This document shows positions 1 through 64,000 of a stretch of 64,000 nucleotides of DNA, one piece after another. Source of the stretch: Halobaculum halobium (GTDB lineage Archaea > Halobacteriota > Halobacteria > Halobacteriales > Haloferacaceae). Every line of letters begins with the position of its first letter. The first letter of the stretch is position 1. The notes under the pieces are model-generated. The model ran no database searches, was not told the DNA's origin, and was given only the letters and a program-made list of their open reading frames with translations. The DNA lies in assembly GCF_030127145.1 (NCBI RefSeq), contig NZ_CP126159.1:248001-312000 (forward strand), written 5' to 3'. The translations under genes and the position numbers were made by a program.

Positions 1-1594
1 GCGCCGGCAGGGCGGCGCGACCGTAGTACCCGGCTTCCTGAACACGCCAGATGTAGGTCACTATCGTTGTAAACCCTGTCGGATGCAGAATGAGCGTCGT
101 GTCCAACTCCTTCATCGTCGTGAGGAACACGAGCGCGGCCCCCGCGACCAGCCCCGGGGAGATGAGCGGCAGCGTCACCCGACGGAACGCGCCGCGGGGG
201 TCCTCGCCCAGCAATCGGGCGGCGCCGACGAGGTCGCGGTCGACGCCGAGCACGGACGACCGCGTCGACCCGACCGCCTGCGGGAGGAACCGGACGACGT
301 ACGCGAACACTAACAGCGGCAGCGACTGGTACACCACCCGGGCCGCGTTGGCGCCGAACGTCTCCAGCAGCCACCGGCTGGAGAAGAACACGAGCGCCAG
401 CCCGAGGACGACCCCGGGCATCGCGTACCCGAGGTACGTCGCGCGATCGACCGCCTTCGCCAACAGCGAGTTCGACCGCCCGGCGTAGTAGGCGACCGGA
501 AGCGCGAGCACCACCGTAGCGGCCGCCGTCAGGACGGCGACGTACGCCGAGTTCGTCGCGAACTCGGGCCGGAACGCGAGGCCACCCCCGCTGTACCCCG
601 GCCCGGAGCGCACGAGCCACATCGTGAGGATGCCTACCGGGAGCGCCAGCGTGAACAGACTCACGAACGCGGGGACGGCCGCCGCGAGCCAGCGGAACGG
701 GCCCAGCGAGACGACCGTCTTCACCGACGAGGGCGTCCCGTACCCCGCGGCGGTGTCGCCGCTGACGCGCGATTCCAGCGAGAGGATCACCGCAGTGACG
801 GCGAGGAGCTGTATCGACAGCATCGTCGCGTTCGACCGCCCGACGCCGAAACTGTTCAACTCGACGTAGATCACGCGGGTGAACACGTCGAGGCGCATGA
901 TCGCGGGCGTTCCGAAGTCCGAGAGCGTGTACAGCGCGACCAACAGCGCGCCCGCGGTCACCCCCGGCGCGATCTGCGGCAGGATCACCCGCCGGAACGC
1001 CTGCGGATAGCTGTGGTTGAGCGTGCGGGCCGCCTCCAGCTGCGTCGTGTCGAACGAGAGCAGCGACGCGCGCGTCGTGAGGAACACGTACGGGTACGTG
1101 AACAGCGTCAACACGAGCGTCGTGCCGCCGAGCCCGTACACCGTCGGGATGTAGGGATTCACGAACCCAAGTCCGTACTGAGCGAACAGATCCGGCAGCG
1201 CGCCGCTGGGGCCGAACGCCGAGACGTACGCGAACGCTCCGATGTAGCTGGGGACGACCAGCGGGAGCGCCGCGAGCACGGTCCAGAACCGCCTGAACGG
1301 GAGGTCGGTCTGAACCGTCAACACTGCCAGCGGCACGCCCAACGCGATCGAGGCGCCGGTCACCAGCCCGACGAGCGCGAGGCTGTTGACGAGCACCTCC
1401 GTGGTCGTCTCCGAGGTCAACAGTGAGAGGGCGTCGGCGAGGGCCAGCTCCGAGGCGCTGATGAACAGCCACAACAGCGGCGAGAGCACCGCGGCCGCGA
1501 CGCCCGCAGCCAACAGGACGACCGCCACGCTGGGCTGATCGTCGTCGCTGGCGAACAGTCCGCGGACCCGACCGAAGCCCTCGCCGGGGGCCAT
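1..1594 (-). CDS. Iron(III)-type ABC transporter permease (FbpB/ThiP class), 3' end outside window
   Basis: Membrane permease that would move substrate released by the neighbouring lipoprotein, most likely ferric iron. The frame is open from ATG at 1594 to the window edge, at least 531 residues, nearly all hydrophobic helices. It has the tandem architecture of fused FbpB-type permeases: two EAA-type cytoplasmic loops, one around residues 183-210 (EAARTLNHSYPQAFRRV) and a second around residue 455 (GAARLLGEDPRGAFRRV). It starts 18 bp after the stop of the binding-protein gene, so it is co-transcribed with it. The ATPase is not seen and probably lies further left. Iron is inferred from the family and from the metal-type box upstream of the operon; thiamine or another ligand is possible. 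Confidence 0.85.
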   Translation of the reverse strand, partial: MAPGEGFGRVRGLFASDDDQPSVAVVLLAAGVAAAVLSPLLWLFISASELALADALSLLTSETTTEVLVNSLALVGLVTGASIALGVPLAVLTVQTDLPFRRFWTVLAALPLVVPSYIGAFAYVSAFGPSGALPDLFAQYGLGFVNPYIPTVYGLGGTTLVLTLFTYPYVFLTTRASLLSFDTTQLEAARTLNHSYPQAFRRVILPQIAPGVTAGALLVALYTLSDFGTPAIMRLDVFTRVIYVELNSFGVGRSNATMLSIQLLAVTAVILSLESRVSGDTAAGYGTPSSVKTVVSLGPFRWLAAAVPAFVSLFTLALPVGILTMWLVRSGPGYSGGGLAFRPEFATNSAYVAVLTAAATVVLALPVAYYAGRSNSLLAKAVDRATYLGYAMPGVVLGLALVFFSSRWLLETFGANAARVVYQSLPLLVFAYVVRFLPQAVGSTRSSVLGVDRDLVGAARLLGEDPRGAFRRVTLPLISPGLVAGAALVFLTTMKELDTTLILHPTGFTTIVTYIWRVQEAGYYGRAALPA

Positions 1595-1612
1595 CTCAGA
1601 CCGCCTCCCGCA

Positions 1613-2848
1613 TCACAGCACCCCGACGTCGCGCATCAGATCGAGGGTCGGCTGGATGTTCGACAGTTCGCGCAGGTCGATGCTCGGCGGGTCCAGCTCA
1701 GACACCGGCGGCAGTCCGCCCACGGGCGGGATCTCCCCGACCATCGGGTAGCCGTACGTCCGGGTGGCGAAGAACTCCTGGGCTTCGGCCGACAGCAGGT
1801 GGCGAACGAAGTTGAACGCGAGCTCCTGGTTCTGGCTCGCCGACAGCACCGACGCGCCCGCGACGTTGATCAGCCCGCCGGCGTCACCGCTCGTGAACGC
1901 GAGGTCGATCGGCGCGTTCGGCCGGGCGGCCTGCACGCGCAGCGCGTAGTAGTGGTTCGCGAACCCGCCGTTGAGCGCGCCGTCGGCGACGGCGTTCGAC
2001 ACGAGGAACTCGTTGTTGAACTCGGTGACGCCCGCATCGAGCATCCCCTGGAGCCACTCGCGGGTGGCCTCCTCGCCCTCGATCAGCCGCATCGCGGTGA
2101 TGAACGACTGGAAGGCGCCGTAGGTGGGCGCCCACCCGATCGCGTCCTGGAACCCCTCGAACTCCGGGAACTCCATCACGTCGTCGGGAATGTCGTCCTC
2201 GGACAGTTCGTCGGTGTTGTACGGGACCGCCCGGGCACGCCCGGCAGTGCCGACCCACGTGTCGTCGGGGTGGAACTCCTCGGGGACGGGGTCGACAACC
2301 TCCGAGGGCAGTTCCGCCGCGAGCCCCTCGGCGGAGACGGCCGCCAGCGACCCCGCGTCGACCGACCAGAACACGTCCGCCGGCGTCGCCGGCCCCTCGC
2401 TGATGATCGTGTTCGCCGCGTCGGCGGTTCCCGACTCCCGCGGCGTCGCGGTGAAGTCGGGGTAGATGTTCTCGAACTTCGCGAGCAGGTCGCGGTAGAG
2501 TCCCCCCTCGCCGCCGCCGAGGTAAATCGTCAACTCGCCGCTGAGGTTCGGAAGGTCGCCGATACGGGTGCCACCGATGTCGGAGCGCCCCTGCGCCAGC
2601 GGACCGGAGCCCCGGAAGTCGTCGAACGCGGCGTTGATCCGGTCGTCGCCGCCGCCCGTTGCGCCCCCACCGCCGCCGCCACTGTCGTCGCCGCCACCGT
2701 CGCCGGCGTCACTTTCGCTGTCGCCGCCGAGGCCGCCACAGCCCGCAAGTCCGGCCGCGCCGGCCGCACCCAGCCCCGCGAGTACCTTTCGCCGCCGATA
2801 CGTCCGCCGTGCGTCCGTGGTGTCGTCGTTGGTCATGTTGTCAGTCAT
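1613..2848 (-). CDS. ABC transporter substrate-binding lipoprotein, iron(III) class
   Basis: Extracytoplasmic binding protein of 411 residues for the adjacent permease. The N-terminus has a twin-arginine signal (RRRKVLAGLG, residues 18-27) ending in a lipobox LAGC with the lipid-carrying Cys at 37, followed by a Gly/Asp/Ser-rich linker to about residue 73, typical of haloarchaeal Tat lipoproteins. The mature part resembles the Fbp/AfuA extracellular solute-binding proteins: an early extended strand segment (LSGELTIYLGGGEGGLYRD) and a YNTDEL segment near residue 210. The start codon lies inside the 3' end of the upstream glycosyltransferase-like gene (8-bp overlap), implying translational coupling. 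The ligand cannot be fixed from sequence alone. Confidence 0.85.
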   Translation of the reverse strand: MTDNMTNDDTTDARRTYRRRKVLAGLGAAGAAGLAGCGGLGGDSESDAGDGGGDDSGGGGGGATGGGDDRINAAFDDFRGSGPLAQGRSDIGGTRIGDLPNLSGELTIYLGGGEGGLYRDLLAKFENIYPDFTATPRESGTADAANTIISEGPATPADVFWSVDAGSLAAVSAEGLAAELPSEVVDPVPEEFHPDDTWVGTAGRARAVPYNTDELSEDDIPDDVMEFPEFEGFQDAIGWAPTYGAFQSFITAMRLIEGEEATREWLQGMLDAGVTEFNNEFLVSNAVADGALNGGFANHYYALRVQAARPNAPIDLAFTSGDAGGLINVAGASVLSASQNQELAFNFVRHLLSAEAQEFFATRTYGYPMVGEIPPVGGLPPVSELDPPSIDLRELSNIQPTLDLMRDVGVL

Positions 2849-4022
2849 CCGCGGGTACCTCCGGTGCCTCCGTCACAGCCCCACGTGTCGCCGCGCCCTC
2901 GACGCGGTTGAGGCACTCGATCCAGTCGCGCATGTACGCTCCGCAGTGGTTCAGGAACGCCCCGTTGTTCCATTCGTCGAAGTCGCCCTCTGCGAGGGCG
3001 TCAGCCATCTCGGCGAACGCCGCTTCGAAGGAGCCGGCGTCCTCGGCGACGCCGTCGAGCACCTCCCAGACGTGTTCGTTCAACTCCAGCCCCGCGACCT
3101 CGTTCGCCAGGTCGTCGAACGTCGACCGGGGCGCCTTGTTGTGCTCGCACAGCGGGCCGCCGTTGTACACCTGCTTGCCGAGTTCGTCCGCGGCGCGCTT
3201 GAGGAACAGCCCCGACCAGATGTCGTCGAAGCGGCCGACCTCCCACTCGTTGTCGTCCATCGGGAGCTGGTAGAACGCCGGGATCACTTCGCGCCTGAAC
3301 GCGAGGTTCATCGAACAGACGGTGAGGTACTGCCCCTCGGCGGCGACGAAGTCGCGCTCGAAGTCGCTCGTCTCGGTCAGCGTCTGGGCCTGCCCCTGTA
3401 AGTCGCCGTCCATGAGGATGCGGACGGCGTCGAGGTCGGGCACGTTCGTCCACAGCCCCTGGGAGGCGACCACCTCGTCTACGTGCTCGGTGTCGGTCTC
3501 GACCGACTCGTCCATCGCGGCGTACGGGTAGCCGCGCGGGTACAGGTCGGTGTCCGACTGGTAGAGGACGTTCACCCACGACTCGTCCGAGCGGACGGAC
3601 TCGATCTCTCCCTCGTGCGCGAGGTTGCGCATGTGGGTGCCGAAGAAGTCCGCCTCGGCGTGCGGGAGCGTATCGTCGTCGATGAAGACGCCGTACTCGA
3701 AGCGCTCGTGCGCCCACATGTACAGCAGCCCGAAGGATGTCTGCGCGTGGCTGGCTGCGGGGATCAGGTGCGAGAACTCCGCGGCGTCGTGCTCGGCGAA
3801 CCACTTCCCGCGCTCGGTGCCGTCGAAGACGACGCCCTCGACGCCCTCCTCGTCGAGCATCGATTCCATCGCGTCGGTGTCACAGAAGTCCTCGGTGACG
3901 AGGACGAAGAACAGCCTATCCGTGTCGAAGCCGTGGTTGCGGGCGTTCGCGACGTACTCGCGGACGCACTCGTACTCCCGAATTGTCGGGATGACGACAC
4001 AGATGTCCTGTGGTGAACTCAT
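2841..4022 (-). CDS. Reversibly glycosylated polypeptide (RGP/UPTG, alpha-1,4-glucan-protein synthase family) homologue
   Basis: 393-residue cytosolic protein, no signal or membrane segment. It resembles the plant RGP / UDP-arabinopyranose mutase family (GT75) in motif order: VIPTIRE at residues 10-16, an acidic IDDDT at about 113-117, YPRGYPY near 162, SQGLWTNVPDLDA near 190, MNLAFRREVIPAFY near 235 and GRFDDIWSG near 263. The Arg of RGYP corresponds to the conserved Arg region important in plant mutases. It is the first gene of an operon with an iron-type ABC transporter and its stop overlaps the lipoprotein start. The ATG at 4022 lies 18 bp inside a TTAGG-N4-CCTAA box, so metal control is likely. 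Its role in such an operon is unknown; it may act on a nucleotide sugar or self-glycosylate. Confidence 0.75.
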   Translation of the reverse strand: MSSPQDICVVIPTIREYECVREYVANARNHGFDTDRLFFVLVTEDFCDTDAMESMLDEEGVEGVVFDGTERGKWFAEHDAAEFSHLIPAASHAQTSFGLLYMWAHERFEYGVFIDDDTLPHAEADFFGTHMRNLAHEGEIESVRSDESWVNVLYQSDTDLYPRGYPYAAMDESVETDTEHVDEVVASQGLWTNVPDLDAVRILMDGDLQGQAQTLTETSDFERDFVAAEGQYLTVCSMNLAFRREVIPAFYQLPMDDNEWEVGRFDDIWSGLFLKRAADELGKQVYNGGPLCEHNKAPRSTFDDLANEVAGLELNEHVWEVLDGVAEDAGSFEAAFAEMADALAEGDFDEWNNGAFLNHCGAYMRDWIECLNRVEGAATRGAVTEAPEVPADD

Positions 4023-4039
4023 TCACTACATCGATCTGA

Positions 4040-4053
4040 TTAGGGCGGCCTAA
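4040..4053 (-). promoter_or_regulatory. DtxR/Idr-type metal-regulator operator (TTAGG-N4-CCTAA)
   Basis: Inverted repeat TTAGG-GCGG-CCTAA placed 18-31 nt before the ATG at 4022, where a leaderless or short-leader haloarchaeal transcript would start. The five-base arms are perfect complements. The form matches iron-dependent DtxR-family operators (IdeR, haloarchaeal Idr). A second box of the same form stands before the gene at 8942. Confidence 0.7.
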
Positions 4054-4168
4054 AGAGTGTCGATATTTCGGCCGGCCAAAAACGACGGTCGGAGAGCGCG
4101 GCGTGTCCGCTTCCGGATCGACACAACCCGCGGGTCGAGGCCGCGGGGCAGCTTGCGACGGCCTCCGG

Positions 4169-6589
4169 CTACGAGCCGACCCGGTCCTCGATTTGATCCT
4201 CGTGTTCTCGAAGCAGTTCCTCGCCGGCCCGTGTGGTGTAGTATCCCTTGTCGGTCTGCTGAAGGAATCCGTTGCGCGTCAACTGCCGGAGAGCGGGATC
4301 GACTCCCGCCTCGGCCGTCGGGTCGTCGTGGAGTTCGACGATTCGTTCTTTGATCTCGACCCCCGTGTTTCCCTCCCCTCGATCGATGCTGTACAGCAGA
4401 GTGAGCTGGAAGTCGTTCGGTTCGTTCGTCTGCCCGTTCGCCGTCCGCGATTGCGTGGATTCGCGAGACTGCGACGGTTCGCGTGACCGTGTCGACCCCG
4501 GGGGCTCACTCGCCCCACGTGAGTCGGTCGACCGGGATCCCGGGGCCTCGGTGTCGGGATCCAGATCTGCCTCGGGGTCGCTCTCGATGACCTTCCCGAG
4601 GGCGAGTACCGAGAGGGACGCGGTCGCGAGGAGCGCGGTCGCCGCGGGTACCACCAGCACCGTCTCGAACCCGACGTACGCGAGGAGGAGGTTCTCGTCG
4701 CCGACGGCACCCAGCACCAGCAGACTCGCGAGCCAGACGTTCGCGCCCAGTCCGACGGTCACTACGACGCCGCCCACGCGACCGAGCAGATCGCTACTCG
4801 GGACGGGTTCGGGACTCGGAAGCAGGTCGGCGAGTCCGAGCGAGGCAACCTCGGACGGTCTCCCGTCGAGGGTATTCTCCAAGAACAGCCTCCGCTGCCG
4901 GACTCGGTGATCGACGCGGGCTCCCTCGAACGCCAGTCGGCCGGCCACCCGCCTGCTCCAGAGCCCGGCCACAAGTGCGATGACGAGGAGCCCCGAGGCG
5001 GGGTCGACAGCGCCTTGGATCGTCGCTCCGACAGCCGCGACACCGAGCAGCGCCGGCGCGATGAGACCGCCGCCGTTGGACGCGGTCGAGATCCCGTCCT
5101 CGCTCGCCCCGATCCAGCGGGCGTACCACAGCGCGGCCACGGCGGTCCCCCCGACGCCGATCGCGTCTTGGAGCCCGTCCCCGATCGGGAGCAACGTCGT
5201 TGCCAGCGCAACGCCGAGAAGCACGACCGAGGCGAACAACACGCCCGCAGTGATGCGTGTGGCATCCCCCACGAGTGCCCCCGGCGCAGCGCGCACAGTC
5301 TCACCGAACGAGCGGCCGGAGTCGTACTCGAACGTCCCCGTGTCGACTGCGTGTTCGATCTGTGCGTGAATGTTCTCCGCCGGCTTCGGGGCGTCGTCAT
5401 AGCGAAGGGTTCCGTCGACGATTGCGGCGTCGTACTCGCCGCCGGCGTGCCTGTAGGTGACCGTTACCGCGGGGATCTCTTCCTCCTCGATGACACGCCG
5501 GTACACACCACCGTCGGTCTCCGGGTTCTCCCGCTCTCGCTCGCTTACAGTGCCGTCCTGACTAGATATCCAGTCGCGAGGAACGCGCTCGGTGTCGACT
5601 TCGACGGCCGTGTCCACGTCGAACACGAGCTCGCCGCTCACCGCGTGAACGACCTCGCCGACGCCCTTGCACTGGTCACATGTCACCGTTCCGTGCTCGT
5701 TGCAGTCGGTACAGTGGACAACGCCGGTTTCCTCACAGGCGTCGCAGGGTTCCGTGCCCGAACCGGTACACGCGTCACACGAGAGCGTCGCGGTCCCACC
5801 GCACGCGTCGCAGCGTTCGGTTCCGGTTCCGTCGCAACTGCTACAGCCGAGCGACTCCCGGCCGCCACACCTCGAACAGTCGATCCACCTGTCGTCGACG
5901 CCGTCCCCGTCACAGCGCGGGCAGTCCACGGTCGACTCGCCACCACAGGTGTCGCATTCGCCGCCCTCGCCGTCGCAGTCCTTGCAGTTGATCCAGCCGT
6001 CGCCCTCACAGCGCGGACACTGCGCGGTTTCGGTGTGGCCGCCCGTCCCCTCACACTCCGGGCAGTCCTCGGACGCGCTTCCGCCACACGAGGAACACGG
6101 CTGTGTCCCGTCCTCGCAGGCGTCACACTCGCTGACCGGGTCACCGTCACAGACCGAACACGTCGTCTTCCCGTCGCCGTGGCACGTTCGACAGTCGGCC
6201 TCCTTGTCGCCCCCGCATCTGGTGCAGGTCGTGCGTTCGGTTCCGTCACAACCGGGACAGGTCTGGACCGGTCGACCCGTCTCGACATACGGGACACGCT
6301 TCGTCCCCATGCCCTCCGGCGCGGCGTCGTACCGGTCGGCGTACGCGACCCGCTCGTCGCACTGTCGCTTGTACGTCCCGGGCAGAATCCAGCGCCGCTT
6401 CGCGTTCCCATCGCTGGCCGTGAGAATCCGCTCTGTCCGACGCCGCGCACGTTCCCGGTGTGTCTCGACTACTGTCGCGTCCACGACGCCGTCGTCCACG
6501 CTGGTCTTGGCGGCCAACTGCTCCAGCACGTCGTCGGCATCGGGCCGCTGGTCGGCTCCCCAGTCGGCGCTGGCGGGGTCGCTAGCCAT
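4169..6589 (-). CDS. DnaJ-type zinc-finger repeat membrane protein with C-terminal winged helix
   Basis: 806-residue protein of unknown function. Residues about 108-310 contain 18 CxxC motifs, many spaced as CxxCxGxG-like repeats as in the DnaJ central domain, enough for several zinc sites. The first ~100 residues are soluble with a basic RERARRRTERI stretch. After a soluble domain (about 310-430) come hydrophobic segments between roughly 440 and 665, then an Arg/Ser-rich low-complexity linker (about 675-715) and a C-terminal winged-helix-like module (about 720-795, with LRQLTRNGFLQQTDKGYY). The combination suggests a membrane-anchored sensor or chaperone-like protein. It stands alone in orientation between two operons with metal-type boxes, 146 bp from each, but has no such box itself. 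Confidence 0.7.
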   Translation of the reverse strand: MASDPASADWGADQRPDADDVLEQLAAKTSVDDGVVDATVVETHRERARRRTERILTASDGNAKRRWILPGTYKRQCDERVAYADRYDAAPEGMGTKRVPYVETGRPVQTCPGCDGTERTTCTRCGGDKEADCRTCHGDGKTTCSVCDGDPVSECDACEDGTQPCSSCGGSASEDCPECEGTGGHTETAQCPRCEGDGWINCKDCDGEGGECDTCGGESTVDCPRCDGDGVDDRWIDCSRCGGRESLGCSSCDGTGTERCDACGGTATLSCDACTGSGTEPCDACEETGVVHCTDCNEHGTVTCDQCKGVGEVVHAVSGELVFDVDTAVEVDTERVPRDWISSQDGTVSERERENPETDGGVYRRVIEEEEIPAVTVTYRHAGGEYDAAIVDGTLRYDDAPKPAENIHAQIEHAVDTGTFEYDSGRSFGETVRAAPGALVGDATRITAGVLFASVVLLGVALATTLLPIGDGLQDAIGVGGTAVAALWYARWIGASEDGISTASNGGGLIAPALLGVAAVGATIQGAVDPASGLLVIALVAGLWSRRVAGRLAFEGARVDHRVRQRRLFLENTLDGRPSEVASLGLADLLPSPEPVPSSDLLGRVGGVVVTVGLGANVWLASLLVLGAVGDENLLLAYVGFETVLVVPAATALLATASLSVLALGKVIESDPEADLDPDTEAPGSRSTDSRGASEPPGSTRSREPSQSRESTQSRTANGQTNEPNDFQLTLLYSIDRGEGNTGVEIKERIVELHDDPTAEAGVDPALRQLTRNGFLQQTDKGYYTTRAGEELLREHEDQIEDRVGS

Positions 6590-6735
6590 CCGAGATCACC
6601 CGACCCGACAGGGCTCTGCACAGATACATGTTGACTGTTCGCAAATTCATCAGGAAGGTAATAAAGCTACCACTCGGTGACTAACCTGTATAGAACTGAT
6701 CGACAACAGGGTTGGGTAGGGGTACTTTCGCCGGC

Positions 6736-8379
6736 CTACAACCGCTCGGCGATGTGCTCGGCCGCCTTCAGCGACAGCGCGGCGATTGTGAGCGTCGGGT
6801 TCATCGCGCCGGCGGTGACGAACACCGAACTCCCCGCGATCGTGAGGTTCCCGAGGTCGTGGGTCCGAAGCTGCGGGTCGACGACGCTCTCGTCGGGGTC
6901 CGTCCCCATCCGGGTCGTCCCCATGTGGTGATATGCGGGCCCGGTCTCGTCGGGGCCGACGGTCCACCCGACGTCGACGCCGAGCTCCTCCAGCACCTCC
7001 CGCTGGATCTCGTTGGCGCGCTCGATAGTCCGTCGGGTCCTCGCGTCCAGACTCCACACCACGTCAGGGACGGGATTCCCGTGGTCGTCCGTGCGTGTGG
7101 GGTCGAGTCGGATCCGATTCTCCTTGCGGGGCAACTGTTCGACGAGCGCGCCCATCGCGACGTGTTGGCCGTACCCGTCTCGGATCTCCGCGAGCAACTC
7201 GTCGCCGAAGCTGTCCGCGGTGAGGGCCACGTCCGCCGGCGCCGGCCCGGCGTAGTTGAGGAACTCCAGCTTGATCGCCGTCCGGGAGTCGTCGGGTCGG
7301 TCGTAGAACTGGTGGCTCTCGGTGGTGTTGAACCCGACGTGCTTCTGGCGCGTCGGCTCGTCGAGCGTCCCGCCCATCCCCGCGAACAGGTGGTCCATGA
7401 AGTACCGCCCCACGAGTCCCGAGGAGTTGGCGAGGCCGTCCGGGTACGTCTCACTCTCTGAGAGGAGGAGCAGCCGCGGGGTCTCCACGCCGCCGGCGGC
7501 GACGACGAACTCGCGGGCCTCCTGTTTGTGTTCCTCGCCCTCGGGCGTCGCGTACACCGCGGCCGTCACCCGGTCGCCGGCATCGTCGTGTTCGAGTCGC
7601 TGAACGGGCACCCGATCCAGGACGCGCGCCCTGTTCGCCTCCGCGACGTCGACGTGGCGGGTCGCGTCGTACTTCGCGCCGGACGGACAGACGGGCTTGC
7701 AGGTGCCGTAGCCGACGCAGGCGCTCGCCTCCTCGGTCGGCTCGGAGTTGCGCGCGTTTGGAACCGAGTGGGTCGCGAGCCCGACCTCCTCGCACGCCTC
7801 CGCGAACAGCGAGTCCGAGTACGACGGCGGGAACGCCGGCAGCGGGTGCGGTTCCTCCCGCGGCGGCGCGAAGGGGTTGTCCGAGGCGCCCGAGACCGAC
7901 AGCTCCTCCTCTGCGGTGGCGTAGTACGGCCGGAGGTCGTCGTAAGCGATGGGCCAGTCGTCGCCGAGTCCGACCGACGAACCCAACTCGAAGTCCTGTT
8001 CGTGCATTCGCATCACCATCCCCTGCCAGTGGAGCGTGCTCCCGCCGATCCCCTTCACGCGGGCGGCGTTGAGCGGGTAGTACCGCTCGCCGGTGCTGCT
8101 GTAGGCGTCGCGCTCGGGGTCGGTGTCCCACACCGGAGCGTCGGCACCCGGTCGGAGGTGTCGCTCCATCCGTTCGGTGCGGTCGTCGGGATCGAACCGC
8201 TCCCCGGCGTCGAGGACGACGACGTCGTGGCCGGCCGCCGACAGTTCCGCGGCGACGAGCGCGCCCGCCGGTCCCGCGCCGACGACGCACACATCGACAC
8301 GAGGCGACGGGGTCCGGTCGACGTCTGCGGTCTCGGCGTCGTCAACGCGATCCGTCCCGCCCGCTCCGCCCGCGGTCAT
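6736..8379 (-). CDS. GMC-family FAD oxidoreductase (gluconate 2-dehydrogenase flavoprotein-like)
   Basis: 547 residues. The FAD-binding GAGPAG motif is at residues 34-39 inside a Rossmann strand, and the GMC C-terminal signature includes HHMGTTRMG and NPTLTIAALSLKA, with the catalytic His/Asn pair of the family. A Cys-containing stretch (CVGYGTCKPVCPSGAKYD, about residue 225) is typical of the bacterial sugar-acid and sorbitol dehydrogenase flavoproteins. Expected role: oxidation of a sugar, sugar acid or alcohol, with electrons passed to a membrane carrier. It has no signal of its own and could be exported with its Tat-bearing partner. The ATG overlaps the partner's stop (ATGA). The cytochrome c subunit of the bacterial enzyme is not present here. 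Confidence 0.87.
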   Translation of the reverse strand: MTAGGAGGTDRVDDAETADVDRTPSPRVDVCVVGAGPAGALVAAELSAAGHDVVVLDAGERFDPDDRTERMERHLRPGADAPVWDTDPERDAYSSTGERYYPLNAARVKGIGGSTLHWQGMVMRMHEQDFELGSSVGLGDDWPIAYDDLRPYYATAEEELSVSGASDNPFAPPREEPHPLPAFPPSYSDSLFAEACEEVGLATHSVPNARNSEPTEEASACVGYGTCKPVCPSGAKYDATRHVDVAEANRARVLDRVPVQRLEHDDAGDRVTAAVYATPEGEEHKQEAREFVVAAGGVETPRLLLLSESETYPDGLANSSGLVGRYFMDHLFAGMGGTLDEPTRQKHVGFNTTESHQFYDRPDDSRTAIKLEFLNYAGPAPADVALTADSFGDELLAEIRDGYGQHVAMGALVEQLPRKENRIRLDPTRTDDHGNPVPDVVWSLDARTRRTIERANEIQREVLEELGVDVGWTVGPDETGPAYHHMGTTRMGTDPDESVVDPQLRTHDLGNLTIAGSSVFVTAGAMNPTLTIAALSLKAAEHIAERL

Positions 8380-8942
8380 CGGTTGGGTCCCTCCCGATAC
8401 GACTCGATGCCGCCGGGATGGCCCGGCGGGTTTTCCAGTCCCGCCAGCGACGCGCCGGTCGGCGAGGTGTACAGCGCGTACAGCAGTTCGTTGACGAGGA
8501 AGTGGCGCACCCGCTGGGGCGCAGTGCCAGCGGGGTCGGGGTCGACCACGTCGACGCTCATCACGTCCAACGCTTCGGCTCGGTCCGTGCCCCCGAGATC
8601 GACGTACTGTGCATCGTACAGGCCCTCCGTGTAGTCGTCGAGGGTCGCCACCGCCTCGGCGACACCGCGGGCGTACGCGTCGTCGCCGTCGACGCGGCCG
8701 CCGGTGTAGGTACGGACGAACTCAGCGATCCCGTCGACCTCGGACGGGTACACGACGTGCGCCACCGCGATCAGCGTCGACAGCTCGTGATCACCGACGG
8801 CGTCGTCGTCAGGATTCTCACTCGCAGCTTCCTCGTCTGTCATGCCGTCGTCGTCGCTGGCGGCCGGTGCCTCACAGCCGGCCAGCGCTCCGACGCCCGC
8901 AGCCGACAACGCGGCCAACGCGTCGCGACGGGAGAGATCCAT
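8376..8942 (-). CDS. Gluconate 2-dehydrogenase subunit 3-like Tat lipoprotein
   Basis: 188 residues with an N-terminal twin-arginine signal (SRRDALAALSAAG, from residue 4) and a lipobox LAGC around residues 20-23, then an acidic linker. The rest matches the gluconate 2-dehydrogenase gamma subunit fold in pattern: LSTLIAVAHVVYPSEV, a middle helix with YARGVAEAVATLDDYTEG, and a C-terminal segment naming a Gly/Pro-rich end (PPGHPGG). Such subunits escort and anchor the GMC flavoprotein. It is first in the operon and its ATG at 8942 follows a TTAGG-N4-CCTAA box by 11 nt, so the pair is probably metal-regulated. Confidence 0.8.
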   Translation of the reverse strand: MDLSRRDALAALSAAGVGALAGCEAPAASDDDGMTDEEAASENPDDDAVGDHELSTLIAVAHVVYPSEVDGIAEFVRTYTGGRVDGDDAYARGVAEAVATLDDYTEGLYDAQYVDLGGTDRAEALDVMSVDVVDPDPAGTAPQRVRHFLVNELLYALYTSPTGASLAGLENPPGHPGGIESYREGPNR

Positions 8943-8953
8943 TCGGAATTCGA

Positions 8954-8967
8954 TTAGGCAAACCTAA
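8954..8967 (-). promoter_or_regulatory. DtxR/Idr-type metal-regulator operator (TTAGG-N4-CCTAA)
   Basis: Inverted repeat TTAGG-CAAA-CCTAA located 12-25 nt upstream of the ATG at 8942. It has the same arms and spacing as the box at 4040-4053, and the same placement at the expected transcription start, so both operons probably answer to one DtxR-family repressor or activator. Confidence 0.7.
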
Positions 8968-9138
8968 ACAAGAGCGTTGCGCTCTCGCACCGTGAGCGGC
9001 GCTCGGTCGTCTGGAGGGGACGAGCGGCAGTCGCGTGAGTCTGACGGGCGACGACTCCGCCGACTCACGGCGTTGACGTTGACAGACCGACAGCGAGTGA
9101 GACCGCGGTACCCTTCCCGTTGTAGCGGGCCCCCTGGC

Positions 9139-9624
9139 TCACTCGTCGACCAGCACGTCGACGAGCGACTCCGTGGAATACGACGACAACGCGCGCGCAT
9201 CGTCGTACAGCGTCTCGATGACGTACGTGGAGTTCGTCCGCTCGACCGCGGGAATGCCCTCGAACTCGCGCAGCAGGCGTCCGACCGCCTTGTCATCGGG
9301 GAGGTGCGCGACGGCGACGAAGTCCGTTTCGCCCATCGTCGACAGCAGGGTCGTCACGCCCTCGATCTCGGTGATCGTTGACGCAACGTCCGCGTGCTCC
9401 CCGGCGTAGTCGGCGAGCACCTCGACGAGCACGGTCACGCCCAACCCGAGCGCGTCGAGGTCCAGGTCGTACAGGTCGTTCGTGATCACGCCGGCCTCTC
9501 GGAGGTTGTTCAGGCGGTAGTGGATGGTCGAGACGGGAATTCCGGTCTCCTCGTTGATCCGTTCCGGGCTGCCGGTCCCTAGGTCGCCGATCGCCTTGAG
9601 GATGCGAACGTCGCGCTCATCCAT
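9139..9624 (-). CDS. Lrp/AsnC-family transcriptional regulator
   Basis: 161 residues. An N-terminal winged helix (MDERDVRILKAIGDLG, then the recognition region GIPVSTIHYRLNNLREAGVI) is followed by an RAM-type ligand-binding domain (GVTVLVEVLADYAGEH... GETDFVAVAHLPDDKAVGRLL). This is the standard haloarchaeal Lrp length and layout. It is divergent from the EamA transporter gene at 9792 with 167 bp between them, a typical local regulator/transporter arrangement; the ligand could be an amino acid exported by that transporter, which is inference. Confidence 0.9.
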   Translation of the reverse strand: MDERDVRILKAIGDLGTGSPERINEETGIPVSTIHYRLNNLREAGVITNDLYDLDLDALGLGVTVLVEVLADYAGEHADVASTITEIEGVTTLLSTMGETDFVAVAHLPDDKAVGRLLREFEGIPAVERTNSTYVIETLYDDARALSSYSTESLVDVLVDE

Positions 9625-9791
9625 ACGCGACTTCCCGGGGGCCGGCCTGAAAGTTCCAACTGCTCCGACTCTCGGTTATCGATCCGATCCTCGTTCGAAA
9701 TTGGCGACAGTTCGTGAGAGACAACTATCGACAAAGCCGATCCGAGTAGAAGTGCTTATCAATTCTAATCCATTAACCCGGAATAGATTCA

Positions 9792-10733
9792 ATGAACTTC
9801 AGCTCTATTTGGAGACGTGCGCCGACGACCGGCGCGTTATTCGTTCTCCTTGCGACGCTGTGGGGCGGGTCGTTCGTCGCCATCGAGGCCGGCGTGAAGG
9901 AGTGGCCGCCGTTACTGTTCGCGGCGATCAGATACGACCTCGCCGGGGTGCTCGTGCTGGCAGTCGCCGTTGTGGGTGGCGGGCGATCGCTCCCGCGGAC
10001 CCGCGGTGATCTCGGGGCCGTCGCTAGCGTCGCGGTGTTCGTTATCTTCGCTCATCACGCGCTGTTGTACGTCGGACAGGAGACGGTTCCCGGCCCCGTC
10101 GCGTCGGCGGTCATCGCGCTCTCGCCGGTTGTGACCGCGCTGCTTGCCCCGTACGTGCTCGGCGCCGGCGAACTCGAACCCGTCCAGTATCTCGGCGTTG
10201 CGGTCGGGTTCCTGGGCGTCATCGCGGTGACCGATCCCGGGGGATCGGGCGGCATCCCGGTGACGGGGACGCTGTTGGTGTTCGGCGCGACAGTCGCGTT
10301 CGCGCTCGGGACGATCCTGCTGCGACGCGTCCAGACGACGGTTTCTGCCGCCGGGCTGCAGGGGTGGGGGATGGTTGCGGGCGCCGGCTTACTCCACCTG
10401 GGGAGCCGCGCGCTCGGCGAGCAGCAGGCGCTCGTCGTTTCCCCGGCCGGACTGGCGACGCTCGCGTTCCTGGTCGTGGGACCCGGTGTGATCGCGTTCG
10501 TCCTGTATTTCCGACTGCTCGATTCGGTGGGGGCAACACGCACGATGCTCGTGGGCTACCTCGAACCGATCGCCGCCGCCGGGCTCTCGTTCGCGGTATT
10601 CGGCTACGTGCCGACTGAGGGCGCCGTGCTCGGATTCCTCCTCGTGCTCGGGGGATTCACGCTCGTCGAGGGACACACCCTGCGCGCCGCCGCCGGGGAT
10701 GTCCTCGGGCGGCTCCGAACTGCGCTTCCGTGA
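9792..10733 (+). CDS. EamA (DMT superfamily) transporter, probable metabolite exporter
   Basis: 313-residue integral membrane protein with about ten hydrophobic helices in two EamA repeats. The first repeat begins LLATLWGGSFVAIEAGV, the characteristic start of the family; the second repeat covers roughly residues 155-300 and ends with YLEPIAAAGLSFAVFGY...GFLLVLGGF. Expected to move amino acids or related metabolites out of the cell. The start is ATG at 9792 with an AT-rich stretch (around 9755-9785) upstream suitable as an archaeal promoter. Divergent from an Lrp regulator, which may control it. Confidence 0.88.
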   Translation: MNFSSIWRRAPTTGALFVLLATLWGGSFVAIEAGVKEWPPLLFAAIRYDLAGVLVLAVAVVGGGRSLPRTRGDLGAVASVAVFVIFAHHALLYVGQETVPGPVASAVIALSPVVTALLAPYVLGAGELEPVQYLGVAVGFLGVIAVTDPGGSGGIPVTGTLLVFGATVAFALGTILLRRVQTTVSAAGLQGWGMVAGAGLLHLGSRALGEQQALVVSPAGLATLAFLVVGPGVIAFVLYFRLLDSVGATRTMLVGYLEPIAAAGLSFAVFGYVPTEGAVLGFLLVLGGFTLVEGHTLRAAAGDVLGRLRTALP

Positions 10734-10798
10734 TGGGTGTCCTTCGCCGGACTCCGTGGTAGGGCGACCGACGTTTTCGGCCGTCGCCACGAAACGCG

Positions 10799-10806
10799 TT
10801 TATAAC
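10799..10806 (+). promoter_or_regulatory. TATA box (TTTATAAC) for the gene at 10834
   Basis: TTTATAAC centred about 32 nt before ATG 10834, the spacing expected for a leaderless haloarchaeal transcript. It supports the internal ATG at 10834 rather than any earlier start in the same frame. Confidence 0.55.
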
Positions 10807-10833
10807 TTTGCGTCCGCCCTGCGGGAACACGGT

Positions 10834-11037
10834 ATGAACACTCCTGACAGCCCCACCGAGTTCGCAGACGAACCCACGGGGCTGCCGCAGCTGGAGCGAT
10901 CACTCCGGCGCGCACTCGCGACTGCGGCGTCTGTCGAGGCTCGCTACCATCTTCGGACCGCGCTTCAGTACCTCGCCGTAGGTCGCGGGACGATGGGGGA
11001 GGCCACCTCGTCGGCTCGACCGTCCGAGCAACGGTAA
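10834..11037 (+). CDS. Small hypothetical protein (67 aa)
   Basis: Begins MNTPDSPTEF and continues as a helical segment LPQLERSLRRALATAASVEARYHLRTALQYL, ending in a Ser/Arg-rich tail. I do not recognise a family. The start is chosen because a TATA box lies 32 nt upstream; the longer frame from 10699 would run through the end of the EamA gene. It is followed 19 bp later by a HalOD1-like gene on the same strand, so the two may be co-transcribed. Function unknown. Confidence 0.55.
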   Translation: MNTPDSPTEFADEPTGLPQLERSLRRALATAASVEARYHLRTALQYLAVGRGTMGEATSSARPSEQR

Positions 11038-11056
11038 CGTTCGCCGGCGATCGAGT

Positions 11057-11344
11057 ATGACCGACGAAACCACTGTGGTACCTCCGAGCGTGCATCAACG
11101 CACACCGGATGCTGTCGACCCGCGGAGTCGGTGGCTTCTCGTGTCCGAACAGGTACTGTTGTTGCTCGAGCGCCTCGACGTCGATTCCGAGGACCAGCTG
11201 TCCTCACTGTATGATTCGGTCGACCCGGACGCGCTAAACGCGCTCACGTCGACGGGGACCACGACGGTGTCGTTCGAGTTGTGGCGCCACTGGGTCCGAG
11301 TCACACCGGACGTTATCGAAGTGTACACACCGCCTCGCCCGTAG
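11057..11344 (+). CDS. HalOD1 output-domain-like protein
   Basis: 95 residues. The core (about residues 27-90) follows the HalOD1 pattern: an N-terminal helix SEQVLLLLERLDVD, then LSSLYDSVDPDALNAL, then paired strands VSFELWRHWVRVTPDVIEVY. HalOD1 domains occur as outputs of haloarchaeal signalling proteins or, as here, as free-standing proteins of unknown action. A second member of the family lies 250 bp downstream on the opposite strand, so the two genes converge. Confidence 0.7.
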   Translation: MTDETTVVPPSVHQRTPDAVDPRSRWLLVSEQVLLLLERLDVDSEDQLSSLYDSVDPDALNALTSTGTTTVSFELWRHWVRVTPDVIEVYTPPRP

Positions 11345-11592
11345 CGCGGTCTCGGGCGTCGTCTGCCACGACAGCGGTGTCACGGCGCAGTGAGACGTGA
11401 GGAGGTGTCCGACGTCGGTGGCAGCTGAACTGGTGCTCACCGGTCCGGCTCAGATCTGTGCCCGTGCCACCACAGCAAGAACGGTTCGCGGATGATCGGT
11501 GCAGTCGTGTCGCTGTACAGACGGCGCGGTGAGAAGTGCGCAGAAGGGTCGAGCGACGGGACTCCGTCCCGAGAACCCGACGCTGATCCGAT

Positions 11593-11880
11593 CTATCGGT
11601 GCGACGTGACGACGAGTTCCCCGTCGGACGATGCTCGGACGGTCACGGAGTCGTACGCGAATGAGACTTCTACGCCGGCGTCAGACTCCCGCAGGAGCGT
11701 ATCGAGAGCGTCTCCGTCGACATACTCGTTGAGCACCGGCAACTGATCTGTGTCGACGTCGATCGCTTCCGCGACGGCGACCACGACAGCGGTACTCGGT
11801 CGTTCGAACTCGGTCCAATCTGATCGGGTTCGCTGGGCTTCTACTTCCGTCCCCCCGGAAGCGGTATTATCAACCGTCAT
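11593..11880 (-). CDS. HalOD1 output-domain protein
   Basis: 95 residues, acidic. Contains the HalOD1 layout more clearly than its neighbour: AVVVAVAEAIDVDTDQLPVL, NEYVDGDALDTLLRE, then VSFAYDSVTVRASSDGELVV. The ATG at 11880 follows a stretch with TATA-like sequence to its right (minus-strand upstream). Presumed small signalling or regulatory protein; no partner kinase or receiver gene is present nearby. Confidence 0.75.
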   Translation of the reverse strand: MTVDNTASGGTEVEAQRTRSDWTEFERPSTAVVVAVAEAIDVDTDQLPVLNEYVDGDALDTLLRESDAGVEVSFAYDSVTVRASSDGELVVTSHR

Positions 11881-12408
11881 AGATACACAACTACTCTATG
11901 CACGGTAACTTGGTCCGGTTCATAAGTACACCGATATGCTCGCACGGTATATCAGTATAAAATCACGTTCTCGCACGCTCGGACTGGACTAATTACCGGG
12001 TAATACTCCCGGATTTCACCGCTTCCAGATTCGTCGGCGAATTCGTGGCAATAGTATTACAACCCAAATGACGACGGTGCTGACTATATAAATAAGCCGT
12101 GGATACTCTTCACTACCGCTCACAGTGTGTTCGTGTTATTTCACGGATCGCACAACGGTGGACGCTTGGATTTACCCTCGTGTGTCCGGCGTGGGCACAG
12201 GTCCTCCTTCCCGAGTAGTGAACGAGGATATCCGGACAGAGTAGATCGATCGCTGAGACGTAATAACCGACGAACCGGAAACGACCAGAGTGAGAGCGGC
12301 AATCGCTGCGCGGTACCACACTCGATTGCTAACCGCTGGCATGGTCCTGATCGTTGACCATCGATCAGCCGTGAGACGGTCTCTCTGTGAACGTTTGTCC
12401 AGCGTTGA
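11881..12408. other. Gene-poor AT-rich stretch with an orphan TATA box
   Basis: No convincing protein gene. It holds the promoter of the HalOD1 gene at its left edge, a small inverted repeat ATTACC-G-GGTAAT at 11992-12004, and a strong TATA-like element CTATATAAATAAG at 12084-12096. Short frames downstream of that element have a composition unlike haloarchaeal proteins. A small RNA starting near 12115 is possible but unproven. Confidence 0.5.
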
Positions 12409-12591
12409 CTACCCCCAGGTCGTCAGCGTCCGTTCCGCTGTCGCGTGGGCGCGCTCATCGGTCTCGCCGCTCTTGTCCAGATCCGCAGCCCGCGAGCACT
12501 CGATGCACCGGCGGACCACGTTCCTGTTGTCTCCGAACACTCGTGTGAATTGTTCCGTGACGTGATTCCCACAGGTGGTACATTCTGGCAT
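12409..12591 (-). CDS. Small CxxC zinc-finger protein (DUF7563-like)
   Basis: 60 residues. Two CxxC pairs, C4/C7 (MPECTTCGNHV) and C29/C32 (RRCIECS), frame the segment TEQFTRVFGDN, the signature of a common haloarchaeal mini zinc-finger family. The C-terminal part is an acidic/Ala-rich helix. Such proteins may bind nucleic acid or proteins, but their role is not established. The gene stands alone. Confidence 0.75.
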   Translation of the reverse strand: MPECTTCGNHVTEQFTRVFGDNRNVVRRCIECSRAADLDKSGETDERAHATAERTLTTWG

Positions 12592-13387
12592 ACACCGGCG
12601 AGGAAACGGGGAGGTCTATTGTTATGTAGTCTTGAACGAGCGGACACTCGACATCTCGTACCGTATTCCTCGCATACTCGGGGGGCGTCCGCGGGTCTCC
12701 CGTCTAACTCGCTTCGTTGACCGATCAGACCGATTGGCGCGTACGGCGTCCGAATTCCTCGCCCTACTCGCTCACCGCTGCTGCGGTTCGCCCCATGCGC
12801 GCGGGACTTCCTGGTTTCGGCGACGTGCTTTACCGAGACAGATCTATCGTCGGGGGGAGCGCGACCTCCACAGGCGTTCACCTGGATCCTCTCTGTGACT
12901 GAACGCCCCGAATGCGACAAGATCAGGTTGAGACAGAAGGCACTGTATGGGCTCGCTTGTGCATGTGTCTCTCGAACCTCCCCAACGGTTCGGCGACCTG
13001 ACCATCCGAACCGGTTTGGTTCACGGGTTCACTGCTTCGACTCCACCAGATCTTGTTCTCCCGAACTCGATACCCCCGGTTCCGAGACGATAGAAAATAG
13101 CCAAAATTTATACAATAGTTGAAATAGGTAAAATAGGCATTTTAATGGCCGGCGACCCGCCCCGTCGAAGCGGAGGAGTCGACAGGCACCCACGCGAGCC
13201 GGTGACTCGGCCCCAAATAGCTGGGACGCAGTCGAGATTCTGGAGTTGTCCTCGGATATCGGCACAGTCGGTAAACGAGCGCGTCCCTCTGCGGCTGTCA
13301 GGTCTCTCTCGAGGTTCGGACGAGTAGCCGACTGATACCCAGCTAGTCGGGGTGTAACAAATTCGGCCCGTCACGGGTACCGAACGT
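12592..13387. other. Gene-free stretch with an AT-rich block before glmM
   Basis: No open frame here has haloarchaeal-like composition; those present encode Arg/Ser-rich proteins. Positions 13091-13144 are strikingly AT-rich (CCAAAATTTATACAATAG and following), enough for one or more promoters 245-300 bp before glmM. The rest shows nothing I can support. Confidence 0.5.
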
Positions 13388-14728
13388 ATGTTCGGAACGA
13401 GCGGGATCAGGGGAACCGTCGGCGAGGAAGTCACGGCGGCGGTCGCGCTCGCCGTCGGCCGAGCTGTCGCCTCCGAGGGGGCCCAGCGGGTCGTCGTCGG
13501 CCGGGACCCGCGCTCGACCGGGTCGGCGCTCGTCGACGCGGCGACCGCGGGCTTGCGCGAGTGCGGCGCAGACGCCGTCTCGCTTGGGGAAGTGCCGACG
13601 CCGACGGTCGCGCGGGCGGTCGAGTGGTACGGCGCTGACGCGGGAATCGCGGTCACCGCTTCGCACAATCCAGCGAGCGACAACGGCCTGAAGCTCTGGA
13701 CGGCCGACGGCGCCGCCTACGTCGGCACCGCACAGGAGGCAGTCGCCGACCGGATCCGCGAAGACGACTTCGACCTCGTCTCATGGGAGGAGTACGGACG
13801 TCGCATGCGAAGTCGACGCGCGCGGTCGCGTCACGTCGACGCGGTGGTCGACGCCGTGGACGGCGATCTGGACCTCGACGTGGTTCTCGACGTGGGTAAC
13901 GGGAGCGGCCGGGTCACCGCCGACGTCCTCCGGCGACTCGGCTGCACCGTCCAGACGCTGGCGGCCGAGCCAGACGGCTCGTTTCCGACCCGGCCGAGCG
14001 AGCCGACCGCCGATAACTGCGAGACGCTGCGAAACGTTGTCGCCGCGACCGACGCCGACCTCGGAATCGCACACGACGGCGACGCAGACCGGATGCGGGC
14101 GGCGACCGCGTCGGGCGCGTTCCCCTCGGGAGACGTGCTCCTCGCGTTGTTCGCCCGCGACGTCGCCTCCGCCGGCGACCGGGTCGCAGTTCCGATCGAC
14201 ACGAGTATCGCGGTCGATACGACGCTGGAGGCGATCGGCGCCTCGACGTTTCACACGAAGGTCGGCGACGGCTACGTCGCCGAGCGCACCCGTGAGACGG
14301 ACGTCGTCTTCGGTGGCGAACCGAGCGGCGCGTGGATCTGGCCCGACCTCGCTCGCTGTCCGGACGGGCCGCTCGCAGCCGCGAAGTTGGCGGAACTGGT
14401 CGCTCGGCGCGGACCGCTCGACGACCTCGTCGCGCAGATCGAGACCGTTCCCCTGCGGCGTGCGAACATCGAGACGACCGCGAAACACGACCTCGTCGAG
14501 CACGTCGCAGACCGCGTCGTCGATCGCTATGCGAACGTCTCTACCATCGACGGGGTCCGCGTCGACGTCGACGCCGGGTGGTTCCTTGTGCGCGCGAGCG
14601 GGACGCAGCCGCTCGTCCGCATCACTGCCGAGGCGGGCGTCGAGTCCGAGATGGCGTCGCTGTTCGAAACGGCGACCGATCTCGTTGCGGAGGCAAAACA
14701 GGTCGTCACCGTTCCGGCGACGGATTGA
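13388..14728 (+). CDS. glmM: Phosphoglucosamine mutase / phosphohexomutase GlmM
   Basis: 446 residues. Interconverts glucosamine-6-phosphate and glucosamine-1-phosphate (or related hexose phosphates) on the way to UDP-GlcNAc. The N-terminus MFGTSGIRGTVGEEV is the conserved start of archaeal GlmM proteins. The catalytic serine is Ser92 in TASHNP (90-95), the metal-binding loop is DGDADR from residue 230, the sugar-binding loop is GEPSG around 310, and the phosphate-binding loop is RASGTQPLVRIT near the C-terminus. GlmS lies 2.2 kb downstream on the same strand, with a degenerate GlmU-like gene between. Some archaeal members are phosphoglucomutases or phosphomannomutases, but the context favours GlmM. 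Confidence 0.9.
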   Translation: MFGTSGIRGTVGEEVTAAVALAVGRAVASEGAQRVVVGRDPRSTGSALVDAATAGLRECGADAVSLGEVPTPTVARAVEWYGADAGIAVTASHNPASDNGLKLWTADGAAYVGTAQEAVADRIREDDFDLVSWEEYGRRMRSRRARSRHVDAVVDAVDGDLDLDVVLDVGNGSGRVTADVLRRLGCTVQTLAAEPDGSFPTRPSEPTADNCETLRNVVAATDADLGIAHDGDADRMRAATASGAFPSGDVLLALFARDVASAGDRVAVPIDTSIAVDTTLEAIGASTFHTKVGDGYVAERTRETDVVFGGEPSGAWIWPDLARCPDGPLAAAKLAELVARRGPLDDLVAQIETVPLRRANIETTAKHDLVEHVADRVVDRYANVSTIDGVRVDVDAGWFLVRASGTQPLVRITAEAGVESEMASLFETATDLVAEAKQVVTVPATD

Positions 14729-15111
14729 GTGTCGGTCTGTCTCCATACGGTGCGCCACAGCGAACGTCCGCCCGTTTGCTCGAGATCGACAACTTCGGCG
14801 CACTCGTCTACGGATTCGCAATACGAGTGGCTCGGGGGTTGACACCGAGGCGGTTGCCATAGAAGTCTCAGCGAACTGTCACCGACGCCGTCTGTAGACT
14901 ACGACGAACGGGGACGTGAACGACGATGCGGACGCTCCGCAGACCGGTTTGTCAAATCCGTCAGGCGAGCTGGGCACCGGCAGGTCACGGCCGTCAACGT
15001 ACCAATTCGACGTAGGGTGTGGATGCGTCCCGCTGCGAGAACGGGGTATCGTCGTAAATCGTACAGTCCCAACGCTGATCCAAACCCTTCGCGATCAGGG
15101 TATGGACGACC
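14729..15111. other. Intergenic stretch, convergent gene ends
   Basis: Lies between the glmM stop and the stop of a DUF7344 gene on the other strand. A GTG-started frame at 14916-15134 (72 codons) has low similarity to anything recognisable and runs into the neighbouring gene. I see no supported feature. Confidence 0.45.
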
Positions 15112-15750
15112 TCAATCGTCCGCTGTACTGGTGACGGTTCCATCTGTCAGTTCTTGCCGACCGAGATAGAACACCGCGGTGAGGAACCCGAACACCAGCA
15201 GACTCGCCAGGAGATGATACCCCATGAACTGGGTGATCCCGAAGAGCGCTCCGACTCCGATCGTCGCCGCGGCGTACGGACGCAAGTTGGCGGTCTCGTG
15301 TTCGGTCTGGTCGTCCTCCTCGACCAGGTACTCGTACAACGGTTCGGACTCTGGTGCGAGTTCGATGCGGCCCCGGCTCTGATTGAACTCGATAACTCCC
15401 GCGTCGTCCATCTTCGGGAGGTGACACTGGTACAGTCCGATGTACACGCGCTTGCGCTGTTGGGCGCCCAACGCCTTCACGTCGCAGTCGTTCTCTATCG
15501 CGGCGATGTGTTCGGCGAGCTCGCCGATCGTCGTCTCGCCGTCGACCGTCTTGAGGTGACTCAACACGAGTCGCCGCCGCTGGTTCTTCAGTATCTCGAA
15601 CGTCAGATCCAGCGGCAACGGCTCCGGCTCCGCTGGTGTGGCGTCCTCCTCGGTGCTTTCGTGCTGCGTGGTTTCCTCCCGCTGCGTCTCCGGTTCGGTG
15701 GTCATCGTCGGCTCCACTGCCGTCGATGTCGCGTGGGTTGCTTTGACCAT
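15112..15750 (-). CDS. DUF7344-type winged-helix membrane regulator
   Basis: About 212 residues from ATG 15750 (ATG 15705 is an alternative start). After an acidic, Thr/Glu-rich N-terminus comes a winged-helix core, FEILKNQRRRLVLSHLKT... IGELAEHIAAIEND... KRVYIGLYQCHLPKMDDAGV, the haloarchaeal DUF7344 pattern. The C-terminal quarter has two hydrophobic helices (AAATIGVGALFGITQFMGY and HLLASLLVFGFLTAVFYL), so the DNA-binding domain is probably tethered to the membrane. A second protein of the same architecture is encoded just after glmS (18953). Both may regulate surface or envelope functions tied to amino sugars; this is inference. Confidence 0.8.
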   Translation of the reverse strand: MVKATHATSTAVEPTMTTEPETQREETTQHESTEEDATPAEPEPLPLDLTFEILKNQRRRLVLSHLKTVDGETTIGELAEHIAAIENDCDVKALGAQQRKRVYIGLYQCHLPKMDDAGVIEFNQSRGRIELAPESEPLYEYLVEEDDQTEHETANLRPYAAATIGVGALFGITQFMGYHLLASLLVFGFLTAVFYLGRQELTDGTVTSTADD

Positions 15751-15826
15751 CTTTGGCGTGTTTCTGTTCCGTCCTCGTTTCGATTCGGTTCCAGTTCGTA
15801 CGCGGTCGCGGAATCCGACCGCATGA

Positions 15827-16612
15827 CTACGGCACCGCGGGTGTGACGTCCCTGCGGACGATCTCACCGGTCCCCGTCGCCGCGCTCGGCCCGGCGACGG
15901 TTTCCAGGTTCAGGCGAGTCCCGGCCCCCAGTTTCGCTCCCCCGCTGACCACCGGTCCGAACCCTCGCCTCTCGGTTCGAACGCGGCGGTCGGCGTGCGT
16001 CAGCGTCACCGCGTGCTCGTCGTGGCGGCGGTTCGCCACGACCGATCCGGCGTCCGCGTTCGCGCGCGGAAAGACGACGCTCTCGGCCCTCTCGCTCCGG
16101 TACGGATGGATCGCGCCGTCTATGATGACACTGTTCTCGGTTTCCACGGACGCTCCTAGCTTTGTGTCATTTGGAATAAAGCTATGTGTTCGCACCCCTC
16201 CAGCCGGTCGAACCGTCGCACCGGGCGTCACGGGCGCTGGACGCTCGACGAGCTCGCCAGAGCCAACGGTCGCGCCCTCACGAACCGCGGCCTGTCCGGC
16301 GGCCTCCGCGTCGGGACGTCCGTCACCGACGAAGTCGGCTCCGATACCGGCGACTCCGTTCGCCTCACGGCTGTGTGCGGGCGGTGGGTCTGTTCGCTCC
16401 GCGGTCGTCGCGAACTCCGGGTACCGCTCGAGTAAGCGTCGCCGAACCGAAGGTTTGACGCCCGCTACGCGGAGTTCGCCGACGCCGGCGCTGATCATCG
16501 ATTCGGCGACGCGGACGGCGACCGATCTGCCGGCGACCGACGCCTGCGGCGTTGGCGTCGACTGCGCGTGTGCGGTCCCGACCTTCGTTCTCGATGCGAG
16601 TACCCCGACCAT
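15827..16612 (-). CDS. Degenerate or shortened GlmU-like protein (N-terminal remnant plus left-handed beta-helix)
   Basis: 261 residues. The C-terminal half (about 120-255) follows the acetyltransferase beta-helix end of archaeal GlmU-type proteins, with ENSVIIDGA, VVANRRHDEHAV, VRTERRGFGPVV, SGGAKLGAGTRLN and GTGEIVRRD in the usual order. Residues 1-70 look like the start of the nucleotidyltransferase (VAGRSVAVRVAESMISAGVGEL), but the GxGTRxxP...KP signature is lost (RTKVGTAHAQSTPTP) and most of the uridylyltransferase domain is absent; usual length is near 390-420. The frame is intact with normal codon use, so it may be a functional acetyltransferase or a decaying gene. It lies between glmM and glmS but on the opposite strand. 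Confidence 0.6.
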   Translation of the reverse strand: MVGVLASRTKVGTAHAQSTPTPQASVAGRSVAVRVAESMISAGVGELRVAGVKPSVRRRLLERYPEFATTAERTDPPPAHSREANGVAGIGADFVGDGRPDAEAAGQAAVREGATVGSGELVERPAPVTPGATVRPAGGVRTHSFIPNDTKLGASVETENSVIIDGAIHPYRSERAESVVFPRANADAGSVVANRRHDEHAVTLTHADRRVRTERRGFGPVVSGGAKLGAGTRLNLETVAGPSAATGTGEIVRRDVTPAVP

Positions 16613-16964
16613 ACCCGGGTGTTACTGTCACACCTACTGGTATTGTTATGAAGATTATACGTGTGGTTAGGTACCACAACACGCGGTCTCACGCGCAGCC
16701 ATCGGGACAACCATCGGGCTTCAGCAGTTCCGATGTGCGAGGAGGCCGGGAAATTGCGTCTAACTTCCTGCAGTCGATTGTAACAGCCTAATAACAATAG
16801 ATGAATGCCGGGATTAGCGCATGTTACCCCGGACACTATCCGTTCGGCCTGAACATGATCTGTACACGCAACCGCGCCGGACTGACGGCACGAAACCGGG
16901 AGAAGCACGCGCCGAGTAATCACGGTAAAACCCGAGTACACAGCCGGGCGGAACGGGATCGCTG
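16613..16964. other. Divergent promoter region between the GlmU-like gene and glmS
   Basis: Holds the promoters of both divergent genes. A TATA-like GTATAATC stretch (read on the minus strand, near 16652-16660) lies about 45 nt before the GlmU-like ATG. An AT-rich run around 16780-16803 precedes glmS by about 165 nt. No open frame here is convincing. Confidence 0.45.
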
Positions 16965-18779
16965 ATGTGCGGGATAACGGCCTGTGTCGGCGACGGAGAT
17001 GTCGTCGACACAGTGCTTACCGGACTAAAGAACCTGGAATACCGCGGGTACGACTCCGCGGGGATCGCCACGCTCACCGACGCCGGGGTCCAGTCCCACA
17101 AGTGCGAGGGACGGATCGATGACCTCGTTGATGAGCTCGGTGGCGTCGATCTGTGCGGGACGTTCGGAGTCGGGCACACCCGCTGGAGCACCCACGGGAA
17201 GCCCACCGACGAGAACGCCCACCCGCACACTGATTGTACCGCCTCGGTCGCGGTCGTCCACAACGGGATCATCGAGAACCACGCCGAGCTCCGCGGCGAG
17301 CTCTCGGCGGCCGGTCACCTGTTCACCAGCGAGACCGACACGGAGGTTGTCCCCCACCTCATCGAGGAGGAACTGGCGGCGGGGAAGTCGCCCGAGGCGG
17401 CCTTTCGGGCGGCAATCGACCGAATCGAGGGGAGCTACGCCATCGCAGCGCTGATCGAGGGAACCGACGCGATACTCGCGACGCGTCAGGGCTCCCCGCT
17501 CGTGCTCGGCGTCGACGACGACCGTCGATTCCTCGCCAGTGACGTCCCGTCGTTCATGGAGTTCACGTCCCGCGTGGTGTACCTCCACGACGGGGACGTT
17601 GTCCGGCTCACGCTCGGGGAACACGAGATCACCGACGCGGAGGGAGAGCCCGTGTCACGGTCGATCGACACCGTCGAGTGGGAGTCCGAGGACGCCGAAC
17701 GCGGCGGGTACGACCACTACATGCTCAAGGAGATCAACGAGCAACCGGAGGCGCTTGAACGCACGATCAACGGACGGATCACCGACGACGGGCGCGTCGC
17801 GCTCGCGGACTTCCCTCCGGGAACGTTCGACGAGGTGTCGGAAGTCCACTTCCTCTCGTGTGGCACCTCACACCACGCGTCGATGTACGCACAGCAACTC
17901 CTCCGCGATCGCGGCGTCCCCGCGTACGCCTTCACCGCGGGGGAGTACGCGACGACGCCGGCGCCGGTCTCTGAGGACACCCTCGTCATCGCTGTCACCC
18001 AAAGCGGCGAAACGGCGGACACGCTCGCGTCACTGCGAAGCGCGAACGAGCGCGGGGCGCGGACGCTCACCGTGACGAACGTCGTCGGCTCGACGGCGGC
18101 CCGCGAGGCCGACGAGGCGCTGTTCATCCGGGCGGGGCCCGAGATCGGCGTCGCCGCAACAAAGACGTTCACCTCCCAGGTCGCAGCGCTGTTGCTCGTC
18201 GTCGAGCGCCTCACGGTCGACATCACCGGAACGCCGAGCGAGGACAGCGAGGCGGTGCTGACGGCGCTTCGCGAGCTCCCGGACGCGGTCGATCGGCTGA
18301 TCGGGTCCTCGATAGCGTCGTCGCTGGCACCCAGATACGCCGGCAGCGAGCAGCACTTCTTCATCGGTCGGGGCGTCGCCTACCCGGTTGCATGCGAAGG
18401 GGCGCTGAAGCTCAAGGAGATCTCCTACGAGCAGGCGGAGGGATTCTCCGCGGGCGAACTCAAACACGGCCCGCTCGCGCTGGTGACCCCGGAGACGCCG
18501 ATCGTCGCGGTGTTCACCGGGAAACACGACACCAAGACGCTCAACAACGTCGAGGAAGTGCGTTCTCGCGGAGCGTCCGTCATCGGGGTCGCGCCGGAGT
18601 CGGCGGATCACGTCGCGGCCGCGGTCGACGAGTTCCTCCCCATTCCGGACACGAACCCGGACGTCGCGGGCGTGCTCGCGAACGTCCAACTCCAACTCGT
18701 CTCCTACCACGTAGCGAACGTCCTGAACCGCTCGATCGACAAACCTCGCAACCTGGCAAAGAGCGTGACAGTAGAGTGA
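16965..18779 (+). CDS. glmS: Glutamine--fructose-6-phosphate aminotransferase (isomerizing) GlmS
   Basis: 604 residues, normal length. Makes glucosamine-6-phosphate from fructose-6-phosphate and glutamine, the first step to UDP-GlcNAc. The N-terminal glutaminase begins MCGITACVG, placing the nucleophile Cys at position 2 after Met removal, and contains the conserved RWSTHGKP and HNGIIENH segments. Two sugar-isomerase (SIS) domains follow, with SCGTSHHASMYAQQL near 303, VTQSGETADT near 345 and the C-terminal lid (NLAKSVTVE). It completes the amino-sugar pathway with glmM upstream. A DUF7344 regulator follows on the same strand. Confidence 0.95.
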   Translation: MCGITACVGDGDVVDTVLTGLKNLEYRGYDSAGIATLTDAGVQSHKCEGRIDDLVDELGGVDLCGTFGVGHTRWSTHGKPTDENAHPHTDCTASVAVVHNGIIENHAELRGELSAAGHLFTSETDTEVVPHLIEEELAAGKSPEAAFRAAIDRIEGSYAIAALIEGTDAILATRQGSPLVLGVDDDRRFLASDVPSFMEFTSRVVYLHDGDVVRLTLGEHEITDAEGEPVSRSIDTVEWESEDAERGGYDHYMLKEINEQPEALERTINGRITDDGRVALADFPPGTFDEVSEVHFLSCGTSHHASMYAQQLLRDRGVPAYAFTAGEYATTPAPVSEDTLVIAVTQSGETADTLASLRSANERGARTLTVTNVVGSTAAREADEALFIRAGPEIGVAATKTFTSQVAALLLVVERLTVDITGTPSEDSEAVLTALRELPDAVDRLIGSSIASSLAPRYAGSEQHFFIGRGVAYPVACEGALKLKEISYEQAEGFSAGELKHGPLALVTPETPIVAVFTGKHDTKTLNNVEEVRSRGASVIGVAPESADHVAAAVDEFLPIPDTNPDVAGVLANVQLQLVSYHVANVLNRSIDKPRNLAKSVTVE

Positions 18780-18952
18780 CGCGAGGAGAGTGTAGATGTC
18801 TGACCCCGACACGAATCGCCCCCCACGAGCGACGTCGGACGCGACTCCGTTCGCCGCACACCGACGGACGTGGCCGGCACGATCGACCGCGACTCCCGGG
18901 CAGTATCGGCTCGCCCGGGCAGGGGTGGTGAACCGCGGAGATACCCGAGTAG

Positions 18953-19471
18953 ATGTCGAGCACAAACACAGACGCGCTAAACAGGGACGAGGTTTACGAC
19001 ATCCTGAGCAACGGCAGACGGCGGTTCGTCATCTACTTGCTTCGAGAGCGTGGCGAGCCGATTCCGCTCAACGACCTCTCGGACCGGGTCGCCGCTTGGG
19101 AGAACGACCTGCCCGTGGAAGAACTGACAGACCAACAGGTAAAGCGGGTGTACGTCTCGCTGTACCAGACGCACATCCCGAAACTCGAGGAATCCGGCAT
19201 CGTCGAGTACGACGCCGACTCCGGGCTGGTATCGCTCACGTCGAACGTCTCGTCGCTCGACGCCTATATGCCGGAGGAAGAGCGGCGCGAGATACCCTGG
19301 CAGGCGATATACCTCGGGCTCGCCATCGTCGGCCTCGTGGTCTACGGCGTCGCAACCATGGCGAGCGGTACGATCGCGCAGCCGACGCTCAACCTCATCG
19401 GATTACTCGTGTTCGTGTCCTTCGCCGCCGCCGTCACTGCACAGTACTTGTACGAACGCTCTCGCGGATAA
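18953..19471 (+). CDS. DUF7344-type winged-helix membrane regulator
   Basis: 172 residues. Winged-helix core EVYDILSNGRRRFVIYLLRERG... LNDLSDRVAAWENDLPVE... VKRVYVSLYQTHIPKLEESGIVEYD, then two C-terminal hydrophobic helices (AIYLGLAIVGLVVYGVATM and LIGLLVFVSFAAAVTAQYL). Same architecture as the gene at 15112-15750, sharing the VKRVYxxLYQxHxPK region, and it sits 173 bp after glmS. Likely a membrane-tethered transcription factor; target unknown. A small GTG-started frame and a winged-helix gene follow closely. Confidence 0.82.
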   Translation: MSSTNTDALNRDEVYDILSNGRRRFVIYLLRERGEPIPLNDLSDRVAAWENDLPVEELTDQQVKRVYVSLYQTHIPKLEESGIVEYDADSGLVSLTSNVSSLDAYMPEEERREIPWQAIYLGLAIVGLVVYGVATMASGTIAQPTLNLIGLLVFVSFAAAVTAQYLYERSRG

Positions 19472-19487
19472 TCCCAACCAACCAACC

Positions 19488-19586
19488 GTGAACACACACA
19501 CCATCGCCGTCGACGCGCGCCAGGTGACTGCCCTGCGCGCGTCGCGGCCGGCTGCCGACGAACCGAACTCGGGTGACCACCGGTGA
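19488..19586 (+). CDS. Possible 32-aa upstream peptide coupled to the next winged-helix gene
   Basis: GTG-started frame beginning MNTHTIAVDARQVTALRASR and ending GDHR. Its TGA stop overlaps the GTG start of the next gene as GTGA, the arrangement of translationally coupled operon genes, and it starts 16 bp after the preceding stop. No family is recognised and the short length means chance is possible. Confidence 0.3.
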   Translation: MNTHTIAVDARQVTALRASRPAADEPNSGDHR

Positions 19587-19861
19587 CTACCGACTGGGAC
19601 GTGATCGGCTACGTCATCAGCTCAGATCACCGGGTGGTCGTTCTGGGCCGTCTCGCTGAGGGACCGGCGACGCCGACCCGGATCGCCGAGGACGTGCAGT
19701 TGTCCGTGTCGCACGTCTCTCGCGCGCTCGGATCGCTCCGGGAGAAAGGACTCATCGAACTGCTCGTTCCAGAGGAGCGGCGGAAGGGACGCGTCTACGG
19801 CATCACCACTGCGGGAGAGCAGGTCTGGGAGGACATCAGTGCGAAGGACCTCACCGAGTGA
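19583..19861 (+). CDS. Winged-helix transcriptional regulator (MarR/ArsR-like)
   Basis: 92 residues from a GTG start. The whole protein is a compact winged helix: DVIGYVISSDHRVVVLGRLAEG, TRIAEDVQLSVSHVSRALGSL as recognition helix, and REKGLIELLVPEERRKGRVY as the wing, then ITTAGEQVW. This is a common haloarchaeal single-domain regulator. It follows a DUF7344 regulator by about 110 bp on the same strand, with a possible 32-residue coupled frame between. Confidence 0.8.
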   Translation: MTTDWDVIGYVISSDHRVVVLGRLAEGPATPTRIAEDVQLSVSHVSRALGSLREKGLIELLVPEERRKGRVYGITTAGEQVWEDISAKDLTE

Positions 19862-20045
19862 CGCGACCGTCGGATTTCTCGGCTCGCTATCGTGCGCTGC
19901 GTTCTGAAAAAACGAGGGAGGAGATGAGCAGGTGTTGGATTTCAGGGGATGGGGGCCGTGCTGTGTCTCCCCCGGATGTGCAAACGAACTGGGGTGACTT
20001 TGTTAGTCTATCATGTCACGCAACGGTACTGGGGGCCCGATATCC

Positions 20046-20483
20046 CTAGCTGAACGCTACACGCACGACGACAGCGGCGTTGTACGAGGCGATCACGAGG
20101 TTACAGCTGCAGCCGACGGCGTAGCAGAGTCCCCGCCCGGTCGTCGCGGCCGATCCGCCGAGCTCCTGGACGCTCGGCGAACCTATTCGGAACCCACCCT
20201 CGATGAGCACGATCATAGCCGCTACCGTGAGCACGCTCCCGACGACCAAGCCGGGTACGACGCCGTACTGCGCGATCATAGCGGCCGCGAGGGGGTTCCG
20301 TTCGCTGACGACCGGTGACAGCCTCAGTCCGATCACCGTCGTCGTCAGGTCGACGCCCTTCGTCACGGCGAGCCCGAGTGCGCCAACAAGCGCGATCGTA
20401 GTGATTCTCTGGCCGATCTCGGGACGCGCTTCCGCGTCATCAGATCCGGACGTGACCGGGCTGGCCTCGTCGACTTGACCCAT
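20046..20483 (-). CDS. DUF5658-like small integral membrane protein
   Basis: 145 residues. After a polar N-terminus of about 25 residues come three to four hydrophobic helices. The segment VDLTTTVIGLRLSPVVSERNPLAA (residues about 44-67) is the pattern of the DUF5658 family, whose members have an Asp/Thr-rich first helix and an ENP/ERNP loop. Function of the family is unknown. Two Cys (CSC) lie near the C-terminus, unusual in a haloarchaeal protein. The gene is isolated. Confidence 0.7.
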   Translation of the reverse strand: MGQVDEASPVTSGSDDAEARPEIGQRITTIALVGALGLAVTKGVDLTTTVIGLRLSPVVSERNPLAAAMIAQYGVVPGLVVGSVLTVAAMIVLIEGGFRIGSPSVQELGGSAATTGRGLCYAVGCSCNLVIASYNAAVVVRVAFS

Positions 20484-20903
20484 TTAGCGACACTGTGCGT
20501 CCGTGTCAGTTCGTTATGCGGACGGATCCTCCTCCTCTCGCTCAGGCTGTCGCGCCGACTCCGTTCCGAGAGAGGTCGCCTGTGAGTGCCAGTTCCGATC
20601 GGAGTGACCCTCCACGTTTGTTGGGCGATTTGAGCGACGGCTCAGCATACGTGTCCCCGCGGCACTGGTCTGATCGTATCGCGGACGCAGCCGACCAGCG
20701 ACCGACACGAGCGGTGGCCGCTCCCGGGTGTGAGCCGACCGATTACGATGACAGTGTCCACATGGAGTGACTGATCTCCAGCGCTCACGCGTCAGGAACG
20801 GTCGACGCGAACGAACTGATCACCGCGGTACAACGGGAACTATCCTTCCAAAATCGATACTCGGAATATAACCATATGGCTCGCCGCCGTGGAACCCACT
20901 GCA
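20484..20903. other. Intergenic stretch ending in a TATA box
   Basis: Contains one 91-codon frame (20495-20770) rich in Pro, Ser and Arg with no family resemblance, which I do not accept as a gene. Near the right end, GAATATAA at 20864-20871 is a good archaeal TATA box about 35 nt before the small ORF at 20904. Confidence 0.5.
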
Positions 20904-21011
20904 ATGCGAAAGAAACTCCTCGCGTTTACCGTCCTGGTATCGATCACCCTGGCGATGGTTGCCATCGCAAAACGACGCACCCGCCCGGAGCCGACCGACG
21001 AGCAGAGCTGA
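20904..21011 (+). CDS. Single-span membrane micropeptide (35 aa)
   Basis: Starts MRKKLL, continues with a hydrophobic span (AFTVLVSITLAMVAIA) and ends in a basic-then-acidic tail (KRRTRPEPTDEQS). The positive residues on both sides of the span and the TATA box 35 nt upstream favour a real gene. No family is recognised. Confidence 0.5.
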   Translation: MRKKLLAFTVLVSITLAMVAIAKRRTRPEPTDEQS

Positions 21012-21065
21012 GCGGGCGGTGTCGGGCGTTCTCGCCGCTCTGTCTCGATAAATAAGGATTGTCTT

Positions 21066-21074
21066 AGGAGGTGA
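21066..21074 (+). promoter_or_regulatory. Perfect Shine-Dalgarno sequence (AGGAGGTGA)
   Basis: Full complement of the archaeal 16S rRNA 3' end, placed 4 nt before ATG 21079. Strong SD sites are uncommon at haloarchaeal monocistronic starts, which are usually leaderless. A TATA-like GATAAATAAG lies at 21047-21056, only about 28 nt before the ATG. Confidence 0.55.
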
Positions 21075-21078
21075 AACG

Positions 21079-21123
21079 ATGAGTTACTTCCTGACGATCT
21101 CGAACGATATCGCTACGAAGTGA
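21079..21123 (+). CDS. Possible 14-aa leader peptide
   Basis: Reads MSYFLTISNDIATK then TGA. The only support is the perfect Shine-Dalgarno sequence and correctly spaced ATG. It could be a leader peptide for the small gene starting at 21233, or the intact start of a decayed gene: the same frame continues past the TGA for about 58 codons without another stop. Confidence 0.35.
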   Translation: MSYFLTISNDIATK

Positions 21124-21232
21124 GAATTGTTCCTGCGGTGGTGGAAAACCCATAAAACGGCGCTTTCGGCGCTCTGCAATCTGTTTAACGCCTCTATACT
21201 TCTCGGATATTCAGACTATTACTATATGAACG

Positions 21233-21394
21233 ATGGTGCTACTACGCGTCGTGCCGAACTGGATCACAGACGAAGAGCAGGAACGGATTCGTAAGTTCGC
21301 CTCGACGCCGCGCCACCGGCGGGGGCCGCACTTTCTCGAGCCGGAGCCGGAGGAGGACGGAGACGAGGACGGGGGATCTCCATCGGAACGGTGA
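21233..21394 (+). CDS. Small hypothetical protein (53 aa)
   Basis: Begins MVLLRVVPNWITDEEQERI, then RKFASTPRHRRGP, and ends in a highly acidic tail (EPEPEEDGDEDGG). The helix-forming TDEEQERIRKF segment and acidic end are typical of haloarchaeal small proteins, unlike the antisense frames over the same DNA. An AT-rich stretch (21215-21232) lies directly upstream. No domain is recognised. Confidence 0.6.
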   Translation: MVLLRVVPNWITDEEQERIRKFASTPRHRRGPHFLEPEPEEDGDEDGGSPSER

Positions 21395-21849
21395 CGACCT
21401 GAACAGGGACGATACCGCCGACTCCGCATCGCGTGTCACGACCGAATCGGCGGCGGAGCCGTCTGAGACGGTCTCTCATCGTTTTTCACCACGTCAGGGG
21501 TTGGGCCGGTTACAACTGAACGCACGCTCCACCGCAGGTGACCGCGCACTCGTGACAGCTAGTGTTCAGTTAGTCCTCGAGATCTCGCCATCGGATCGGT
21601 CGTTTTCGATCGACGAGCACAATACCCGGGGGCTGACAGTGTCAGCCCCCGGGTATGGAACGCCGATCGCTATCGGTTCTGGCCCCAACACTCCCGAAAC
21701 GTCACAATACCACGGTTGTACGGGTGAATAACTAACGGGGCGCTTGGTTGATTCGGTTGTATGTGGCGTGTCACCCAGGTCACGACTCACCGTCGACCGA
21801 CACTGGCCCGACGCACCGGCTCCGAGTTCGCGCTCCAGCGGGGTTCGCC
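21395..21849. other. Intergenic stretch containing a large palindrome
   Basis: Apart from the 35-nt perfect palindrome at 21622-21656 nothing coding is supported. A 76-codon frame at 21501-21731 runs through the palindrome and has no recognisable features. The start of the next gene is placed at GTG 21850. Confidence 0.5.
21622..21656. repeat. 35-nt perfect inverted repeat (17-bp arms, 1-nt centre)
   Basis: Left arm ATACCCGGGGGCTGACA at 21622-21638, a central G at 21639, and right arm TGTCAGCCCCCGGGTAT at 21640-21656, exact reverse complements. It could be a cruciform-forming site, a regulator or recombinase site, or a terminator-like hairpin with a minimal loop. It lies about 190 bp before a winged-helix gene. 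Confidence 0.8.
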
Positions 21850-22221
21850 GTGACCCGTTCGACCACGTCAGATCCGGCGGCAGGAATCGAGACACCGGTG
21901 GTTCACGCGTCCCCTGCGGAGACAGCGCGACTGTTCGACGCCCTCGACAGCGAGGCGTGTCGCACGGTCGTTCAAGCGCTGGAGGACGGCCCGTTGACTG
22001 CGAAGGAACTGCAGGCGGCCGGAGACATCCCGCTCTCGACGGTGTACCGGTGCGTGAACGAGTTGGTCGACACTCCGCTGGTTGAGGAGACGACCCGCGT
22101 CAGCGAGGGGGGGCACCACGCAAGCGAGTACTCACGGCCGGTCGAGACGTTAATCGTCAGCTTCGGGGCGGACCCGACGATGCACGGCGTCGACACGCCG
22201 GTGCTCAAGCTGACGTTGTGA
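21850..22221 (+). CDS. ArsR-like winged-helix transcriptional regulator
   Basis: 123 residues from GTG 21850, chosen because the longer frame adds an Arg/Pro-rich lead with no similarity to the family. The core reads ARLFDALDSEACRTVVQALEDG, LTAKELQAAGDIPLSTVYRCVNEL as helix-turn-helix, then VDTPLVEETTRVSEGGHH as wing. The C-terminal VETLIVSFGA and LKLTL strands are common in haloarchaeal relatives. It converges with the ferredoxin gene 56 bp away. Target unknown. Confidence 0.75.
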   Translation: MTRSTTSDPAAGIETPVVHASPAETARLFDALDSEACRTVVQALEDGPLTAKELQAAGDIPLSTVYRCVNELVDTPLVEETTRVSEGGHHASEYSRPVETLIVSFGADPTMHGVDTPVLKLTL

Positions 22222-22277
22222 GGTCGTGAATCGGTGACGGAGTCTGTTGGTGTGACACGCGAACCGGCTGTATCCGG

Positions 22278-23096
22278 TCAGTCGTCGGCCCGAGCGCGCT
22301 CGAATCGGTCGGCCGGGAGCCGGAGATCGTCGAGGCCCGGGAGGTGCTTCACGTTGTAGACCACTTGGAGCGTTTCGCTCACGGGACGACCGATGCACGA
22401 GAGGCGGAAGCCGCGGTCGACTAAGTCGTCTGTGAGGACGTTGTCGACGGTGCTGTCGAGCTCGCCTTCCACGACCGCGACGGCGCAGTTCGCGCACGCG
22501 CCACCTCGGCAGGCGAACGGCCACGCGAACCCGCGCTCTTCGGCCGCTTCGAGCAGCGTTTCTCCCGGCTCCGCGAGAAACATCCCGTAGTCGTCCGGAT
22601 CGAGATCAGCATCTGACGCCCGCTCGAAGAGCGCCGGATCGTCGAACTCCCACTGGTGGTCGGCCACGACATCGTAGTTGAGGTACTCGACGCGAGTGGG
22701 TGTCGGCGGCCGGTCGCCCGCGGAGTCGGCGCTGTGTTCCTGGCTGTCCCGGTCATCAGTGTTCGCAGCCGAGTCGGCGGCCGTGGGTGAGGACGCCGTG
22801 TTCCCCCCAGCAGTGGCTGTCGCGTCGTCCTCGGCTGTGGCGTCGGCGGGCGGTGCGGCCGTCCCCGATAGCACGGCCTCGTACGCCTTGCGGACGCGCT
22901 GAAACTCCGCGGCGGACCCACCGCGGTCCGGGTGGGACTCCTTTACTCGTCGCCGATAGGCCTGCTCGATCTCCGTATCGTCGGCGTCGGCATCGAGCCC
23001 CAGTACGTCGTACGGAGAATCCACAGCGGGTTGTAGGGGCGAGCGGGTTATTTCGCTTTCGTCGCGGCGACTGGTGGTGTCGCGTGGCTGATACAC
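22278..23096 (-). CDS. J-domain / 2Fe-2S ferredoxin fusion protein
   Basis: 272 residues. N-terminal J-domain (about 26-80) with PYDVLGLDADADDTEIEQAY and the HPD motif in KESHPDRGG, which in DnaJ proteins stimulates Hsp70. After an acidic linker rich in Ala, Thr and Ser comes a plant-type 2Fe-2S ferredoxin domain (about 170-255) whose ligands are CRGGACANC plus a later SCIG, the CX4CX2C...C pattern. The same J-plus-Fer2 arrangement is known in haloarchaea, and the inserted GMFLAEPGETLLEAAEERG segment matches their ferredoxins. Probably an electron carrier with chaperone-linked cluster assembly. It lies downstream of the TIM-barrel gene on the same strand. Confidence 0.88.
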   Translation of the reverse strand: MYQPRDTTSRRDESEITRSPLQPAVDSPYDVLGLDADADDTEIEQAYRRRVKESHPDRGGSAAEFQRVRKAYEAVLSGTAAPPADATAEDDATATAGGNTASSPTAADSAANTDDRDSQEHSADSAGDRPPTPTRVEYLNYDVVADHQWEFDDPALFERASDADLDPDDYGMFLAEPGETLLEAAEERGFAWPFACRGGACANCAVAVVEGELDSTVDNVLTDDLVDRGFRLSCIGRPVSETLQVVYNVKHLPGLDDLRLPADRFERARADD

Positions 23097-23232
23097 TACC
23101 GCGACGGAGGTATGTCAGTCAAACGGCTACAGATGACGGGAGTAGGAGCGGAACGGATGAAATGTCAGAGGGTTCCGCTAGTTCCTCCCGTCCTGGGACG
23201 GCGTCTCGGGGACGATTCTTGCTCGACGTCGG

Positions 23233-24471
23233 TTAGGTGTCTGGCGTTCCTGTCGGTGTCCCCGTGTCGTTTGGCGTTCCAGTCGGCGTCCCTGTGCCCG
23301 TTTCCGTTCCGTTGGGCGCTCCTGTAGCCGTTCCGTTGGGTGTACCAGTGGCAGTTCCGTTTGGAGATCCAGTGGGCGCTCCCTCGGGTGTCCCGTCAGG
23401 GGTCGCTGTCCCGTCGCCGTCGTCTCCATCGTCATCGCCGGGTTCCCCGTCACCGCCATCGCCTCCGTCCGCTTCGTCGACCAACACCGACTGCGCCCCT
23501 TCGTAGGTGTGCGTGTAGGCGCTCTCCATCCCGCGGCGCCGGTACTCCTCCGAGAGGATCTCGTTGCCCCACGGGCCCGAGTAGCCGGCTTCACGGCAGG
23601 CGTCGACGAACCCCTGCACGTCGAAGTCGCCGTAGCCCGGGACGCGTCGCATGTTCACCGTGTTCTCGACGAAGCCGCCGCGCCCGGTGTCGGTAAACCC
23701 GTCGTCGATCTCAACGGCTGTGATGTCCTCCGGCTGCAGCGAGGCGATGTCGTCATACGAGATCGTCTCGATAGTGTTGACGTGCCAGGTGTCGAGGAAC
23801 AGGCCCCCGTTCTCGGGCGGGGACACCCACTCGAGCACCTCGTCGATCGTCTCCGCGTTCGGATCCGGCGGGAGGATCTCCATCCCGACTTGCGTGTCGA
23901 CCGCGGCCGCCTCGTCGCAGATCTCCGCGAACCGGTTGGCCAGCGCATCCGTCCCCACCGGGTACCCGTTGATGTTCCCGATCTTGATGTGGCGCGCGTC
24001 CATCGCATCAGCGGCATCGAGAAGGAGCTGTCTGGTCTCCTGTTCGTCCTCGCGTCGCGGGTCGTATTCCGGGAGGAGCCAGTTCACGAGAAACTCCAAC
24101 TCGATGGTGTCGATCCCGGCCGCGCGGATCGTCTCGCCGATCCCCTCGAGGGTTCGGCCCTCCTCCTCGACCATATGCTTGATATCGTCGTGAAACAGGC
24201 CGATGCCGGTGAATCCGACCGCCGCCAGCATCTCCACGCGGTCCTCCAGGTCCCAGGGACTCCACTGGCGTCCCGTGAACGGTTTCACGTCGCCCGCGTG
24301 CGCCCAGTAGGAGGCGAGCACGTCGACGTCCGTCTGTTGCTGCTGTTGCTGTAGTACCTCCTGCGCCCGGTCGGTGTCCTCCTCCAGCGCGCCGTTCACT
24401 CCTGCGGCGCCCGCGCCGAGCGCGACTGTTCCCCCCGTCGCCTTGAGTACGTCTCGTCGTTTTGGTGGCAT
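23233..24471 (-). CDS. Tat-exported sugar phosphate isomerase/epimerase-like TIM-barrel protein with Thr/Pro/Gly tail
   Basis: 412 residues from ATG 24471. Starts MPPKRRDVLKATGG, a twin-arginine signal, then a Gln-run (residues about 41-46). The body (about 50-325) is an AP endonuclease 2-like / xylose-isomerase-like TIM barrel with ELEFLVNWLL, MEILPPDPN, LFLDTWHVN and WGNEILSEEYR carrying the expected Glu/Asp/His metal ligands. The last ~80 residues are an acidic Gly/Asp block followed by repeats of the type GTPNGTxTG, a low-complexity extension that may be O-glycosylated outside the cell. No PGF-CTERM anchor is seen. Substrate is unknown; exported members of this fold often act on sugars. 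Confidence 0.8.
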   Translation of the reverse strand: MPPKRRDVLKATGGTVALGAGAAGVNGALEEDTDRAQEVLQQQQQQTDVDVLASYWAHAGDVKPFTGRQWSPWDLEDRVEMLAAVGFTGIGLFHDDIKHMVEEEGRTLEGIGETIRAAGIDTIELEFLVNWLLPEYDPRREDEQETRQLLLDAADAMDARHIKIGNINGYPVGTDALANRFAEICDEAAAVDTQVGMEILPPDPNAETIDEVLEWVSPPENGGLFLDTWHVNTIETISYDDIASLQPEDITAVEIDDGFTDTGRGGFVENTVNMRRVPGYGDFDVQGFVDACREAGYSGPWGNEILSEEYRRRGMESAYTHTYEGAQSVLVDEADGGDGGDGEPGDDDGDDGDGTATPDGTPEGAPTGSPNGTATGTPNGTATGAPNGTETGTGTPTGTPNDTGTPTGTPDT

Positions 24472-24745
24472 GGTGTTGTCACTCCGTGACCTCGATCGCA
24501 TCGCATCACACGACGGCCGTGTGACATATCATCCACCGCGGTGAACGCGCAAAAGGGTAGTTGGCCGTTTAGTTCGTTCACTACTCGGATCGATTCCGGC
24601 CAGCTACGGCTTGTTGTCCGTCGGAAGACCGAGCTCCCAGCGAATGCAGTTCACTCGGGGCTGACAATATCTGGCTCGCGTCCGGCCATAAATGACAATA
24701 TGGGATCAATTTGATATGGTGACACGTGGATAGTTGACGCGGAGC

Positions 24746-25804
24746 ATGACATCAGCAAGCCCAGACCAACTGCGACGGATGTACGAGGACATGGTGACGG
24801 CGCGCCTGTACGAGGAGCGGCTCCAGGACGAGTACATGGAGGGGAAACGACCGGGATTCGACATCAGCGCGGGCGACATCCCCGGCGAACTCCACCTCGC
24901 GGCAGGCCAGGAGGCGGCTGCAGTAGGCGTGTGTTATCATCTCCGCGACGACGACACCGTGACCGCGCCTCACCGCCCCCACCACGTCGCCATCGCGAAG
25001 GGGGTCGACCTGAAGCGAATGACGGCGGAGATATTCGGTCGAGAAACGGGGCTGTGCCACGGGAAAGGCGGGCACATGCACCTGTTCGATCCGGACGTGA
25101 ACTTCGCGTGTAGTGGAATCATCGCCGAGGGCTGTCCGCCGGCGCTGGGCGCGGCGATGGCCGCGAAGAAGCGCAACACCGATAGCGTCGCCGTCGCGTA
25201 TCTCGGCGAGGGCGCCATCGATCAGGGTGGGTTCCTGGAATCGCTCAACATGGCGAGCGTCCACGACCTCCCGGTCGTGTTCGTCGTCGAGGACAACGAT
25301 TGGGCGATCAGCATGCCAAAGGACCGCGTGACGCGCCCGGACGACGGCTCGAAGCGCGCCGACGGGTTCGACATGCGCGGCGTTCGCGTCGACAGCGATG
25401 ACGCCCGCGCGATCTACGAGGCCGGCGGCGAGGCGGTCGCCCGCGCCCGCGACGGCAACGGGCCGACCGTGTTGGAGGTGCAGGTCCACCGGCGCATGGG
25501 TCACTTCATGGGCGACCCGGAGACGTACCGCCCTGAGGAGGACCAACAGCGTGCGGCCGACCGCGACTCGATCGAGCGGCTCGCGGCCGACATGCGGGAG
25601 TTCGGCATCGACGAGGCGGAGCTGGAGGAGATCCGCGACCGGGCGGCTGAGCGCGTCGACGAGGCGGTCACGTGGGCGAAACAGCAGCCGCTGCCCGAGC
25701 CGGAGGCGGCCCACGACCACGTGTTCACGAACCCGCCGTCCGGCGTGACCGACGAGGAGCCGGAGTTCCCGGGATCGGGTGCGGCCGCAGGAGGTGACGA
25801 CTGA
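24746..25804 (+). CDS. 2-oxoacid dehydrogenase complex E1 component, alpha subunit
   Basis: 352 residues from ATG 24746 (a TTG four codons upstream is less likely). Thiamine-diphosphate-dependent decarboxylase subunit. The conserved GHKGKGG-like region reads CHGKGGHMHLF (about 113-123) and the ThDP/Mg motif is GEGAIDQGG...EDNDWAISM (about 155-192). RRMGHFMGDPETYRP near 250 holds the conserved His of the phosphorylation loop region. Similar to acetoin- and pyruvate-type E1 alpha. It heads a four-gene operon with one-base TGATG overlap to E1 beta. Haloarchaea carry several such complexes and the 2-oxoacid used is often unknown. Confidence 0.92.
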   Translation: MTSASPDQLRRMYEDMVTARLYEERLQDEYMEGKRPGFDISAGDIPGELHLAAGQEAAAVGVCYHLRDDDTVTAPHRPHHVAIAKGVDLKRMTAEIFGRETGLCHGKGGHMHLFDPDVNFACSGIIAEGCPPALGAAMAAKKRNTDSVAVAYLGEGAIDQGGFLESLNMASVHDLPVVFVVEDNDWAISMPKDRVTRPDDGSKRADGFDMRGVRVDSDDARAIYEAGGEAVARARDGNGPTVLEVQVHRRMGHFMGDPETYRPEEDQQRAADRDSIERLAADMREFGIDEAELEEIRDRAAERVDEAVTWAKQQPLPEPEAAHDHVFTNPPSGVTDEEPEFPGSGAAAGGDD

Positions 25805-26829
25805 TGAGCACCCCCACGCAGGAGGCGGTCGGCCGAACGGCCACGATGAGCGACGCGATGGTCGAGGCGGTCGCTCACGAGATGCGCGCCGACGAGGAGG
25901 TGTTCTACATGGGCGAGGACGTCGCCGATTACGGCGGCATCTTCGACTCCACGACGGGGCTGCTCGACGAGTTCGGCCGCGACCGCGTGATGGACGTGCC
26001 GATCAGCGAAACGGCGTACCTGGGTGCGGCCGTTGGGGCCGCACAGGCGGGGATGCGGCCGATCGCGGAGCTGATGTTCGTCGACTTCTTCGGCGTCGCG
26101 ATGGACCAAATTTACAACCAGATGGCGAAGAACACCTACATGAGCGGGGGGTCGTTCAGCGTCCCGATGGTGCTCACCACCGCGGTCGGCGGCACGTACA
26201 ACGACGCCGCCCAGCACTCCCAGACGCTGTACGGAACGTTCGCGCACCTCCCGGGCATGAAGGTGGTCGTCCCGTCGACGGCGTACGACGCCAAGGGGCT
26301 GATGCACAACGCCATCCGCGACGACGATCCGGTCGTCTACATGTTCCACAAGCGGCTGATGGGCATCGGCTGGATGCCCGCCCCCGACGGGCCGAAGACG
26401 CCGGTTCCGGAGGAGGACTACACGATCCCGTTCGGCAAGGCGGACGTGAAGCGCCAGGGCGACGACGTGACGGTCGTCACGCTCGGTCTGCACGTCCACC
26501 GGGCGCTCGATGCCGCCGAGACGCTCGCCGACGAGGGAGTCGACGCGGAAGTGATCGACCTCCGGACGCTGAAGCCACTCGACCGCGAGACGGTACTGGA
26601 GTCGGTCCGAAAGACCGGTCGGCTCGTCGTCGTCGACGAGGACTACCAGTCCTACGGTCTCACCGGCGAGATCATCTCCAGCGTGGCAGAGGCGGACCTC
26701 GACGCGCTCGAGGCGGTCGAACGCGTCGCCGTCCCAGACGTACCGATCCCGTACTCGCGGCCGATGGAGGACGCAGTGATCCCTGGCGCCGAGGATGTGG
26801 CTGAAGCGGTGCGGTCGGTCGGCAAATGA
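25804..26829 (+). CDS. 2-oxoacid dehydrogenase complex E1 component, beta subunit
   Basis: 341 residues. Transketolase-type pyrimidine-binding half: FYMGEDVADYGGIFDSTTGL (about 35-55), DVPISETAYLGAAVGAAQAG (about 62-82) with the catalytic Glu, and the C-terminal transketolase domain with VIDLRTLKPLDRETVLESV. Pairs with E1 alpha to form the alpha2beta2 E1. The start overlaps E1 alpha by 1 bp and the stop overlaps the lipoyl gene by 4 bp (ATGA), so the operon is tightly coupled. Confidence 0.93.
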   Translation: MSTPTQEAVGRTATMSDAMVEAVAHEMRADEEVFYMGEDVADYGGIFDSTTGLLDEFGRDRVMDVPISETAYLGAAVGAAQAGMRPIAELMFVDFFGVAMDQIYNQMAKNTYMSGGSFSVPMVLTTAVGGTYNDAAQHSQTLYGTFAHLPGMKVVVPSTAYDAKGLMHNAIRDDDPVVYMFHKRLMGIGWMPAPDGPKTPVPEEDYTIPFGKADVKRQGDDVTVVTLGLHVHRALDAAETLADEGVDAEVIDLRTLKPLDRETVLESVRKTGRLVVVDEDYQSYGLTGEIISSVAEADLDALEAVERVAVPDVPIPYSRPMEDAVIPGAEDVAEAVRSVGK

Positions 26830-27212
26830 GCGGGAGCGATCCCGCCTCCGATAGCGGTGGTGAAACCGAGGGAGGCGGGGACGACAGCATCGAGAGAGCC
26901 GGCGGCGGCAGTAATGGAACAGACGGCGGGACCGACACCATCGAGACGGACGGGGGTGCCGACCGCGTTCCCGTCGACAGCGGGGCGCTGTGGCCGGGTG
27001 ACACCGACGACGATGTCGGGCTGTTGCTCAACTGGTTCGTCGCCGAGGGCAGCCGCGTCACCGAGGGGAACCGGATCGCCGAATTCCAGGTCGAGAAAGT
27101 CGACGTGGACGTGCCGGCGCCAGCGACGGGCACGCTCGCGGAAATCGCCGTCGACGAGGACGGCGAGTTCGACCGCGGCGACGTGCTCGCGTACGTCGAG
27201 ACAGAGGGGTGA
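26826..27212 (+). CDS. Separate lipoyl-domain protein of the E2 component
   Basis: 128 residues. The first ~50 residues are a low-complexity Gly/Asp/Ser/Thr region. The remainder is a lipoyl (biotinyl-lipoyl) domain: LLLNWFVAEGSRVTEGNRIAEF, then the modified-lysine hairpin VEKVDVDVPAPATGTL (Lys in EKV), and FDRGDVLAYVETEG. In most complexes this domain is the N-terminus of E2; here it is a separate gene followed by a separate catalytic protein. The acidic lead could replace the normal flexible linker. Confidence 0.88.
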   Translation: MSGSDPASDSGGETEGGGDDSIERAGGGSNGTDGGTDTIETDGGADRVPVDSGALWPGDTDDDVGLLLNWFVAEGSRVTEGNRIAEFQVEKVDVDVPAPATGTLAEIAVDEDGEFDRGDVLAYVETEG

Positions 27213-27218
27213 TCGAGG

Positions 27219-28025
27219 GTGACGCCCGATCCCCTCTCGCCGCCCGACGCTCGGCCGCAGTCCGTCTGTCGAACCGACGGCGGCAGCCGGAGCGACACCG
27301 ATGGTGAGCGTCGACGTGAACCGGCTGTCCGCACGGTCACAAAAGAGGAAACGCCGGGCCCGATGCGTCGGACGATCGCCCGCCGGCTCCACGAGAGCTA
27401 CAGCGAGGCCGTTCACGTCACGGCGACGCGGGTTGTCGACGCCGAGGAGCTATTCGCGGCGGTGGACGAAGCGAGCGACCGTCACGGCCTCGACCTCTCG
27501 CTGTCTGATGCGATCCTGCTGGCGGTCTCGGAGACGCTCGCTCGCCATCCGTCGTTCAACGCCACGTTCGAGGACGGCACTCACCGCGTGTACGAGGAGC
27601 ACAACCTCGGCTACGGCGTCGACATCGAGGCGGGACTCGTCGCGCCGGTCCTCGCCGACGTCGGATCGCTGTCGATCGCCGAGGTCCACCGTCGGCGGAC
27701 GTCCCTCGTCGACCGCGTGCTCGCCGGCGACTACGACACCGCTGACCTCCGGGGCGGAACGTTCACCGTCTCGAACCTCGGTCCGCTCGGCGTCGACTCG
27801 TTCACCCCGGTGATCAACCCGCCAGAGGTCGCAATCTTGGGCGTGAACAGCGTTCGCGAGCGGGCGGTCCGTGCCGAGGAGGGGAGCGACGACGTCGCGT
27901 TTCGACGCCACCTTCCGCTGGACCTCAGCTTCGATCACCGCGTCGTCGACGGCGCGGACGCCGGTCGGTTTCTCCGGACGCTCGCGGGCCTGATCCAAGC
28001 GCCCGAGGATCTGTTCGAGGTGTGA
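27219..28025 (+). CDS. E2 acyltransferase catalytic-domain protein lacking a lipoyl domain
   Basis: 268 residues from GTG 27219, six bases after the lipoyl gene. An N-terminal polar lead (about 1-45) precedes the acyltransferase domain: PMRRTIARRLHESYSEAVHVT (about 48-68), FTVSNLGPLGVDSFTPVINPP (about 184-204), and the active-site motif DHRVVDGADAGRFL near the C-terminus with the catalytic His and Asp. No lipoyl and no clear peripheral-subunit-binding domain is visible. With the preceding gene it would reconstitute an E2. No dihydrolipoamide dehydrogenase (E3) is present in the window. Confidence 0.88.
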   Translation: MTPDPLSPPDARPQSVCRTDGGSRSDTDGERRREPAVRTVTKEETPGPMRRTIARRLHESYSEAVHVTATRVVDAEELFAAVDEASDRHGLDLSLSDAILLAVSETLARHPSFNATFEDGTHRVYEEHNLGYGVDIEAGLVAPVLADVGSLSIAEVHRRRTSLVDRVLAGDYDTADLRGGTFTVSNLGPLGVDSFTPVINPPEVAILGVNSVRERAVRAEEGSDDVAFRRHLPLDLSFDHRVVDGADAGRFLRTLAGLIQAPEDLFEV

Positions 28026-28097
28026 GGGTCGGTGGCAGCGGGGGTGTCTCCGGGGTACTGATCACCGTTCCGCCGCCGCCTTCGTCTCCACCGCCGT

Positions 28098-28688
28098 TCA
28101 ATCGCTGTACAGCGATCGGACGCGGGCGACGCCGTCGATATCGTCGACCACGGCGGCGACGGGATCCGGAACGGCCCCCCGCCACCCACTGTCTGCTCCG
28201 TCACCCCGTTCGTGGTCTGCGGCCATCGCTTCGCGGATCGCGGTCCCGCTCACTGTCCGCTCCGCCTCGATCGTGTGCACCGCGCGCCCGTGGTCGCGGA
28301 GTCGGGCCGCTTTCACCTCGTGCCACTCCTCCAGCACCCGCAGGAGGTGCACCGCGTTCGCAGGCGCGTACTGCACCCACAGCGACGGCCGATTGATGGG
28401 GAACGGGAGCACGCGCACGGGAACACCGAGATCCGCCGACGACAGCGCCGCCGTGACCATCCGGTGTCGCTCGTGGTAGCGGAAGGGGTTGTTCCGCGGG
28501 TCGTCGCGGTCGGGGTCCGCGGCTTCGGCGGCGACGTGGGAGGGATCGGCGTTCGTGATCCCGACGATCAGCTCGTCGCACTCGCCGGCGGCCCACTCGC
28601 AGTACGCGAGGTGGCCGTCGTGAAACGGCTGAAAACGGCCGTGGACGTGGCCGATAAGCGGGTCGGCATCGTCTCTCTCCCCGGTCAC
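28098..28688 (-). CDS. NMNAT/NadM-like nucleotidyltransferase
   Basis: 196 residues. Rossmann nucleotidyltransferase of the cytidylyltransferase superfamily: GRFQPFHDGHLAY (about 17-29) holds the HxGH motif, followed by ELIVGITNADPSH, RYHERHRMVTAAL and the second nucleotide motif VSGTAIREAM (about 145-155, ISxTxxR type). NadM makes NAD from nicotinamide mononucleotide and ATP, and this is the nearest recognisable activity. Its length slightly exceeds archaeal NadM and the middle insert (DRDDPRNNPF) suggests a different nucleotide or acceptor is possible. Last gene of the overlapping set; ATG overlaps the upstream stop as ATGA. Confidence 0.75.
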   Translation of the reverse strand: MTGERDDADPLIGHVHGRFQPFHDGHLAYCEWAAGECDELIVGITNADPSHVAAEAADPDRDDPRNNPFRYHERHRMVTAALSSADLGVPVRVLPFPINRPSLWVQYAPANAVHLLRVLEEWHEVKAARLRDHGRAVHTIEAERTVSGTAIREAMAADHERGDGADSGWRGAVPDPVAAVVDDIDGVARVRSLYSD

Positions 28689-30115
28689 CGAGCATCACCG
28701 GCCCGCGGCCACCGCGCGGCCGCCTCGACGAACCGAGAGAGGTCTGCGCCCGTTGCATCGAGAATCGGTTCGTCGGCCCGGTCGAGCGTCCCGATGCGAA
28801 CCGGGTTCGCACCCGCGACGTCGCGGAGGCGTTCCGTGACGCGCGCCAGCGCGCTCGGGGTCGCGATCACCGCGAACGGGCCGTTCGTCTCGACGGTCGC
28901 GTCCGGAATCGCCCACCTGTCGGCGGTTGTCGACGCGACGGCATCGTGAAGTGGGAGTCTATCGAGCCGGAGCGATCGCCCGTCCCGAGCGGCGAGGCGT
29001 CCGACGCCGGCGATTCCCTCGCCCGACACGTCGGTGACTCGGGCGACGTGGCGCGCGGGGTCGAACGGTTCCTTGGGGTCCGGCCGGCACGCCGCAAGCG
29101 CCGCTGCGACTGGGAGAGCGTCGCGACCGAGCCTGTCGCGACCGAGCGCGCGAAGGCCGCTGTCGCCGCTCAGCGTCCCGAGGGCGAACGCGGCTAATCC
29201 ACCCAGCGGTCGCGTCACGAGCACGTCACAGTCCGTCGGGAGCGACGGTTCGTCCCTGGAGGTCCGCCCGCCAGCGACGACGCTCGCGCCGAGGACCCAG
29301 CTCTCGCCCTCGTGCGTGAGGACTGACCCCGACAGTACCGTCGCGTCGGCCGGAAGCCCCGCGCGGAACCAGTCGGTCACCCGCCCCGGCGACGGACGAG
29401 CGTCCGCGGGCGCGGCGACGACCGGGCGGATGATGCGGTCTGCAGTCGCTCCGGACGCGTACACGTCGTTACAGGCGTTCAACGCGGCGATCCGCGCCTG
29501 CTCGGGCGGCGGGAGGTCTGGGAACGCGTGGACGGCGTCGAGGTTAGCTGCGACGCCGCGCGCGCCGGCATCCGTGCTGTGCGTCTCGTCTGTGGACCCC
29601 GTCGGTTCGGTCGCGCGGAGGTGTTCCAGCCAGAGGAACCCGCCGTCGATGTCGGGAATCTGCACGGCGTGACCCTTTCCGATCGTCACCTCCGGGCCGT
29701 CGAGCCCGGCGTAGGCGGTCGCGAGTGCGTCGCCGAGCCGGTCCGGGTCCGCGAAGTCGTCGCCCACGAACGCGCACGCGAGCGTCACGACCTGTCGGCC
29801 GTCCGCGTCGCCGTCGAACGGAACCGCGGGGCGCTCGTCGCCGAGCGCGACTCCCTCGACCGCGCGCTCGACCTCGGCCGGGGCGACTCCGCTGTCGAGC
29901 ACCGCGGCGTCGGAGTCGGGGCCGAGACGGACGCTCGTCCCCTCGAGCGCGCTCGCGACGCGTTCGCGGGCCGGCAGCACGACCCTGTCGAGCGGCGTCT
30001 TCCCGGCACAGCCGCACCGTCGAGCGTCGGCGGCGGCGCCCGGGCCGGCGACGACTGACTCGGCCGATCGGTCGTCTTCGACGCCACCGTCCGCGACGAG
30101 GCGCCCGCGGATCAC
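28685..30115 (-). CDS. SelD-like protein (selenophosphate synthetase / AIR synthase superfamily)
   Basis: 476 residues from GTG 30115, which overlaps the upstream stop as GTGA; the same frame is open much further upstream but only across the neighbouring gene. Motifs follow SelD in order: RRCGCAGKTPL (C34, C36, K39, like the SelD CGCK loop), NACNDVYASGATAD (compare NAISDIFAMGG), TRPLGGLAAFALG (compare TKPLGIG) and VTDVSGEGIAGVG (compare MTDVTGFGLLGH). So it belongs to the ATP-using AIR-synthase family that includes SelD, but the loops have diverged. Orphan SelD genes were reported in Haloarcula marismortui. The substrate here is unknown. It lies between an ApgM-like and an NMNAT-like gene. 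Confidence 0.65.
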   Translation of the reverse strand: MIRGRLVADGGVEDDRSAESVVAGPGAAADARRCGCAGKTPLDRVVLPARERVASALEGTSVRLGPDSDAAVLDSGVAPAEVERAVEGVALGDERPAVPFDGDADGRQVVTLACAFVGDDFADPDRLGDALATAYAGLDGPEVTIGKGHAVQIPDIDGGFLWLEHLRATEPTGSTDETHSTDAGARGVAANLDAVHAFPDLPPPEQARIAALNACNDVYASGATADRIIRPVVAAPADARPSPGRVTDWFRAGLPADATVLSGSVLTHEGESWVLGASVVAGGRTSRDEPSLPTDCDVLVTRPLGGLAAFALGTLSGDSGLRALGRDRLGRDALPVAAALAACRPDPKEPFDPARHVARVTDVSGEGIAGVGRLAARDGRSLRLDRLPLHDAVASTTADRWAIPDATVETNGPFAVIATPSALARVTERLRDVAGANPVRIGTLDRADEPILDATGADLSRFVEAAARWPRAGDAR

Positions 30116-31407
30116 TCCCCCTGGGGCCACAGCGGTCTCACCTCCCCTGTCGGATAGTCGCGGACCGCCGGCGTCCGCCGGAGGCCGTCGAGCATGACGC
30201 GGTCGGCGGCCGCACGGGCGGCTTTCAACAACTCTCGACCACGAACGTCCCGAAATCCGCCTCGGGCTGCCGGCCGCTCGCCCACCGCCTCCACGTCGTC
30301 GACCCGGACGGGGTCGGCGACCATCGTCACCGGGACCGGTTCGCCCGAGTGAACCACGTCCTCGGTGCTCGGGGTGGTGTGATCGGCGGTGACGACCGTG
30401 ACCAGGTCGGGATCGTCTCTGACGCGCTCGACAACCGGTGACAGCGACGCGTCGATCGCCGACAGCTCGTCGCGCTTCTCTGTCGGGCCGGCGGCGTGGG
30501 ACACCTCGTCCGGCTCTGGGTAGTGGACGTGGACGAACTGGTGGTCCGCGAGCGCGTCGAGCGCTCGATCCGCTCGCGCGTCGTACCCCTCGGGCGGCTC
30601 GACGTGGGTCATCCCGAGTGTGCGCGCGAGCCCGGTCAACACCGGTTTGGGCGTCACGCTCGCCGCGTCGAGCCCGTGGCGCGCACGGAACGACTCGACG
30701 CGCGTCGGCGTCGCTGCCCACTTCGAGAGCACCGCGTCGGCCGGCCCTGGTACGTTCGCCAGCGCCGACCGCGTCGAACGCGTGTACGCCTGCAGCGCGT
30801 CGGCCGTCCGCCGTGCGGCCGCCGGATCGGCCGCCTCGCGCGTGGGCTCGCTCGCGACCACCGGTAGCCCCGCCTCGAAGGGGTCCACGTCGGTGACCGC
30901 CGGGGACACCACCGTGTCCGCAGTAATCGTCACCAGTCCCCGGTTCTTCCACGTGTATTCGAACTCGACCGTACATCCCTCGACGACGGGAACGTCGACC
31001 GAGGCGACGCCGGACCGCTCGGCGAGCGCGGGAAACTCCTCGGCGTCGACCGCGAGGTGACGGTCCGCGACGCGGCTCCCGGTGGCGGCGTCGAGCGACG
31101 CAAACGACGCCGAGCAGACGACGCTCCCGGCCGGCGGTTCCCGGCCGAAGCCGCGCGCCTCCAGCACGCCGCGGCCCGGAACCTCGGCTGGGTCGTAGCC
31201 GAACAGCCGGGTGTGCGCGAGATCACTCGATAGCGGCACGCCCGGGTCGGCGACGTGCATCGTGCCGTTGATCCCCGCCGCCGCGAGCCGGTCCAGGTTC
31301 GGGGTCTCGGCCGCCTCAAGCGGTGTGCTCCCGTCCAGTTCCGACGCGGGTCGGTCCGCCGCGCCGTCGAGCAGCAACAGGAGGATCGATCGGTCTCTCC
31401 CGCGCAT
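30112..31407 (-). CDS. ApgM-like phosphatase/phosphomutase (alkaline phosphatase superfamily)
   Basis: 431 residues from ATG 31407; the stop of the acyl-CoA dehydrogenase overlaps this start (TGATG). The sequence resembles archaeal cofactor-independent phosphoglycerate mutase: LLLLLDGAADRPASEL (about 8-23), TPLEAAETPNLDRLAAAG, the metal/Ser region LSSDLAHTRLFGYDP, HVHYPEPDEVSHAAGPTEK, and the C-terminal VVTADHTTPSTEDVVHSGEPVP. The DG, SD, DxxxH and DH motifs expected for two metals are present. A real mutase in glycolysis is possible, but its location in this operon, tightly coupled to a SelD-like gene, suggests a special phosphorylated substrate. Confidence 0.78.
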   Translation of the reverse strand: MRGRDRSILLLLLDGAADRPASELDGSTPLEAAETPNLDRLAAAGINGTMHVADPGVPLSSDLAHTRLFGYDPAEVPGRGVLEARGFGREPPAGSVVCSASFASLDAATGSRVADRHLAVDAEEFPALAERSGVASVDVPVVEGCTVEFEYTWKNRGLVTITADTVVSPAVTDVDPFEAGLPVVASEPTREAADPAAARRTADALQAYTRSTRSALANVPGPADAVLSKWAATPTRVESFRARHGLDAASVTPKPVLTGLARTLGMTHVEPPEGYDARADRALDALADHQFVHVHYPEPDEVSHAAGPTEKRDELSAIDASLSPVVERVRDDPDLVTVVTADHTTPSTEDVVHSGEPVPVTMVADPVRVDDVEAVGERPAARGGFRDVRGRELLKAARAAADRVMLDGLRRTPAVRDYPTGEVRPLWPQGE

Positions 31408-32675
31408 CACTCCAGCCCGAGCGTCTTCGCGATGGTTCGTTTCTGTACCTCCGTCGTCCCTGCGGGGATCCGGAGGTTGCGGGCCACCCGGAAGACGCGC
31501 TCGACGCCGCCGGCGCGCATGAGGCCGTAGCCGCCCAGCACCTGTATCGCGCGGTCGGCCCAGTCGAACAGGCGGTCCTCGGGGTAATACTTCAGCATCG
31601 AGAGCTTCCGACGGGCGGTCGCCGACTGCTGGAGGTCGTGGAGGTTCGCCTCCGCGTCGTAGGCGCCCAGCAGTGCCGTCCCGAACTCGCGGAGAGCGTG
31701 GATCTCCGTGGCCGTCTCGACGATGGGCCACTGCACGGCCTGATTGCTCCCGATGGGCTCGCCGAACGTCTCGCGATCTTTCGCGTAGGTGAGCATCCTG
31801 TCGAGGAGGTACCGGCCCATCCCGGCGCACATCCCGGCCCGGCCGGCGCGTCGCCAGTTCACCCATGACAGCGCCAGCGGGAGGCCGTCGCCCACGTCCC
31901 CGACCAACTGGTCGCCGTCGACCCGGCAATCGCGCAGGTGGACGTCGGAGGTGATGCCGTCCATCATGATGTTCAGGTTCGGTTCGCCCACCTCGTACCC
32001 GGGGTTGTCGGTGTCGACGAGGAACATCCCCATCGTCTCGTGAGCCGAGCCGTCAGCTCCCGCGACCTTCGCGAGGATCTGCGCCGTGTCGGCGAACGGA
32101 CCGTTGGTGATGTAGCGCTTGTCGCCGTTGAGCACCCAGCCGTCGCCGTCGCGCTCGGCGGTCGTCGAGATGGCCGTCACGTCAGAGCCGGCACCCGGCT
32201 CGGTGATGCCGATGCAGGCCGTCTTCCGGCCCTCGACGAGCGGCCTGAGCCACTCCTCGCGCTGGTCGTCGTCGAGGTGCAACAGCGCGGGCGATGGCCC
32301 CTCGGTCCACGCCATCATCGCCCGCGCGACACTCGACCCGTGGCCCGTCCCGTAGCGGAACACCGCCTCCTGCACGTAGAAGTGCTCGCGGTTCGAGAGG
32401 CCGCCGCCGCCAACTTCCTCAGGGAGATGGAGCGCGTACAGCCCCTCGTCGGCGCTCCGTTTGCGGATCTCCGCTTGCATCGCCCGCGTCTCGGGCTTCA
32501 TCAGGCCGTCGTCGTCGAGGTAGTCCAGCGGCCCGCCGATGTGGTCGGCGTGTTCCTCCTCGTACGGCAGCACCTCCTCCTCGATGAACTCGATCACTCG
32601 GTCGACGACCGGTCGTACGTCGTCCGGAACCGCAAACTCGCCGGCGAGCGCGTCGTCCTCGGGGAACGTCGTCAT
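31407..32675 (-). CDS. Acyl-CoA dehydrogenase
   Basis: 422 residues. FAD-dependent alpha,beta-dehydrogenation of an acyl-CoA in fatty acid or branched-chain amino acid breakdown. Motifs: CIGITEPGAGSDVTAI (about 155-170), YITNGPFADTAQILAKV for the beta domain, RETFGEPIGSNQAVQW (about 306-321) and the C-terminal VLGGYGLMRAGGVERVFR plus IPAGTTEVQKRTIAKTLG. Length is usual. It is followed directly by the ApgM-like gene (1-bp overlap) and preceded by a KAS III-like gene 119 bp upstream, with the Liv transporter genes beyond, suggesting catabolism of an imported compound. Confidence 0.9.
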   Translation of the reverse strand: MTTFPEDDALAGEFAVPDDVRPVVDRVIEFIEEEVLPYEEEHADHIGGPLDYLDDDGLMKPETRAMQAEIRKRSADEGLYALHLPEEVGGGGLSNREHFYVQEAVFRYGTGHGSSVARAMMAWTEGPSPALLHLDDDQREEWLRPLVEGRKTACIGITEPGAGSDVTAISTTAERDGDGWVLNGDKRYITNGPFADTAQILAKVAGADGSAHETMGMFLVDTDNPGYEVGEPNLNIMMDGITSDVHLRDCRVDGDQLVGDVGDGLPLALSWVNWRRAGRAGMCAGMGRYLLDRMLTYAKDRETFGEPIGSNQAVQWPIVETATEIHALREFGTALLGAYDAEANLHDLQQSATARRKLSMLKYYPEDRLFDWADRAIQVLGGYGLMRAGGVERVFRVARNLRIPAGTTEVQKRTIAKTLGLE

Positions 32676-32794
32676 ACGCTATCGATTCACAGACCGACGA
32701 ATAAGTGTTGGCTCGCCCGGACTCGTTCGCCGGGTCTCGGGTTCCATGGCCGCGACCCGGGGGCGGCCTCATCCCGCGCCGGCGACGAAGCGGA

Positions 32795-33829
32795 TCAGCG
32801 CTCGGACCACTCCAGCACGGTCGCCGCCCAGGTGTAGCCGGTGCCGGCCGCGAGGAACAGCACCACGTCGCCGTCGGCGACGCGGTCGCGGTCGAGCCCC
32901 TCGCGAAGCGCGAGCGCTTGGTCGGCGCTCTGGACGTGACCGTAGTCGTCGAGGTAGTAGGCCTCCCGCTCGTCGACGCTGAGCTCGGCGCAGAGATACT
33001 CGTGGAACGACCGCTTCATGTGAGTCAGCGCCAGGAAGTCGATGTCGTCGCGATCGTACCCGGAGTCGGCGAGCGCGTCGTCGGCGACCGACAGGAACGA
33101 CGGCGCCGACACGTCCGCCAGTCGTTCCTTCATGTCGTCCGGATCGGGAACCGTCAGCGTGTGTTCGCCCCCGTCGACCGTCTCGCGGCTCGGCGGCCTC
33201 GCCGACCCGCCCGCGGGCATCACCACGTCGCGGGAGAAGCTGCCGTCGGTCGTCGCCGCCGACTCGCGGACGACGGCGCGGGTGCGGTCGTCGACGGGGT
33301 CGGCCTCCAGCACTGTTGCGGCGGCGCCCGAGCCGAAGTTGAACATGAAGCTCGCGTCCTCGTCGGCGTAGTCGACGAGGTCCTCCTCGCGACTCGCCGT
33401 GACGAGCAGCGCGCAATCCACGTCGCCGACGCGGAGCTGAGCCGCGGTGTGGCGAATCGCGATAGGCGCGCCCGCACACAGCGCGTACGACTCGTGTGCG
33501 TAGGCGTCGTCCGCGCCGAGGCGTTCTGCCACGTCGGCGGCGGCAGACCAGACGACGTGGTCCTTGTACTCGCTGCCGTGGTACAAGATCAGATCGAGGT
33601 CGCCGGCGTCGAGGCCGGCGTCCGACAGCGCCTCCCGCCCCGCCGCGAGACACATGTCCGTGACGTGGTCGTCGTCCGGGGGGCAGACGCGCTTCTCGCG
33701 CATGCCCATCTTCTCGACGACGACCTCGTCGGGGATCCCGCTGATCCCGGCGATCTCCTCGCCGGTCAACACCTCGTCGGGCACGTACGTCCCGAGGCCG
33801 GTGAGGCCGACGGGTCGGCTGTCAGCCAT
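32795..33829 (-). CDS. 3-oxoacyl-ACP synthase III / thiolase-fold enzyme
   Basis: 344 residues. FabH-like thiolase fold: GLGTYVPDEVLTGEEIA at the start, the active-site Cys in ESYALCAGAPIAI (about 117-129), LFNFGSGAAATVL-type nucleotide loop (FMFNFGSGAAATVLEAD) and the C-terminal GHVQSADQALAL in place of the classical GN(T/H)SAAS motif. This kind of divergent KAS III is often an acyl-CoA condensing or scavenging enzyme, not fatty acid initiation, which haloarchaea lack. It overlaps LivM by 8 bp, tying it to the branched-chain-type transporter. Confidence 0.85.
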   Translation of the reverse strand: MADSRPVGLTGLGTYVPDEVLTGEEIAGISGIPDEVVVEKMGMREKRVCPPDDDHVTDMCLAAGREALSDAGLDAGDLDLILYHGSEYKDHVVWSAAADVAERLGADDAYAHESYALCAGAPIAIRHTAAQLRVGDVDCALLVTASREEDLVDYADEDASFMFNFGSGAAATVLEADPVDDRTRAVVRESAATTDGSFSRDVVMPAGGSARPPSRETVDGGEHTLTVPDPDDMKERLADVSAPSFLSVADDALADSGYDRDDIDFLALTHMKRSFHEYLCAELSVDEREAYYLDDYGHVQSADQALALREGLDRDRVADGDVVLFLAAGTGYTWAATVLEWSER

Positions 33830-35156
33830 CGAACCACCGCCGGAGCCGGCGCGGGACGGCCTTCGCGAGCGTGCCGCCCATGCGGTCGCGGGCGGTACCG
33901 AGCAGTCCGTTCGGCACGTACAACACGAACAGCACGAACAGCAGGCCGACGTACAGCGCGGCGTGGCCGTTCAGGAACGTGTCGATGGCCTCGGCGACGG
34001 TGAGTCCGTTGTAGATCTCGGTCGCCAGCGTCGCGTCGCCGACGTTCGCGCGGAGGTACGGCAGCAGGCCGCCCCCGCCGCCCTCCTTCGAGAGGAACTC
34101 GCGGACGGTCGCGTCGAACAGTTCGCCGTACAACGGGCCGGCGAGCGTGCCGAAGCCGCCGATGATTGACACCAGCAGCGCGTCGCCGGCGACGAGGAAG
34201 TAGAAGCCGTTCTCGGGCGTCACCGACCGCCGGAACCCCACGAACAGCGCGCCGGCGATCCCGGCGAAGAAGCCCGAGGCGACGAACGCCCCGAGCTTGT
34301 ACGCGTAGGTGTTGTAGCCGATCGCTCTGGCGCGCTCCTCGTTCTCGCGGATCGCGATCAGCGTCCGCCCGAACGGCGAGTGGACGAGCCGCTGGAGCGC
34401 GAGATAACAGACGAGCACGACGGCGCCGACCGCGTAGAACGACACCTCCGTCGGCGAGAGGGTGATGAACCCGAACAGCCCCTCGACCGAGTCGCCGGTG
34501 AGCTGTCCGATCGCGACCGAAAGGCCGTCGACCCACGGGACGCCGATCCGGAATCCCTCCAGCGTCCCGGTGACGGCGACGCCGTCCCGGGGCGCCGAAC
34601 TCACGAAGTCCCAGTCGCGGACGAACACGTACAGCACCTGCGAGAATCCGAGGGTGATCATCGCGAAGTAGACGCCCGACAGCCGGAACGACACGCTGCC
34701 GATCGCGACCGCGAGCGCCGCGGCGGCGACACCCGCGAGGACGAGCAGCAGCATGAACGGCGTCTCCGGCCCCAGCAGCGGGATCTTCCCGTTGGCCGCG
34801 AGCGCGACGAGGTAGGCGCCGGTGCCGTAGAACGCCGCGTGGCCAAAGGAGAGGTAGCCGGTGTAGCCGCTGATGAAGTCGAACGACATCGCGAACAGCG
34901 CGAAGAACAACACGACGACGAGCGTCTCGATCCGCGGCAGCACCGCGGTAACCTCCGCGGACAGCCCGGAGTTCACGAGCAGCGTGTACACGCCGGGGTA
35001 CGCGGCGAACGCCAACACGACGACCAGGTGAACGAGGTGCTCCTCGGCGTACCGCCGGTACCAGGCGGTCTCGCTGCCGACGGCGCTTGCGACGTGGTCG
35101 GTCGCCGTCGGGCCGTCGTCTGTGACGGCCTCGGCAGATTCGCCGCCGTCGGTCAC
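33822..35156 (-). CDS. Branched-chain amino acid-type ABC transporter permease LivM
   Basis: 444 residues from GTG 35156. Polar N-terminus (about 45 residues) then eight to ten hydrophobic helices, with the family marks FISGYTGYLSFGHAAFYGTGAY, TLGFSQVLYVFV and the EAA-like cytoplasmic loop RTLIAIRENEERARAIGYNTYAYKL. Works with LivH, LivF, LivG and LivK encoded upstream. The 8-bp overlap with the KAS III-like gene continues the operon. The substrate may be a branched-chain amino acid, but this transporter class also imports aromatic or other acids. Confidence 0.9.
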   Translation of the reverse strand: MTDGGESAEAVTDDGPTATDHVASAVGSETAWYRRYAEEHLVHLVVVLAFAAYPGVYTLLVNSGLSAEVTAVLPRIETLVVVLFFALFAMSFDFISGYTGYLSFGHAAFYGTGAYLVALAANGKIPLLGPETPFMLLLVLAGVAAAALAVAIGSVSFRLSGVYFAMITLGFSQVLYVFVRDWDFVSSAPRDGVAVTGTLEGFRIGVPWVDGLSVAIGQLTGDSVEGLFGFITLSPTEVSFYAVGAVVLVCYLALQRLVHSPFGRTLIAIRENEERARAIGYNTYAYKLGAFVASGFFAGIAGALFVGFRRSVTPENGFYFLVAGDALLVSIIGGFGTLAGPLYGELFDATVREFLSKEGGGGGLLPYLRANVGDATLATEIYNGLTVAEAIDTFLNGHAALYVGLLFVLFVLYVPNGLLGTARDRMGGTLAKAVPRRLRRWFDG

Positions 35157-35226
35157 GTTCGTGTCGTCGGGCGCGGTCGCATCGCCGGTCGAACGGCCCT
35201 CGGAATCGTCGGCGGAATCGGGATCG

Positions 35227-36285
35227 CTAATGGCCCCCCACCTCCGAGACGCCGTACAGTCCCTGCGGCTTCACAATCAGCGTGAGCACGAGCACGAGAA
35301 ACACCACCATCTCCGGCAGGCCGGTGAAGTCGACGAAGTTCTGGAACCACCACGTCATCGACGAGTCGACGAGGCCGACGATCAGCGCCGCGACGACGGT
35401 GCCGCGGAACGTCCCGAGCCCGCCGACGATCACGACGACGAACGCCGGGAGCAGCGTCTCGGCCGCCAGCGGCACCGATGCGCCCCACGAAGGGTCCCAC
35501 GCGAGCAACACGCCGGCGGCGCCGGCGATGCCCGTTCCGAGCGCGAACACGACGGTGAAGACGCGGTTCACGTCGACACCCAGCGCCGACAACATCTCGC
35601 TGTCCTCGCCGCCGGCGCGCACGAACAGCCCGTACCGCGTCCGGGTGAGAAACAGGTACACGCCGGTGACGGTCAGCACGCCGAAGAGGATCTGGAACAG
35701 CTCCAATCCGCTCGCGGAGACGCCGGCGACCCCGACAGAGTTCGCGAGGAACGCCGGCTTCGTCCCGAGCACGTCCTGCCACACGGTCGTCGGCTGTAGC
35801 CCGTAGAAGAGCACGAGGATGCGCGCGAGCTCGTCGAGTACCAGCGTCACGCCGAAGGTGAGCAGGATCTGATACAGCGGCGGTCGATCGTATATCGGCC
35901 GAACGAGTCCGATCTCCAGCCCGCCGCCGAGCGCCGCCAGCGCGCCGAAGGCGACGACCACGGCGACCCCGAACGCGAGCAGCCGTCCGACCCCGCCGGT
36001 CGACTGCGCGACCGTCGCGACGAGCACGAGCCCGCCGAGGTACGCGCCGAGCATCGTCAGCGAGCCGTGGGCGAAGTTGAGCACGCCCATCAGCCCGAAC
36101 ACGAGCGTCAGCCCGGCGGCGATCATCACGTAGAGGCTCGCCTCAGCGATCCCGCGGACGATCACGTCGGCGAGCGTCGCCGGCGAGAGGAACTCGATCA
36201 ACGCGTCCGCGAACTGCAGCGGGAGCGCCGCCCCGACGGGCGCGACCGGCGCCAGCGACGCGGTCGCCTGTGCGATCGCGCTCAT
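35227..36285 (-). CDS. Branched-chain amino acid-type ABC transporter permease LivH
   Basis: 352 residues. Integral membrane protein with the LivH start EASLYVMIAAGLTLVFGLMGVLNFAHGSL and cytoplasmic motif GLVRPIYDRPPLYQILLTFG, plus the later GGEDSEMLSALGVDVNRVFT segment with the EAA-like loop. Overlaps livF by 4 bp (ATGA) upstream; livM follows after 70 bp. Confidence 0.92.
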   Translation of the reverse strand: MSAIAQATASLAPVAPVGAALPLQFADALIEFLSPATLADVIVRGIAEASLYVMIAAGLTLVFGLMGVLNFAHGSLTMLGAYLGGLVLVATVAQSTGGVGRLLAFGVAVVVAFGALAALGGGLEIGLVRPIYDRPPLYQILLTFGVTLVLDELARILVLFYGLQPTTVWQDVLGTKPAFLANSVGVAGVSASGLELFQILFGVLTVTGVYLFLTRTRYGLFVRAGGEDSEMLSALGVDVNRVFTVVFALGTGIAGAAGVLLAWDPSWGASVPLAAETLLPAFVVVIVGGLGTFRGTVVAALIVGLVDSSMTWWFQNFVDFTGLPEMVVFLVLVLTLIVKPQGLYGVSEVGGH

Positions 36286-37067
36286 GCCGAGAGGTACCTC
36301 CGGAGTCGCTCGCCCTCGGCGCTGACGGCGTCGGTGTCGCCCTCGTCGACGACGGTGCCGTGATCCAGCACGTAGAACCGATCCGCCACGTCGAGCGCGA
36401 GCGGGAGGTTCTGTTCGACTAACAGCATCGTCGTGTCCGCGGCCGCCTCGGTCAGCGCGTCCGCGACCGCTTCGACGATGAGCGGCGCCAGCCCCTCGCT
36501 GGGCTCGTCGACCAGCAGCAGGTCGTTGTCGCCGACGAGTCCGCGGGCGATGGCCAGCATCTGCTGTTGGCCGCCGGAGAGGTCACCCGCCTTCGCGCCC
36601 TTTCGGTCTCGGAGGTCGGGGAACGTCTCGAAAGCCAGGTCCAGCGCCGCGTCGGCGTCGTCGGAATCGGGGACCGCGACACGGACGTTTTCTTCGACCG
36701 TGAGCTGTCCGAACATCCGCCGGTCCTCGGGGATCCAGCCGAGTCCGCGGGCGGCGACCTCGTGGGTCTCCCGGCCGACGAGCTCCTCGCCGCGATACTC
36801 GATCGACCCCTCGCGGGGAGGCGTCAGTTGCAGCACCGAGCGCAGCGTCGTCGTCTTGCCGACGCCGTTGCGCCCCATCAGCGCGACGACCTCGCCCTCG
36901 TACACCTCGAGGTCGACCCCCTCGAGCACGTGGCTGTCGCCGTAGTACGTCTCGACGCCCGACAACGAGAGGAGCGGGTCACCGCGCTCCGCCGTCTGCG
37001 ACGCAGTGTCGTCGTGAGCGTCTGTGTCTGCATCCGTACTCACGTCCGCGTTCGCTCCTGTACTCAC
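36282..37067 (-). CDS. Branched-chain amino acid-type ABC transporter ATPase LivF
   Basis: 261 residues. After an acidic N-terminus, an ABC ATPase: Walker A GRNGVGKTTTL (about 70-80), signature LSGGQQQMLAIARGL, Walker B LLLVDEPSEGLAPL and switch His later (VEQNLPLALDVADR). The EPSEGLAPLIVE sequence is the LivF mark. Overlaps both neighbours as ATGA, so translation of the set is coupled. Confidence 0.93.
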   Translation of the reverse strand: MSTGANADVSTDADTDAHDDTASQTAERGDPLLSLSGVETYYGDSHVLEGVDLEVYEGEVVALMGRNGVGKTTTLRSVLQLTPPREGSIEYRGEELVGRETHEVAARGLGWIPEDRRMFGQLTVEENVRVAVPDSDDADAALDLAFETFPDLRDRKGAKAGDLSGGQQQMLAIARGLVGDNDLLLVDEPSEGLAPLIVEAVADALTEAAADTTMLLVEQNLPLALDVADRFYVLDHGTVVDEGDTDAVSAEGERLRRYLSA

Positions 37068-37912
37068 GCCGCTTCACCTCCGTCCCCGGCGCTACCGGGC
37101 TCGTAACCGCCCAGATAGGCCCGTTGGACTGCGGGGTCGTCCCTGACGGCCGCGGGCTCGTCGTCCGCGATCACCGCGCCTTGGTTGAGCACGACGACGC
37201 GGTCGGACACCTCCATCACGATGTCCATGTTGTGCTCGACGAGCAGCACGGCGTGGTCGGTCGCGACGTCCTCGATCAGGTCGACGACGCGGTCGACGCT
37301 CTCGGAGGAGACGCCGGCGTTGGGCTCGTCGAGGAGGAGCACGTCCGGGTCGCCCGCGAGCGCGACGCCGACCTCTAGTTGGCGCTTGGCCCCGTGCGAG
37401 AGCGCACTGGCCGGCTCCTCGGCGCGGTCCGCCAAGTCGACGCGGTCGAGAATCCCGTACGCCTCCTCGATGTACCGGTCGAGCTGTCGGGCGTTGCGCC
37501 AGAAGTTCGCTCCGTCGCCGCCGGCGGCCTGCGCGGCGACGCGGACGTTCTCCAGCACGGTCGAGTTCGGAAACACGTTCGTCACTTGATACGACCGGTG
37601 GACGCCGAGCGACGCGATTTCGTGTGGTGCGGCGCCGGTGATGTCGCGCCAGCTGTCTGCGTCGCCCTCGTCGGATTCGTTCCTCGCGTCCGCCCCGTCG
37701 TCGGCGGTGTTGACGGGGCTGTCCTCCGCCCGGAGTTCGACGGTACCCGCTGTTGGGGTGAGGACCCCCGTGAGGAGGTTGAAGAACGTCGTCTTACCGG
37801 CGCCGTTGGGACCGATGAGCGAGCACAGTTCGTTGCTGTCGAGCGCGAAGTCCACGTCGTCGACGGCGGTGAGTCCGCCGAACCGCTTCGTGAGACCGCT
37901 CGTTCGGAGCAT
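37064..37912 (-). CDS. Branched-chain amino acid-type ABC transporter ATPase LivG
   Basis: 282 residues. Walker A GPNGAGKTTFFNLLTG (about 34-49), the Asp/Glu-rich insert at 65-90, HRSYQVTNVFPNSTVLENVR (LivG mark), signature LSHGAKRQLEVGVALAGD, and Walker B VLLLDEPNAGVSSE. The acidic insert after Walker A is longer than in bacterial LivG and typical of halophile adaptation. ATG follows directly after the binding-protein stop (TAGATG). Confidence 0.93.
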   Translation of the reverse strand: MLRTSGLTKRFGGLTAVDDVDFALDSNELCSLIGPNGAGKTTFFNLLTGVLTPTAGTVELRAEDSPVNTADDGADARNESDEGDADSWRDITGAAPHEIASLGVHRSYQVTNVFPNSTVLENVRVAAQAAGGDGANFWRNARQLDRYIEEAYGILDRVDLADRAEEPASALSHGAKRQLEVGVALAGDPDVLLLDEPNAGVSSESVDRVVDLIEDVATDHAVLLVEHNMDIVMEVSDRVVVLNQGAVIADDEPAAVRDDPAVQRAYLGGYEPGSAGDGGEAA

Positions 37913-39346
37913 CTACAGCGAGCAGCCCATGTCGTCGCTGTCGGCCGGGATCGTCGTCTCGTCGGCCGAGATACGCGCGACGGGATCGCTCGGCTGAACG
38001 GCCGCCCCCCAGGCGTCGCTCCACTCGTCGGCGGTGGGGACCACGTCCGCGACAGTCATTTGCGAACGGGCCTGGTTATTGTACTCTTGGAAGGTGTACG
38101 CGTCCGTTCCCTTCGGCGTGTCGGCGACGGTCATGCCGCGCAGCGCCTCTGCAATGTCCGCGCCGTCGGTCGATCCGCTCGCCTCCACCCCCTGCACGAT
38201 CGCGGAGGCGGCAGTGAACGTCCCGGACGTGAACAGGTCGGGAACCCGTCCGTACGCGTTCACGTAGCCGTCGACGAACGTCGAGTTGATCTCGTTGTCG
38301 TACTGATTCCAGTGGTAGCGGGTGGTGAAGGGTCCGACGCCGAGCCCGTCGAGCTTCTCCTGGGTGAGCGGTTCCCCTAGCTGGTTCTGGAGTAGCCCGC
38401 CGATGACGTTGTTCGTGATGGCCGTCGCGAATCCGCCGAACACCGTGAAGTCGTAGTCGCCCTGCAGGTACGTCGTGAACAGCGACGGAAGCGTCGCGAC
38501 GGTGAACCCGCCGACGATTCCCTCGGCGCCCGCTTCGACGGCGTTGTCGAGCAGCCCCTCCCACTCGCTGTACCCCTGCGGGACGAAGCGCTTGCCGACG
38601 ATCTCGACGCCCTCGTTCGTGAGCACCTGCTCGTAGTTGTTGACGACGGCGCGACCGAACGAGTAGTCGGCGCCGAAGAGGTACACCCGCGACACGTCCG
38701 ACTCTTGGGCGACGTACTTTCCGCCCGAGCGGGCGTCCATCGCCGTGTTCTCGGACGCGCGAAACACCATGTCGCTGCAGGTTTCAGAATCGCCGGTGAT
38801 CGACGCCGACGCCGCCGGCCCCGCCATGTACGGAACACCGGCCTGTTGGGCGACGGTCGTGCTCACGCGGCTAGCGGCGCCCGACGAGGCGCAGCCGAAC
38901 AGCATGTCGACCTCCTCGTCCGTGACGAGGTTCGTCGCGAGCGTCTGGGACGTATCCGCAGAGAACTGGGTGTCGCGGATGTACAGCTCGTAGTCGACGT
39001 CGCCGACGGTGACGGTCTGGCTTCCGGTCTCAGCCGTCACCGACGGCTCGGCGCCGGCCTTGTACCCGAGCCCGGAGGAGAACCCCCACAGCGCCTGTTG
39101 ACCGTAGTACTGAAGATCGCCCGAGATGGGCTGGAGCACGCCGATCTTCACCGTTCCCGACGCCCCGCCCGAACTCCCCGTCGTTGTCCCGTCCATGTCG
39201 TCGCTTGCCTCCGTGTCTGCCGCAGTAGTATCAGCACTGGTCTCGGTCTCGTCGCCGCCGTTGCCGCCGGCACAGCCGGCCAATCCGGCGATGCCCGTCG
39301 CACCCAGCGCGGCCAGCGTCCGCCGTCGTGTGATACGATCGCTCAT
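37913..39346 (-). CDS. Branched-chain amino acid-type substrate-binding Tat lipoprotein LivK
   Basis: 477 residues. Twin-arginine signal TRRRTLAALGATGIAGLAGC with lipid Cys at about 26, then an acidic Thr/Asp linker to about 60. The periplasmic-binding-protein type 1 body begins TVKIGVLQPISGDLQYYGQQ and contains MLFGCASSGAASRVSTTVAQ and RVYLFGADYSFGRAVVNNYE, as in ligand receptors of the Liv/ANF class. It is the first gene of a ten-gene run (livK, G, F, H, M, KAS III-like, acyl-CoA dehydrogenase, ApgM-like, SelD-like, NMNAT-like). A TATA-like CATATTAA (minus strand) lies about 45 nt upstream. Confidence 0.9.
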   Translation of the reverse strand: MSDRITRRRTLAALGATGIAGLAGCAGGNGGDETETSADTTAADTEASDDMDGTTTGSSGGASGTVKIGVLQPISGDLQYYGQQALWGFSSGLGYKAGAEPSVTAETGSQTVTVGDVDYELYIRDTQFSADTSQTLATNLVTDEEVDMLFGCASSGAASRVSTTVAQQAGVPYMAGPAASASITGDSETCSDMVFRASENTAMDARSGGKYVAQESDVSRVYLFGADYSFGRAVVNNYEQVLTNEGVEIVGKRFVPQGYSEWEGLLDNAVEAGAEGIVGGFTVATLPSLFTTYLQGDYDFTVFGGFATAITNNVIGGLLQNQLGEPLTQEKLDGLGVGPFTTRYHWNQYDNEINSTFVDGYVNAYGRVPDLFTSGTFTAASAIVQGVEASGSTDGADIAEALRGMTVADTPKGTDAYTFQEYNNQARSQMTVADVVPTADEWSDAWGAAVQPSDPVARISADETTIPADSDDMGCSL

Positions 39347-39433
39347 ACACTGCGGGACTGTGCGGTATCCGGCAAGAACTGCGTGGTTAATATGTGAACG
39401 AGCCCGGGGTCGCCGGGGTTTACGGGGAGCCTG

Positions 39434-41056
39434 TCACACGGGTCCTGCACGCTGTTCCGTTGCAACGTACTCGCGGGCGGCCTCCCGGATCACGTCCTCG
39501 GGGCCTTCGACGCACTCGCGACGGATGTCGGGGTACTGGCCGTCGAGTTCGCTGGCGACGTAGCCGTCGAGCTCCGCGACCTCGGCGACCGGCATCCCTT
39601 CGAGGTGCTCCGAGAGGAGGCTGGCGACGGCGCGGCTGACCGCACAGCTTTGGCTCTCGAAGGCGATCTCCTCGATGCGGTCGTCGGTGATCGTGACGTG
39701 GAACTCGCCGTCGTCGCCGCAGGTGGTCTCCTCGGAGGACTTCACGAACGTCGGGTCGGTGAGGCCGCCTTGGTTCTGCGGGTCGTAATGGTGCTCGCTG
39801 ATGAGATCGTGGTAGCGGTCGGACGTGAGGTAGTCGTCGAGATCGTCGCGGGCGGTGTCCACGACGTCGAGAAGGCGGTCGATTTCCGCGCGAGTGTTGT
39901 AGACGTAGAACGAAGCGCGGGCGGATCCTGGGATATCGAGGCGATCGTGCAGCGGTTGGGTGCAGTGATCGCCGGCGCGGATGGCGATCCCGCGATCGTT
40001 GAGGAGGCTGGAGAGGTCGTGCCCGTGGACGCCCTTGACGTTGAACGAGACGAGCCCGGCGCGTTCCTCGCCGACGTCGGGGCCGTACGTCCGGACGAAC
40101 TCGCGGTCGGCGAGTTCCCGCAGGAGGTACTGGGCGAGGTCGTTCTCGTGGGCGCGAACGGCTTCCATGCCGAGGTCTTCGAGGTAGTCGACGGCGGCGC
40201 CGAGTGCGATTCCCTCCGCGATGGGCGGGGTGCCGGCCTCGAACTTCCATGGGAGTTCGTTCCACGTCGAGTCGGAGAGGGTGACGTTCCGGATCATCTC
40301 CCCGCCGAACAGGAACGGGTCGAAGTCCTCCAAGATCGCTCTTTTCCCGTACAGCCCGCCGATACCGGTGGGGCCGGCGAACTTGTGGCCACTGAACGCG
40401 AAGAAGTCCGCGTCCATCGCCCCCACGTCGACGGGACGCGTCGGCGCGGACTGTGCGCCGTCGACGACCGCGTACGCGTCGTGGTCGTGCGCGAGCGCCA
40501 CGAGATCTTCGATGGGATTGATCGTGCCGAGGACGTTCGAGACGTGGGGCGCACACACGACCGCGGTGTCGTCGGTGATGAGGTCACGGGCGGCGTCCAT
40601 GTCGAGGTGCCCGTCGGCCGTGACGGGGATGTGGCGGACGGTCGCGCCCGTCCGCTTCGCGATCTGCTGCCAGGTGACCAGCGAAGCGTGGTGGTCCATC
40701 TCGGTGGCGACGATCTCGTCGTCGGCGTCGAGGCGCTGGCTGAGCCCGTACGCGACGAGGTTGATGCTCTCGGTGGTGTTCTTTGTAAAGACGATCTCCT
40801 CGCGACCGTCGGCGCCGAGGAACTCGGCGACCCGGTCGTGAGCCTGCTCGTACGCCACCGAGGCCTCGTAACTGAGCTCGTGGATCCCGCGATGGATGTT
40901 CGCGTTGTAGCCCGCGTAGAACTCCTCGAACACGTCGTACACCTGTCTGGGCGTGTGCGTGGTGGCGGCGTTGTCGAGATAGGTGAGAGGATGCCCGTTC
41001 ACCCGACGCTCGAGGACGGGGAAATCGTCGCGTATCTTCGACGCGTCGAAGGTCAT
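39434..41056 (-). CDS. Cysteine desulfurase (SufS) fused to a SufU/IscU-like scaffold domain
   Basis: 540 residues from ATG 41056. Residues 1-400 are a group II cysteine desulfurase: YLDNAATTHTPRQVYD at the start, PLP Lys in FSGHKFAGPTGIG, and active-site Cys in IRAGDHCTQPLHDRL. The last ~130 residues are SufU-like, with the three Cys ligands in TTCGDDGEF, SQSCAVSRA and RRECVEG. So one protein combines sulfur donor and Fe-S scaffold or sulfur acceptor; these are separate proteins in most organisms. It is divergent from a class I glutamine amidotransferase gene with only 40 bp between starts. Role: Fe-S cluster or thio-cofactor assembly. Confidence 0.9.
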   Translation of the reverse strand: MTFDASKIRDDFPVLERRVNGHPLTYLDNAATTHTPRQVYDVFEEFYAGYNANIHRGIHELSYEASVAYEQAHDRVAEFLGADGREEIVFTKNTTESINLVAYGLSQRLDADDEIVATEMDHHASLVTWQQIAKRTGATVRHIPVTADGHLDMDAARDLITDDTAVVCAPHVSNVLGTINPIEDLVALAHDHDAYAVVDGAQSAPTRPVDVGAMDADFFAFSGHKFAGPTGIGGLYGKRAILEDFDPFLFGGEMIRNVTLSDSTWNELPWKFEAGTPPIAEGIALGAAVDYLEDLGMEAVRAHENDLAQYLLRELADREFVRTYGPDVGEERAGLVSFNVKGVHGHDLSSLLNDRGIAIRAGDHCTQPLHDRLDIPGSARASFYVYNTRAEIDRLLDVVDTARDDLDDYLTSDRYHDLISEHHYDPQNQGGLTDPTFVKSSEETTCGDDGEFHVTITDDRIEEIAFESQSCAVSRAVASLLSEHLEGMPVAEVAELDGYVASELDGQYPDIRRECVEGPEDVIREAAREYVATEQRAGPV

Positions 41057-41096
41057 ATCTCCGTCCAGACAGCATGACCTCATAAATGACGCGCAC

Positions 41097-41735
41097 ATGA
41101 TCTTGGTACTCGATAACGCGGTCGACGGCGGCTACATGGCCGACGAGATCGCGCACTTCCTCCCCGACGCTCACGTGTACAACTATCCGAACGAGGACGG
41201 CGACCCGAGCCTCGCGGACGTGGACGGCGTCGTCATCGGCGGGAGCGAGGTCGGCGTGTACGACGAACCGGACCAACCGTGGATCACCGATCAAAAGCGG
41301 TTCGCGCGCCGCCTCGTTGAGGAGGGCGTGCCGACGCTCGGCATCTGCTTCGGCCACCAGATCCTGAACGCAGCGCTCGGCGGGTCAGTCGTGGACAGCG
41401 GGACGGCTCGCCTCCACCTCAGGGACGCCGAATTCGACGACGACGACCCCCTGTTCGACGGTGTCGAACCGACCGTCCCCGTTCTCCACTCCGACGTGGT
41501 CACGGAACTGGGGGAGGGCATGGAGCTCATCGGGCGCGCGGACTACTACGAGTACTTCGCTACCCGACACCGCGACAGTCCCGTGTGGTCCGTGCAGTAT
41601 CACCCCGAGTTCACGCCTCGGATCGTCGACGAGTACGACGGCTGGGAGGAGACCGACCGCTCCTTCGAAGAGTCCACCGCTACTCGAACGCTCAGGAACT
41701 TCGCGGACCTCGTGGAGTCGCACGGGAGCGATTGA
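41097..41735 (+). CDS. Class I glutamine amidotransferase (GuaA small subunit-like)
   Basis: 212 residues from ATG 41097. MILVLDNAVDGGYMADEI starts the flavodoxin-like fold; catalytic Cys in GICFGHQI (about 84-91) and the His/Glu pair in YHPEFT near 165. These resemble the glutaminase subunit of archaeal GMP synthase, GuaAa. The normal archaeal GuaAa is about 190 residues. No synthetase subunit (GuaAb) is near, so it could serve another amidotransferase. Divergent from the cysteine desulfurase gene. Confidence 0.85.
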   Translation: MILVLDNAVDGGYMADEIAHFLPDAHVYNYPNEDGDPSLADVDGVVIGGSEVGVYDEPDQPWITDQKRFARRLVEEGVPTLGICFGHQILNAALGGSVVDSGTARLHLRDAEFDDDDPLFDGVEPTVPVLHSDVVTELGEGMELIGRADYYEYFATRHRDSPVWSVQYHPEFTPRIVDEYDGWEETDRSFEESTATRTLRNFADLVESHGSD

Positions 41736-41810
41736 GCCCGACCCGTAGACTGACTCGCCGCGCCACGTCACCGGATCCCCAGCGTCGCCCCGGATGTCGA
41801 CGACCGCCCG

Positions 41811-42515
41811 CTACTCCTCCAGTTCGCCCATCGCGTCGACCACCCGTTGGAGCATCTTCCGTTGGCCGCGCCGGAGGTTCTTCGACACGGCCGGCTTGGA
41901 CACGTCGAACTCCTCGGCGAGCGTTCCGAGGGTCGCCGAGCGCGGACTCTCGAAGTACCCCTCGGAGGCGGCGGTCTCGAGCGTTTGGCGTTCCACGTCC
42001 GAGAGGTCCTTACACCCCTCGATGAGCGTCATCGCGGCGCCGGCGTTCTGGATGAAGCCCTGCAGTTCGGGGAGGTCGGGCTCGTCGCGTTCGAGCACCT
42101 GGTACTCGTTGTCGCGGTCGAGCCGCGAGAGCGTTCCGTCCGCCTCGCCGCGGTCGTCGAACCCCACGTGCCACAGCTCCGATCCGTCGGCGATGTAGAA
42201 CGGCCCGGTGATGTAGCCGCCGCCGTCGCGGACGGTCGACATCGCGGCCGTCTCGTCGATGACGGTCCGAATGTGACCGACGCCGCCGGTTTTCGAGAGG
42301 AGGGTGTACTCGCGGAGCCCCTCGTGTTCCCGCAGTTCGGTCAACCCCCGTCCGAGCGTCTCGCGGTCGTCACCCTCGACGACCATCCGGGTCTCCAGCG
42401 AGTCTGTCGCGGTGTCGAACTCCCAGTGCACCGCCGAGAACGCCAGATCGTGCTCCTCTGTGGCGTGGATGAACGGACAGTCGTACTGCTCCATGTCCAG
42501 GGTGACGTCGATCAT
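41811..42515 (-). CDS. HTH-10 family (bacterio-opsin activator-like) transcriptional regulator
   Basis: 234 residues. N-terminal sensor-like domain (about 1-165) with alternating strands, then the HTH-10 module: LSDVERQTLETAASEGYFESPRSATLG..LAEEFDVSKPAVSKNLRRGQRKML, the pattern of Bat-type DNA-binding domains. One of many haloarchaeal paralogues; the input domain is the short bat-like kind without PAS or GAF. It neighbours the acyl-CoA ligase gene (upstream on the same strand, 113 bp away) and may respond to metabolites of that pathway, which is inference. Confidence 0.88.
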   Translation of the reverse strand: MIDVTLDMEQYDCPFIHATEEHDLAFSAVHWEFDTATDSLETRMVVEGDDRETLGRGLTELREHEGLREYTLLSKTGGVGHIRTVIDETAAMSTVRDGGGYITGPFYIADGSELWHVGFDDRGEADGTLSRLDRDNEYQVLERDEPDLPELQGFIQNAGAAMTLIEGCKDLSDVERQTLETAASEGYFESPRSATLGTLAEEFDVSKPAVSKNLRRGQRKMLQRVVDAMGELEE

Positions 42516-42628
42516 GGTACTCTCTCCGGTCGCTAGGACATTCGGGAAGATCTACATAATTGTTTATGTTGTCAGGGTCGGTGACGCTGACGAATCGAAC
42601 TGGGCGGTTACCGCAGTCGGTCCACCGA

Positions 42629-44296
42629 TCACCGTTCACCGCCGAACCGCTCGCGAACCGCCTCGCGGTCTATCTTCGAGGGGCCCGAGTACGGGACGTC
42701 CTCGACGAATGCGAGGTGTTTCGGGTGCTTGAACCGCGCGAGTCGGTCGTCGAGGAACTCGTCCAGATCCGATCGCGTCAGCGACTCGTCGCCGACGAGG
42801 ACCGCCTTTCCGACGGTCCCCCACGTCTCGTCGGGGACGCCGATGACGACCGCCTCTCGGATCCCTGGATGGTCGGTGAGGGCGTCCTCGACCTCGGCGG
42901 GGAAGACGTTCTCGCCGCCGCTGACGTACATGTTCTTCTTTCGCCCTTCGATGTGGTAGTAGCCGTCGGCGTCGGCGCGCGCCAGATCGCCGGTCGACAC
43001 CCACCCGCCCCCGAACGTCTCGGCGGACTCCTCGGGGGCGTTCCAGTATCGCTCCGCGGCGGCCGGACTCGACAGCTCCAACTCCCCGATCCCGCCGTCC
43101 TCGACCCGGTTCCCGTCGCCGTCGACGATCCGCGCGGAGACGTGGGGCGCCGGCACGCCGACGGCGTCGGCCTTCTCGCGGGGCCAGTCGTCCGGCATCG
43201 CGAAGTTGTTCGGACCGCACTCTGTGAGCCCGTACCCCTGCGAGAGGTCGACGCCGCGGTCCCACCACGCCTCCAGTACCGACCGGCGACACGGTCCGCC
43301 GCCGGACTTGGCGAACCGCAGCGACGACAGGTCGGTGTCGGCCCAGTCGTCGTGTTCGCTCATCATTCGCAGCACCGCCGGCACCGCGACGAGGACCGAC
43401 GCCTCCCGGGACTCGACGGTGTCGAGCACCTGCCCGGGGTCGAACTCCCGGGCTATCACGACGGTCCCCCCCGTGTGGAACAACGGGACGGTGAGCACGT
43501 TCCACCCGCCGGTGTGAAACAGCGGGAACGGCATCGGCGTCACGTCGTCGCCCCGGAGGTTCCACGCTGCGATCGTCGTCATCGAGTTCCAGTACACCGC
43601 GCGGTGGGTGATCACCGTCTGCTTCGGCGTTCCAGTCGACCCGCCCGTGTGGAGGAACAGGTGTGGGTCCGACAGCGACACCGACGACTCGGTCGGATCG
43701 ACCGATCCCTCGGCGACGGTTCCGTCTTCCCGGTCTCCGCTGTCGTCCGCGTTGGCGGGTCTCGCCGACTCGAACGACTCGCCTCCGAGATCGGCGGCGG
43801 CGGTCGCGACGTCGTCCGCGTCGTCGCCGACTGTGTATACCGGCGCGTCATCGAGGCCGGCCGTCCTCAGCGCGTCGCCGGCGAGGTCGGCGAACTCGCT
43901 CTCGACGACGACTGCCGACGGGTCGGTGTCGCCGACGAGTTCCGCGAGCTCAGGAGGCGCCAATCGGTGCGACAGCGGCGCGAGCACGGCTCCGATCTTC
44001 CCGGTCGCGAAGAACAGATCCACGAGCGCGGGTCGGTTTCGCGAGAGCGTCACGACCCGGTCGCCCGCACCGAGGCCGGCGTCGCGGAGCAGTCGAGCGG
44101 TTCGGATCGCCCGGCCGTCGAGGTCGGCGTACGTGTACGACCGGCCGGTCGAGGCGTCGACGAGCCCCACGCGGTCAGGGGACAGCGATGCGCGCCGACC
44201 GGCCCAGTCGCCGATCCAGTCTGGACCGTCTGTGGGCGGGCGCGTCGGCTGCTCGTCTTCGGCCGCCACGTCGGCGGAGCCCTCTCCCTCAGACAT
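42629..44296 (-). CDS. Acyl-CoA synthetase (AMP-forming ligase)
   Basis: 555 residues from ATG 44296, chosen because it overlaps the hydrolase stop by 8 bp. Activates a carboxylic acid to its CoA thioester. Motifs: RSYTYADLDGRAIRTA at the start, AMP-binding LHTGGSTGTPKQTV (about 214-227), SQGYGLTECGPN (about 352), GWVSTGDLARADADGYY, GRKKNMYVSGGENVFPAEVE and the C-terminal Lys segment (PYSGPSKIDREAVRERF). The last holds the catalytic Lys. Substrate may be a fatty or aromatic acid. Grouped with an alpha/beta hydrolase and, divergently, a MaoC hydratase. Confidence 0.9.
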   Translation of the reverse strand: MSEGEGSADVAAEDEQPTRPPTDGPDWIGDWAGRRASLSPDRVGLVDASTGRSYTYADLDGRAIRTARLLRDAGLGAGDRVVTLSRNRPALVDLFFATGKIGAVLAPLSHRLAPPELAELVGDTDPSAVVVESEFADLAGDALRTAGLDDAPVYTVGDDADDVATAAADLGGESFESARPANADDSGDREDGTVAEGSVDPTESSVSLSDPHLFLHTGGSTGTPKQTVITHRAVYWNSMTTIAAWNLRGDDVTPMPFPLFHTGGWNVLTVPLFHTGGTVVIAREFDPGQVLDTVESREASVLVAVPAVLRMMSEHDDWADTDLSSLRFAKSGGGPCRRSVLEAWWDRGVDLSQGYGLTECGPNNFAMPDDWPREKADAVGVPAPHVSARIVDGDGNRVEDGGIGELELSSPAAAERYWNAPEESAETFGGGWVSTGDLARADADGYYHIEGRKKNMYVSGGENVFPAEVEDALTDHPGIREAVVIGVPDETWGTVGKAVLVGDESLTRSDLDEFLDDRLARFKHPKHLAFVEDVPYSGPSKIDREAVRERFGGER

Positions 44297-45098
44297 CGGC
44301 GAGGAACTCGCGGAGGCGGTCATTCACCCGTTCGGCGTCTTCGATGAAGAACAGATGCGACCCGCCCTCGACGAACTCGGCGGCCGCCTCCGGGATCGCA
44401 GCGGCCAGCAGCTCGCCGTTCTCAACGGGAAGCACGCGGTCGTCGGTGCCGTGCATGACCAGCGTCGACACGTCGATCGCGTCGAGTTCGTCGCTCGCGT
44501 CGAACGCTTGCACAGCCGCTGCCTGTGCCTCCCTCGCGCTCGGTGGCGCGTCCGACGCGAGCCGCCAGTCGACGATCCGTTCGACGAGATCCCCGTTCTC
44601 CTCGATGAAGCCGTCGGTGACGGCGGGCGCCATCTTGTACCGGATCGCCTCGCGCTCGTTCGCGTCGTCGGGCACCGAGAACATCCGCCCCAGCGTCGAC
44701 TCCGGCGTCGGCACCGCCTCCGGTCCCCCGGGCGAGGTACAAAGCAGCGTGAGGGACTCTGCCCTGTCGTAGTCGATCGCGTATCGCTGGGCGACCATGC
44801 CGCCCATCGACGCCCCGACGACGTGGGCTGCGTCGACGCCGGCGTCGTCGAGCACGCTCTCGAGATCGCCAGCGAGTTGGTCGATCGTGTACGGTCCCGC
44901 CGGAACGTCGGAGTCGCCGGTCCCCCGGTTGTCCCACACCAGCAGGTGATACGACTCGGCGAGGGCGTCTGTCTGCCAGTTCCACATCCAGCGACCGTAG
45001 CCGAGCCCCTCACACAGGACGACCGTCTCCGCCTCGGCCGGGTCGCGGCCGCGCTCCTCGTAGGCGATTTCGACGCCGTCGTGGTCCGCACGTTGCAC
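44289..45098 (-). CDS. Alpha/beta hydrolase (3-oxoadipate enol-lactonase-like)
   Basis: 269 residues from GTG 45098; an earlier TTG at 45128 would add ten residues. Oxyanion region VVLCEGLGYGRWMWNWQ, nucleophile Ser in VGASMGGMVAQRYA (about 100-113), Asp in MHGTDDRVLPVENG and His in GGSHLFFIED. Resembles enol-lactonase / carboxylesterase enzymes of aromatic or acyl catabolism. The stop overlaps the start of the acyl-CoA ligase by 8 bp. Confidence 0.88.
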   Translation of the reverse strand: MQRADHDGVEIAYEERGRDPAEAETVVLCEGLGYGRWMWNWQTDALAESYHLLVWDNRGTGDSDVPAGPYTIDQLAGDLESVLDDAGVDAAHVVGASMGGMVAQRYAIDYDRAESLTLLCTSPGGPEAVPTPESTLGRMFSVPDDANEREAIRYKMAPAVTDGFIEENGDLVERIVDWRLASDAPPSAREAQAAAVQAFDASDELDAIDVSTLVMHGTDDRVLPVENGELLAAAIPEAAAEFVEGGSHLFFIEDAERVNDRLREFLADV

Positions 45099-45185
45099 GA
45101 AGTGAGACTGTCCGCGCCCCCCCTTCAAGCGGGCGCTTTACATGTTAACCCCCGACGCTTTCGGGCATCGTCCCGGAGCACCGAT

Positions 45186-45584
45186 ATGCCAGTCGCAACC
45201 GTCGGCGACGATGCGACCGCGAGTATCGACGTGACGACTGAAACGATCGACGCGTACGCGGAGATCACCGGCGACGAGAATCCGATTCACCTCGACGACG
45301 CCTACGCGAGCGAGACGATGTTCGGCAGCCGGATCGCCCACGGAATGCTCGGCGCAGGCGTCGTCAGCGCCGCGCTCGCGTCGCTCCCCGGCGATATTAT
45401 CTATCTCGACCAGGACTGCTCGTTCGAAGCACCGGTCCGTCCGGGTGACACGGTTGAGGCGCGCGCGACCGTCCGGGAGGAACTCGGCGGCGACCGGATC
45501 CGCGTTGAGACGGTCGCCGCCGTCGACGGTGAGACCGTCATCGAGGGACTGGCGACGGTGCTGTCGGTCCCCCACGAGCCTTGA
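45186..45584 (+). CDS. MaoC-like (R)-specific enoyl-CoA hydratase / dehydratase
   Basis: 132 residues, single hot-dog domain. Starts MPVATVGDDATASIDVTTET; the hydratase 2 motif is ITGDENPIHLDDAYASETMFGSRIAHGML (about 29-57), with the catalytic Asp and His, followed by FEAPVRPGDTVEARATVREE. The real start is ATG 45186; the same frame is open far upstream but only across the neighbouring hydrolase gene. Divergent from the hydrolase/ligase pair by 87 bp, and probably of the same pathway (acyl-CoA hydration or polyhydroxyalkanoate precursor supply). Confidence 0.88.
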   Translation: MPVATVGDDATASIDVTTETIDAYAEITGDENPIHLDDAYASETMFGSRIAHGMLGAGVVSAALASLPGDIIYLDQDCSFEAPVRPGDTVEARATVREELGGDRIRVETVAAVDGETVIEGLATVLSVPHEP

Positions 45585-45751
45585 GGGGCGTGTAGCGACT
45601 ACCGAATGTCGTACAGCACGCGCTCGCTGACTCTGGTTTTCAACTCGTTGAAGTGTCGGATAGCTTTTCCCGCCAGCATAAAAATAATCATGCGAGTGTC
45701 ATTTGAGGGAGCGACAGCAGACCGCCCACGCCCGCAACGCAGTCTGGGCCG

Positions 45752-48496
45752 GTGACAGAGCCAAGCACGACTGAGGCGGCCAATTCATCCGGTCAACCAG
45801 CGTCGGGTAGCGACCACTCGTGGCACGCGGTGTCTGTCGACCGCGCACTGGAGCGCCTCGACACTGATACTACGGGACTTTCGTCGTCGGAGGTGGAGCG
45901 ACGGACCGGCGAGTACGGACCGAACACACTGCCGAAGGCGTCTCCTCCGTCAGCGCTGCGAGTGTTTGCTCGACAGTTCCGTAGCCCGCTGATCTACGTC
46001 CTCGCCGCCGCGGCACTCGTCTCGATCAGCGTCGGCGAGCGCACGGACGCGGGGTTCATCGTCGTCGTCCTTCTGGCGAACGCGCTGGTCGGCGGGGTCC
46101 AGGAGTGGCGTGCAGCACAGAGCACTCACGCGCTCCAACGCCTGCTCCGAACCCGAGCGACTGTCGTGCGCGACGACCGGACGGTCGAGGTCGACAGCGA
46201 AGTTGTCGTTCCGGGTGACATCGTTGTACTGGAGTCGGGGAGCGCCGTCCCGGCGGACGTACGGCTGATCGCGACGACCGGGTTGGAGACCGACGAGTCG
46301 ACGCTCACCGGTGAGTCGACGACGGTCGAAAAGGAAGCCACCTGGACGGGCGCCCCGTCGACGCCGCTTGCGGACCGACGGAATCTCGCGTTCGCGGGTA
46401 CGACTGTGGTTCGAGGTCGGGCGCGCGGTGTCGTCGTGGCAACGGGCGAGGACACGGCGGTCGGATCGCTGGCCGAGGACGTGTCCGCCCTCGGGGAGGG
46501 CCGCCCGCCGTTAGTACAGCGGATGCAGCGATTCACGCGCGCACTGGGCGCGGCTGTCGTGGGCGTTTCGCTGTTGGCGATCGGCTTCGGCGTCGTCGTC
46601 CGCGGGTTCGAGATCTCGACGATGGTCTTGTTCGGCGTCGCGCTCGCGGTCGCCGCCATCCCCGAGGGGCTCCCGGTCTCGATGACGGTCGCGCTCGGGG
46701 TGGCAACCAGACGAATGGCGGCGCTCGGCGTCATCGTCCGCCGCCTCGTCGCAGTCGAAGGGCTCGGAAGCTGTACCTATATCGCTACCGATAAGACCGG
46801 AACGATCACCGAGAATCGGCTCTCAGTGCGCCGGGTACGTCTACCCGGTGGCCAAACGCTGTCGATCGGTGAAGACGGTGAGACGGCCGATACCAGATCC
46901 AAGCGCAGCGATGAGTTGTCCCGACTCGCGGTCGCCGTGTCGTTGTGCAACGAGGGGAGCCTCGTAGCCGACGGTGAGGAGGTCACTCGGCGTGGTGACC
47001 CAACTGACACCGCCTTGCTCGCGTTTGCCCGCCGGTTCGACGTAACGGCAGATAGCGCGTCGGCGCGATATCCCCAGGTCGGCACGATCCCGTTCGAATC
47101 CGAGCGCGGGTACGCCGCTACGTACCACCGCGTCCCCGATGAGGAGACGGACGGAGACGGCGAGACTCTGGTGTTCGTCAAGGGAGCCCCTGAGCGGATC
47201 ATCGACATGTGCGAGTGGAACGACGACGGAGCGACCACCGGGACAGTGGGGACCGAGTCAGCGGCTCGCCGACGCGCGCTCGACGAGGCAACGGAACTCG
47301 CGGCAGACGGCTACCGCGTGCTCGCCGTCGCCGAGGGGCGTGTACACGGTCGGGTTCCGGACGATCCCTCGCTGGAACCACCGTCAGGGCTTCGGCTGCT
47401 CGGCTTCGTCGGGATGACCGATCCGCTTCGCTCGGGGGCCCGCGCCGCCGTCGAGTCTGCCCGTGCCGCGGGCATTCAGGTCGCGATGATCACCGGCGAC
47501 CACCCGGAGACTGCGCTGGCGATCGCTCGCGAACTCGGAATGGCGACGAGCCTCGACGAGGTCGTCACCGGCGCTGAGCTAGCTGCGATGGACGATGGCG
47601 AGGTCGCCGAAACCGTTCGGGTGACGTCTGTGTTCGCGCGGGTCGCTCCAGACCAGAAGTTGCGCATCGTCGCCGCCGCGAAAACGGCCGGACACTTCGT
47701 CGCAGTCACTGGCGACGGCGTGAACGACGCGCCGGCACTCCAGGCGGCGAACATCGGCATTGCGATGGGTAAAGACGGCACGGATGTCGCCCGCGATGCC
47801 GCCGAACTAGTACTCAGTGACGACAACTTCGCCACTATCGTCTCGGGGATCGAACAGGGACGCGTCGCCTACGACAACGTTCGAAAGGTGATCTACTTGC
47901 TCGTCTCGACGAACGCCGCTGAGGTCGTGCTCGTCCTACTCTCGCTGGCAGCCGGGCTCCCGCTCGCGCTTACAGCCGTCCAACTGCTGTGGCTCAATCT
48001 CGTCACCGAGGGGATGCAAGACGTCGCACTCGGATTCGAGCCGAAGGAAGACGACGTGCTCGAGCGTCCGCCACGCTCGCCCAGTGAACCGATATTCGAC
48101 AGACTCATGATCGAACGCACGGCCGTCAGCACGGGGTACATCGGGCTTGTCGGCTTTGCGACGTTCTCGTGGTTGCTCGCATCGGGCGCCAGCGCCCCCG
48201 AGGCTCGAAACGGGCTCCTCCTCTTGATGGTGCTGTTCGAGAACGCACAGGTCGGCAACAGCCGGTCTGAAACGCGTTCGGTGTTCCGGATCTCGCCGCT
48301 GTCGAACCCGTTTCTGCTCGCGGCCGCAGTCGGCGCACTCGTCGTCCACGCTGCGGCGTTGTACGTTCCGATCGCGCAGTCGGTGCTGGAGACGGCGCCC
48401 GTTTCTCTTGCTCACCTCTTGATGTATTTCGCGCTCGCCGGTGGGCTCCTCGTTGTGACAGAACTCCACAAGCACTGGTGGCAGTACAGACATTAA
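45752..48496 (+). CDS. P-type cation-transporting ATPase (type II, Ca/other cation)
   Basis: 914 residues from GTG 45752. Cytosolic N-domain (WHAVSVDRALERLDTD) and ten membrane segments. Motifs: TGES near 188-191, phosphorylated Asp347 in DKTGTIT, KGAPE in the N-domain, and GDGVNDAPALQAANIGIAMG from residue 654. PEGL in AIPEGLPVSMTVALG and the cation ATPase C-terminal domain place it in the type II group (SERCA/PMR1-like). Expected to expel Ca2+ or Mn2+, or move Na+/K+; the ion is not decided by sequence. A TATA-like ATAAAAATAA lies at 45678-45687. Confidence 0.92.
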   Translation: MTEPSTTEAANSSGQPASGSDHSWHAVSVDRALERLDTDTTGLSSSEVERRTGEYGPNTLPKASPPSALRVFARQFRSPLIYVLAAAALVSISVGERTDAGFIVVVLLANALVGGVQEWRAAQSTHALQRLLRTRATVVRDDRTVEVDSEVVVPGDIVVLESGSAVPADVRLIATTGLETDESTLTGESTTVEKEATWTGAPSTPLADRRNLAFAGTTVVRGRARGVVVATGEDTAVGSLAEDVSALGEGRPPLVQRMQRFTRALGAAVVGVSLLAIGFGVVVRGFEISTMVLFGVALAVAAIPEGLPVSMTVALGVATRRMAALGVIVRRLVAVEGLGSCTYIATDKTGTITENRLSVRRVRLPGGQTLSIGEDGETADTRSKRSDELSRLAVAVSLCNEGSLVADGEEVTRRGDPTDTALLAFARRFDVTADSASARYPQVGTIPFESERGYAATYHRVPDEETDGDGETLVFVKGAPERIIDMCEWNDDGATTGTVGTESAARRRALDEATELAADGYRVLAVAEGRVHGRVPDDPSLEPPSGLRLLGFVGMTDPLRSGARAAVESARAAGIQVAMITGDHPETALAIARELGMATSLDEVVTGAELAAMDDGEVAETVRVTSVFARVAPDQKLRIVAAAKTAGHFVAVTGDGVNDAPALQAANIGIAMGKDGTDVARDAAELVLSDDNFATIVSGIEQGRVAYDNVRKVIYLLVSTNAAEVVLVLLSLAAGLPLALTAVQLLWLNLVTEGMQDVALGFEPKEDDVLERPPRSPSEPIFDRLMIERTAVSTGYIGLVGFATFSWLLASGASAPEARNGLLLLMVLFENAQVGNSRSETRSVFRISPLSNPFLLAAAVGALVVHAAALYVPIAQSVLETAPVSLAHLLMYFALAGGLLVVTELHKHWWQYRH

Positions 48497-48604
48497 GCAC
48501 CGACCTGCCTGAGTATCGTCCCGATTTCGCGATCGTGGTGTTGGACGAACAATTCAATATGTCGGGAGTCAATAGAGTAGCGTCTCGAATTGTGCACCAT
48601 AGCT

Positions 48605-49237
48605 ATGTTTGACAACCGAACCGATGCTGGCGAGCGGTTGGCCGCCCTCCTCACCGAGCGCGAGATCGAAGCCGACATCGTGCTTGCGGTGCCGAGGGGT
48701 GGACTCCCGGCCGGTCGGGCGGTCGCCGACAGGCTCGCGGTCCCGCTCGATATCGTCTCCGCACGGAAGATCGGCGCGCCGTGGAACGCTGAACTGGCGG
48801 TCGGCGCCGTCGCCAGCGACGGCAGCGTCTGGCTCAACGACGCGCTCATCGACCAAGCCGGCATCGACGACGACTACATCGACGACCAGCGCGAACGCGA
48901 GCGGGCGGCTGCCCGCCAGCGCGTCGACAGCTACCGCGGCGACCGACCGCCGCTGGACCTGGACGGCAAGCGAGTCGTCGTCGTCGACGACGGCATCGCC
49001 ACGGGCGCCACGATGCGAGCCTGCCTCAGGCAGATCGCCGCCGCCGGTGCCGACCGGATCGTGCTGGCGGTTCCGGTCGCCCCGCCGGACACGCTGGAAC
49101 AACTCGAAGCGTGCGTCGACGAACTCGTCTGCGTGGAGGCGCCCGCAGACTTCGGCGCTGTCGGCCGGTTCTACCGCGCCTTCGATCAAGTCACCGACGA
49201 ACAAGCCCGTTCGTACCTCACCACCGATGACACCTGA
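48605..49237 (+). CDS. Phosphoribosyltransferase-family protein
   Basis: 210 residues from ATG 48605. PRTase type I fold: ADIVLAVPRGGLPAGRAVADRL, RKIGAPWNAELAVGAVASDG and the PRPP-binding loop VVVVDDGIATGATMRA (about 126-141). An inserted helical segment (DDYIDDQRERERAAARQRVDSY) between the flexible loop and the PRPP loop is typical of stand-alone PRTases that are fused to dienelactone hydrolase-like domains in bacteria. Role unknown; it may be a salvage or stress-linked enzyme. Its stop lies inside the first copy of a 26-bp tandem repeat leading to the halocyanin gene. Confidence 0.85.
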   Translation: MFDNRTDAGERLAALLTEREIEADIVLAVPRGGLPAGRAVADRLAVPLDIVSARKIGAPWNAELAVGAVASDGSVWLNDALIDQAGIDDDYIDDQRERERAAARQRVDSYRGDRPPLDLDGKRVVVVDDGIATGATMRACLRQIAAAGADRIVLAVPVAPPDTLEQLEACVDELVCVEAPADFGAVGRFYRAFDQVTDEQARSYLTTDDT

Positions 49238-49336
49238 CGCACCTCACCACCGATGACACCCGACGCACCTCACCACCGATGACACCCGACGCACCTCACC
49301 ACCGATGACACCCGACGCACCTCACCACCGATGACA
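49216..49336 (+). repeat. 26-bp tandem repeat (4 full copies plus 17 nt), linking two genes
   Basis: Copies begin at 49216, 49242, 49268 and 49294, with a partial copy at 49320. Copy 1 differs by one base (T for C), and that T creates the stop of the PRTase gene. Each unit contains an ATG (49227, 49253, 49279, 49305), and each frame reads the same nonapeptide MTPDAPHHR and ends in TGA that overlaps the next ATG as ATGA. The last TGA overlaps the halocyanin ATG at 49331. A 26-nt unit (27 minus 1) is exactly what such a coupled chain requires. Confidence 0.9.
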
Positions 49337-50023
49337 TCTCCCACGGATCGCGATCGACACAGCGCTCAGATCGCCGCCCAGCCGACGACCGCTCGCGAAG
49401 CGACCGCTGGGGAGTCTTCCAGACTGACCAGACGCGACGTCCTCGTCGGTGCGTTCGCGGGCGCTGGTGCCGTCGCAACCGGTGCAGCGACGACGCCGGC
49501 GAGCGCACAGGACGGATCAACTCGAACGATCGAGATGACTGATAACCTTGTGTTCGATCCCGACGAGGCAGCGGTCACCCCGGGAACGACCGTCGTCTGG
49601 GAGAACGTGGGTAACGTCGGTCACTCGGTGACAGCGTACGAGGAAGACCTCCCGGCGGACGCAGCGTACTTCGCCTCCGGCGGGTTCGAGTCGGAGGAAG
49701 CGGCGCGTTCGGCATACTCCTCGGGCGACCCGGAGAGCGGCGACGTTCCGGGCGGTGAGGCGTACGAGTACACGTTCGAGACGGAGGGAACGTACCCGTA
49801 CTTCTGTATCCCACACGAGAGCGTCGGAATGCTCGGCACGATCGAGGTGAGCGAAGACGCGGGTCAGACGGACGCACCGTCCGGTCCAGTGATCCCTGAT
49901 GTCCCCGACGTCGCGAAGACGCTCAGCTTGGTGATCTCGGCCACGCTGGTCGCGACGGTCGGCTTCGCGTACCTCTTCCTCAAATACGGCGGAGACTACG
50001 GAATCGATGAAGAGAGTGAGTGA
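49331..50023 (+). CDS. Halocyanin/plastocyanin-like copper protein, membrane-anchored
   Basis: 230 residues. Signal region with twin arginine (LTRRDVLVGAFAGAG, about 33-47) and ASAQ cleavage-like site. Blue-copper domain (about 60-165): VTPGTTVVWENVGNVGHSVTAY with the His ligand, then TYPYFCIPHESVGMLGTIEV with Cys, His and Met ligands, the typical HCHM set of type I copper. A long loop (about 100-135) is inserted. C-terminal membrane span (about 200-222) VISATLVATVGFAYLFL tethers it. Likely a membrane electron carrier. ATG is the fifth ATG of the preceding tandem repeat. Confidence 0.92.
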   Translation: MTSPTDRDRHSAQIAAQPTTAREATAGESSRLTRRDVLVGAFAGAGAVATGAATTPASAQDGSTRTIEMTDNLVFDPDEAAVTPGTTVVWENVGNVGHSVTAYEEDLPADAAYFASGGFESEEAARSAYSSGDPESGDVPGGEAYEYTFETEGTYPYFCIPHESVGMLGTIEVSEDAGQTDAPSGPVIPDVPDVAKTLSLVISATLVATVGFAYLFLKYGGDYGIDEESE

Positions 50024-50118
50024 CCCAGGGATCGAGAACGCACCGGCCCGCAGGGAGGCGGCCGCCCCGGCTAGCCGACCTCGGCTCTGTACGATTCCTC
50101 GGTTTCGATCGCTGTCGG

Positions 50119-50559
50119 TTACTCGATCTCGATCTCTCGCGATTCCTCAACGTCGGTTCGCGGGAGTGTGACGGTCAACACGCCATTTCGTATCTTCGCG
50201 GTCACGGCGTCCTTCTCGACCTCGGCCGGGAGGGTGATCGACCGCCGAACCGACTCGTGTCGGCGCTCGCGTCGCAGGACTCGCTCGTCGTCCTCGCGGG
50301 CTTCGGTCGATTCGTCGCGCTCGGCGGTGATCCGAAGGGTGTTGTCGGTGACGCTCACCGACACGTCCTCGCGGTCGAACCCCGGGAGGTCGACGGTCGC
50401 GACGAATTCGTCGTCGTACTCCACGAGGTCGATGGGGGCATGCTCCTCCTCGTCGACGAACTTCTCCCCGGACCACGAGCTCGTTGCCGCCTCGATCTGG
50501 CGGTTCATGCGCTCGATGAGCTGTTCCACGTCCTCGAATGGGTCGTTTCGCGATGACAT
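50119..50559 (-). CDS. Hsp20/alpha-crystallin small heat-shock protein
   Basis: 146 residues from ATG 50559. Alpha-crystallin domain (about 45-135): PIDLVEYDDEFVATVDLPGFDREDVSVSV, LRITAERDES, and VRRSITLPAEVEKDAVTAKIRNGVLTVTLPR, ending with the oligomerising IEI motif. Holdase chaperone in stress. Convergent with the halocyanin gene. Confidence 0.92.
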   Translation of the reverse strand: MSSRNDPFEDVEQLIERMNRQIEAATSSWSGEKFVDEEEHAPIDLVEYDDEFVATVDLPGFDREDVSVSVTDNTLRITAERDESTEAREDDERVLRRERRHESVRRSITLPAEVEKDAVTAKIRNGVLTVTLPRTDVEESREIEIE

Positions 50560-50744
50560 CTGGGATTCGTCTGTGCGTTCGTTGACCGTCGCAAAATACG
50601 CTCCGTCGATCGGACTGGCGTGACAACGACTGCGCTGCGGGTCTTGGCCGGCGCCGCACGGCGGGAAGCGTCGATACATACACGTCGCCGTGGCGCGTTT
50701 CTGTTGTACCTGCGGCGGATCTCGCCGCGAGGGACCGACTGCCC

Positions 50745-51521
50745 ATGTACGACTGCGATGCGATCGCCGCCGAGCTCAACGCCGCGGACGCAGACCCCAG
50801 GCTCGCCCCGGCGCACGTGCGGTGTCTCCCGAGCTCGGATGGCATGAGTGCCGTCCTCCTCATGGGTGTCGTCCACGATCACCCCGCAAGCGTGTTCCGG
50901 GTGTCATACCTCCTCGAGGCGTTCCCGCCGGACGTCCTCGCGGTCGAACTCCCGCCGCTGTCGGTGCCGTTGTTCCACCGCTACGCCCGCGACACACACA
51001 CGCCGCCGCGCCTCGGCGGCGAGATGAGCGCGGCAATTCGGGCCGCTGGTGACGCGCGCGTGGTCGGCGTCGACGCCCCGACCCGGCGGTACGTCCGCGC
51101 GCTGGTCGAGCGCCTCCGCGACGACCCGGATGCGCGGTCGATCGCGCGGACCGTTTTCGCGGATCTCGGTCGCGGACTCGTACAGGCAGGGGCGTGTCGG
51201 ATCGGCGCCGTCGTCGCCGCAGTCACCCCCTACACGCCTCGGGTCTACACACATATCGCCTACGAGGCGACGCTCCTCGACGACCCCGACACGCAGGCCG
51301 ACCACGAGTCGACCCACCTCGCACAGCACCGCGCGTTCGTGGGCGCGGTCGATCCCCCGCCAGAAACCGCGCTTGTCGACGACACGCGCGAGGAGGTGAT
51401 GGCCGCCCGCGTCGCCACGCTTCGACAATCTGGGGATGTCGCAGTCATCGTCGGGATGAGTCACCTCGACGGGCTCGAACGGCGCCTCAAGCGAGGCGAC
51501 CCGGCCCCCAATAAACGGTAG
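50745..51521 (+). CDS. TraB/GumN-type family protein
   Basis: 258 residues. VLLMGVVHDHPASVFRVSYL (about 38-57) has the GxxH...E-like start, LAVELPPLSVPLF the second strand and, near the end, VAVIVGMSHLDGLERRL, the closing histidine motif. TraB-fold proteins are suspected metalloproteases or pheromone-processing regulators; the function in archaea is unknown. No membrane segment is clear, though the central GAVVAAVTPYTPRVYT stretch is mildly hydrophobic. Isolated, same strand as the next hypothetical gene. Confidence 0.75.
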   Translation: MYDCDAIAAELNAADADPRLAPAHVRCLPSSDGMSAVLLMGVVHDHPASVFRVSYLLEAFPPDVLAVELPPLSVPLFHRYARDTHTPPRLGGEMSAAIRAAGDARVVGVDAPTRRYVRALVERLRDDPDARSIARTVFADLGRGLVQAGACRIGAVVAAVTPYTPRVYTHIAYEATLLDDPDTQADHESTHLAQHRAFVGAVDPPPETALVDDTREEVMAARVATLRQSGDVAVIVGMSHLDGLERRLKRGDPAPNKR

Positions 51522-51658
51522 CACAGTCAATGGCCCGCGGCTATGTGGTGAGCGATCGATCCTTTGGTCGACATGTCGACCAGTAACTGGTGGCACGGAC
51601 GCGGTCGGCGGCACCACTCCGGGGGGCCACACCAGCAACACACCGGAAGCCCACACCG

Positions 51659-51985
51659 ATGACCACGCAACACGGGAATACCGACGGATGGAAACGACTG
51701 GTGACGACCAACGGGCTCCCGATCGGGTGGGCCCGCCGGGGCAGCGACGACGAGTGGTACGTCAGGCCGAAGCCTGGACTGTTGCGGGGATGCGACTCGT
51801 GGATTGCCCCTTCGTGGCGCGATCGGGGACGGCTCACGATCGACCCGTCTGTGATCGTCGGGGAGGGTGAGGGAACTGTCGTGCTCGCAACCGGCTCGGA
51901 GCCGGAATCGCTGCTCGGAGGTGATACGGACGATGACGACTCTGTCGACGATACGACTGAGCGACCGCCGGATATTCAGCCCTGA
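51659..51985 (+). CDS. Hypothetical acidic protein (108 aa)
   Basis: From ATG 51659. The first 80 residues contain WKRLVTTNGLPIGWARRGSD and WYVRPKPGLLRGCDSWIAP, Trp/Arg-rich and possibly a small folded domain; the tail is strongly acidic (TDDDDSVDDTTE). I do not recognise a family. Composition is haloarchaeal and the ATG has a short upstream gap from the TraB-like gene, so it is probably real. Confidence 0.55.
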   Translation: MTTQHGNTDGWKRLVTTNGLPIGWARRGSDDEWYVRPKPGLLRGCDSWIAPSWRDRGRLTIDPSVIVGEGEGTVVLATGSEPESLLGGDTDDDDSVDDTTERPPDIQP

Positions 51986-52083
51986 CCTGTCGGCAGAACC
52001 GCCTGGGATCGTACGGTTCGGCGTGGCAAAGAAGTCGGCGGCGTTCGTTGATCCGGCCGTTCAGCGGTTCTCGATGCCGGATT

Positions 52084-52326
52084 CTAGAGGTTCTTTTTGA
52101 GCCTGACCTCGTCGGACCCGATATCGTCGACCCTGGAGGTGCGGAGTTCGTACGTCTCCTCGCCTTCCTCGGCCCAACCGAGGCGTCGTCGAACGCTCTG
52201 TGAGAGACCCATCGACGGTTTCACGTGCGCCATCGACCCGGACGTCTGATCGATCGTGCCGATCTCGTCGCCGTCGGCAGTTACCACGCGCTTCCCCTCG
52301 TCTTCGGCCCTGAAGTTTCGTGTCAT
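52084..52326 (-). CDS. PRC-barrel-like domain protein
   Basis: 80 residues from ATG 52326. Starts with TRNFRAEDEGKRVVTADGDEIGTIDQ, the PRC-barrel entry pattern, then a strand-rich central part and YELRTSRVDDIGSDEVRLKKNL. Small single-domain PRC proteins are common in haloarchaea; some are linked to division or RNA processing. The earlier in-frame starts give a basic lead absent from relatives. Confidence 0.75.
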   Translation of the reverse strand: MTRNFRAEDEGKRVVTADGDEIGTIDQTSGSMAHVKPSMGLSQSVRRRLGWAEEGEETYELRTSRVDDIGSDEVRLKKNL

Positions 52327-52610
52327 GTGTGCTGATACTCGTTGGGTTCTCCGTTCGATCCCACGTCGCAGGACGCCGGCAGCCGGGTTCGATGTTCGAC
52401 CGACCGACATCCTAATTGTCACCGTCCTTGAATATGAACGCTGACCATCGGAGTCGAACGCGTTCAAGTCGGGGCGGACTTCCGGCGTGCTCCCGGCACG
52501 TTGAGATCGTACAGATCAGTTATGTCTCTCCTCGTAGCGCTATCATGTCCGGTTCGTAGCCGTCGCTACCAGGGTCTTTCACCGGTGACAGCGAACGCTC
52601 AGCCGCACGA

Positions 52611-53279
52611 ATGAGTGTCCACGCGACGGTCGCGGTGGCGCCGCGCCAGTTCGTCCTCGGTCGAACGCTGACCGTCGCGGGCGACGCCCGGATCGAGATC
52701 GAATCACTGGTTCCGATCGAGACCCGGATCGCACCGTACCTCACAGTCGTCGCTTCCGACCCGAGAACGGTGTGTGATCTCGTCGCCGCGGAGCCGGCCG
52801 TCGAGCGCGCCGAACCGGTCCACCGAAGCGACGACGAGTGGGTGCTGTGCGTCCACTGGGGCGACCAACAGCCTCCCCTACTCGCGGCGCTGGCCGACGC
52901 CGGTGCCGCCTGCGTTGAGGCCGTCGCAACGAACGGGACGTGGCACCTCACACTCCGTTTTCACAGCCACGAGCGGCTCGCGGACTGCTATCACCGCTGC
53001 GTGGAGCAGGGAGTCCGGCTGACCGTCAAGCGGGTCCACGACGCCAGCGGTGGCCGCTCGTCCTCACGCGCGTCGGGGGCGTTGGCACTCACGAGCGCGC
53101 AACGAGAGGCGCTCGCGACCGCATACGAGACGGGCTACTTCGCGGTGCCCCGGGAGGTGACGCTCGCCGAGGTCGCCGACCGGCTCGAGATATCGGACAC
53201 CGCAACGTCACAGCGGCTTCGACGGGGGATGCAGCGGGTGTTGGCCGAGACCTTCTCCGCTACTTCGGTCGAACGCTGA
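52611..53279 (+). CDS. HTH-10 family (bacterio-opsin activator-like) transcriptional regulator
   Basis: 222 residues. N-terminal sensory domain (about 1-150) of mixed strands, then LTSAQREALATAYETGYFAVPREVTLAEVADRLEISDTATSQRLRRGMQRVL, the HTH-10 module. Second Bat-like regulator in the window (see 41811). Target is unknown; the neighbouring DUF2267 gene is convergent. Confidence 0.9.
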   Translation: MSVHATVAVAPRQFVLGRTLTVAGDARIEIESLVPIETRIAPYLTVVASDPRTVCDLVAAEPAVERAEPVHRSDDEWVLCVHWGDQQPPLLAALADAGAACVEAVATNGTWHLTLRFHSHERLADCYHRCVEQGVRLTVKRVHDASGGRSSSRASGALALTSAQREALATAYETGYFAVPREVTLAEVADRLEISDTATSQRLRRGMQRVLAETFSATSVER

Positions 53280-53340
53280 CCGCGGGTGCGTGGGCCCGGA
53301 GTGTGCTCTCGGGTTCGAGGTCGAGCTGACGGTTCCGTGG

Positions 53341-53751
53341 TCAGCGTTCCTGGTCGACTACCTCGAACAGCTCGTCCCAACCATCGTCCGCCGGTAATTG
53401 ATCGCGTATCTGGCGGATCTCGTTGGGTGAGACCACTTCAGTTACCACATCGAGGACGACGCGGGCGTGATACGCGGCATCGGCTCGGTCGTCGCGGTCC
53501 GTCATCCCCTCGCGTTCCCACACGCGGGTGATGAATTCGGACCAGTCGAACCGCTGGCCGTGGTCGGCGACGGCGTCCGTCAGGTAGTAATCGATCTCCA
53601 TCGGGAGCGACCCGGCAAGGTCGTTCGCCTCTCCCTCCTGGACGCGTTCGCCGAGCGTCGTCAGGGTGGCGCGGATCGCGCGGACCGCCTCCCCGGTTCC
53701 CGGAAGCGACAGTCGATGCTGGACCTGCCCAGTGAACTCGTCGAAGTTCAT
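53341..53751 (-). CDS. DUF2267 domain protein
   Basis: 136 residues. Starts MNFDEFTGQVQHRLSLPGTGEAVRAI and continues TLTTLGERVQEGEANDLAGSLPMEIDYYL, the typical all-helical DUF2267 pattern. Family function unknown; some members relate to stress. No neighbour gives a clue. Confidence 0.85.
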   Translation of the reverse strand: MNFDEFTGQVQHRLSLPGTGEAVRAIRATLTTLGERVQEGEANDLAGSLPMEIDYYLTDAVADHGQRFDWSEFITRVWEREGMTDRDDRADAAYHARVVLDVVTEVVSPNEIRQIRDQLPADDGWDELFEVVDQER

Positions 53752-53979
53752 ACACTGACATGTCGTCCTCCAGTGGCATGAGTGACGACGCCGCTTCCCA
53801 CACTGTGATGAGGCGGTAGAACCGCGGGGTCTCGACGGCCAGCTGAACTGCCCCCCACTCGGATCGCTCGGCCCCCATTTATCGCGGTCGTCCCGTTACG
53901 AATGGCGGCGTTCGACGTGGACCGCTACGGCGGTGATTTAATGCTGACAGTTATGAGCCTCGTTGGCGAACTGTGAGGT

Positions 53980-54447
53980 ATGGTACTCGATGTCGAGACG
54001 CCCGCTCAGCCCGATCTGACGAATCGCCCAATCCCAAGTGTCGTCGACGTCGACGAGGCGGTCGACTCGGACAGCGATCTCCGTCGCGAGGAACTGGAAG
54101 CGGCCCTCGCAGATGGGGCGTGGGCGGAAGGGTTCCGAGAGTGGGGAGAATATACGGATCTGATTGAAGCGGAGGTACAAGCGCTCGCCGACGCGGAGGT
54201 GTTCGGTGAGTTGGACTTCTTCTGGGACCCGACCGAACAACGGATCCGGCACGAACTGCCGGCGATAACCGACCTTGACGGGATCGATCCGGACCTCGAG
54301 AGTCGAGCGGCGGTCGAGCTCTCGGAGTTGTGCCAGACCGTGATCGAGACGGTCGAACACGGATACCTCGACTGGGGCTCCGATGGCGGCGCCGACGAGT
54401 CGTGGACGGCCGAGACGTTCGAAGGAGACGGGCCTCCTGAACCGTGA
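53980..54447 (+). CDS. Hypothetical acidic protein (155 aa), haloarchaeal type
   Basis: Highly acidic helical protein: EALADGAWAEGFREWGEY (about 40-57), LADAEVFGELDFFWDPTEQRIRHELP and a central ELSELCQTVIETVEHGYLDW. I do not recognise a known domain, but the composition and codon use are those of an expressed haloarchaeal gene. Preceded by a short upstream region that could hold a promoter. Confidence 0.65.
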   Translation: MVLDVETPAQPDLTNRPIPSVVDVDEAVDSDSDLRREELEAALADGAWAEGFREWGEYTDLIEAEVQALADAEVFGELDFFWDPTEQRIRHELPAITDLDGIDPDLESRAAVELSELCQTVIETVEHGYLDWGSDGGADESWTAETFEGDGPPEP

Positions 54448-54536
54448 CGCCCGGTTCTCGGCGGAGTGTACCCCGGTTTCCACCGCGTTGGGGTCGAGAA
54501 CGGGTATTAACTGCTGTTCGGTCTAGACTCTATGCG

Positions 54537-54680
54537 ATGGCCACAACCATCGAACTCAACGACGACCTCACCGAACGGATCGAGGGCCATTTGGAGGAAG
54601 ACGAGACCGTCGAGGAGTTCCTCCAAGAACTGCTCTCGATATACGAACAGGAGGGGCGATTCCTCCATGAAGGAGTGTAA
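54537..54680 (+). CDS. DUF7557-like small helical protein (47 aa)
   Basis: ATTIELNDDLTERIEGHLEED starts the protein, with TVEEFLQELLSIYEQEGRF following. This is the small acidic all-helical type often called DUF7557 in haloarchaea, similar in form to antitoxin DNA-binding helices. No toxin gene is adjacent. Start chosen at the second ATG. Confidence 0.7.
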   Translation: MATTIELNDDLTERIEGHLEEDETVEEFLQELLSIYEQEGRFLHEGV

Positions 54681-55055
54681 AACAGACGCGCACGGGGGCG
54701 TGCGTCCGACCAACCACAGCGTCGGGCGTTCAAGCACGTCCCGTCGCCCGTTATTGCGGCTGGGGGGTGGGTTCGAGCAAACGCGAGTACTATACGGGCA
54801 CGAGAACGGCCACGGAACCATTCGAACGCTGAGCGATAATTCCACAAACACCTTCCCCCGAACACCGATACAGTACGCTATCGAAATGATCGTACAGTCT
54901 CCCAATGCTCACAGCAGGACTCGTCCGCAAGTGGCGGCTCCCGGAACTGCAACCGTCGTTGTATCGGACACGAACGTGTGTCGGTTCGGGGCAGACGTCG
55001 CACCCGCCGCGTTCGCACGTCGTGTCTCCTCTCGTCGATCGGCGGTGAATCCGGC
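54681..55055. other. Intergenic stretch before the oxidoreductase gene
   Basis: Contains only overlapping short frames of unlikely composition. The Arg/Ser-rich frame starting at 54978 merely extends the oxidoreductase upstream and is not used here. No repeat or RNA gene was recognised. Confidence 0.5.
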
Positions 55056-56054
55056 GTGACGCCGTCGGCGCAGTCGATCACGTTCGGCGTACTCGGCACC
55101 GCGGAGATCGCCCGAACGGCGGTGATTCCGGGGATACGGGCCAGCAATCACACCGTCGAGGCAGTCGCCTCCCGCGACGGCGAGCGCGCACGAGCGTTCG
55201 CGGAGGCGGAGTCGATCCCGCGGAGCTACGGATCGTACGTCGACCTGCTATCAGACGAGGCTATCGACGCCGTGTATGTCCCGTTGCCCAACGGGCTCCA
55301 CGCCGAGTGGACGACGCGCGCGGCCGACGCCGGGCTCGACGTGCTCTGTGAGAAACCGCTCGCAGTCGATGCGGCAGAGGCACGCGCCGTCCTTGACCAC
55401 TGTCGCGACCAAGGTGTCACTCTCATGGAGGGCTACATGTATCGATATCACCCACGGACCGAACGGGTTCTGGCCCTCGCCGCTGAGGAACTCGCGGACG
55501 TTCGAACGGTGACCTCGACGTTCCGGTTCCCGCTGTACGACCGTCCGGGCGACGTCCGACTGCGACCGGACCTCGCCGGCGGGTCGCTCATGGACGTCGG
55601 GTGCTACCCGGTCTCGCTCGCGAGGGCGGTGCTCGGCGACCCCGACCGCGTGTACGCGCACAGCAACGACACCCGAGACGCCGGCGTCGACACGGAGCTC
55701 GCGGGGGTGCTGGAGTACGAAGACGGCCGATCGGCGCGCGTCGCCTCCGGGTTCGACACGCAGCTGGTCCAGCAGTACCGGATCGACGCGAGAAACGGCT
55801 GGATCGCGGTCGAACAGGCGTTCGACGCGCCCGATGACGAACCGGTATCGATCGAGTACGAGATCGACGGCAGACACGGCGTCGAGACGTTCGACCCGGT
55901 CGACCAGTACCGCCTCGAGGTGGAGCACTTCGCAGACTGCGTCGCCACCGACGGATCGCCGCGGACCGACGGCGAAGCAGCGATCGCGACGATGCGAGTG
56001 CTCGACGCACTGTCCGACAGCGCGGCCGAAGGCTGTGCGGTCGACGTCGAGTGA
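55056..56054 (+). CDS. Gfo/Idh/MocA-family NAD(P)-dependent oxidoreductase
   Basis: 332 residues from GTG 55056. N-terminal Rossmann fold starts TFGVLGTAEIARTAVIPGI (dinucleotide-binding GxxxxA type), followed by LCEKPLAVDAAEARAVLDH (the EKP motif, about 97-115) and MEGYMYRYHPRTERV with a conserved Tyr/His catalytic pair. The C-terminal domain is an alpha/beta substrate domain. Members oxidise sugars or inositol derivatives. Related to glucose-fructose oxidoreductase or xylose dehydrogenase families (the haloarchaeal D-xylose dehydrogenase is of this type). Isolated gene. Confidence 0.9.
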   Translation: MTPSAQSITFGVLGTAEIARTAVIPGIRASNHTVEAVASRDGERARAFAEAESIPRSYGSYVDLLSDEAIDAVYVPLPNGLHAEWTTRAADAGLDVLCEKPLAVDAAEARAVLDHCRDQGVTLMEGYMYRYHPRTERVLALAAEELADVRTVTSTFRFPLYDRPGDVRLRPDLAGGSLMDVGCYPVSLARAVLGDPDRVYAHSNDTRDAGVDTELAGVLEYEDGRSARVASGFDTQLVQQYRIDARNGWIAVEQAFDAPDDEPVSIEYEIDGRHGVETFDPVDQYRLEVEHFADCVATDGSPRTDGEAAIATMRVLDALSDSAAEGCAVDVE

Positions 56055-56208
56055 GTGGACCCGTCCGGCAGTGCTCGGTGTTTCTGCCCAATACTCAGAG
56101 CGTCCCTCCCATGGAATCGGGGAGTGAAGGACGCTCTCTGAGGTAGCGCGGCGTCTGGGTGACGACGCCACGAAAGGCTACGCGTAACTGCGCGAGGTAC
56201 CTCTCGGA

Positions 56209-57519
56209 CTATTCATCCGGTCGTCGGTAGGCAAGCCAGCCCAGCAACAGCGACATCGAGACGACGACGCTCGCGGCTCCGAACCCGGGGGCGGATCCGG
56301 CGGTCGTACCAGTCTGGACTTCGGAGACGTGCGTCTCTTCGGTGTCGGAATCAGTTAGGGTCGCGGCCGGCGTATCAGTCTGCGTCGCAGTGGCCGTCGG
56401 TGCTGGCGTCGGCGGTACGGTGGTGTTGGTCGAACCGTTCGTGGCGGTAATCGTCTCGGTGGCAGTTGCGTTGGCCGTCGTATTTCCAGTGCCGTTGGCA
56501 GCTTGAACCGTCACGTTACCGACGACCGTCGAATTAAGCTTCACGGCGTAGACACCGGGCGAGTCGAACCGGACGGTGAAGCTCACCCGCCGCTGTTCTT
56601 GCTCGGGAATCTCGACGGCTGTGTTCTCACCCATCGCTGTCCCGTTGCTGTACACGCTGGTCTCGAAGGTCCCGTCGTCGTCACCTTCGTTTTCGACGAT
56701 GCCCGACACATTGACCGGTTCACCGGGTGCGACCGACGTCCGGTTGAGCGAGGTTCCCACGATGGAGAACAGGGGTTCGGGCGGTGCGCTAGCGTCGCCG
56801 CCGCCACCGCCGCCACTGCCGCTGCTACCACCGCCGCTGTTGCCGTTGTCGTCGTTGTCGCTATCCTCGTTGCTCCTCTCGTCGGTCCCGGTATCCTCTG
56901 GGGTAGCGGTTTGTGTCGGCGTTGGGGTCTGGGTCGGCGTTGGCGTCTGGGTTGGTTCTGGAGTCTGGGTCGACGTTGGCGTCTGAGTCGGTGTCGAAGT
57001 TGCCGAGTCGGTATCGACCGCCAGCTCGACGCTGTTGAACGCCCCCGGCGAGACGCTCTCCCCGTCGCCGCCGGAGAGTTTCGTGTCGGCTTCGACGAAC
57101 GTCAGCTGCGTGGAGCCGGTGGCGTCCTCGGAGACGGTGAGCTTCAGTTCTGCGAGTACGGGATCGTTCGTTTCCTCGGGTCGGAGCTGATTGAACGCCA
57201 CCCAGCCACCGTCGTTGTTCACGTTCACAACCGGGTTCTCGAAGTCGTCGCTCCCGGAGACGCTGTCGACGGTCACGACACTGGGATCGAACGTGAGGTT
57301 CGCCTGGTAGCCACGCACCGCCGTCGCGTTGGCCCAGACATGCACAGTGACCGTGTCACCGGGAGCTGCGTCGATGGTACCGTCGGGGGACCCAGTAACC
57401 GTGTCATCGGCCGAAATTGCGTCTGCAGACACCGGGGTAACTGCGGCGACTACCATCGGAAGCGTGCCGACGACAACGATCAGGGCGGCCACGACGACGA
57501 TCCCCCCACCGTCTCTCAT
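56209..57519 (-). CDS. Cohesin-domain surface protein with PGF-CTERM anchor
   Basis: 436 residues. Order: hydrophobic signal (about 7-30); a cohesin-like domain at about 35-170 (TVTVHVWANATAVRGYQANLTFDP and AELKLTVSEDATGS, the repeated strand pattern of cohesin modules); a Thr/Pro stalk of TPTQTP repeats (about 175-205); Asp/Asn and Gly/Ser runs; a CARDB-like domain (about 248-345); a Thr/Asn-rich stretch; and a C-terminal sorting signal with PGFGAASVV, a hydrophobic span and RRPDE, the PGF-CTERM arrangement recognised by archaeosortase. Gene overlaps the dockerin-bearing phosphoesterase by 4 bp (ATGA). Probably a surface scaffold holding that enzyme. Confidence 0.8.
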   Translation of the reverse strand: MRDGGGIVVVAALIVVVGTLPMVVAAVTPVSADAISADDTVTGSPDGTIDAAPGDTVTVHVWANATAVRGYQANLTFDPSVVTVDSVSGSDDFENPVVNVNNDGGWVAFNQLRPEETNDPVLAELKLTVSEDATGSTQLTFVEADTKLSGGDGESVSPGAFNSVELAVDTDSATSTPTQTPTSTQTPEPTQTPTPTQTPTPTQTATPEDTGTDERSNEDSDNDDNGNSGGGSSGSGGGGGGDASAPPEPLFSIVGTSLNRTSVAPGEPVNVSGIVENEGDDDGTFETSVYSNGTAMGENTAVEIPEQEQRRVSFTVRFDSPGVYAVKLNSTVVGNVTVQAANGTGNTTANATATETITATNGSTNTTVPPTPAPTATATQTDTPAATLTDSDTEETHVSEVQTGTTAGSAPGFGAASVVVSMSLLLGWLAYRRPDE

Positions 57520-59336
57520 TGGCTCCCTCCTGCGAAGTTGTCGACCGCGACAGCGTCACTGATGTCGACATCACCGTCGCCGTCAACGTCCGCGGCCGTC
57601 CGGTTGATATCCACGTCCTCGCCGGCTATCGAGCGCTGGATTCGGGTCACGTCGTCATCGTCGATGTCACCGTCGCCATCGGCGTCTCCGACCGCGGCGT
57701 CCCTCGGGTCGTAGTCGACGATCAACGTCGGCGGGGTGCCGCTTCTGACGCCTTTGATATCCCAGCCGTCCGAGCCTAGCGGTCGGAACACCCAGCCCCT
57801 GTTGCGCGCGCCGTCCACCCAGGCTTGCACGCTTGTAGTCACGTCGACCGTCGTCTCGCCCGTCTCGACTGCGCCGGTCTCCGTCTCTGGCTCGGAGACG
57901 GCGTCTAACCCATCGGCCTGGATACCGCCGCCCACCGAAGCCCACGTGGACTCTGGTGTCCAACCCGTCCGTAGTCGGTGGACCGCGGCGCCGTCGCCGG
58001 CGTCTGCGGTCTGGAGCCGCAACGTGGCTTCGGTGATCGTAGCTCCGGGAGGAATTTGGCTGTCGCCGAGTCCGACGATACCATCGAACCGGAGGAGGAC
58101 CTGTGTGGCATAACCGGTCCCTTGGGGATTGTCTCCGTCGGTTGACAGGCTCTCGACTGTGCCGTAGCTCGATTCCGGGTCGGCGGCCCGTAGCATCGTG
58201 TCGGCCGCGCCTTCGTAGCCGTCTGTCCCCTGTTGGAACGTCGCGGAGGGGTCGTCCGGTTCATCCGGCTCTTCGGATGACGACCCGAACCGTGCGTCGA
58301 AGTCCAGATCGAACCCGAACTTCGAGTCGCCGTCGGTCTTTTCATCGCCTGTGCTCGGAGAGTACGTCCGCACCTGGATCCGGTCCGGCGCGTCCGACCC
58401 ACCCCCGGGTCGGAACTCGATGCGACGCATGAAGCCGTTCCCACCGTTGGGTACGCCGAACTGGTAGTTCGCGAGCAGTTCGTACACCTCCGAGTCGGCG
58501 GCATTCGTCGACACTTGGTGGACTTCGCCGTCGTCCTCGTGCCAGTGGCCACAGAGGACCATGAACACCTGCTCGTTCGGTGAGATGAGTTCCTCCCAGA
58601 GCGTCTGGCCCGTGTTGCCGATGTTGTTCGCTTCTTGGAGGTTCCGCCCGCGCCGCTTCGGCGAGTCACGGAGATACGAGTGCGTGGTGACGATCGTCGC
58701 TCGGTCCGGGTGGTCGTCGAGGACGCGTTGGGCCCACCCCAACGGGGTCGACGAGTCGTCGACCGACCCTGGCGTCTCCCATTCCAACGCAAGATGCATG
58801 AAGTCGTAGCCGCCTGCGGAGAACAACTGGTAGCTGTTGAGGTTGTCCCGGTTCTCGTCGCCGTTGGTCGGACCCGCACCGCCGAACCAGTCCCGCTGTG
58901 CGTACCGCGAGGGACCGAAGCGCTCCTTGTATCTGGCAATTCCAGAGAGGCGGTCCCACAGCTCCACGTAGTCGTGGTTACCCGTGACGGACGCGTACGG
59001 GACTACCCCATCAAGCGTGGACAAGGCGTCGTCGATGTACTGCCACTCGGCGTCATCGTCGCCGTTTTCGACCAGGTCGCCCTCGTGGCTCGCGAATACG
59101 ATGTTCTCCGCGTCGGCGTTGTCGGCGATCCATTCGGTCTGATCCTTGGCGTAGGATGTCTTGTTTTCAGCATAGTTCTGGGTATCGGGGAGCGCGACGA
59201 CTGTCCAGTAGTCGTCGGACTCCTGAGCGCTGCCCCCGACCGTCCCGAGCGTCGCAACGCCGACGCCGGCGCCGATGGTTCCCAGCAGTCGGCGCCGCGT
59301 CGTCGTGACTGCGCGTTCGGTACTGTCTCTAGGCAT
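57516..59336 (-). CDS. Tat-exported metallophosphoesterase with DNRLRE and dockerin domains
   Basis: 606 residues. Twin-arginine signal TTRRRLLGTIGAGVG (about 12-26). Calcineurin-like phosphoesterase (about 43-345): VVALPDTQNYAEN, HEGDLVENG, VTGNHDYVE (residues 118-126), TIVTTHSYLRD and VLCGHWHEDDGE supply the metal-binding His/Asp/Asn set. Then a DNRLRE-type beta domain (about 385-545) with DTMLRAADPESSYGT and RGWVFRPLGSDGWDIKG. The last ~60 residues form a type I dockerin with two calcium loops, DADGDGDIDDDDVTRI and DVDGDGDVDISDAV. The next gene encodes a cohesin, so the enzyme is probably displayed by it. Confidence 0.87.
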   Translation of the reverse strand: MPRDSTERAVTTTRRRLLGTIGAGVGVATLGTVGGSAQESDDYWTVVALPDTQNYAENKTSYAKDQTEWIADNADAENIVFASHEGDLVENGDDDAEWQYIDDALSTLDGVVPYASVTGNHDYVELWDRLSGIARYKERFGPSRYAQRDWFGGAGPTNGDENRDNLNSYQLFSAGGYDFMHLALEWETPGSVDDSSTPLGWAQRVLDDHPDRATIVTTHSYLRDSPKRRGRNLQEANNIGNTGQTLWEELISPNEQVFMVLCGHWHEDDGEVHQVSTNAADSEVYELLANYQFGVPNGGNGFMRRIEFRPGGGSDAPDRIQVRTYSPSTGDEKTDGDSKFGFDLDFDARFGSSSEEPDEPDDPSATFQQGTDGYEGAADTMLRAADPESSYGTVESLSTDGDNPQGTGYATQVLLRFDGIVGLGDSQIPPGATITEATLRLQTADAGDGAAVHRLRTGWTPESTWASVGGGIQADGLDAVSEPETETGAVETGETTVDVTTSVQAWVDGARNRGWVFRPLGSDGWDIKGVRSGTPPTLIVDYDPRDAAVGDADGDGDIDDDDVTRIQRSIAGEDVDINRTAADVDGDGDVDISDAVAVDNFAGGSQ

Positions 59337-59650
59337 CTGTACGCCCCGTTCCGAGATGGGCGGGGGGTCGACCCCTCCATCCCCCCGCCAGCCGATGGTG
59401 TTGCGGCTGCCACCAGCTGTCTGTACGTATTTGTGACAAATGCATTTGTGGTTATTCGGACATTTGCTCTTTCGTAGGGAAGCGAATAGTTATGACTCGG
59501 TTATCGCAGTATGGGCCGTCTTCTGCTGTGATTGTGCGGCAGCTACCCTGTCAGAACGGAGTTATCACCGCCCAGCTTGGACGGTTCCGCGACGCTGTAC
59601 CTCGGCCTGTCTCTCTGTACTGGGTCCATGCGCTCCGTGGAAACCTAGTT
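59337..59650. other. Intergenic stretch upstream of the phosphoesterase operon
   Basis: Contains a 14-bp palindrome ACAAATGCATTTGT at 59436-59449, about 100 nt before the phosphoesterase ATG, which could be a regulator site. No gene is supported. Confidence 0.5.
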
Positions 59651-60787
59651 TCAGTCCATCGCCTCGATCTTGTGTGGTGAGTCCAGCGACTTGACGGTCT
59701 CCACGATATCGGTGTCGAGGTTGTGCTCGCTCCAGTTTCGCTTGCGGGGGATGGCTGCGTGGTACGTCGATACGCCCTCGAACAGCTCCCGAAAGGCTGC
59801 CCGTTCTTGTTCGACGACCGCATCGAGGGCGGCGACCATCGAGCCGCCGTCGACGAGGGAATCGTAAGCGTGGAAGTACTCCCTGAGCCGCCCGTCCCAT
59901 TCGAAGTTACAGATCGCGCTGGTGGCCGACATCGCGGCTTCTGTGGAAATCCGTTCCACGGAGAAGGTTTCCATCTTCGGCGCGGCCTCAAGGAAAACGA
60001 CGTTATCGACGCTCGCCTCCTCGAGATACTCCGACCGCGGATACCGGTCGGAGATGTTGGTGAACTCACGGCCGCTGTCGTCGAGATACGCGTCGTTCAG
60101 GTAGGAAACGGCCGTCTCCGGGAGCGACCCGGTTCTGTCGACCCGCGCGTCGATGAAGTCGTAGACCTCGCCGCGCAGGCGCGCCACGTTGGTGGCGTAC
60201 TGGCGTTCGATTTCGGGGAAGGACTCGATGTTGTACGGCTGGAGATTCACGCCGAGGGGATACCCCACGGCCGTCCCGTCCGCGCTCACCCAGAGCCGGT
60301 CATCAGACAGGAAGTCTGCTCCCTGACGCAACAGCGAGAGTAGTATGTTGGTCTTGCCGGCTCCGCGCCAGGCCGGGAACAGCGTCGTCTGCCCGTCGAA
60401 CCGGACCCCGGAGGCGTGTATCAGTGCCTGCCCCGTCGCGGCTCGCTCCTGTCGGATACGGAATTCGATCGGGTAGATTGTGTAGAACGGCTCGAACCCG
60501 TGTGTCACTTTGAGGTGGTCCCACCCTGGTTCGACAGCCATGAAGTCCGACCCGTTCCGGATGACGAACTCCTCGCCCGTCCACCCGTAGTGATCGTTGG
60601 GGTCACCGAGAACGATCTCGGCCTCCACATCCGCTGTCGTCTCTTCGACGATGATGTCGGGGTCGTCAACTGGCGTGCTGGTCGCGAAGTGGTCGTACAT
60701 CTGGCGGAACTGACGGCTCGTCCGCCCGCCCTCCCCCAGGACTGTCACTGTAAGGTCGCCGAAGAATTCGTACGAGTGTTGATTCAT
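59651..60787 (-). CDS. HprK-like P-loop protein (HPr kinase C-terminal type)
   Basis: 378 residues from ATG 60787. N-terminal domain of about 115 residues, then a Walker A-like PAWRGAGKTN (about 138-147) preceded by ALIHASGVRF and followed by LLRQGADFLSDDRLWVS and GYPLGVNLQP. The order GAGKT followed by SDDR is that of the HPr kinase/phosphorylase C-terminal fold. Such archaeal and bacterial HprK-like proteins occur in peptide-modification or glycan clusters and the target is unknown; no HPr gene is present. The long upstream frame is not used since the first 66 residues are unlike the family. Confidence 0.75.
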   Translation of the reverse strand: MNQHSYEFFGDLTVTVLGEGGRTSRQFRQMYDHFATSTPVDDPDIIVEETTADVEAEIVLGDPNDHYGWTGEEFVIRNGSDFMAVEPGWDHLKVTHGFEPFYTIYPIEFRIRQERAATGQALIHASGVRFDGQTTLFPAWRGAGKTNILLSLLRQGADFLSDDRLWVSADGTAVGYPLGVNLQPYNIESFPEIERQYATNVARLRGEVYDFIDARVDRTGSLPETAVSYLNDAYLDDSGREFTNISDRYPRSEYLEEASVDNVVFLEAAPKMETFSVERISTEAAMSATSAICNFEWDGRLREYFHAYDSLVDGGSMVAALDAVVEQERAAFRELFEGVSTYHAAIPRKRNWSEHNLDTDIVETVKSLDSPHKIEAMD

Positions 60788-61577
60788 AGAGCCCCCGATA
60801 ACTTCCGATCGCTTCCCGGACCGATACAGGCGGTCTTTAAATTCATCCTCTCTGATTCTGCGATATCCCGGTATATGATTATGGATGGTACAGCGTACCA
60901 CGACAGCCGATACTGAAGAGACCAATCCGTTGGCGCGATGCTTCACCGTTCGGTCCAGCAATCGACGAAAACGCCGGAGGTACATCCAGGATACTTACCA
61001 CTGAGACTCGGACGGTCGCTCGCGGGGATCCCTCCCGTCGTTTACCACGTACAGTCCGTTCGCACTTCAGTCGGCTCCGGATACCCTACTCAGGTTGAAC
61101 GTGAACGGTATGGTGAATTAGATACTCGGCGTGACCAGTGTGGTCGCTGGCCGATCACCGGCTTGGTTCGTTGAGCGCAGATGGTCCTACTGGTAGGCAA
61201 CCCAGCAAACGTCGTCGGATTGGTGGTGCACTCGACAGATTCTCTCGCTCGTTGGCCAGCACACAAGTTGCTATGCTTCTGTAGAAATCCTCAGCCGGCG
61301 GTAACGTTTCGATGCCGTGCTGAATACAGATGAATCAGCTATCACCGTGAAATCTGGTGAGACTACATTCTGGGCAGATGTAGCAAGCCAAATATTCCCT
61401 TTGAGGTCGAGAGCACCGAATAAACCACCAGAGTTGATGCGTATTCCGCCGCCCCTGTACGAAGTCTTGAGCTCCATCTTCTTCACTCTACATCCCAGTC
61501 AGGACATGAAGGCATGGGCAAATGATTCCGAGTTGTACCTATTAACGGTGGGTTCACACGTCTAACAACAAACTCCA
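60788..61577. other. AT-richer gene-poor stretch
   Basis: Composition visibly lower in GC than the left part of the window. Two overlapping small frames, 61271-61486 (minus, 71 codons, GTG start, beginning MKKMELKTSYRGGGIRIN) and 61317-61565 (plus, 82 codons), cannot both be real and neither has a known domain. No transposase, repeat or tRNA is recognised. Confidence 0.4.
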
Positions 61578-62681
61578 CTATTCGAGGTACTGGTTCACGA
61601 CCGTTCGGTGCTCGGCTGCGCGTTCGCTCCGTTTCTCTGGTGACGCGTCCTGGTACCAGAGCGGGAGGCTCGCCATCGCGCCCAATCGGGCGACGAGTCG
61701 GTACTCGTCTATCCGTTCTCGCGTCGGTTCGTCGAACGACCAGTCGGTTCGGGTTTCCGCGTATGCAGTACGGAAGGCTTCACGGAGCCGATTCGTCCAT
61801 TCGGGACCGTCGGCTATCGGGCTCAACAGGTAGAACTCCGTCTGTGCGAGGTTGTACGCTGGCTCCGCCGACGAGAGGTTCGCCCAGTCGAGAACCGCAC
61901 ATGTGCGACCTGTGTCTGGCTCGATTAGGAGGTTTCCAATGCGGTAATCCCAGTGGCAGTACGTCGGCTCTTCGGGCGCTGGCAGGGCAGGAATACGCTC
62001 CCGTACGTACTCCCGCAGTTCCGGTACGAGATCGGCGAAACGCTCCGGGTCGTCTGTGAGGTTCGGGTAGAAGCCTCCATCTGCGAGTCTGTCGAGCGTC
62101 TCCTCACAGTCAGCCAAGACTGCCTCGCGGAAGTCGTCGTGTCGGGGATGGTCGTCCGTATCGAGAACACACAATTCACCGTCTTGCACTCCGATTTTGC
62201 CTGCTGCAGGCAGTGAACCGAGTTCGTGGAGTTCCGCGAGGTTCTCACCAGCCTCTCGAAGTAGGGTCTCACGTGCAGCCTCTGAGAGTTCCGCTAATTT
62301 CCCTTCGTAGTTTTCTCCCTCAACGTATTCCATCACGTAGAACGGAGCGGGATATCGATCGTGGTCGTCACAGTACCCAAACACCTCTGGAACAGGGATC
62401 GTGGTTTCTCGGTGTACGAGTTCCAATAACCGGGGCTCTGACCGGGCAACAATCGGATCGACGAAGTCAGCTGTCGTCGCCTTCAGAACGACAGACCGGC
62501 GCTCCGGCGTTCGAACGTCAAGAATAGCAACCAGGTCAGTTCCGTGCGGGCTCCGTTCGATAGCTGTGACACGCCACTCCGGCTCGATCTCCGCGACCAT
62601 CCCACGCACCCCCGAATCAGATACCTGCTCGGTGTCTGATCCGGGTGCTTCCTCCGTCATGGAAGGAATTCTTTTTGACAT
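61578..62681 (-). CDS. APH-like phosphotransferase (aminoglycoside/choline kinase fold)
   Basis: 367 residues from ATG 62681; other in-frame starts at 62705, 62693 and 62660 are possible. Protein-kinase-like fold: N-terminal lobe with VVLKATTADFVDP (ATP Lys), hinge YVMEYVEGENYEGKL, catalytic loop YCHWDYRIGNLLIE (HxDxxxxN) and metal loop AVLDWANLSSAEP. Small-molecule kinase; substrate unknown. The start overlaps an inverted repeat, GACATGT and ACATGTC at 62677-62683 and 62690-62696, which may be an operator. Located in the AT-richer right end. Confidence 0.82.
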   Translation of the reverse strand: MSKRIPSMTEEAPGSDTEQVSDSGVRGMVAEIEPEWRVTAIERSPHGTDLVAILDVRTPERRSVVLKATTADFVDPIVARSEPRLLELVHRETTIPVPEVFGYCDDHDRYPAPFYVMEYVEGENYEGKLAELSEAARETLLREAGENLAELHELGSLPAAGKIGVQDGELCVLDTDDHPRHDDFREAVLADCEETLDRLADGGFYPNLTDDPERFADLVPELREYVRERIPALPAPEEPTYCHWDYRIGNLLIEPDTGRTCAVLDWANLSSAEPAYNLAQTEFYLLSPIADGPEWTNRLREAFRTAYAETRTDWSFDEPTRERIDEYRLVARLGAMASLPLWYQDASPEKRSERAAEHRTVVNQYLE

Positions 62682-62850
62682 GTATGAAAACATGTCTATC
62701 CACAAATTCGACGACTAGCGACCCGTCGATAGCACGGTTCCAACCCCCCTTGGAGGATACACTGCAGTTCTTGGTGTGGAACGCCTGAATTAGATTATTT
62801 CAGGGTTTTATTCTATCTGTGATCTGAATTGCTACGTACAGAATGCCTTC

Positions 62851-63117
62851 CTATCGGTGTTCGGATGGTATGTCACTTGTAGCCTGAAATGCCTCAGAGA
62901 TCGCACCAATGCTACCGAAGAGAATCAGTCCTGTTCCGATGGTCAAAACAATGAGTGGAGACAGGAGTTCGGCGACAACCCAATAGGCGTCAGTGAACGC
63001 AGAAGCGAGTTCTAGTACACTCCAGTTGAGAAGTACAAGTCCAATGGCGATTGGGAGAGTATACGGCAGGGTTCGAACCGCTACACGGTATGATGGTGAT
63101 GCCGTATCGGAGGGCAC
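62851..63117 (-). CDS. Small hypothetical membrane protein (88 aa)
   Basis: Two hydrophobic spans, PYTLPIAIGLVLLNWSVLEL and LLSPLIVLTIGTGLILFGSI, with a short polar head and tail. No family recognised. Lower GC than the main window but an ordinary membrane-protein composition. Confidence 0.55.
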   Translation of the reverse strand: MPSDTASPSYRVAVRTLPYTLPIAIGLVLLNWSVLELASAFTDAYWVVAELLSPLIVLTIGTGLILFGSIGAISEAFQATSDIPSEHR

Positions 63118-63289
63118 AGGCTGGACAATTCCTTCGGTGAGAGTAATACTTCTGTTTTCTTACGATAAACTCGCAGTAGGTACCTACCGGGTTTCCAGAC
63201 TTCTAGCTCTGTAAAACTGCGATCGGTGGGAGGTTGCGTTGGATACAGAGGATAAGTTCAGCGGACGATCTCTGCGGGCGACGTACTGG

Positions 63290-63493
63290 TCAGTCCTGCT
63301 TCTGAATCATTCCTAAGTGGATCAGGAGTCCCAATATGCCCAAGAATCCTAGCAAGATACCGCGTAGTTGCGGATTCTTGAGCCCTCGTTTCTCTGCATC
63401 TGAGTAGACGTAGTACCCGACGGTGGGCCAGAAAATGAGTAAGTAGAGCCCGGCGCGGATGAGGAGGCCATTGTACGCGGTCAGCAAATCCAT
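63290..63493 (-). CDS. Small two-span membrane protein (67 aa)
   Basis: MDLLTAYNGLLIRAGLYLLI starts the first span; then YYVYSDAEKRGLKNPQLRG, a loop seen in a widespread haloarchaeal small membrane-protein type, and a second span ILLGFLGILGLLIHLGMI. Function unknown. Confidence 0.65.
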   Translation of the reverse strand: MDLLTAYNGLLIRAGLYLLIFWPTVGYYVYSDAEKRGLKNPQLRGILLGFLGILGLLIHLGMIQKQD

Positions 63494-63886
63494 CAGAGAC
63501 TCACCGCCGTCTTCACGGGAACCATATTCGATTGTTCTTTCCTGTTGAAAAGTAGTTTTGGAGGAATGGGACTATTGAGGCCGTGACCGATTCGCAACAG
63601 CTATCTAACGGCTGTTTCATCTGGATATCAGCCGAACAGAATACCAGAGTCACCCGTTACTGAAGTTCTTCAACCAGTGAGGCAATAGCCTCCTCGACGA
63701 GAACGCTGTCAAGGCGACCCTGCCAGAAGTCGAGGAACTTCCAGCAAGCACCAGAAGTTGAGGCTGGCCTTCTCAATGCATGCGATCCTCGAACCGCTCC
63801 ATGGTCAACAGAGAATTAAACTCCAGTATTTTCGTAGCTTTCACTCCTAACACTCTTTACAGTGCATAACGTGTCCACATTCAAAG
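63494..63886. other. Intergenic stretch with a possible gene remnant
   Basis: The minus strand around 63660-63790 keeps short open pieces (KASLNFW; WKFLDFWQGRLDSVLVEEAI ending at a stop near 63660) in two frames one base apart, which looks like the end of a broken gene, perhaps an old mobile-element fragment. I cannot assign it. The promoter of the final gene lies at the right edge. Confidence 0.35.
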
Positions 63887-64000
63887 ATGTCCATCGACCG
63901 AGACACCTTCGAGAACACAAGCGAGGACGAGCTCGCGGATCTTTCTGTCCCAGATCAGGTACTGGGGTTCCTCGTCGCCAACGAGGAACGTGCGTTCAAG
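63887..64000 (+). CDS. Winged-helix (MarR-like) regulator, 5' part only
   Basis: From ATG 63887 to the window edge, 38 residues: MSIDRDTFENTSEDELADL followed by SVPDQVLGFLVANEERAFK. This start is characteristic of a common haloarchaeal winged-helix family in which the helix-turn-helix begins right after this point. An AT-rich stretch including CTTTACAG lies 30-35 nt upstream. Confidence 0.7.
   Translation, partial: MSIDRDTFENTSEDELADLSVPDQVLGFLVANEERAFK

Follow-up and report, generated by a model that had tools for sequence, protein, structure and literature searches.

A 26-bp tandem array forming a chain of coupled micro-ORFs between a phosphoribosyltransferase gene and a halocyanin gene in Halobaculum halobium

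Introduction

A short tandem array lies between a phosphoribosyltransferase (PRTase) gene and the gene of a halocyanin-type blue copper protein in the archaeon Halobaculum halobium, and each of its units carries a start codon from which the same nine residues are read. How does the ribosome reach the halocyanin start across such a junction, and is the array a device that sets expression or an accident that the cell tolerates? The original prediction for this locus proposed that the number of copies could tune reinitiation, and with it the ratio of the two proteins, and gave a neutral product of slippage as its alternative. The window analysed here is the 64,000-nt stretch from position 248,001 to 312,000 of NZ_CP126159.1. 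It sits on a contig of 463,690 bases (C2) in a genome of 3.46 Mb assembled in three contigs.

Results

The two flanking genes

The upstream gene (48605–49237, plus strand) encodes a PRTase of 210 amino acids (Pfam PF00156, E 6.7e-21), which is 81% identical to its relative in another Halobaculum genome (G005). The downstream gene (49331–50023, plus strand) encodes a protein of 230 amino acids with a match to Pfam PF00127 (E 2.1e-15); its match to TIGR03102, at E 3.6e-12, is under that model's curated cut-off. Residues 34 and 35 are two arginines, which we take to be a twin-arginine motif. The halocyanin ORF is intact, and no earlier in-frame ATG, GTG or TTG was found upstream of 49331. Nine matches to this halocyanin, itself included, were found in the genome. 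Compared with G005, both genes look constrained, with dN/dS of 0.13/0.53 for the PRTase and 0.10/0.77 for the halocyanin from residue 61 on; the divergence behind these values may be mostly older than the array, so that they may not cover the function of the halocyanin after the expansion. A cluster at 45752–52467 contains, with the PRTase gene, genes for a Ca-type P-type ATPase, an HSP20 protein and two presumed TraB-like and PRC-like proteins.

Architecture of the array

The array was delimited by TRF at 49215–49336 on the plus strand, with a period of 26 bp, 4.7 copies, 98% matches, zero indels and a score of 237. It is thus a tandem array of near-identical units of the kind seen in variable-number tandem repeats (VNTRs). 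Its 5′ edge lies inside the end of the PRTase gene and its 3′ edge inside the start of the halocyanin gene, the fifth copy being partial (18 nt). There are five ATGs, at 49227, 49253, 49279, 49305 and 49331. The first four open micro-ORFs of nine codons each, all reading MTPDAPHHR, and every TGA overlaps the following ATG in the word ATGA. Micro-ORF 1 (49227–49256) begins in an 11-nt overlap with the PRTase stop, and its ATG corresponds, by comparison with G005, to the halocyanin start in that genome; micro-ORFs 2 (49253–49282) and 3 (49279–49308) are ATGA-coupled at both ends, and the TGA of micro-ORF 4 (49305–49334) overlaps the halocyanin ATG (ATGA at 49331–49334). The stop/start overlap that marks coupled gene pairs is therefore present as four −4 overlaps in series, preceded by a first step, the 11-nt overlap, which is longer than the common classes (−4, −1 and −8).

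Copies 2–4 are identical to one another and contain CCCGAC, whereas copy 1 has CCTGAC; the T found only in this copy makes the PRTase stop codon (TGA, 49235–49237). The array places the halocyanin start 93 nt past the PRTase stop, as against the 11-nt overlap of G005. This architecture bears out the original prediction, which had described a 26-bp repeat with four ATGA-coupled MTPDAPHHR ORFs, the fifth ATG as the halocyanin start and one base of copy 1 as the source of the PRTase stop; its coordinates hold except for the first base, which it had put at 49216 instead of 49215.

How unusual the repeat and the chain are

The 19-nt core of the unit, with up to three mismatches allowed, matches the window at six sites, five of which lie in the array, whereas 100 shuffles gave an expectation of 0.03. 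In 743,690 bases of the same genome, seven of the 146 selected arrays have at least 2.8 copies and only this one forms a coupled chain. The chain itself is easily obtained. In a simulation, 30% of the ATG-bearing 26-mers drawn at random from this genome formed one, and units drawn from the same genome with periods of 3k or 3k+1 gave none; for this geometry it is enough that the unit has a length of 3k−1 and contains an NTGA word that no stop precedes. The minus strand of the array (49215–49336) also reads as a chain, GTGA-linked, of the peptide VRCVGCHRW (VRCVRCHRW in the final copy), a warning that chains and suggestive motifs arise freely. As a repeat the array is beyond chance; as a coupled chain it is much less so, and the chain alone gives no evidence of selection.

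The same 743,690 bases were searched for further chains of identical coupled peptides. The array itself was matched, on both strands, and no other chain was found among the 42 equal-length coupled pairs examined; nor was there any among 25 pairs examined from 89 other loci, which total 461,926 bases and in part overlap one another. The idea that such chains are a common device is unsupported, as neither search gave a second case.

Origin of the array

Relatives were compared with one genome per species. A PRTase at E 1e-60 or better is present in six of the 11 Halobaculum genomes, and among 30 fetched PRTase loci (L032–L061) the halocyanin gene adjoins it only at the present locus and in G005; a widespread PRTase–halocyanin operon is ruled out by this count. 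In another genome of the genus (G009), genes for HSP20 and the TraB-like and PRC-like proteins come after the PRTase gene, without a halocyanin gene, and in a 16-kb stretch of G005 only the PRTase and the halocyanin match the cluster described above.

In G005 the gene pair is present and the array is absent. The halocyanin ATG occupies the position of the first array ATG, in an 11-nt overlap with the PRTase stop, and the junction keeps the flank ACCGATG...CTGACG, including the T of copy 1. At up to three mismatches, the unit was detected in one of 170 genomes of the family, that of H. halobium, and was absent from the 169 others searched. Since G005 shows the overlap without the repeat, and since the unit is missing from those 169 genomes, the simplest reading of the array is a lineage-specific expansion at a junction that would have been overlapping ancestrally. 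The T shared by copy 1 and G005, together with the C shared by copies 2–4, points to a likely order of events: duplication, change of T to C, then amplification. The partial fifth copy indicates that the first duplication would not have been a simple copying of one unit; its course was not recovered from the G005 alignment, the N-termini of the two halocyanins being too divergent.

Transcription signals and RNA structure

In a crude scan for AT content, the highest proportion of A/T around the PRTase start was in AATTCAATAT (48551–48560, plus strand; 8/9 A/T), which is likely the TATA region of a transcript that would carry both genes. The same scan gave no TATA-like AT-rich stretch in 48610–49331, where the best 9-mer has 6/9 A/T compared with 8/9 upstream of the PRTase gene. 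No Shine–Dalgarno (SD) match longer than 3 nt precedes any of the five array ATGs. A bacterial promoter scan returned no sigma-70-type site, a result that is uninformative for archaea.

The array RNA has a predicted folding energy of −2.2 kcal/mol, weaker than that of all 400 random 104-mers from the same contig (mean −37.8). This low structure is due to the G-poor composition, and compared with shuffled sequences the array is not more structured (z 0.28 with flanks, z 1.15 alone); RNA structure as its function was rejected on this ground. An unstructured array RNA would aid a relay of ribosomes, and it would equally aid direct initiation.

Discussion

A reinitiation relay as the favoured explanation

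The explanation that we favour, and hold to be probable though far from certain, is that the array is a slippage minisatellite formed at an overlapping junction and tolerated because its 3k−1 period preserves coupling through a relay of reinitiation, with halocyanin output probably lowered. Replication slippage would have set in at a junction whose halocyanin start and PRTase stop codons were already overlapping. An initial duplication of this start region would have been followed by a T-to-C change in the second copy, and amplification of the C-type unit would have produced four extra ATGs. Each added 26-nt unit with its ATGA would bring one more nine-codon ORF, its stop overlapping the next start. 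A ribosome terminating on the PRTase gene would thus be handed on through one step at the 11-nt overlap and four steps at 4-nt overlaps, the relay replacing a 93-nt gap that would otherwise uncouple the two genes. Halocyanin output would probably fall, as the efficiencies of the successive steps multiply. On this best reading the array looks like a copying accident, tolerated and not necessarily selected.

Work on Haloferax volcanii bears on the relay from both sides. Reinitiation was lost, or nearly so, at an intergenic distance of 22–23 nt in all three pairs tested in a double-reporter assay (PMC10666635), the downstream gene needed translation of the upstream one in nine of nine pairs, and reinitiation survived removal of the SD motif in all seven pairs (PMC6728339). 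Without a relay of ribosomes along the ATGA chain, a gap of 93 nt should thus break the coupling of the two genes, and the chain is the most plausible ribosome route across it. With no TATA-like stretch detected in 48610–49331 and no SD before the five ATGs, a relay is also the simplest way to keep the halocyanin translated. Against it, the gap of +93 nt falls inside the range of +50 to +150 nt in which H. volcanii pairs are mostly regarded as being transcribed separately (PMC10666635).

Alternative readings

That spacing is one argument for the reading that comes next, to which we give a minor though appreciable share of belief: the array is neutral and carries no relay, the halocyanin being translated apart from the PRTase or hardly expressed at all. 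Translation could then begin on a transcript with its own start or by direct initiation within the array, whose weakly folding RNA could be a landing zone, and with nine halocyanin matches in the genome the loss of one might be tolerated. This reading is opposed by the crude AT scan, in which nothing promoter-like appeared between the PRTase start and the halocyanin ATG, by the missing SD motifs and by the intact halocyanin ORF. A miscounted copy number is very improbable. Short arrays can suffer such errors in assembly, but this one spans only 122 nt, its first copy is distinct from copies 2–4 and the assembly consists of just three contigs.

The original prediction went further and saw in the array a variable-number expression device. 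We regard as unlikely both a relay of five reinitiation steps in which copy number would set a graded, heritable ratio of halocyanin to PRTase and, to the same degree, frequent slippage with copy number selected as a rheostat for that ratio. The geometry speaks for such a device, as gain or loss of whole units preserves both proteins and their coupling, and so does the fact that this is the sole coupled chain among the 146 arrays selected from 744 kb, only seven of which reach 2.8 copies. Against it stand the sister genome G005 without the array, the absence of the unit from the rest of the family and the ease with which chains arise as by-products, also in antisense. The nonapeptide might instead act itself, for instance as a copper-responsive leader with a logic like that of CruR in Bordetella, a reading to which we attach almost no credence. 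Four perfect copies precede the gene of a copper protein, two histidines stand near the end of the peptide, and metal-sensing upstream ORFs are known (PMC9426467). As recent copies of DNA, however, the four peptides cannot show conservation. The peptide has three rare codons (ACA, GCA and CCT) and a codon adaptation of 0.33, lower than in any of the 201 nine-codon segments of the PRTase gene and than in 201 of the 221 of the halocyanin gene; G005 has nothing similar (MQTDDYSRRAG). Selection on the nonapeptide was accordingly set aside, the identical copies being uninformative and the codon adaptation low.

The original prediction therefore stands in its geometry, and the Haloferax data make its relay plausible; its variable-number device is unsupported, given G005, the 169 family genomes, the rare codons and the chain as a common by-product. 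Its own alternative, a neutral product of slippage, fits better, with the addition that slippage would have acted on a start and stop that already overlapped ancestrally.

Comparison with known systems

VNTR and phase-variation loci likewise place a short tandem array at the start of a gene and can gain or lose whole units, but those loci shift the reading frame or the promoter spacing, whereas each unit of the present array adds a coupled ORF. The bicistronic designs of synthetic biology share with it the short leader ORF before a target gene and translational coupling; the array differs in being natural, in having four leaders in series and in being fed by an upstream gene. The termination–reinitiation pairs of H. 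volcanii and Escherichia coli (Huber et al. 2019, 2023) are alike in ATGA overlaps, genes of the same direction, a haloarchaeal host and a dispensable SD motif. Their coupling is one step between two genes, while the array would comprise up to five serial steps through four identical nine-codon ORFs. The CruR upstream ORF, also short, likewise precedes genes of copper biology; MTPDAPHHR has neither the CXXC motif nor the C-terminal RAPP-type arrest motif given for CruR (PMC9426467). The parts of the haloarchaeal literature examined contain no demonstration of serial reinitiation across several micro-ORFs, and no system combining a tandem repeat with translational coupling or reinitiation was found in the literature searched.

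The array offers a natural series with which to ask how many times in succession a haloarchaeal ribosome can reinitiate, and it illustrates how coupled genes may be moved apart by tandem duplication and yet stay coupled. Should the relay work, removal of the units one by one would yield the efficiency of reinitiation per step; if it fails, the array shows how easily chains of micro-ORFs arise from 3k−1 repeats.

Other repeats in the genome

Three further repeats were noted. Within the window, overlapping tandem repeats of 9, 12, 15, 18 and 36 bp occupy 56796–56992, probably inside a coding region. Outside it, the sample contains one other well-conserved array whose period exceeds 10 and is not divisible by three. 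This array lies at C1:166655–166720, has three copies of 22 bp with 93% matches and looks intergenic by eye. Also outside the window, but on its contig, a tandem duplication of 378 bp (91%) spans C2:318967–319679; its minus-strand consensus resembles, by eye, the copper-site region of a halocyanin, and it possibly encodes a two-domain copper protein.

Follow-up and report, generated by a model that had tools for sequence, protein, structure and literature searches.

The overlapping gene pair and its domains

The stretch of DNA analysed here (the window, 64,000 nucleotides, C2:248001-312000) belongs to a genome of 3.46 Mb, assembled in three contigs and 95% complete. Its minus strand, on which all features described below are located, carries two open reading frames which share the four nucleotides ATGA at 57516-57519, in agreement with the overlap reported in the initial annotation. 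The upstream frame (57516-59336, 606 aa) encodes a dockerin-bearing secreted metallophosphoesterase with matches to PF00149, PF00404 and the DNRLRE family, and the downstream frame (56209-57519, 436 aa) encodes a cohesin-bearing surface protein recognised by PF00963. The stop-start overlap, which is suggestive of translational coupling, is kept in 21 of the 24 haloarchaeal pairs described below (a -4 overlap, ATGA or GTGA, in 19 and TGATG in two), and in the other three the genes are near-abutting. The phylogenetic company of the locus is haloarchaeal, the closest named copy of the phosphoesterase being that of Halorubrum sp. CSM-61.

The phosphoesterase begins with a Tat-type signal region (residues 1-38; 59223-59336) containing TTRRRLLGTIG. 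The twin-arginine model TIGR01409 gave only 11.9 bits on this leader; both arginines are invariant in the 19 aligned homologues, in keeping with the proposed Tat export of the enzyme. The calcineurin-like phosphoesterase domain (residues 40-352; 58281-59219) passed the PF00149 profile (30.1 bits against a cut-off of 21.5, E 8e-7), and its AlphaFold2 model has pLDDT values mostly above 90. Residues D51, Q53, D87, N120, H219, H264 and H266 are the predicted metal ligands, of which the first six are invariant in the phosphoesterase alignment and H266 is at least 90% conserved. The best fold matches of the catalytic domain are Lmo2642 (Z 21.0), purple acid phosphatase (Z 20.1) and GpdQ (Z 19.9). 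It is followed by a DNRLRE domain (residues 378-523; 57768-58205; NCBIfam NF033679, 52.4 bits, cut-off 34); the domain is CBM96-like in relatives, ten of 19 homologues matching PF24517 (CBM96, E <= 0.01).

The enzyme ends in a type I dockerin (residues 550-600; 57537-57689) in which each of two calcium loops leads into a helix. Both DADGDGDIDDDDV and DVDGDGDVDISDAV are present and are jointly scored as one dockerin by PF00404 (26.3 bits, cut-off 22.9, E 8.7e-6), so that the two calcium loops first noticed by eye at the end of the enzyme have been recovered by the profile. The calcium-ligand positions, Asp/Asn in two 12-residue loops, are conserved in 24 dockerin homologues. In the model, the region forms two loop-helix repeats (helices 560-571 and 592-602) with moderate confidence (pLDDT 62-74).

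The partner protein carries a Sec-type signal peptide lacking twin arginines (residues 1-33; 57421-57519), with a helix at residues 6-18 in the model, and then the cohesin domain (residues 32-171; 57007-57426). The initial annotation called this domain cohesin-like and named failure of the cohesin profile as evidence against the idea; PF00963 was passed with 44.9 bits against a cut-off of 24.1 (E 1.7e-11). The AlphaFold2 model, built from an alignment of the window protein with named relatives, has pLDDT 92-97 over most of the domain. Cohesins make up 49 of its 50 best matches among solved structures (Z 16.9 to 12.1), the top one having an rmsd of 2.0 over 131 residues, and the Archaeoglobus cohesin 2xdh is matched with Z 15.6.

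The remaining modules of this protein agree in part with those proposed earlier. A Thr/Pro stalk with an Asp/Gly-rich linker (residues 174-245; 56785-57000) is evident from the sequence and has low pLDDT. The CARDB-type Ig-like domain (residues 251-338; 56506-56769) is modelled as a confident beta-sandwich with pLDDT about 90, but its PF07705 score of 22.3 bits falls just under the cut-off of 22.7; six of 19 relatives match this profile at E <= 0.01. Likewise, the C-terminal sorting or anchor region (residues 411-436; 56212-56289) has the expected layout in APGFGAASVVVSMSLLLGWLAYRRPDE, namely a PGF motif, a hydrophobic helix (416-431) and an Arg cluster, but the PGF-CTERM model TIGR04126 was not reached (12.7 bits, cut-off 24.5), and the region is described here as PGF-like. 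The same genome encodes archaeosortase A (ArtA; TIGR04125, 331 bits, cut-off 75). Several relatives have a degenerate form of the PGF anchor motif. The cohesin gene at one further locus, L073, is apparently frameshifted past its cohesin.

Co-occurrence of dockerin and cohesin in haloarchaea

The haloarchaeal class was searched with the catalytic domain, and the surroundings of cohesins and phosphoesterases were scanned with profiles built in this work. In total, 33 full-length phosphoesterase copies were collected, 31 from the survey and two from named records. A C-terminal dockerin is present in 24 of these copies, and in all 24 a cohesin-anchor frame on the same strand lies directly downstream, whereas none of the nine copies without dockerin has a cohesin within 5 kb (Fisher p 2.6e-8, a value which ignores relatedness). 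Loss of one gene from a pair, which had been named beforehand as evidence against a joint function, was not seen for any haloarchaeal dockerin-bearing phosphoesterase. Enzymes of both kinds are found together in four genomes (G081, G122, G358 and G379). The enzyme tree implies four changes in each of the dockerin and cohesin states, and all three supported independent pairs are concordant, a number too small for a significant sign test.

It may be asked whether the dockerin is mainly a calcium-binding stabiliser, or binds some other partner, with the cohesin-like protein being an unrelated adhesin that shares the operon. Dockerin-like domains for which no cohesin was detected do occur, in haloarchaeal genome G113 and in Planctomycetes (L242 and L272), and the cohesin fold could be that of a general Ig-like adhesin domain. 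That dockerin and adjacent cohesin coincide without exception in the haloarchaeal copies, even where both enzyme kinds share one genome, argues against this explanation, as do the shortest versions of the pair (L066-L068), in which the enzyme consists of catalytic domain and dockerin and the partner of signal, cohesin and PGF anchor. Besides enzyme and anchor, only dockerin and cohesin are retained there; the stalk with its linker, the CARDB-type domain and the DNRLRE domain are missing, the last being gone from L065 and L074 as well. Catalytic domain with dockerin, and signal with cohesin, are kept in every pair. We consider the stabiliser and adhesin explanation unlikely.

In the genome to which the window belongs, a single cohesin and a single dockerin score over the cut-offs, and these are encoded by the adjoining genes of the pair. 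A search of this genome for further weak dockerins returned a single extra match of 11.9 bits (E 0.93). A cellulosome proper was rejected, since one cohesin leaves no place for a multi-cohesin scaffoldin and the sole dockerin over the cut-off sits on a phosphoesterase and not on a glycoside hydrolase. Among 391 haloarchaeal genomes, cohesins were found in 153 and dockerins in 172. The pair is present in 21 of the 391, which represent eight genera and two families. Exactly one cohesin and one dockerin are encoded in eight pair genomes, that of the window included, and the single-enzyme system proposed in the initial annotation is supported by these 1:1 genomes. They also speak against the cohesin being a cellulosome-like scaffold for several dockerin enzymes with the phosphoesterase as one client, as does the single cohesin match in 19 of the 21 pair genomes. 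Although some pair genomes hold two to four dockerins and a 14-cohesin scaffoldin exists in another haloarchaeon, such a multi-client scaffold appears very improbable for this pair.

Neither a cohesin nor the phosphoesterase was found in ten other genomes of the genus to which the window belongs, and the patchy spread of the pair suggests horizontal transfer or repeated loss. In the plasmid comparison, two Halobaculum plasmids resemble the neighbourhood only, and the cohesin protein gave only weak matches on two other plasmids. A tree built from 99 haloarchaeal cohesins has a long branch with 100% support that separates the dockerin-adjacent cohesins, which comprise those of the phosphoesterase pairs and of subtilase systems, from nearly all others; the tree is compatible with one origin of the pair cohesins. 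Pairwise distances correlate strongly between enzyme and cohesin (0.87) and between dockerin and cohesin (0.77). Once the enzyme distances are removed, the dockerin-cohesin partial correlation is a weak 0.18, so that the matrices show joint inheritance and the idea of reading interface co-evolution from them was dropped.

A kinase-like gene beside the pair

Comparison of DNA among the loci revealed that a third gene travels with the pair. The frame at 59651-60985, also on the minus strand, has its likely start at 60787 and would then encode a 378 aa HprK-like P-loop kinase with the Walker A motif PAWRGAGKTN and 41-76% identity to its relatives. TIGR04355 (HprK-related kinase B) scored 31.9 bits, far under its cut-off of 200, with the P-loop region alone matching; no Pfam relatives and no convincing PDB sequence relatives were found for this gene. 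The kinase gene adjoins 16 of the 20 pairs examined; it lies upstream of eleven of these and downstream of the other five, and its position on either side indicates that the association survives rearrangement. Copies with at least 40% identity occur in 21 of the 391 genomes, 19 of which are pair genomes; expressed otherwise, the gene is present in 19 of 21 pair genomes versus two of the 370 others, figures which relatedness inflates. This conserved co-occurrence suggests that a putatively cytosolic HprK-like kinase is part of the same locus. The earlier picture of the locus is largely supported for the enzyme and anchor pair, but it had overlooked this gene and the DNRLRE domain.

The association raises the possibility of a kinase-phosphatase unit, in which a compound made in the cell would be phosphorylated by the HprK-like kinase and then, outside, dephosphorylated by the displayed phosphoesterase, for example in self-protection of a producer or in maturation of a surface glycan. 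Such a role would add to surface display and would exclude nothing of it. The occurrence figures above and a weak similarity of the third gene to the FomB kinase family are in its favour. On the other hand, no conserved biosynthetic genes adjoin the pair in the window or in Haloarcula, and two pair genomes lack an intact kinase gene (G301 and G171, the latter with a remnant only). The unit is a tentative proposal and an unlikely one. Equally doubtful is its fuller form, a mobile three-gene cassette in which phosphate added by the cytosolic kinase is removed outside by the Tat-exported phosphoesterase clipped to the surface. If it were true, cohesin-dockerin recognition would serve compartment-separated phosphate chemistry and not biomass breakdown.

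The flanks of the pair in the window and in Haloarcula are unrelated, and a larger conserved cluster was not found between the two. At some other pair loci only, glycan-type glycosyltransferase, aminotransferase and oxidoreductase genes are recurrent, as identified by eye from the sequence.

Possible surface display and relation to known systems

Considering the observed gene order, domains and conserved co-occurrence of the pair, the two genes probably form a display unit of cohesin and dockerin that is dedicated to a single enzyme. This phosphoesterase would leave the cell folded via Tat and has no anchor of its own, and the cohesin protein would leave unfolded via Sec and be held at the surface by its PGF-like C-terminus, which is probably processed by archaeosortase A. 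The stalk may carry the cohesin domain through the S-layer. On reaching the outside, the dockerin would fold with calcium and clip onto the neighbour's cohesin, so that the enzyme stays at the surface; we infer this binding and its calcium dependence from what is established for the cohesin and dockerin families. The gene overlap could keep the amounts of enzyme and anchor balanced. Phosphate esters at the cell surface or close to it are the probable substrates of the displayed phosphoesterase, and the DNRLRE/CBM96-like domain may bind glycan.

The existence of cohesins and dockerins beyond cellulosomes is long established. The pair described here can be classed neither as a cellulosome nor as a module standing alone, and its recurrence in seven or more further haloarchaeal genera gives it the look of a small-scale cellulosome relative which displays one enzyme. 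Papers still call the role of non-cellulosomal cohesins and dockerins unclear, and the wider role of the archaeal ones is so described in PMC9012536. A dockerin-bearing enzyme with an adjacent cohesin anchor across eight genera offers a concrete and testable archaeal role, the retention of a Tat-exported enzyme at the surface. Moreover, a cohesin-dockerin pair functional at saturating salt would be a useful display tag on halophiles, and the locus connects an as yet unnamed HprK-like kinase to a putative surface phosphoesterase.

Among bacterial systems, OlpA and OlpC of Clostridium thermocellum are single-cohesin anchoring scaffoldins, anchored by SLH modules, in a host that makes many dockerin cellulases. 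The haloarchaeal protein resembles this type in its single cohesin and its putative surface anchoring (fold matches 3ul4, Z 15.4, and 4dh2, Z 15.2), whereas it has a PGF-like anchor and one proposed client, the phosphoesterase of its own operon. Archaeoglobus fulgidus likewise has archaeal, non-cellulosomal cohesin and dockerin modules, with the 2xdh fold as the point of likeness. Archaeal cohesins and dockerins have been shown to bind, and strongly (PMC9012536). ANME archaea have dockerins on functional proteins, and their scaffoldin-like proteins carry as many as five cohesins (PMC9012536); there, however, each genome has many cohesins and dockerins, in contrast to the one of each, from overlapping genes, found here. 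In our literature search, which did not cover the main review (Peer et al. 2009), no enzyme display unit of such make-up and no haloarchaeal cohesin-dockerin unit was found.

Further counterparts came from the present analysis and not from the literature. In haloarchaeal subtilase systems (L086, L094, L129 and others), a dockerin-bearing exported enzyme is again followed by a cohesin gene, but the enzyme has a Peptidase S8 domain and a cohesin within its own chain, and the cohesins form a separate clade. The 14-cohesin scaffoldin mentioned above stands among dockerin-bearing subtilases. As for the catalytic domain, it shares the fold (Z 18.7-21.0) and the two-metal ligand set with purple acid phosphatase, GpdQ, Rv0805 and Lmo2642, whereas its first motif is D-T-Q and not D-x-H (Gln in place of His), and its identity to these solved calcineurin-like enzymes is 13-18%. 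Within the cohesin-dockerin systems, the pair would stand out as a display unit for a single enzyme, with a phosphoesterase as its client and a kinase-like third gene.

Apparently damaged copies of the kinase and cohesin genes

The HprK-like kinase gene adjoining the phosphoesterase-cohesin pair was found to be reduced to fragments in one surveyed genome (locus L311; G171, contig C25, 164434-164826), where it is apparently a decaying copy. In another genome (G358, contig C21), the cohesin reading frame at L073:5707-6807 passes into out-of-frame sequence beyond the cohesin domain, which suggests a frameshift or an assembly error.

Modules without a nearby partner

No dockerin was found within about 6 kb of the distinct-clade haloarchaeal cohesins at loci L097, L101, L103 and L132 and at about 60 similar loci. 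Planctomycete relatives of the phosphoesterase (L242:3947-6539 and L272) carry a dockerin, after which the same protein ends in what looks like a PEP-CTERM-type end, and no cohesin was found near these dockerin-bearing proteins.

Other cohesin-dockerin arrangements, several with subtilases

At L086, L089, L093, L094, L099, L105, L112, L113, L117, L120, L129 and other loci, the gene for a large protein with a C-terminal cohesin and dockerin precedes a distinct, small cohesin gene. This is a second recurring enzyme-plus-cohesin arrangement, and three of the five large proteins tested are subtilases.

Genome G208 (L364-L365) has a cluster, roughly 35 kb long, in which dockerin-bearing proteins surround a 14-cohesin protein of 2089 aa with a PGF-like C-terminus (L364:6162-12431, minus strand). 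All seven of the dockerin-bearing proteins scanned in this cluster are subtilases (Peptidase S8), several of them having cohesins of their own. Genome G043 (L366-L367) has a comparable cluster, which also includes a protein with multiple cohesins. The same type of arrangement occurs on a smaller scale in genome G361, where four-cohesin and two-cohesin proteins (L368:6729-8924 and 9111-10628) are flanked by two large cohesin-dockerin proteins, the one tested being a subtilase. The G208 and G043 clusters appear to specify a haloarchaeal complex of proteases that resembles a cellulosome.
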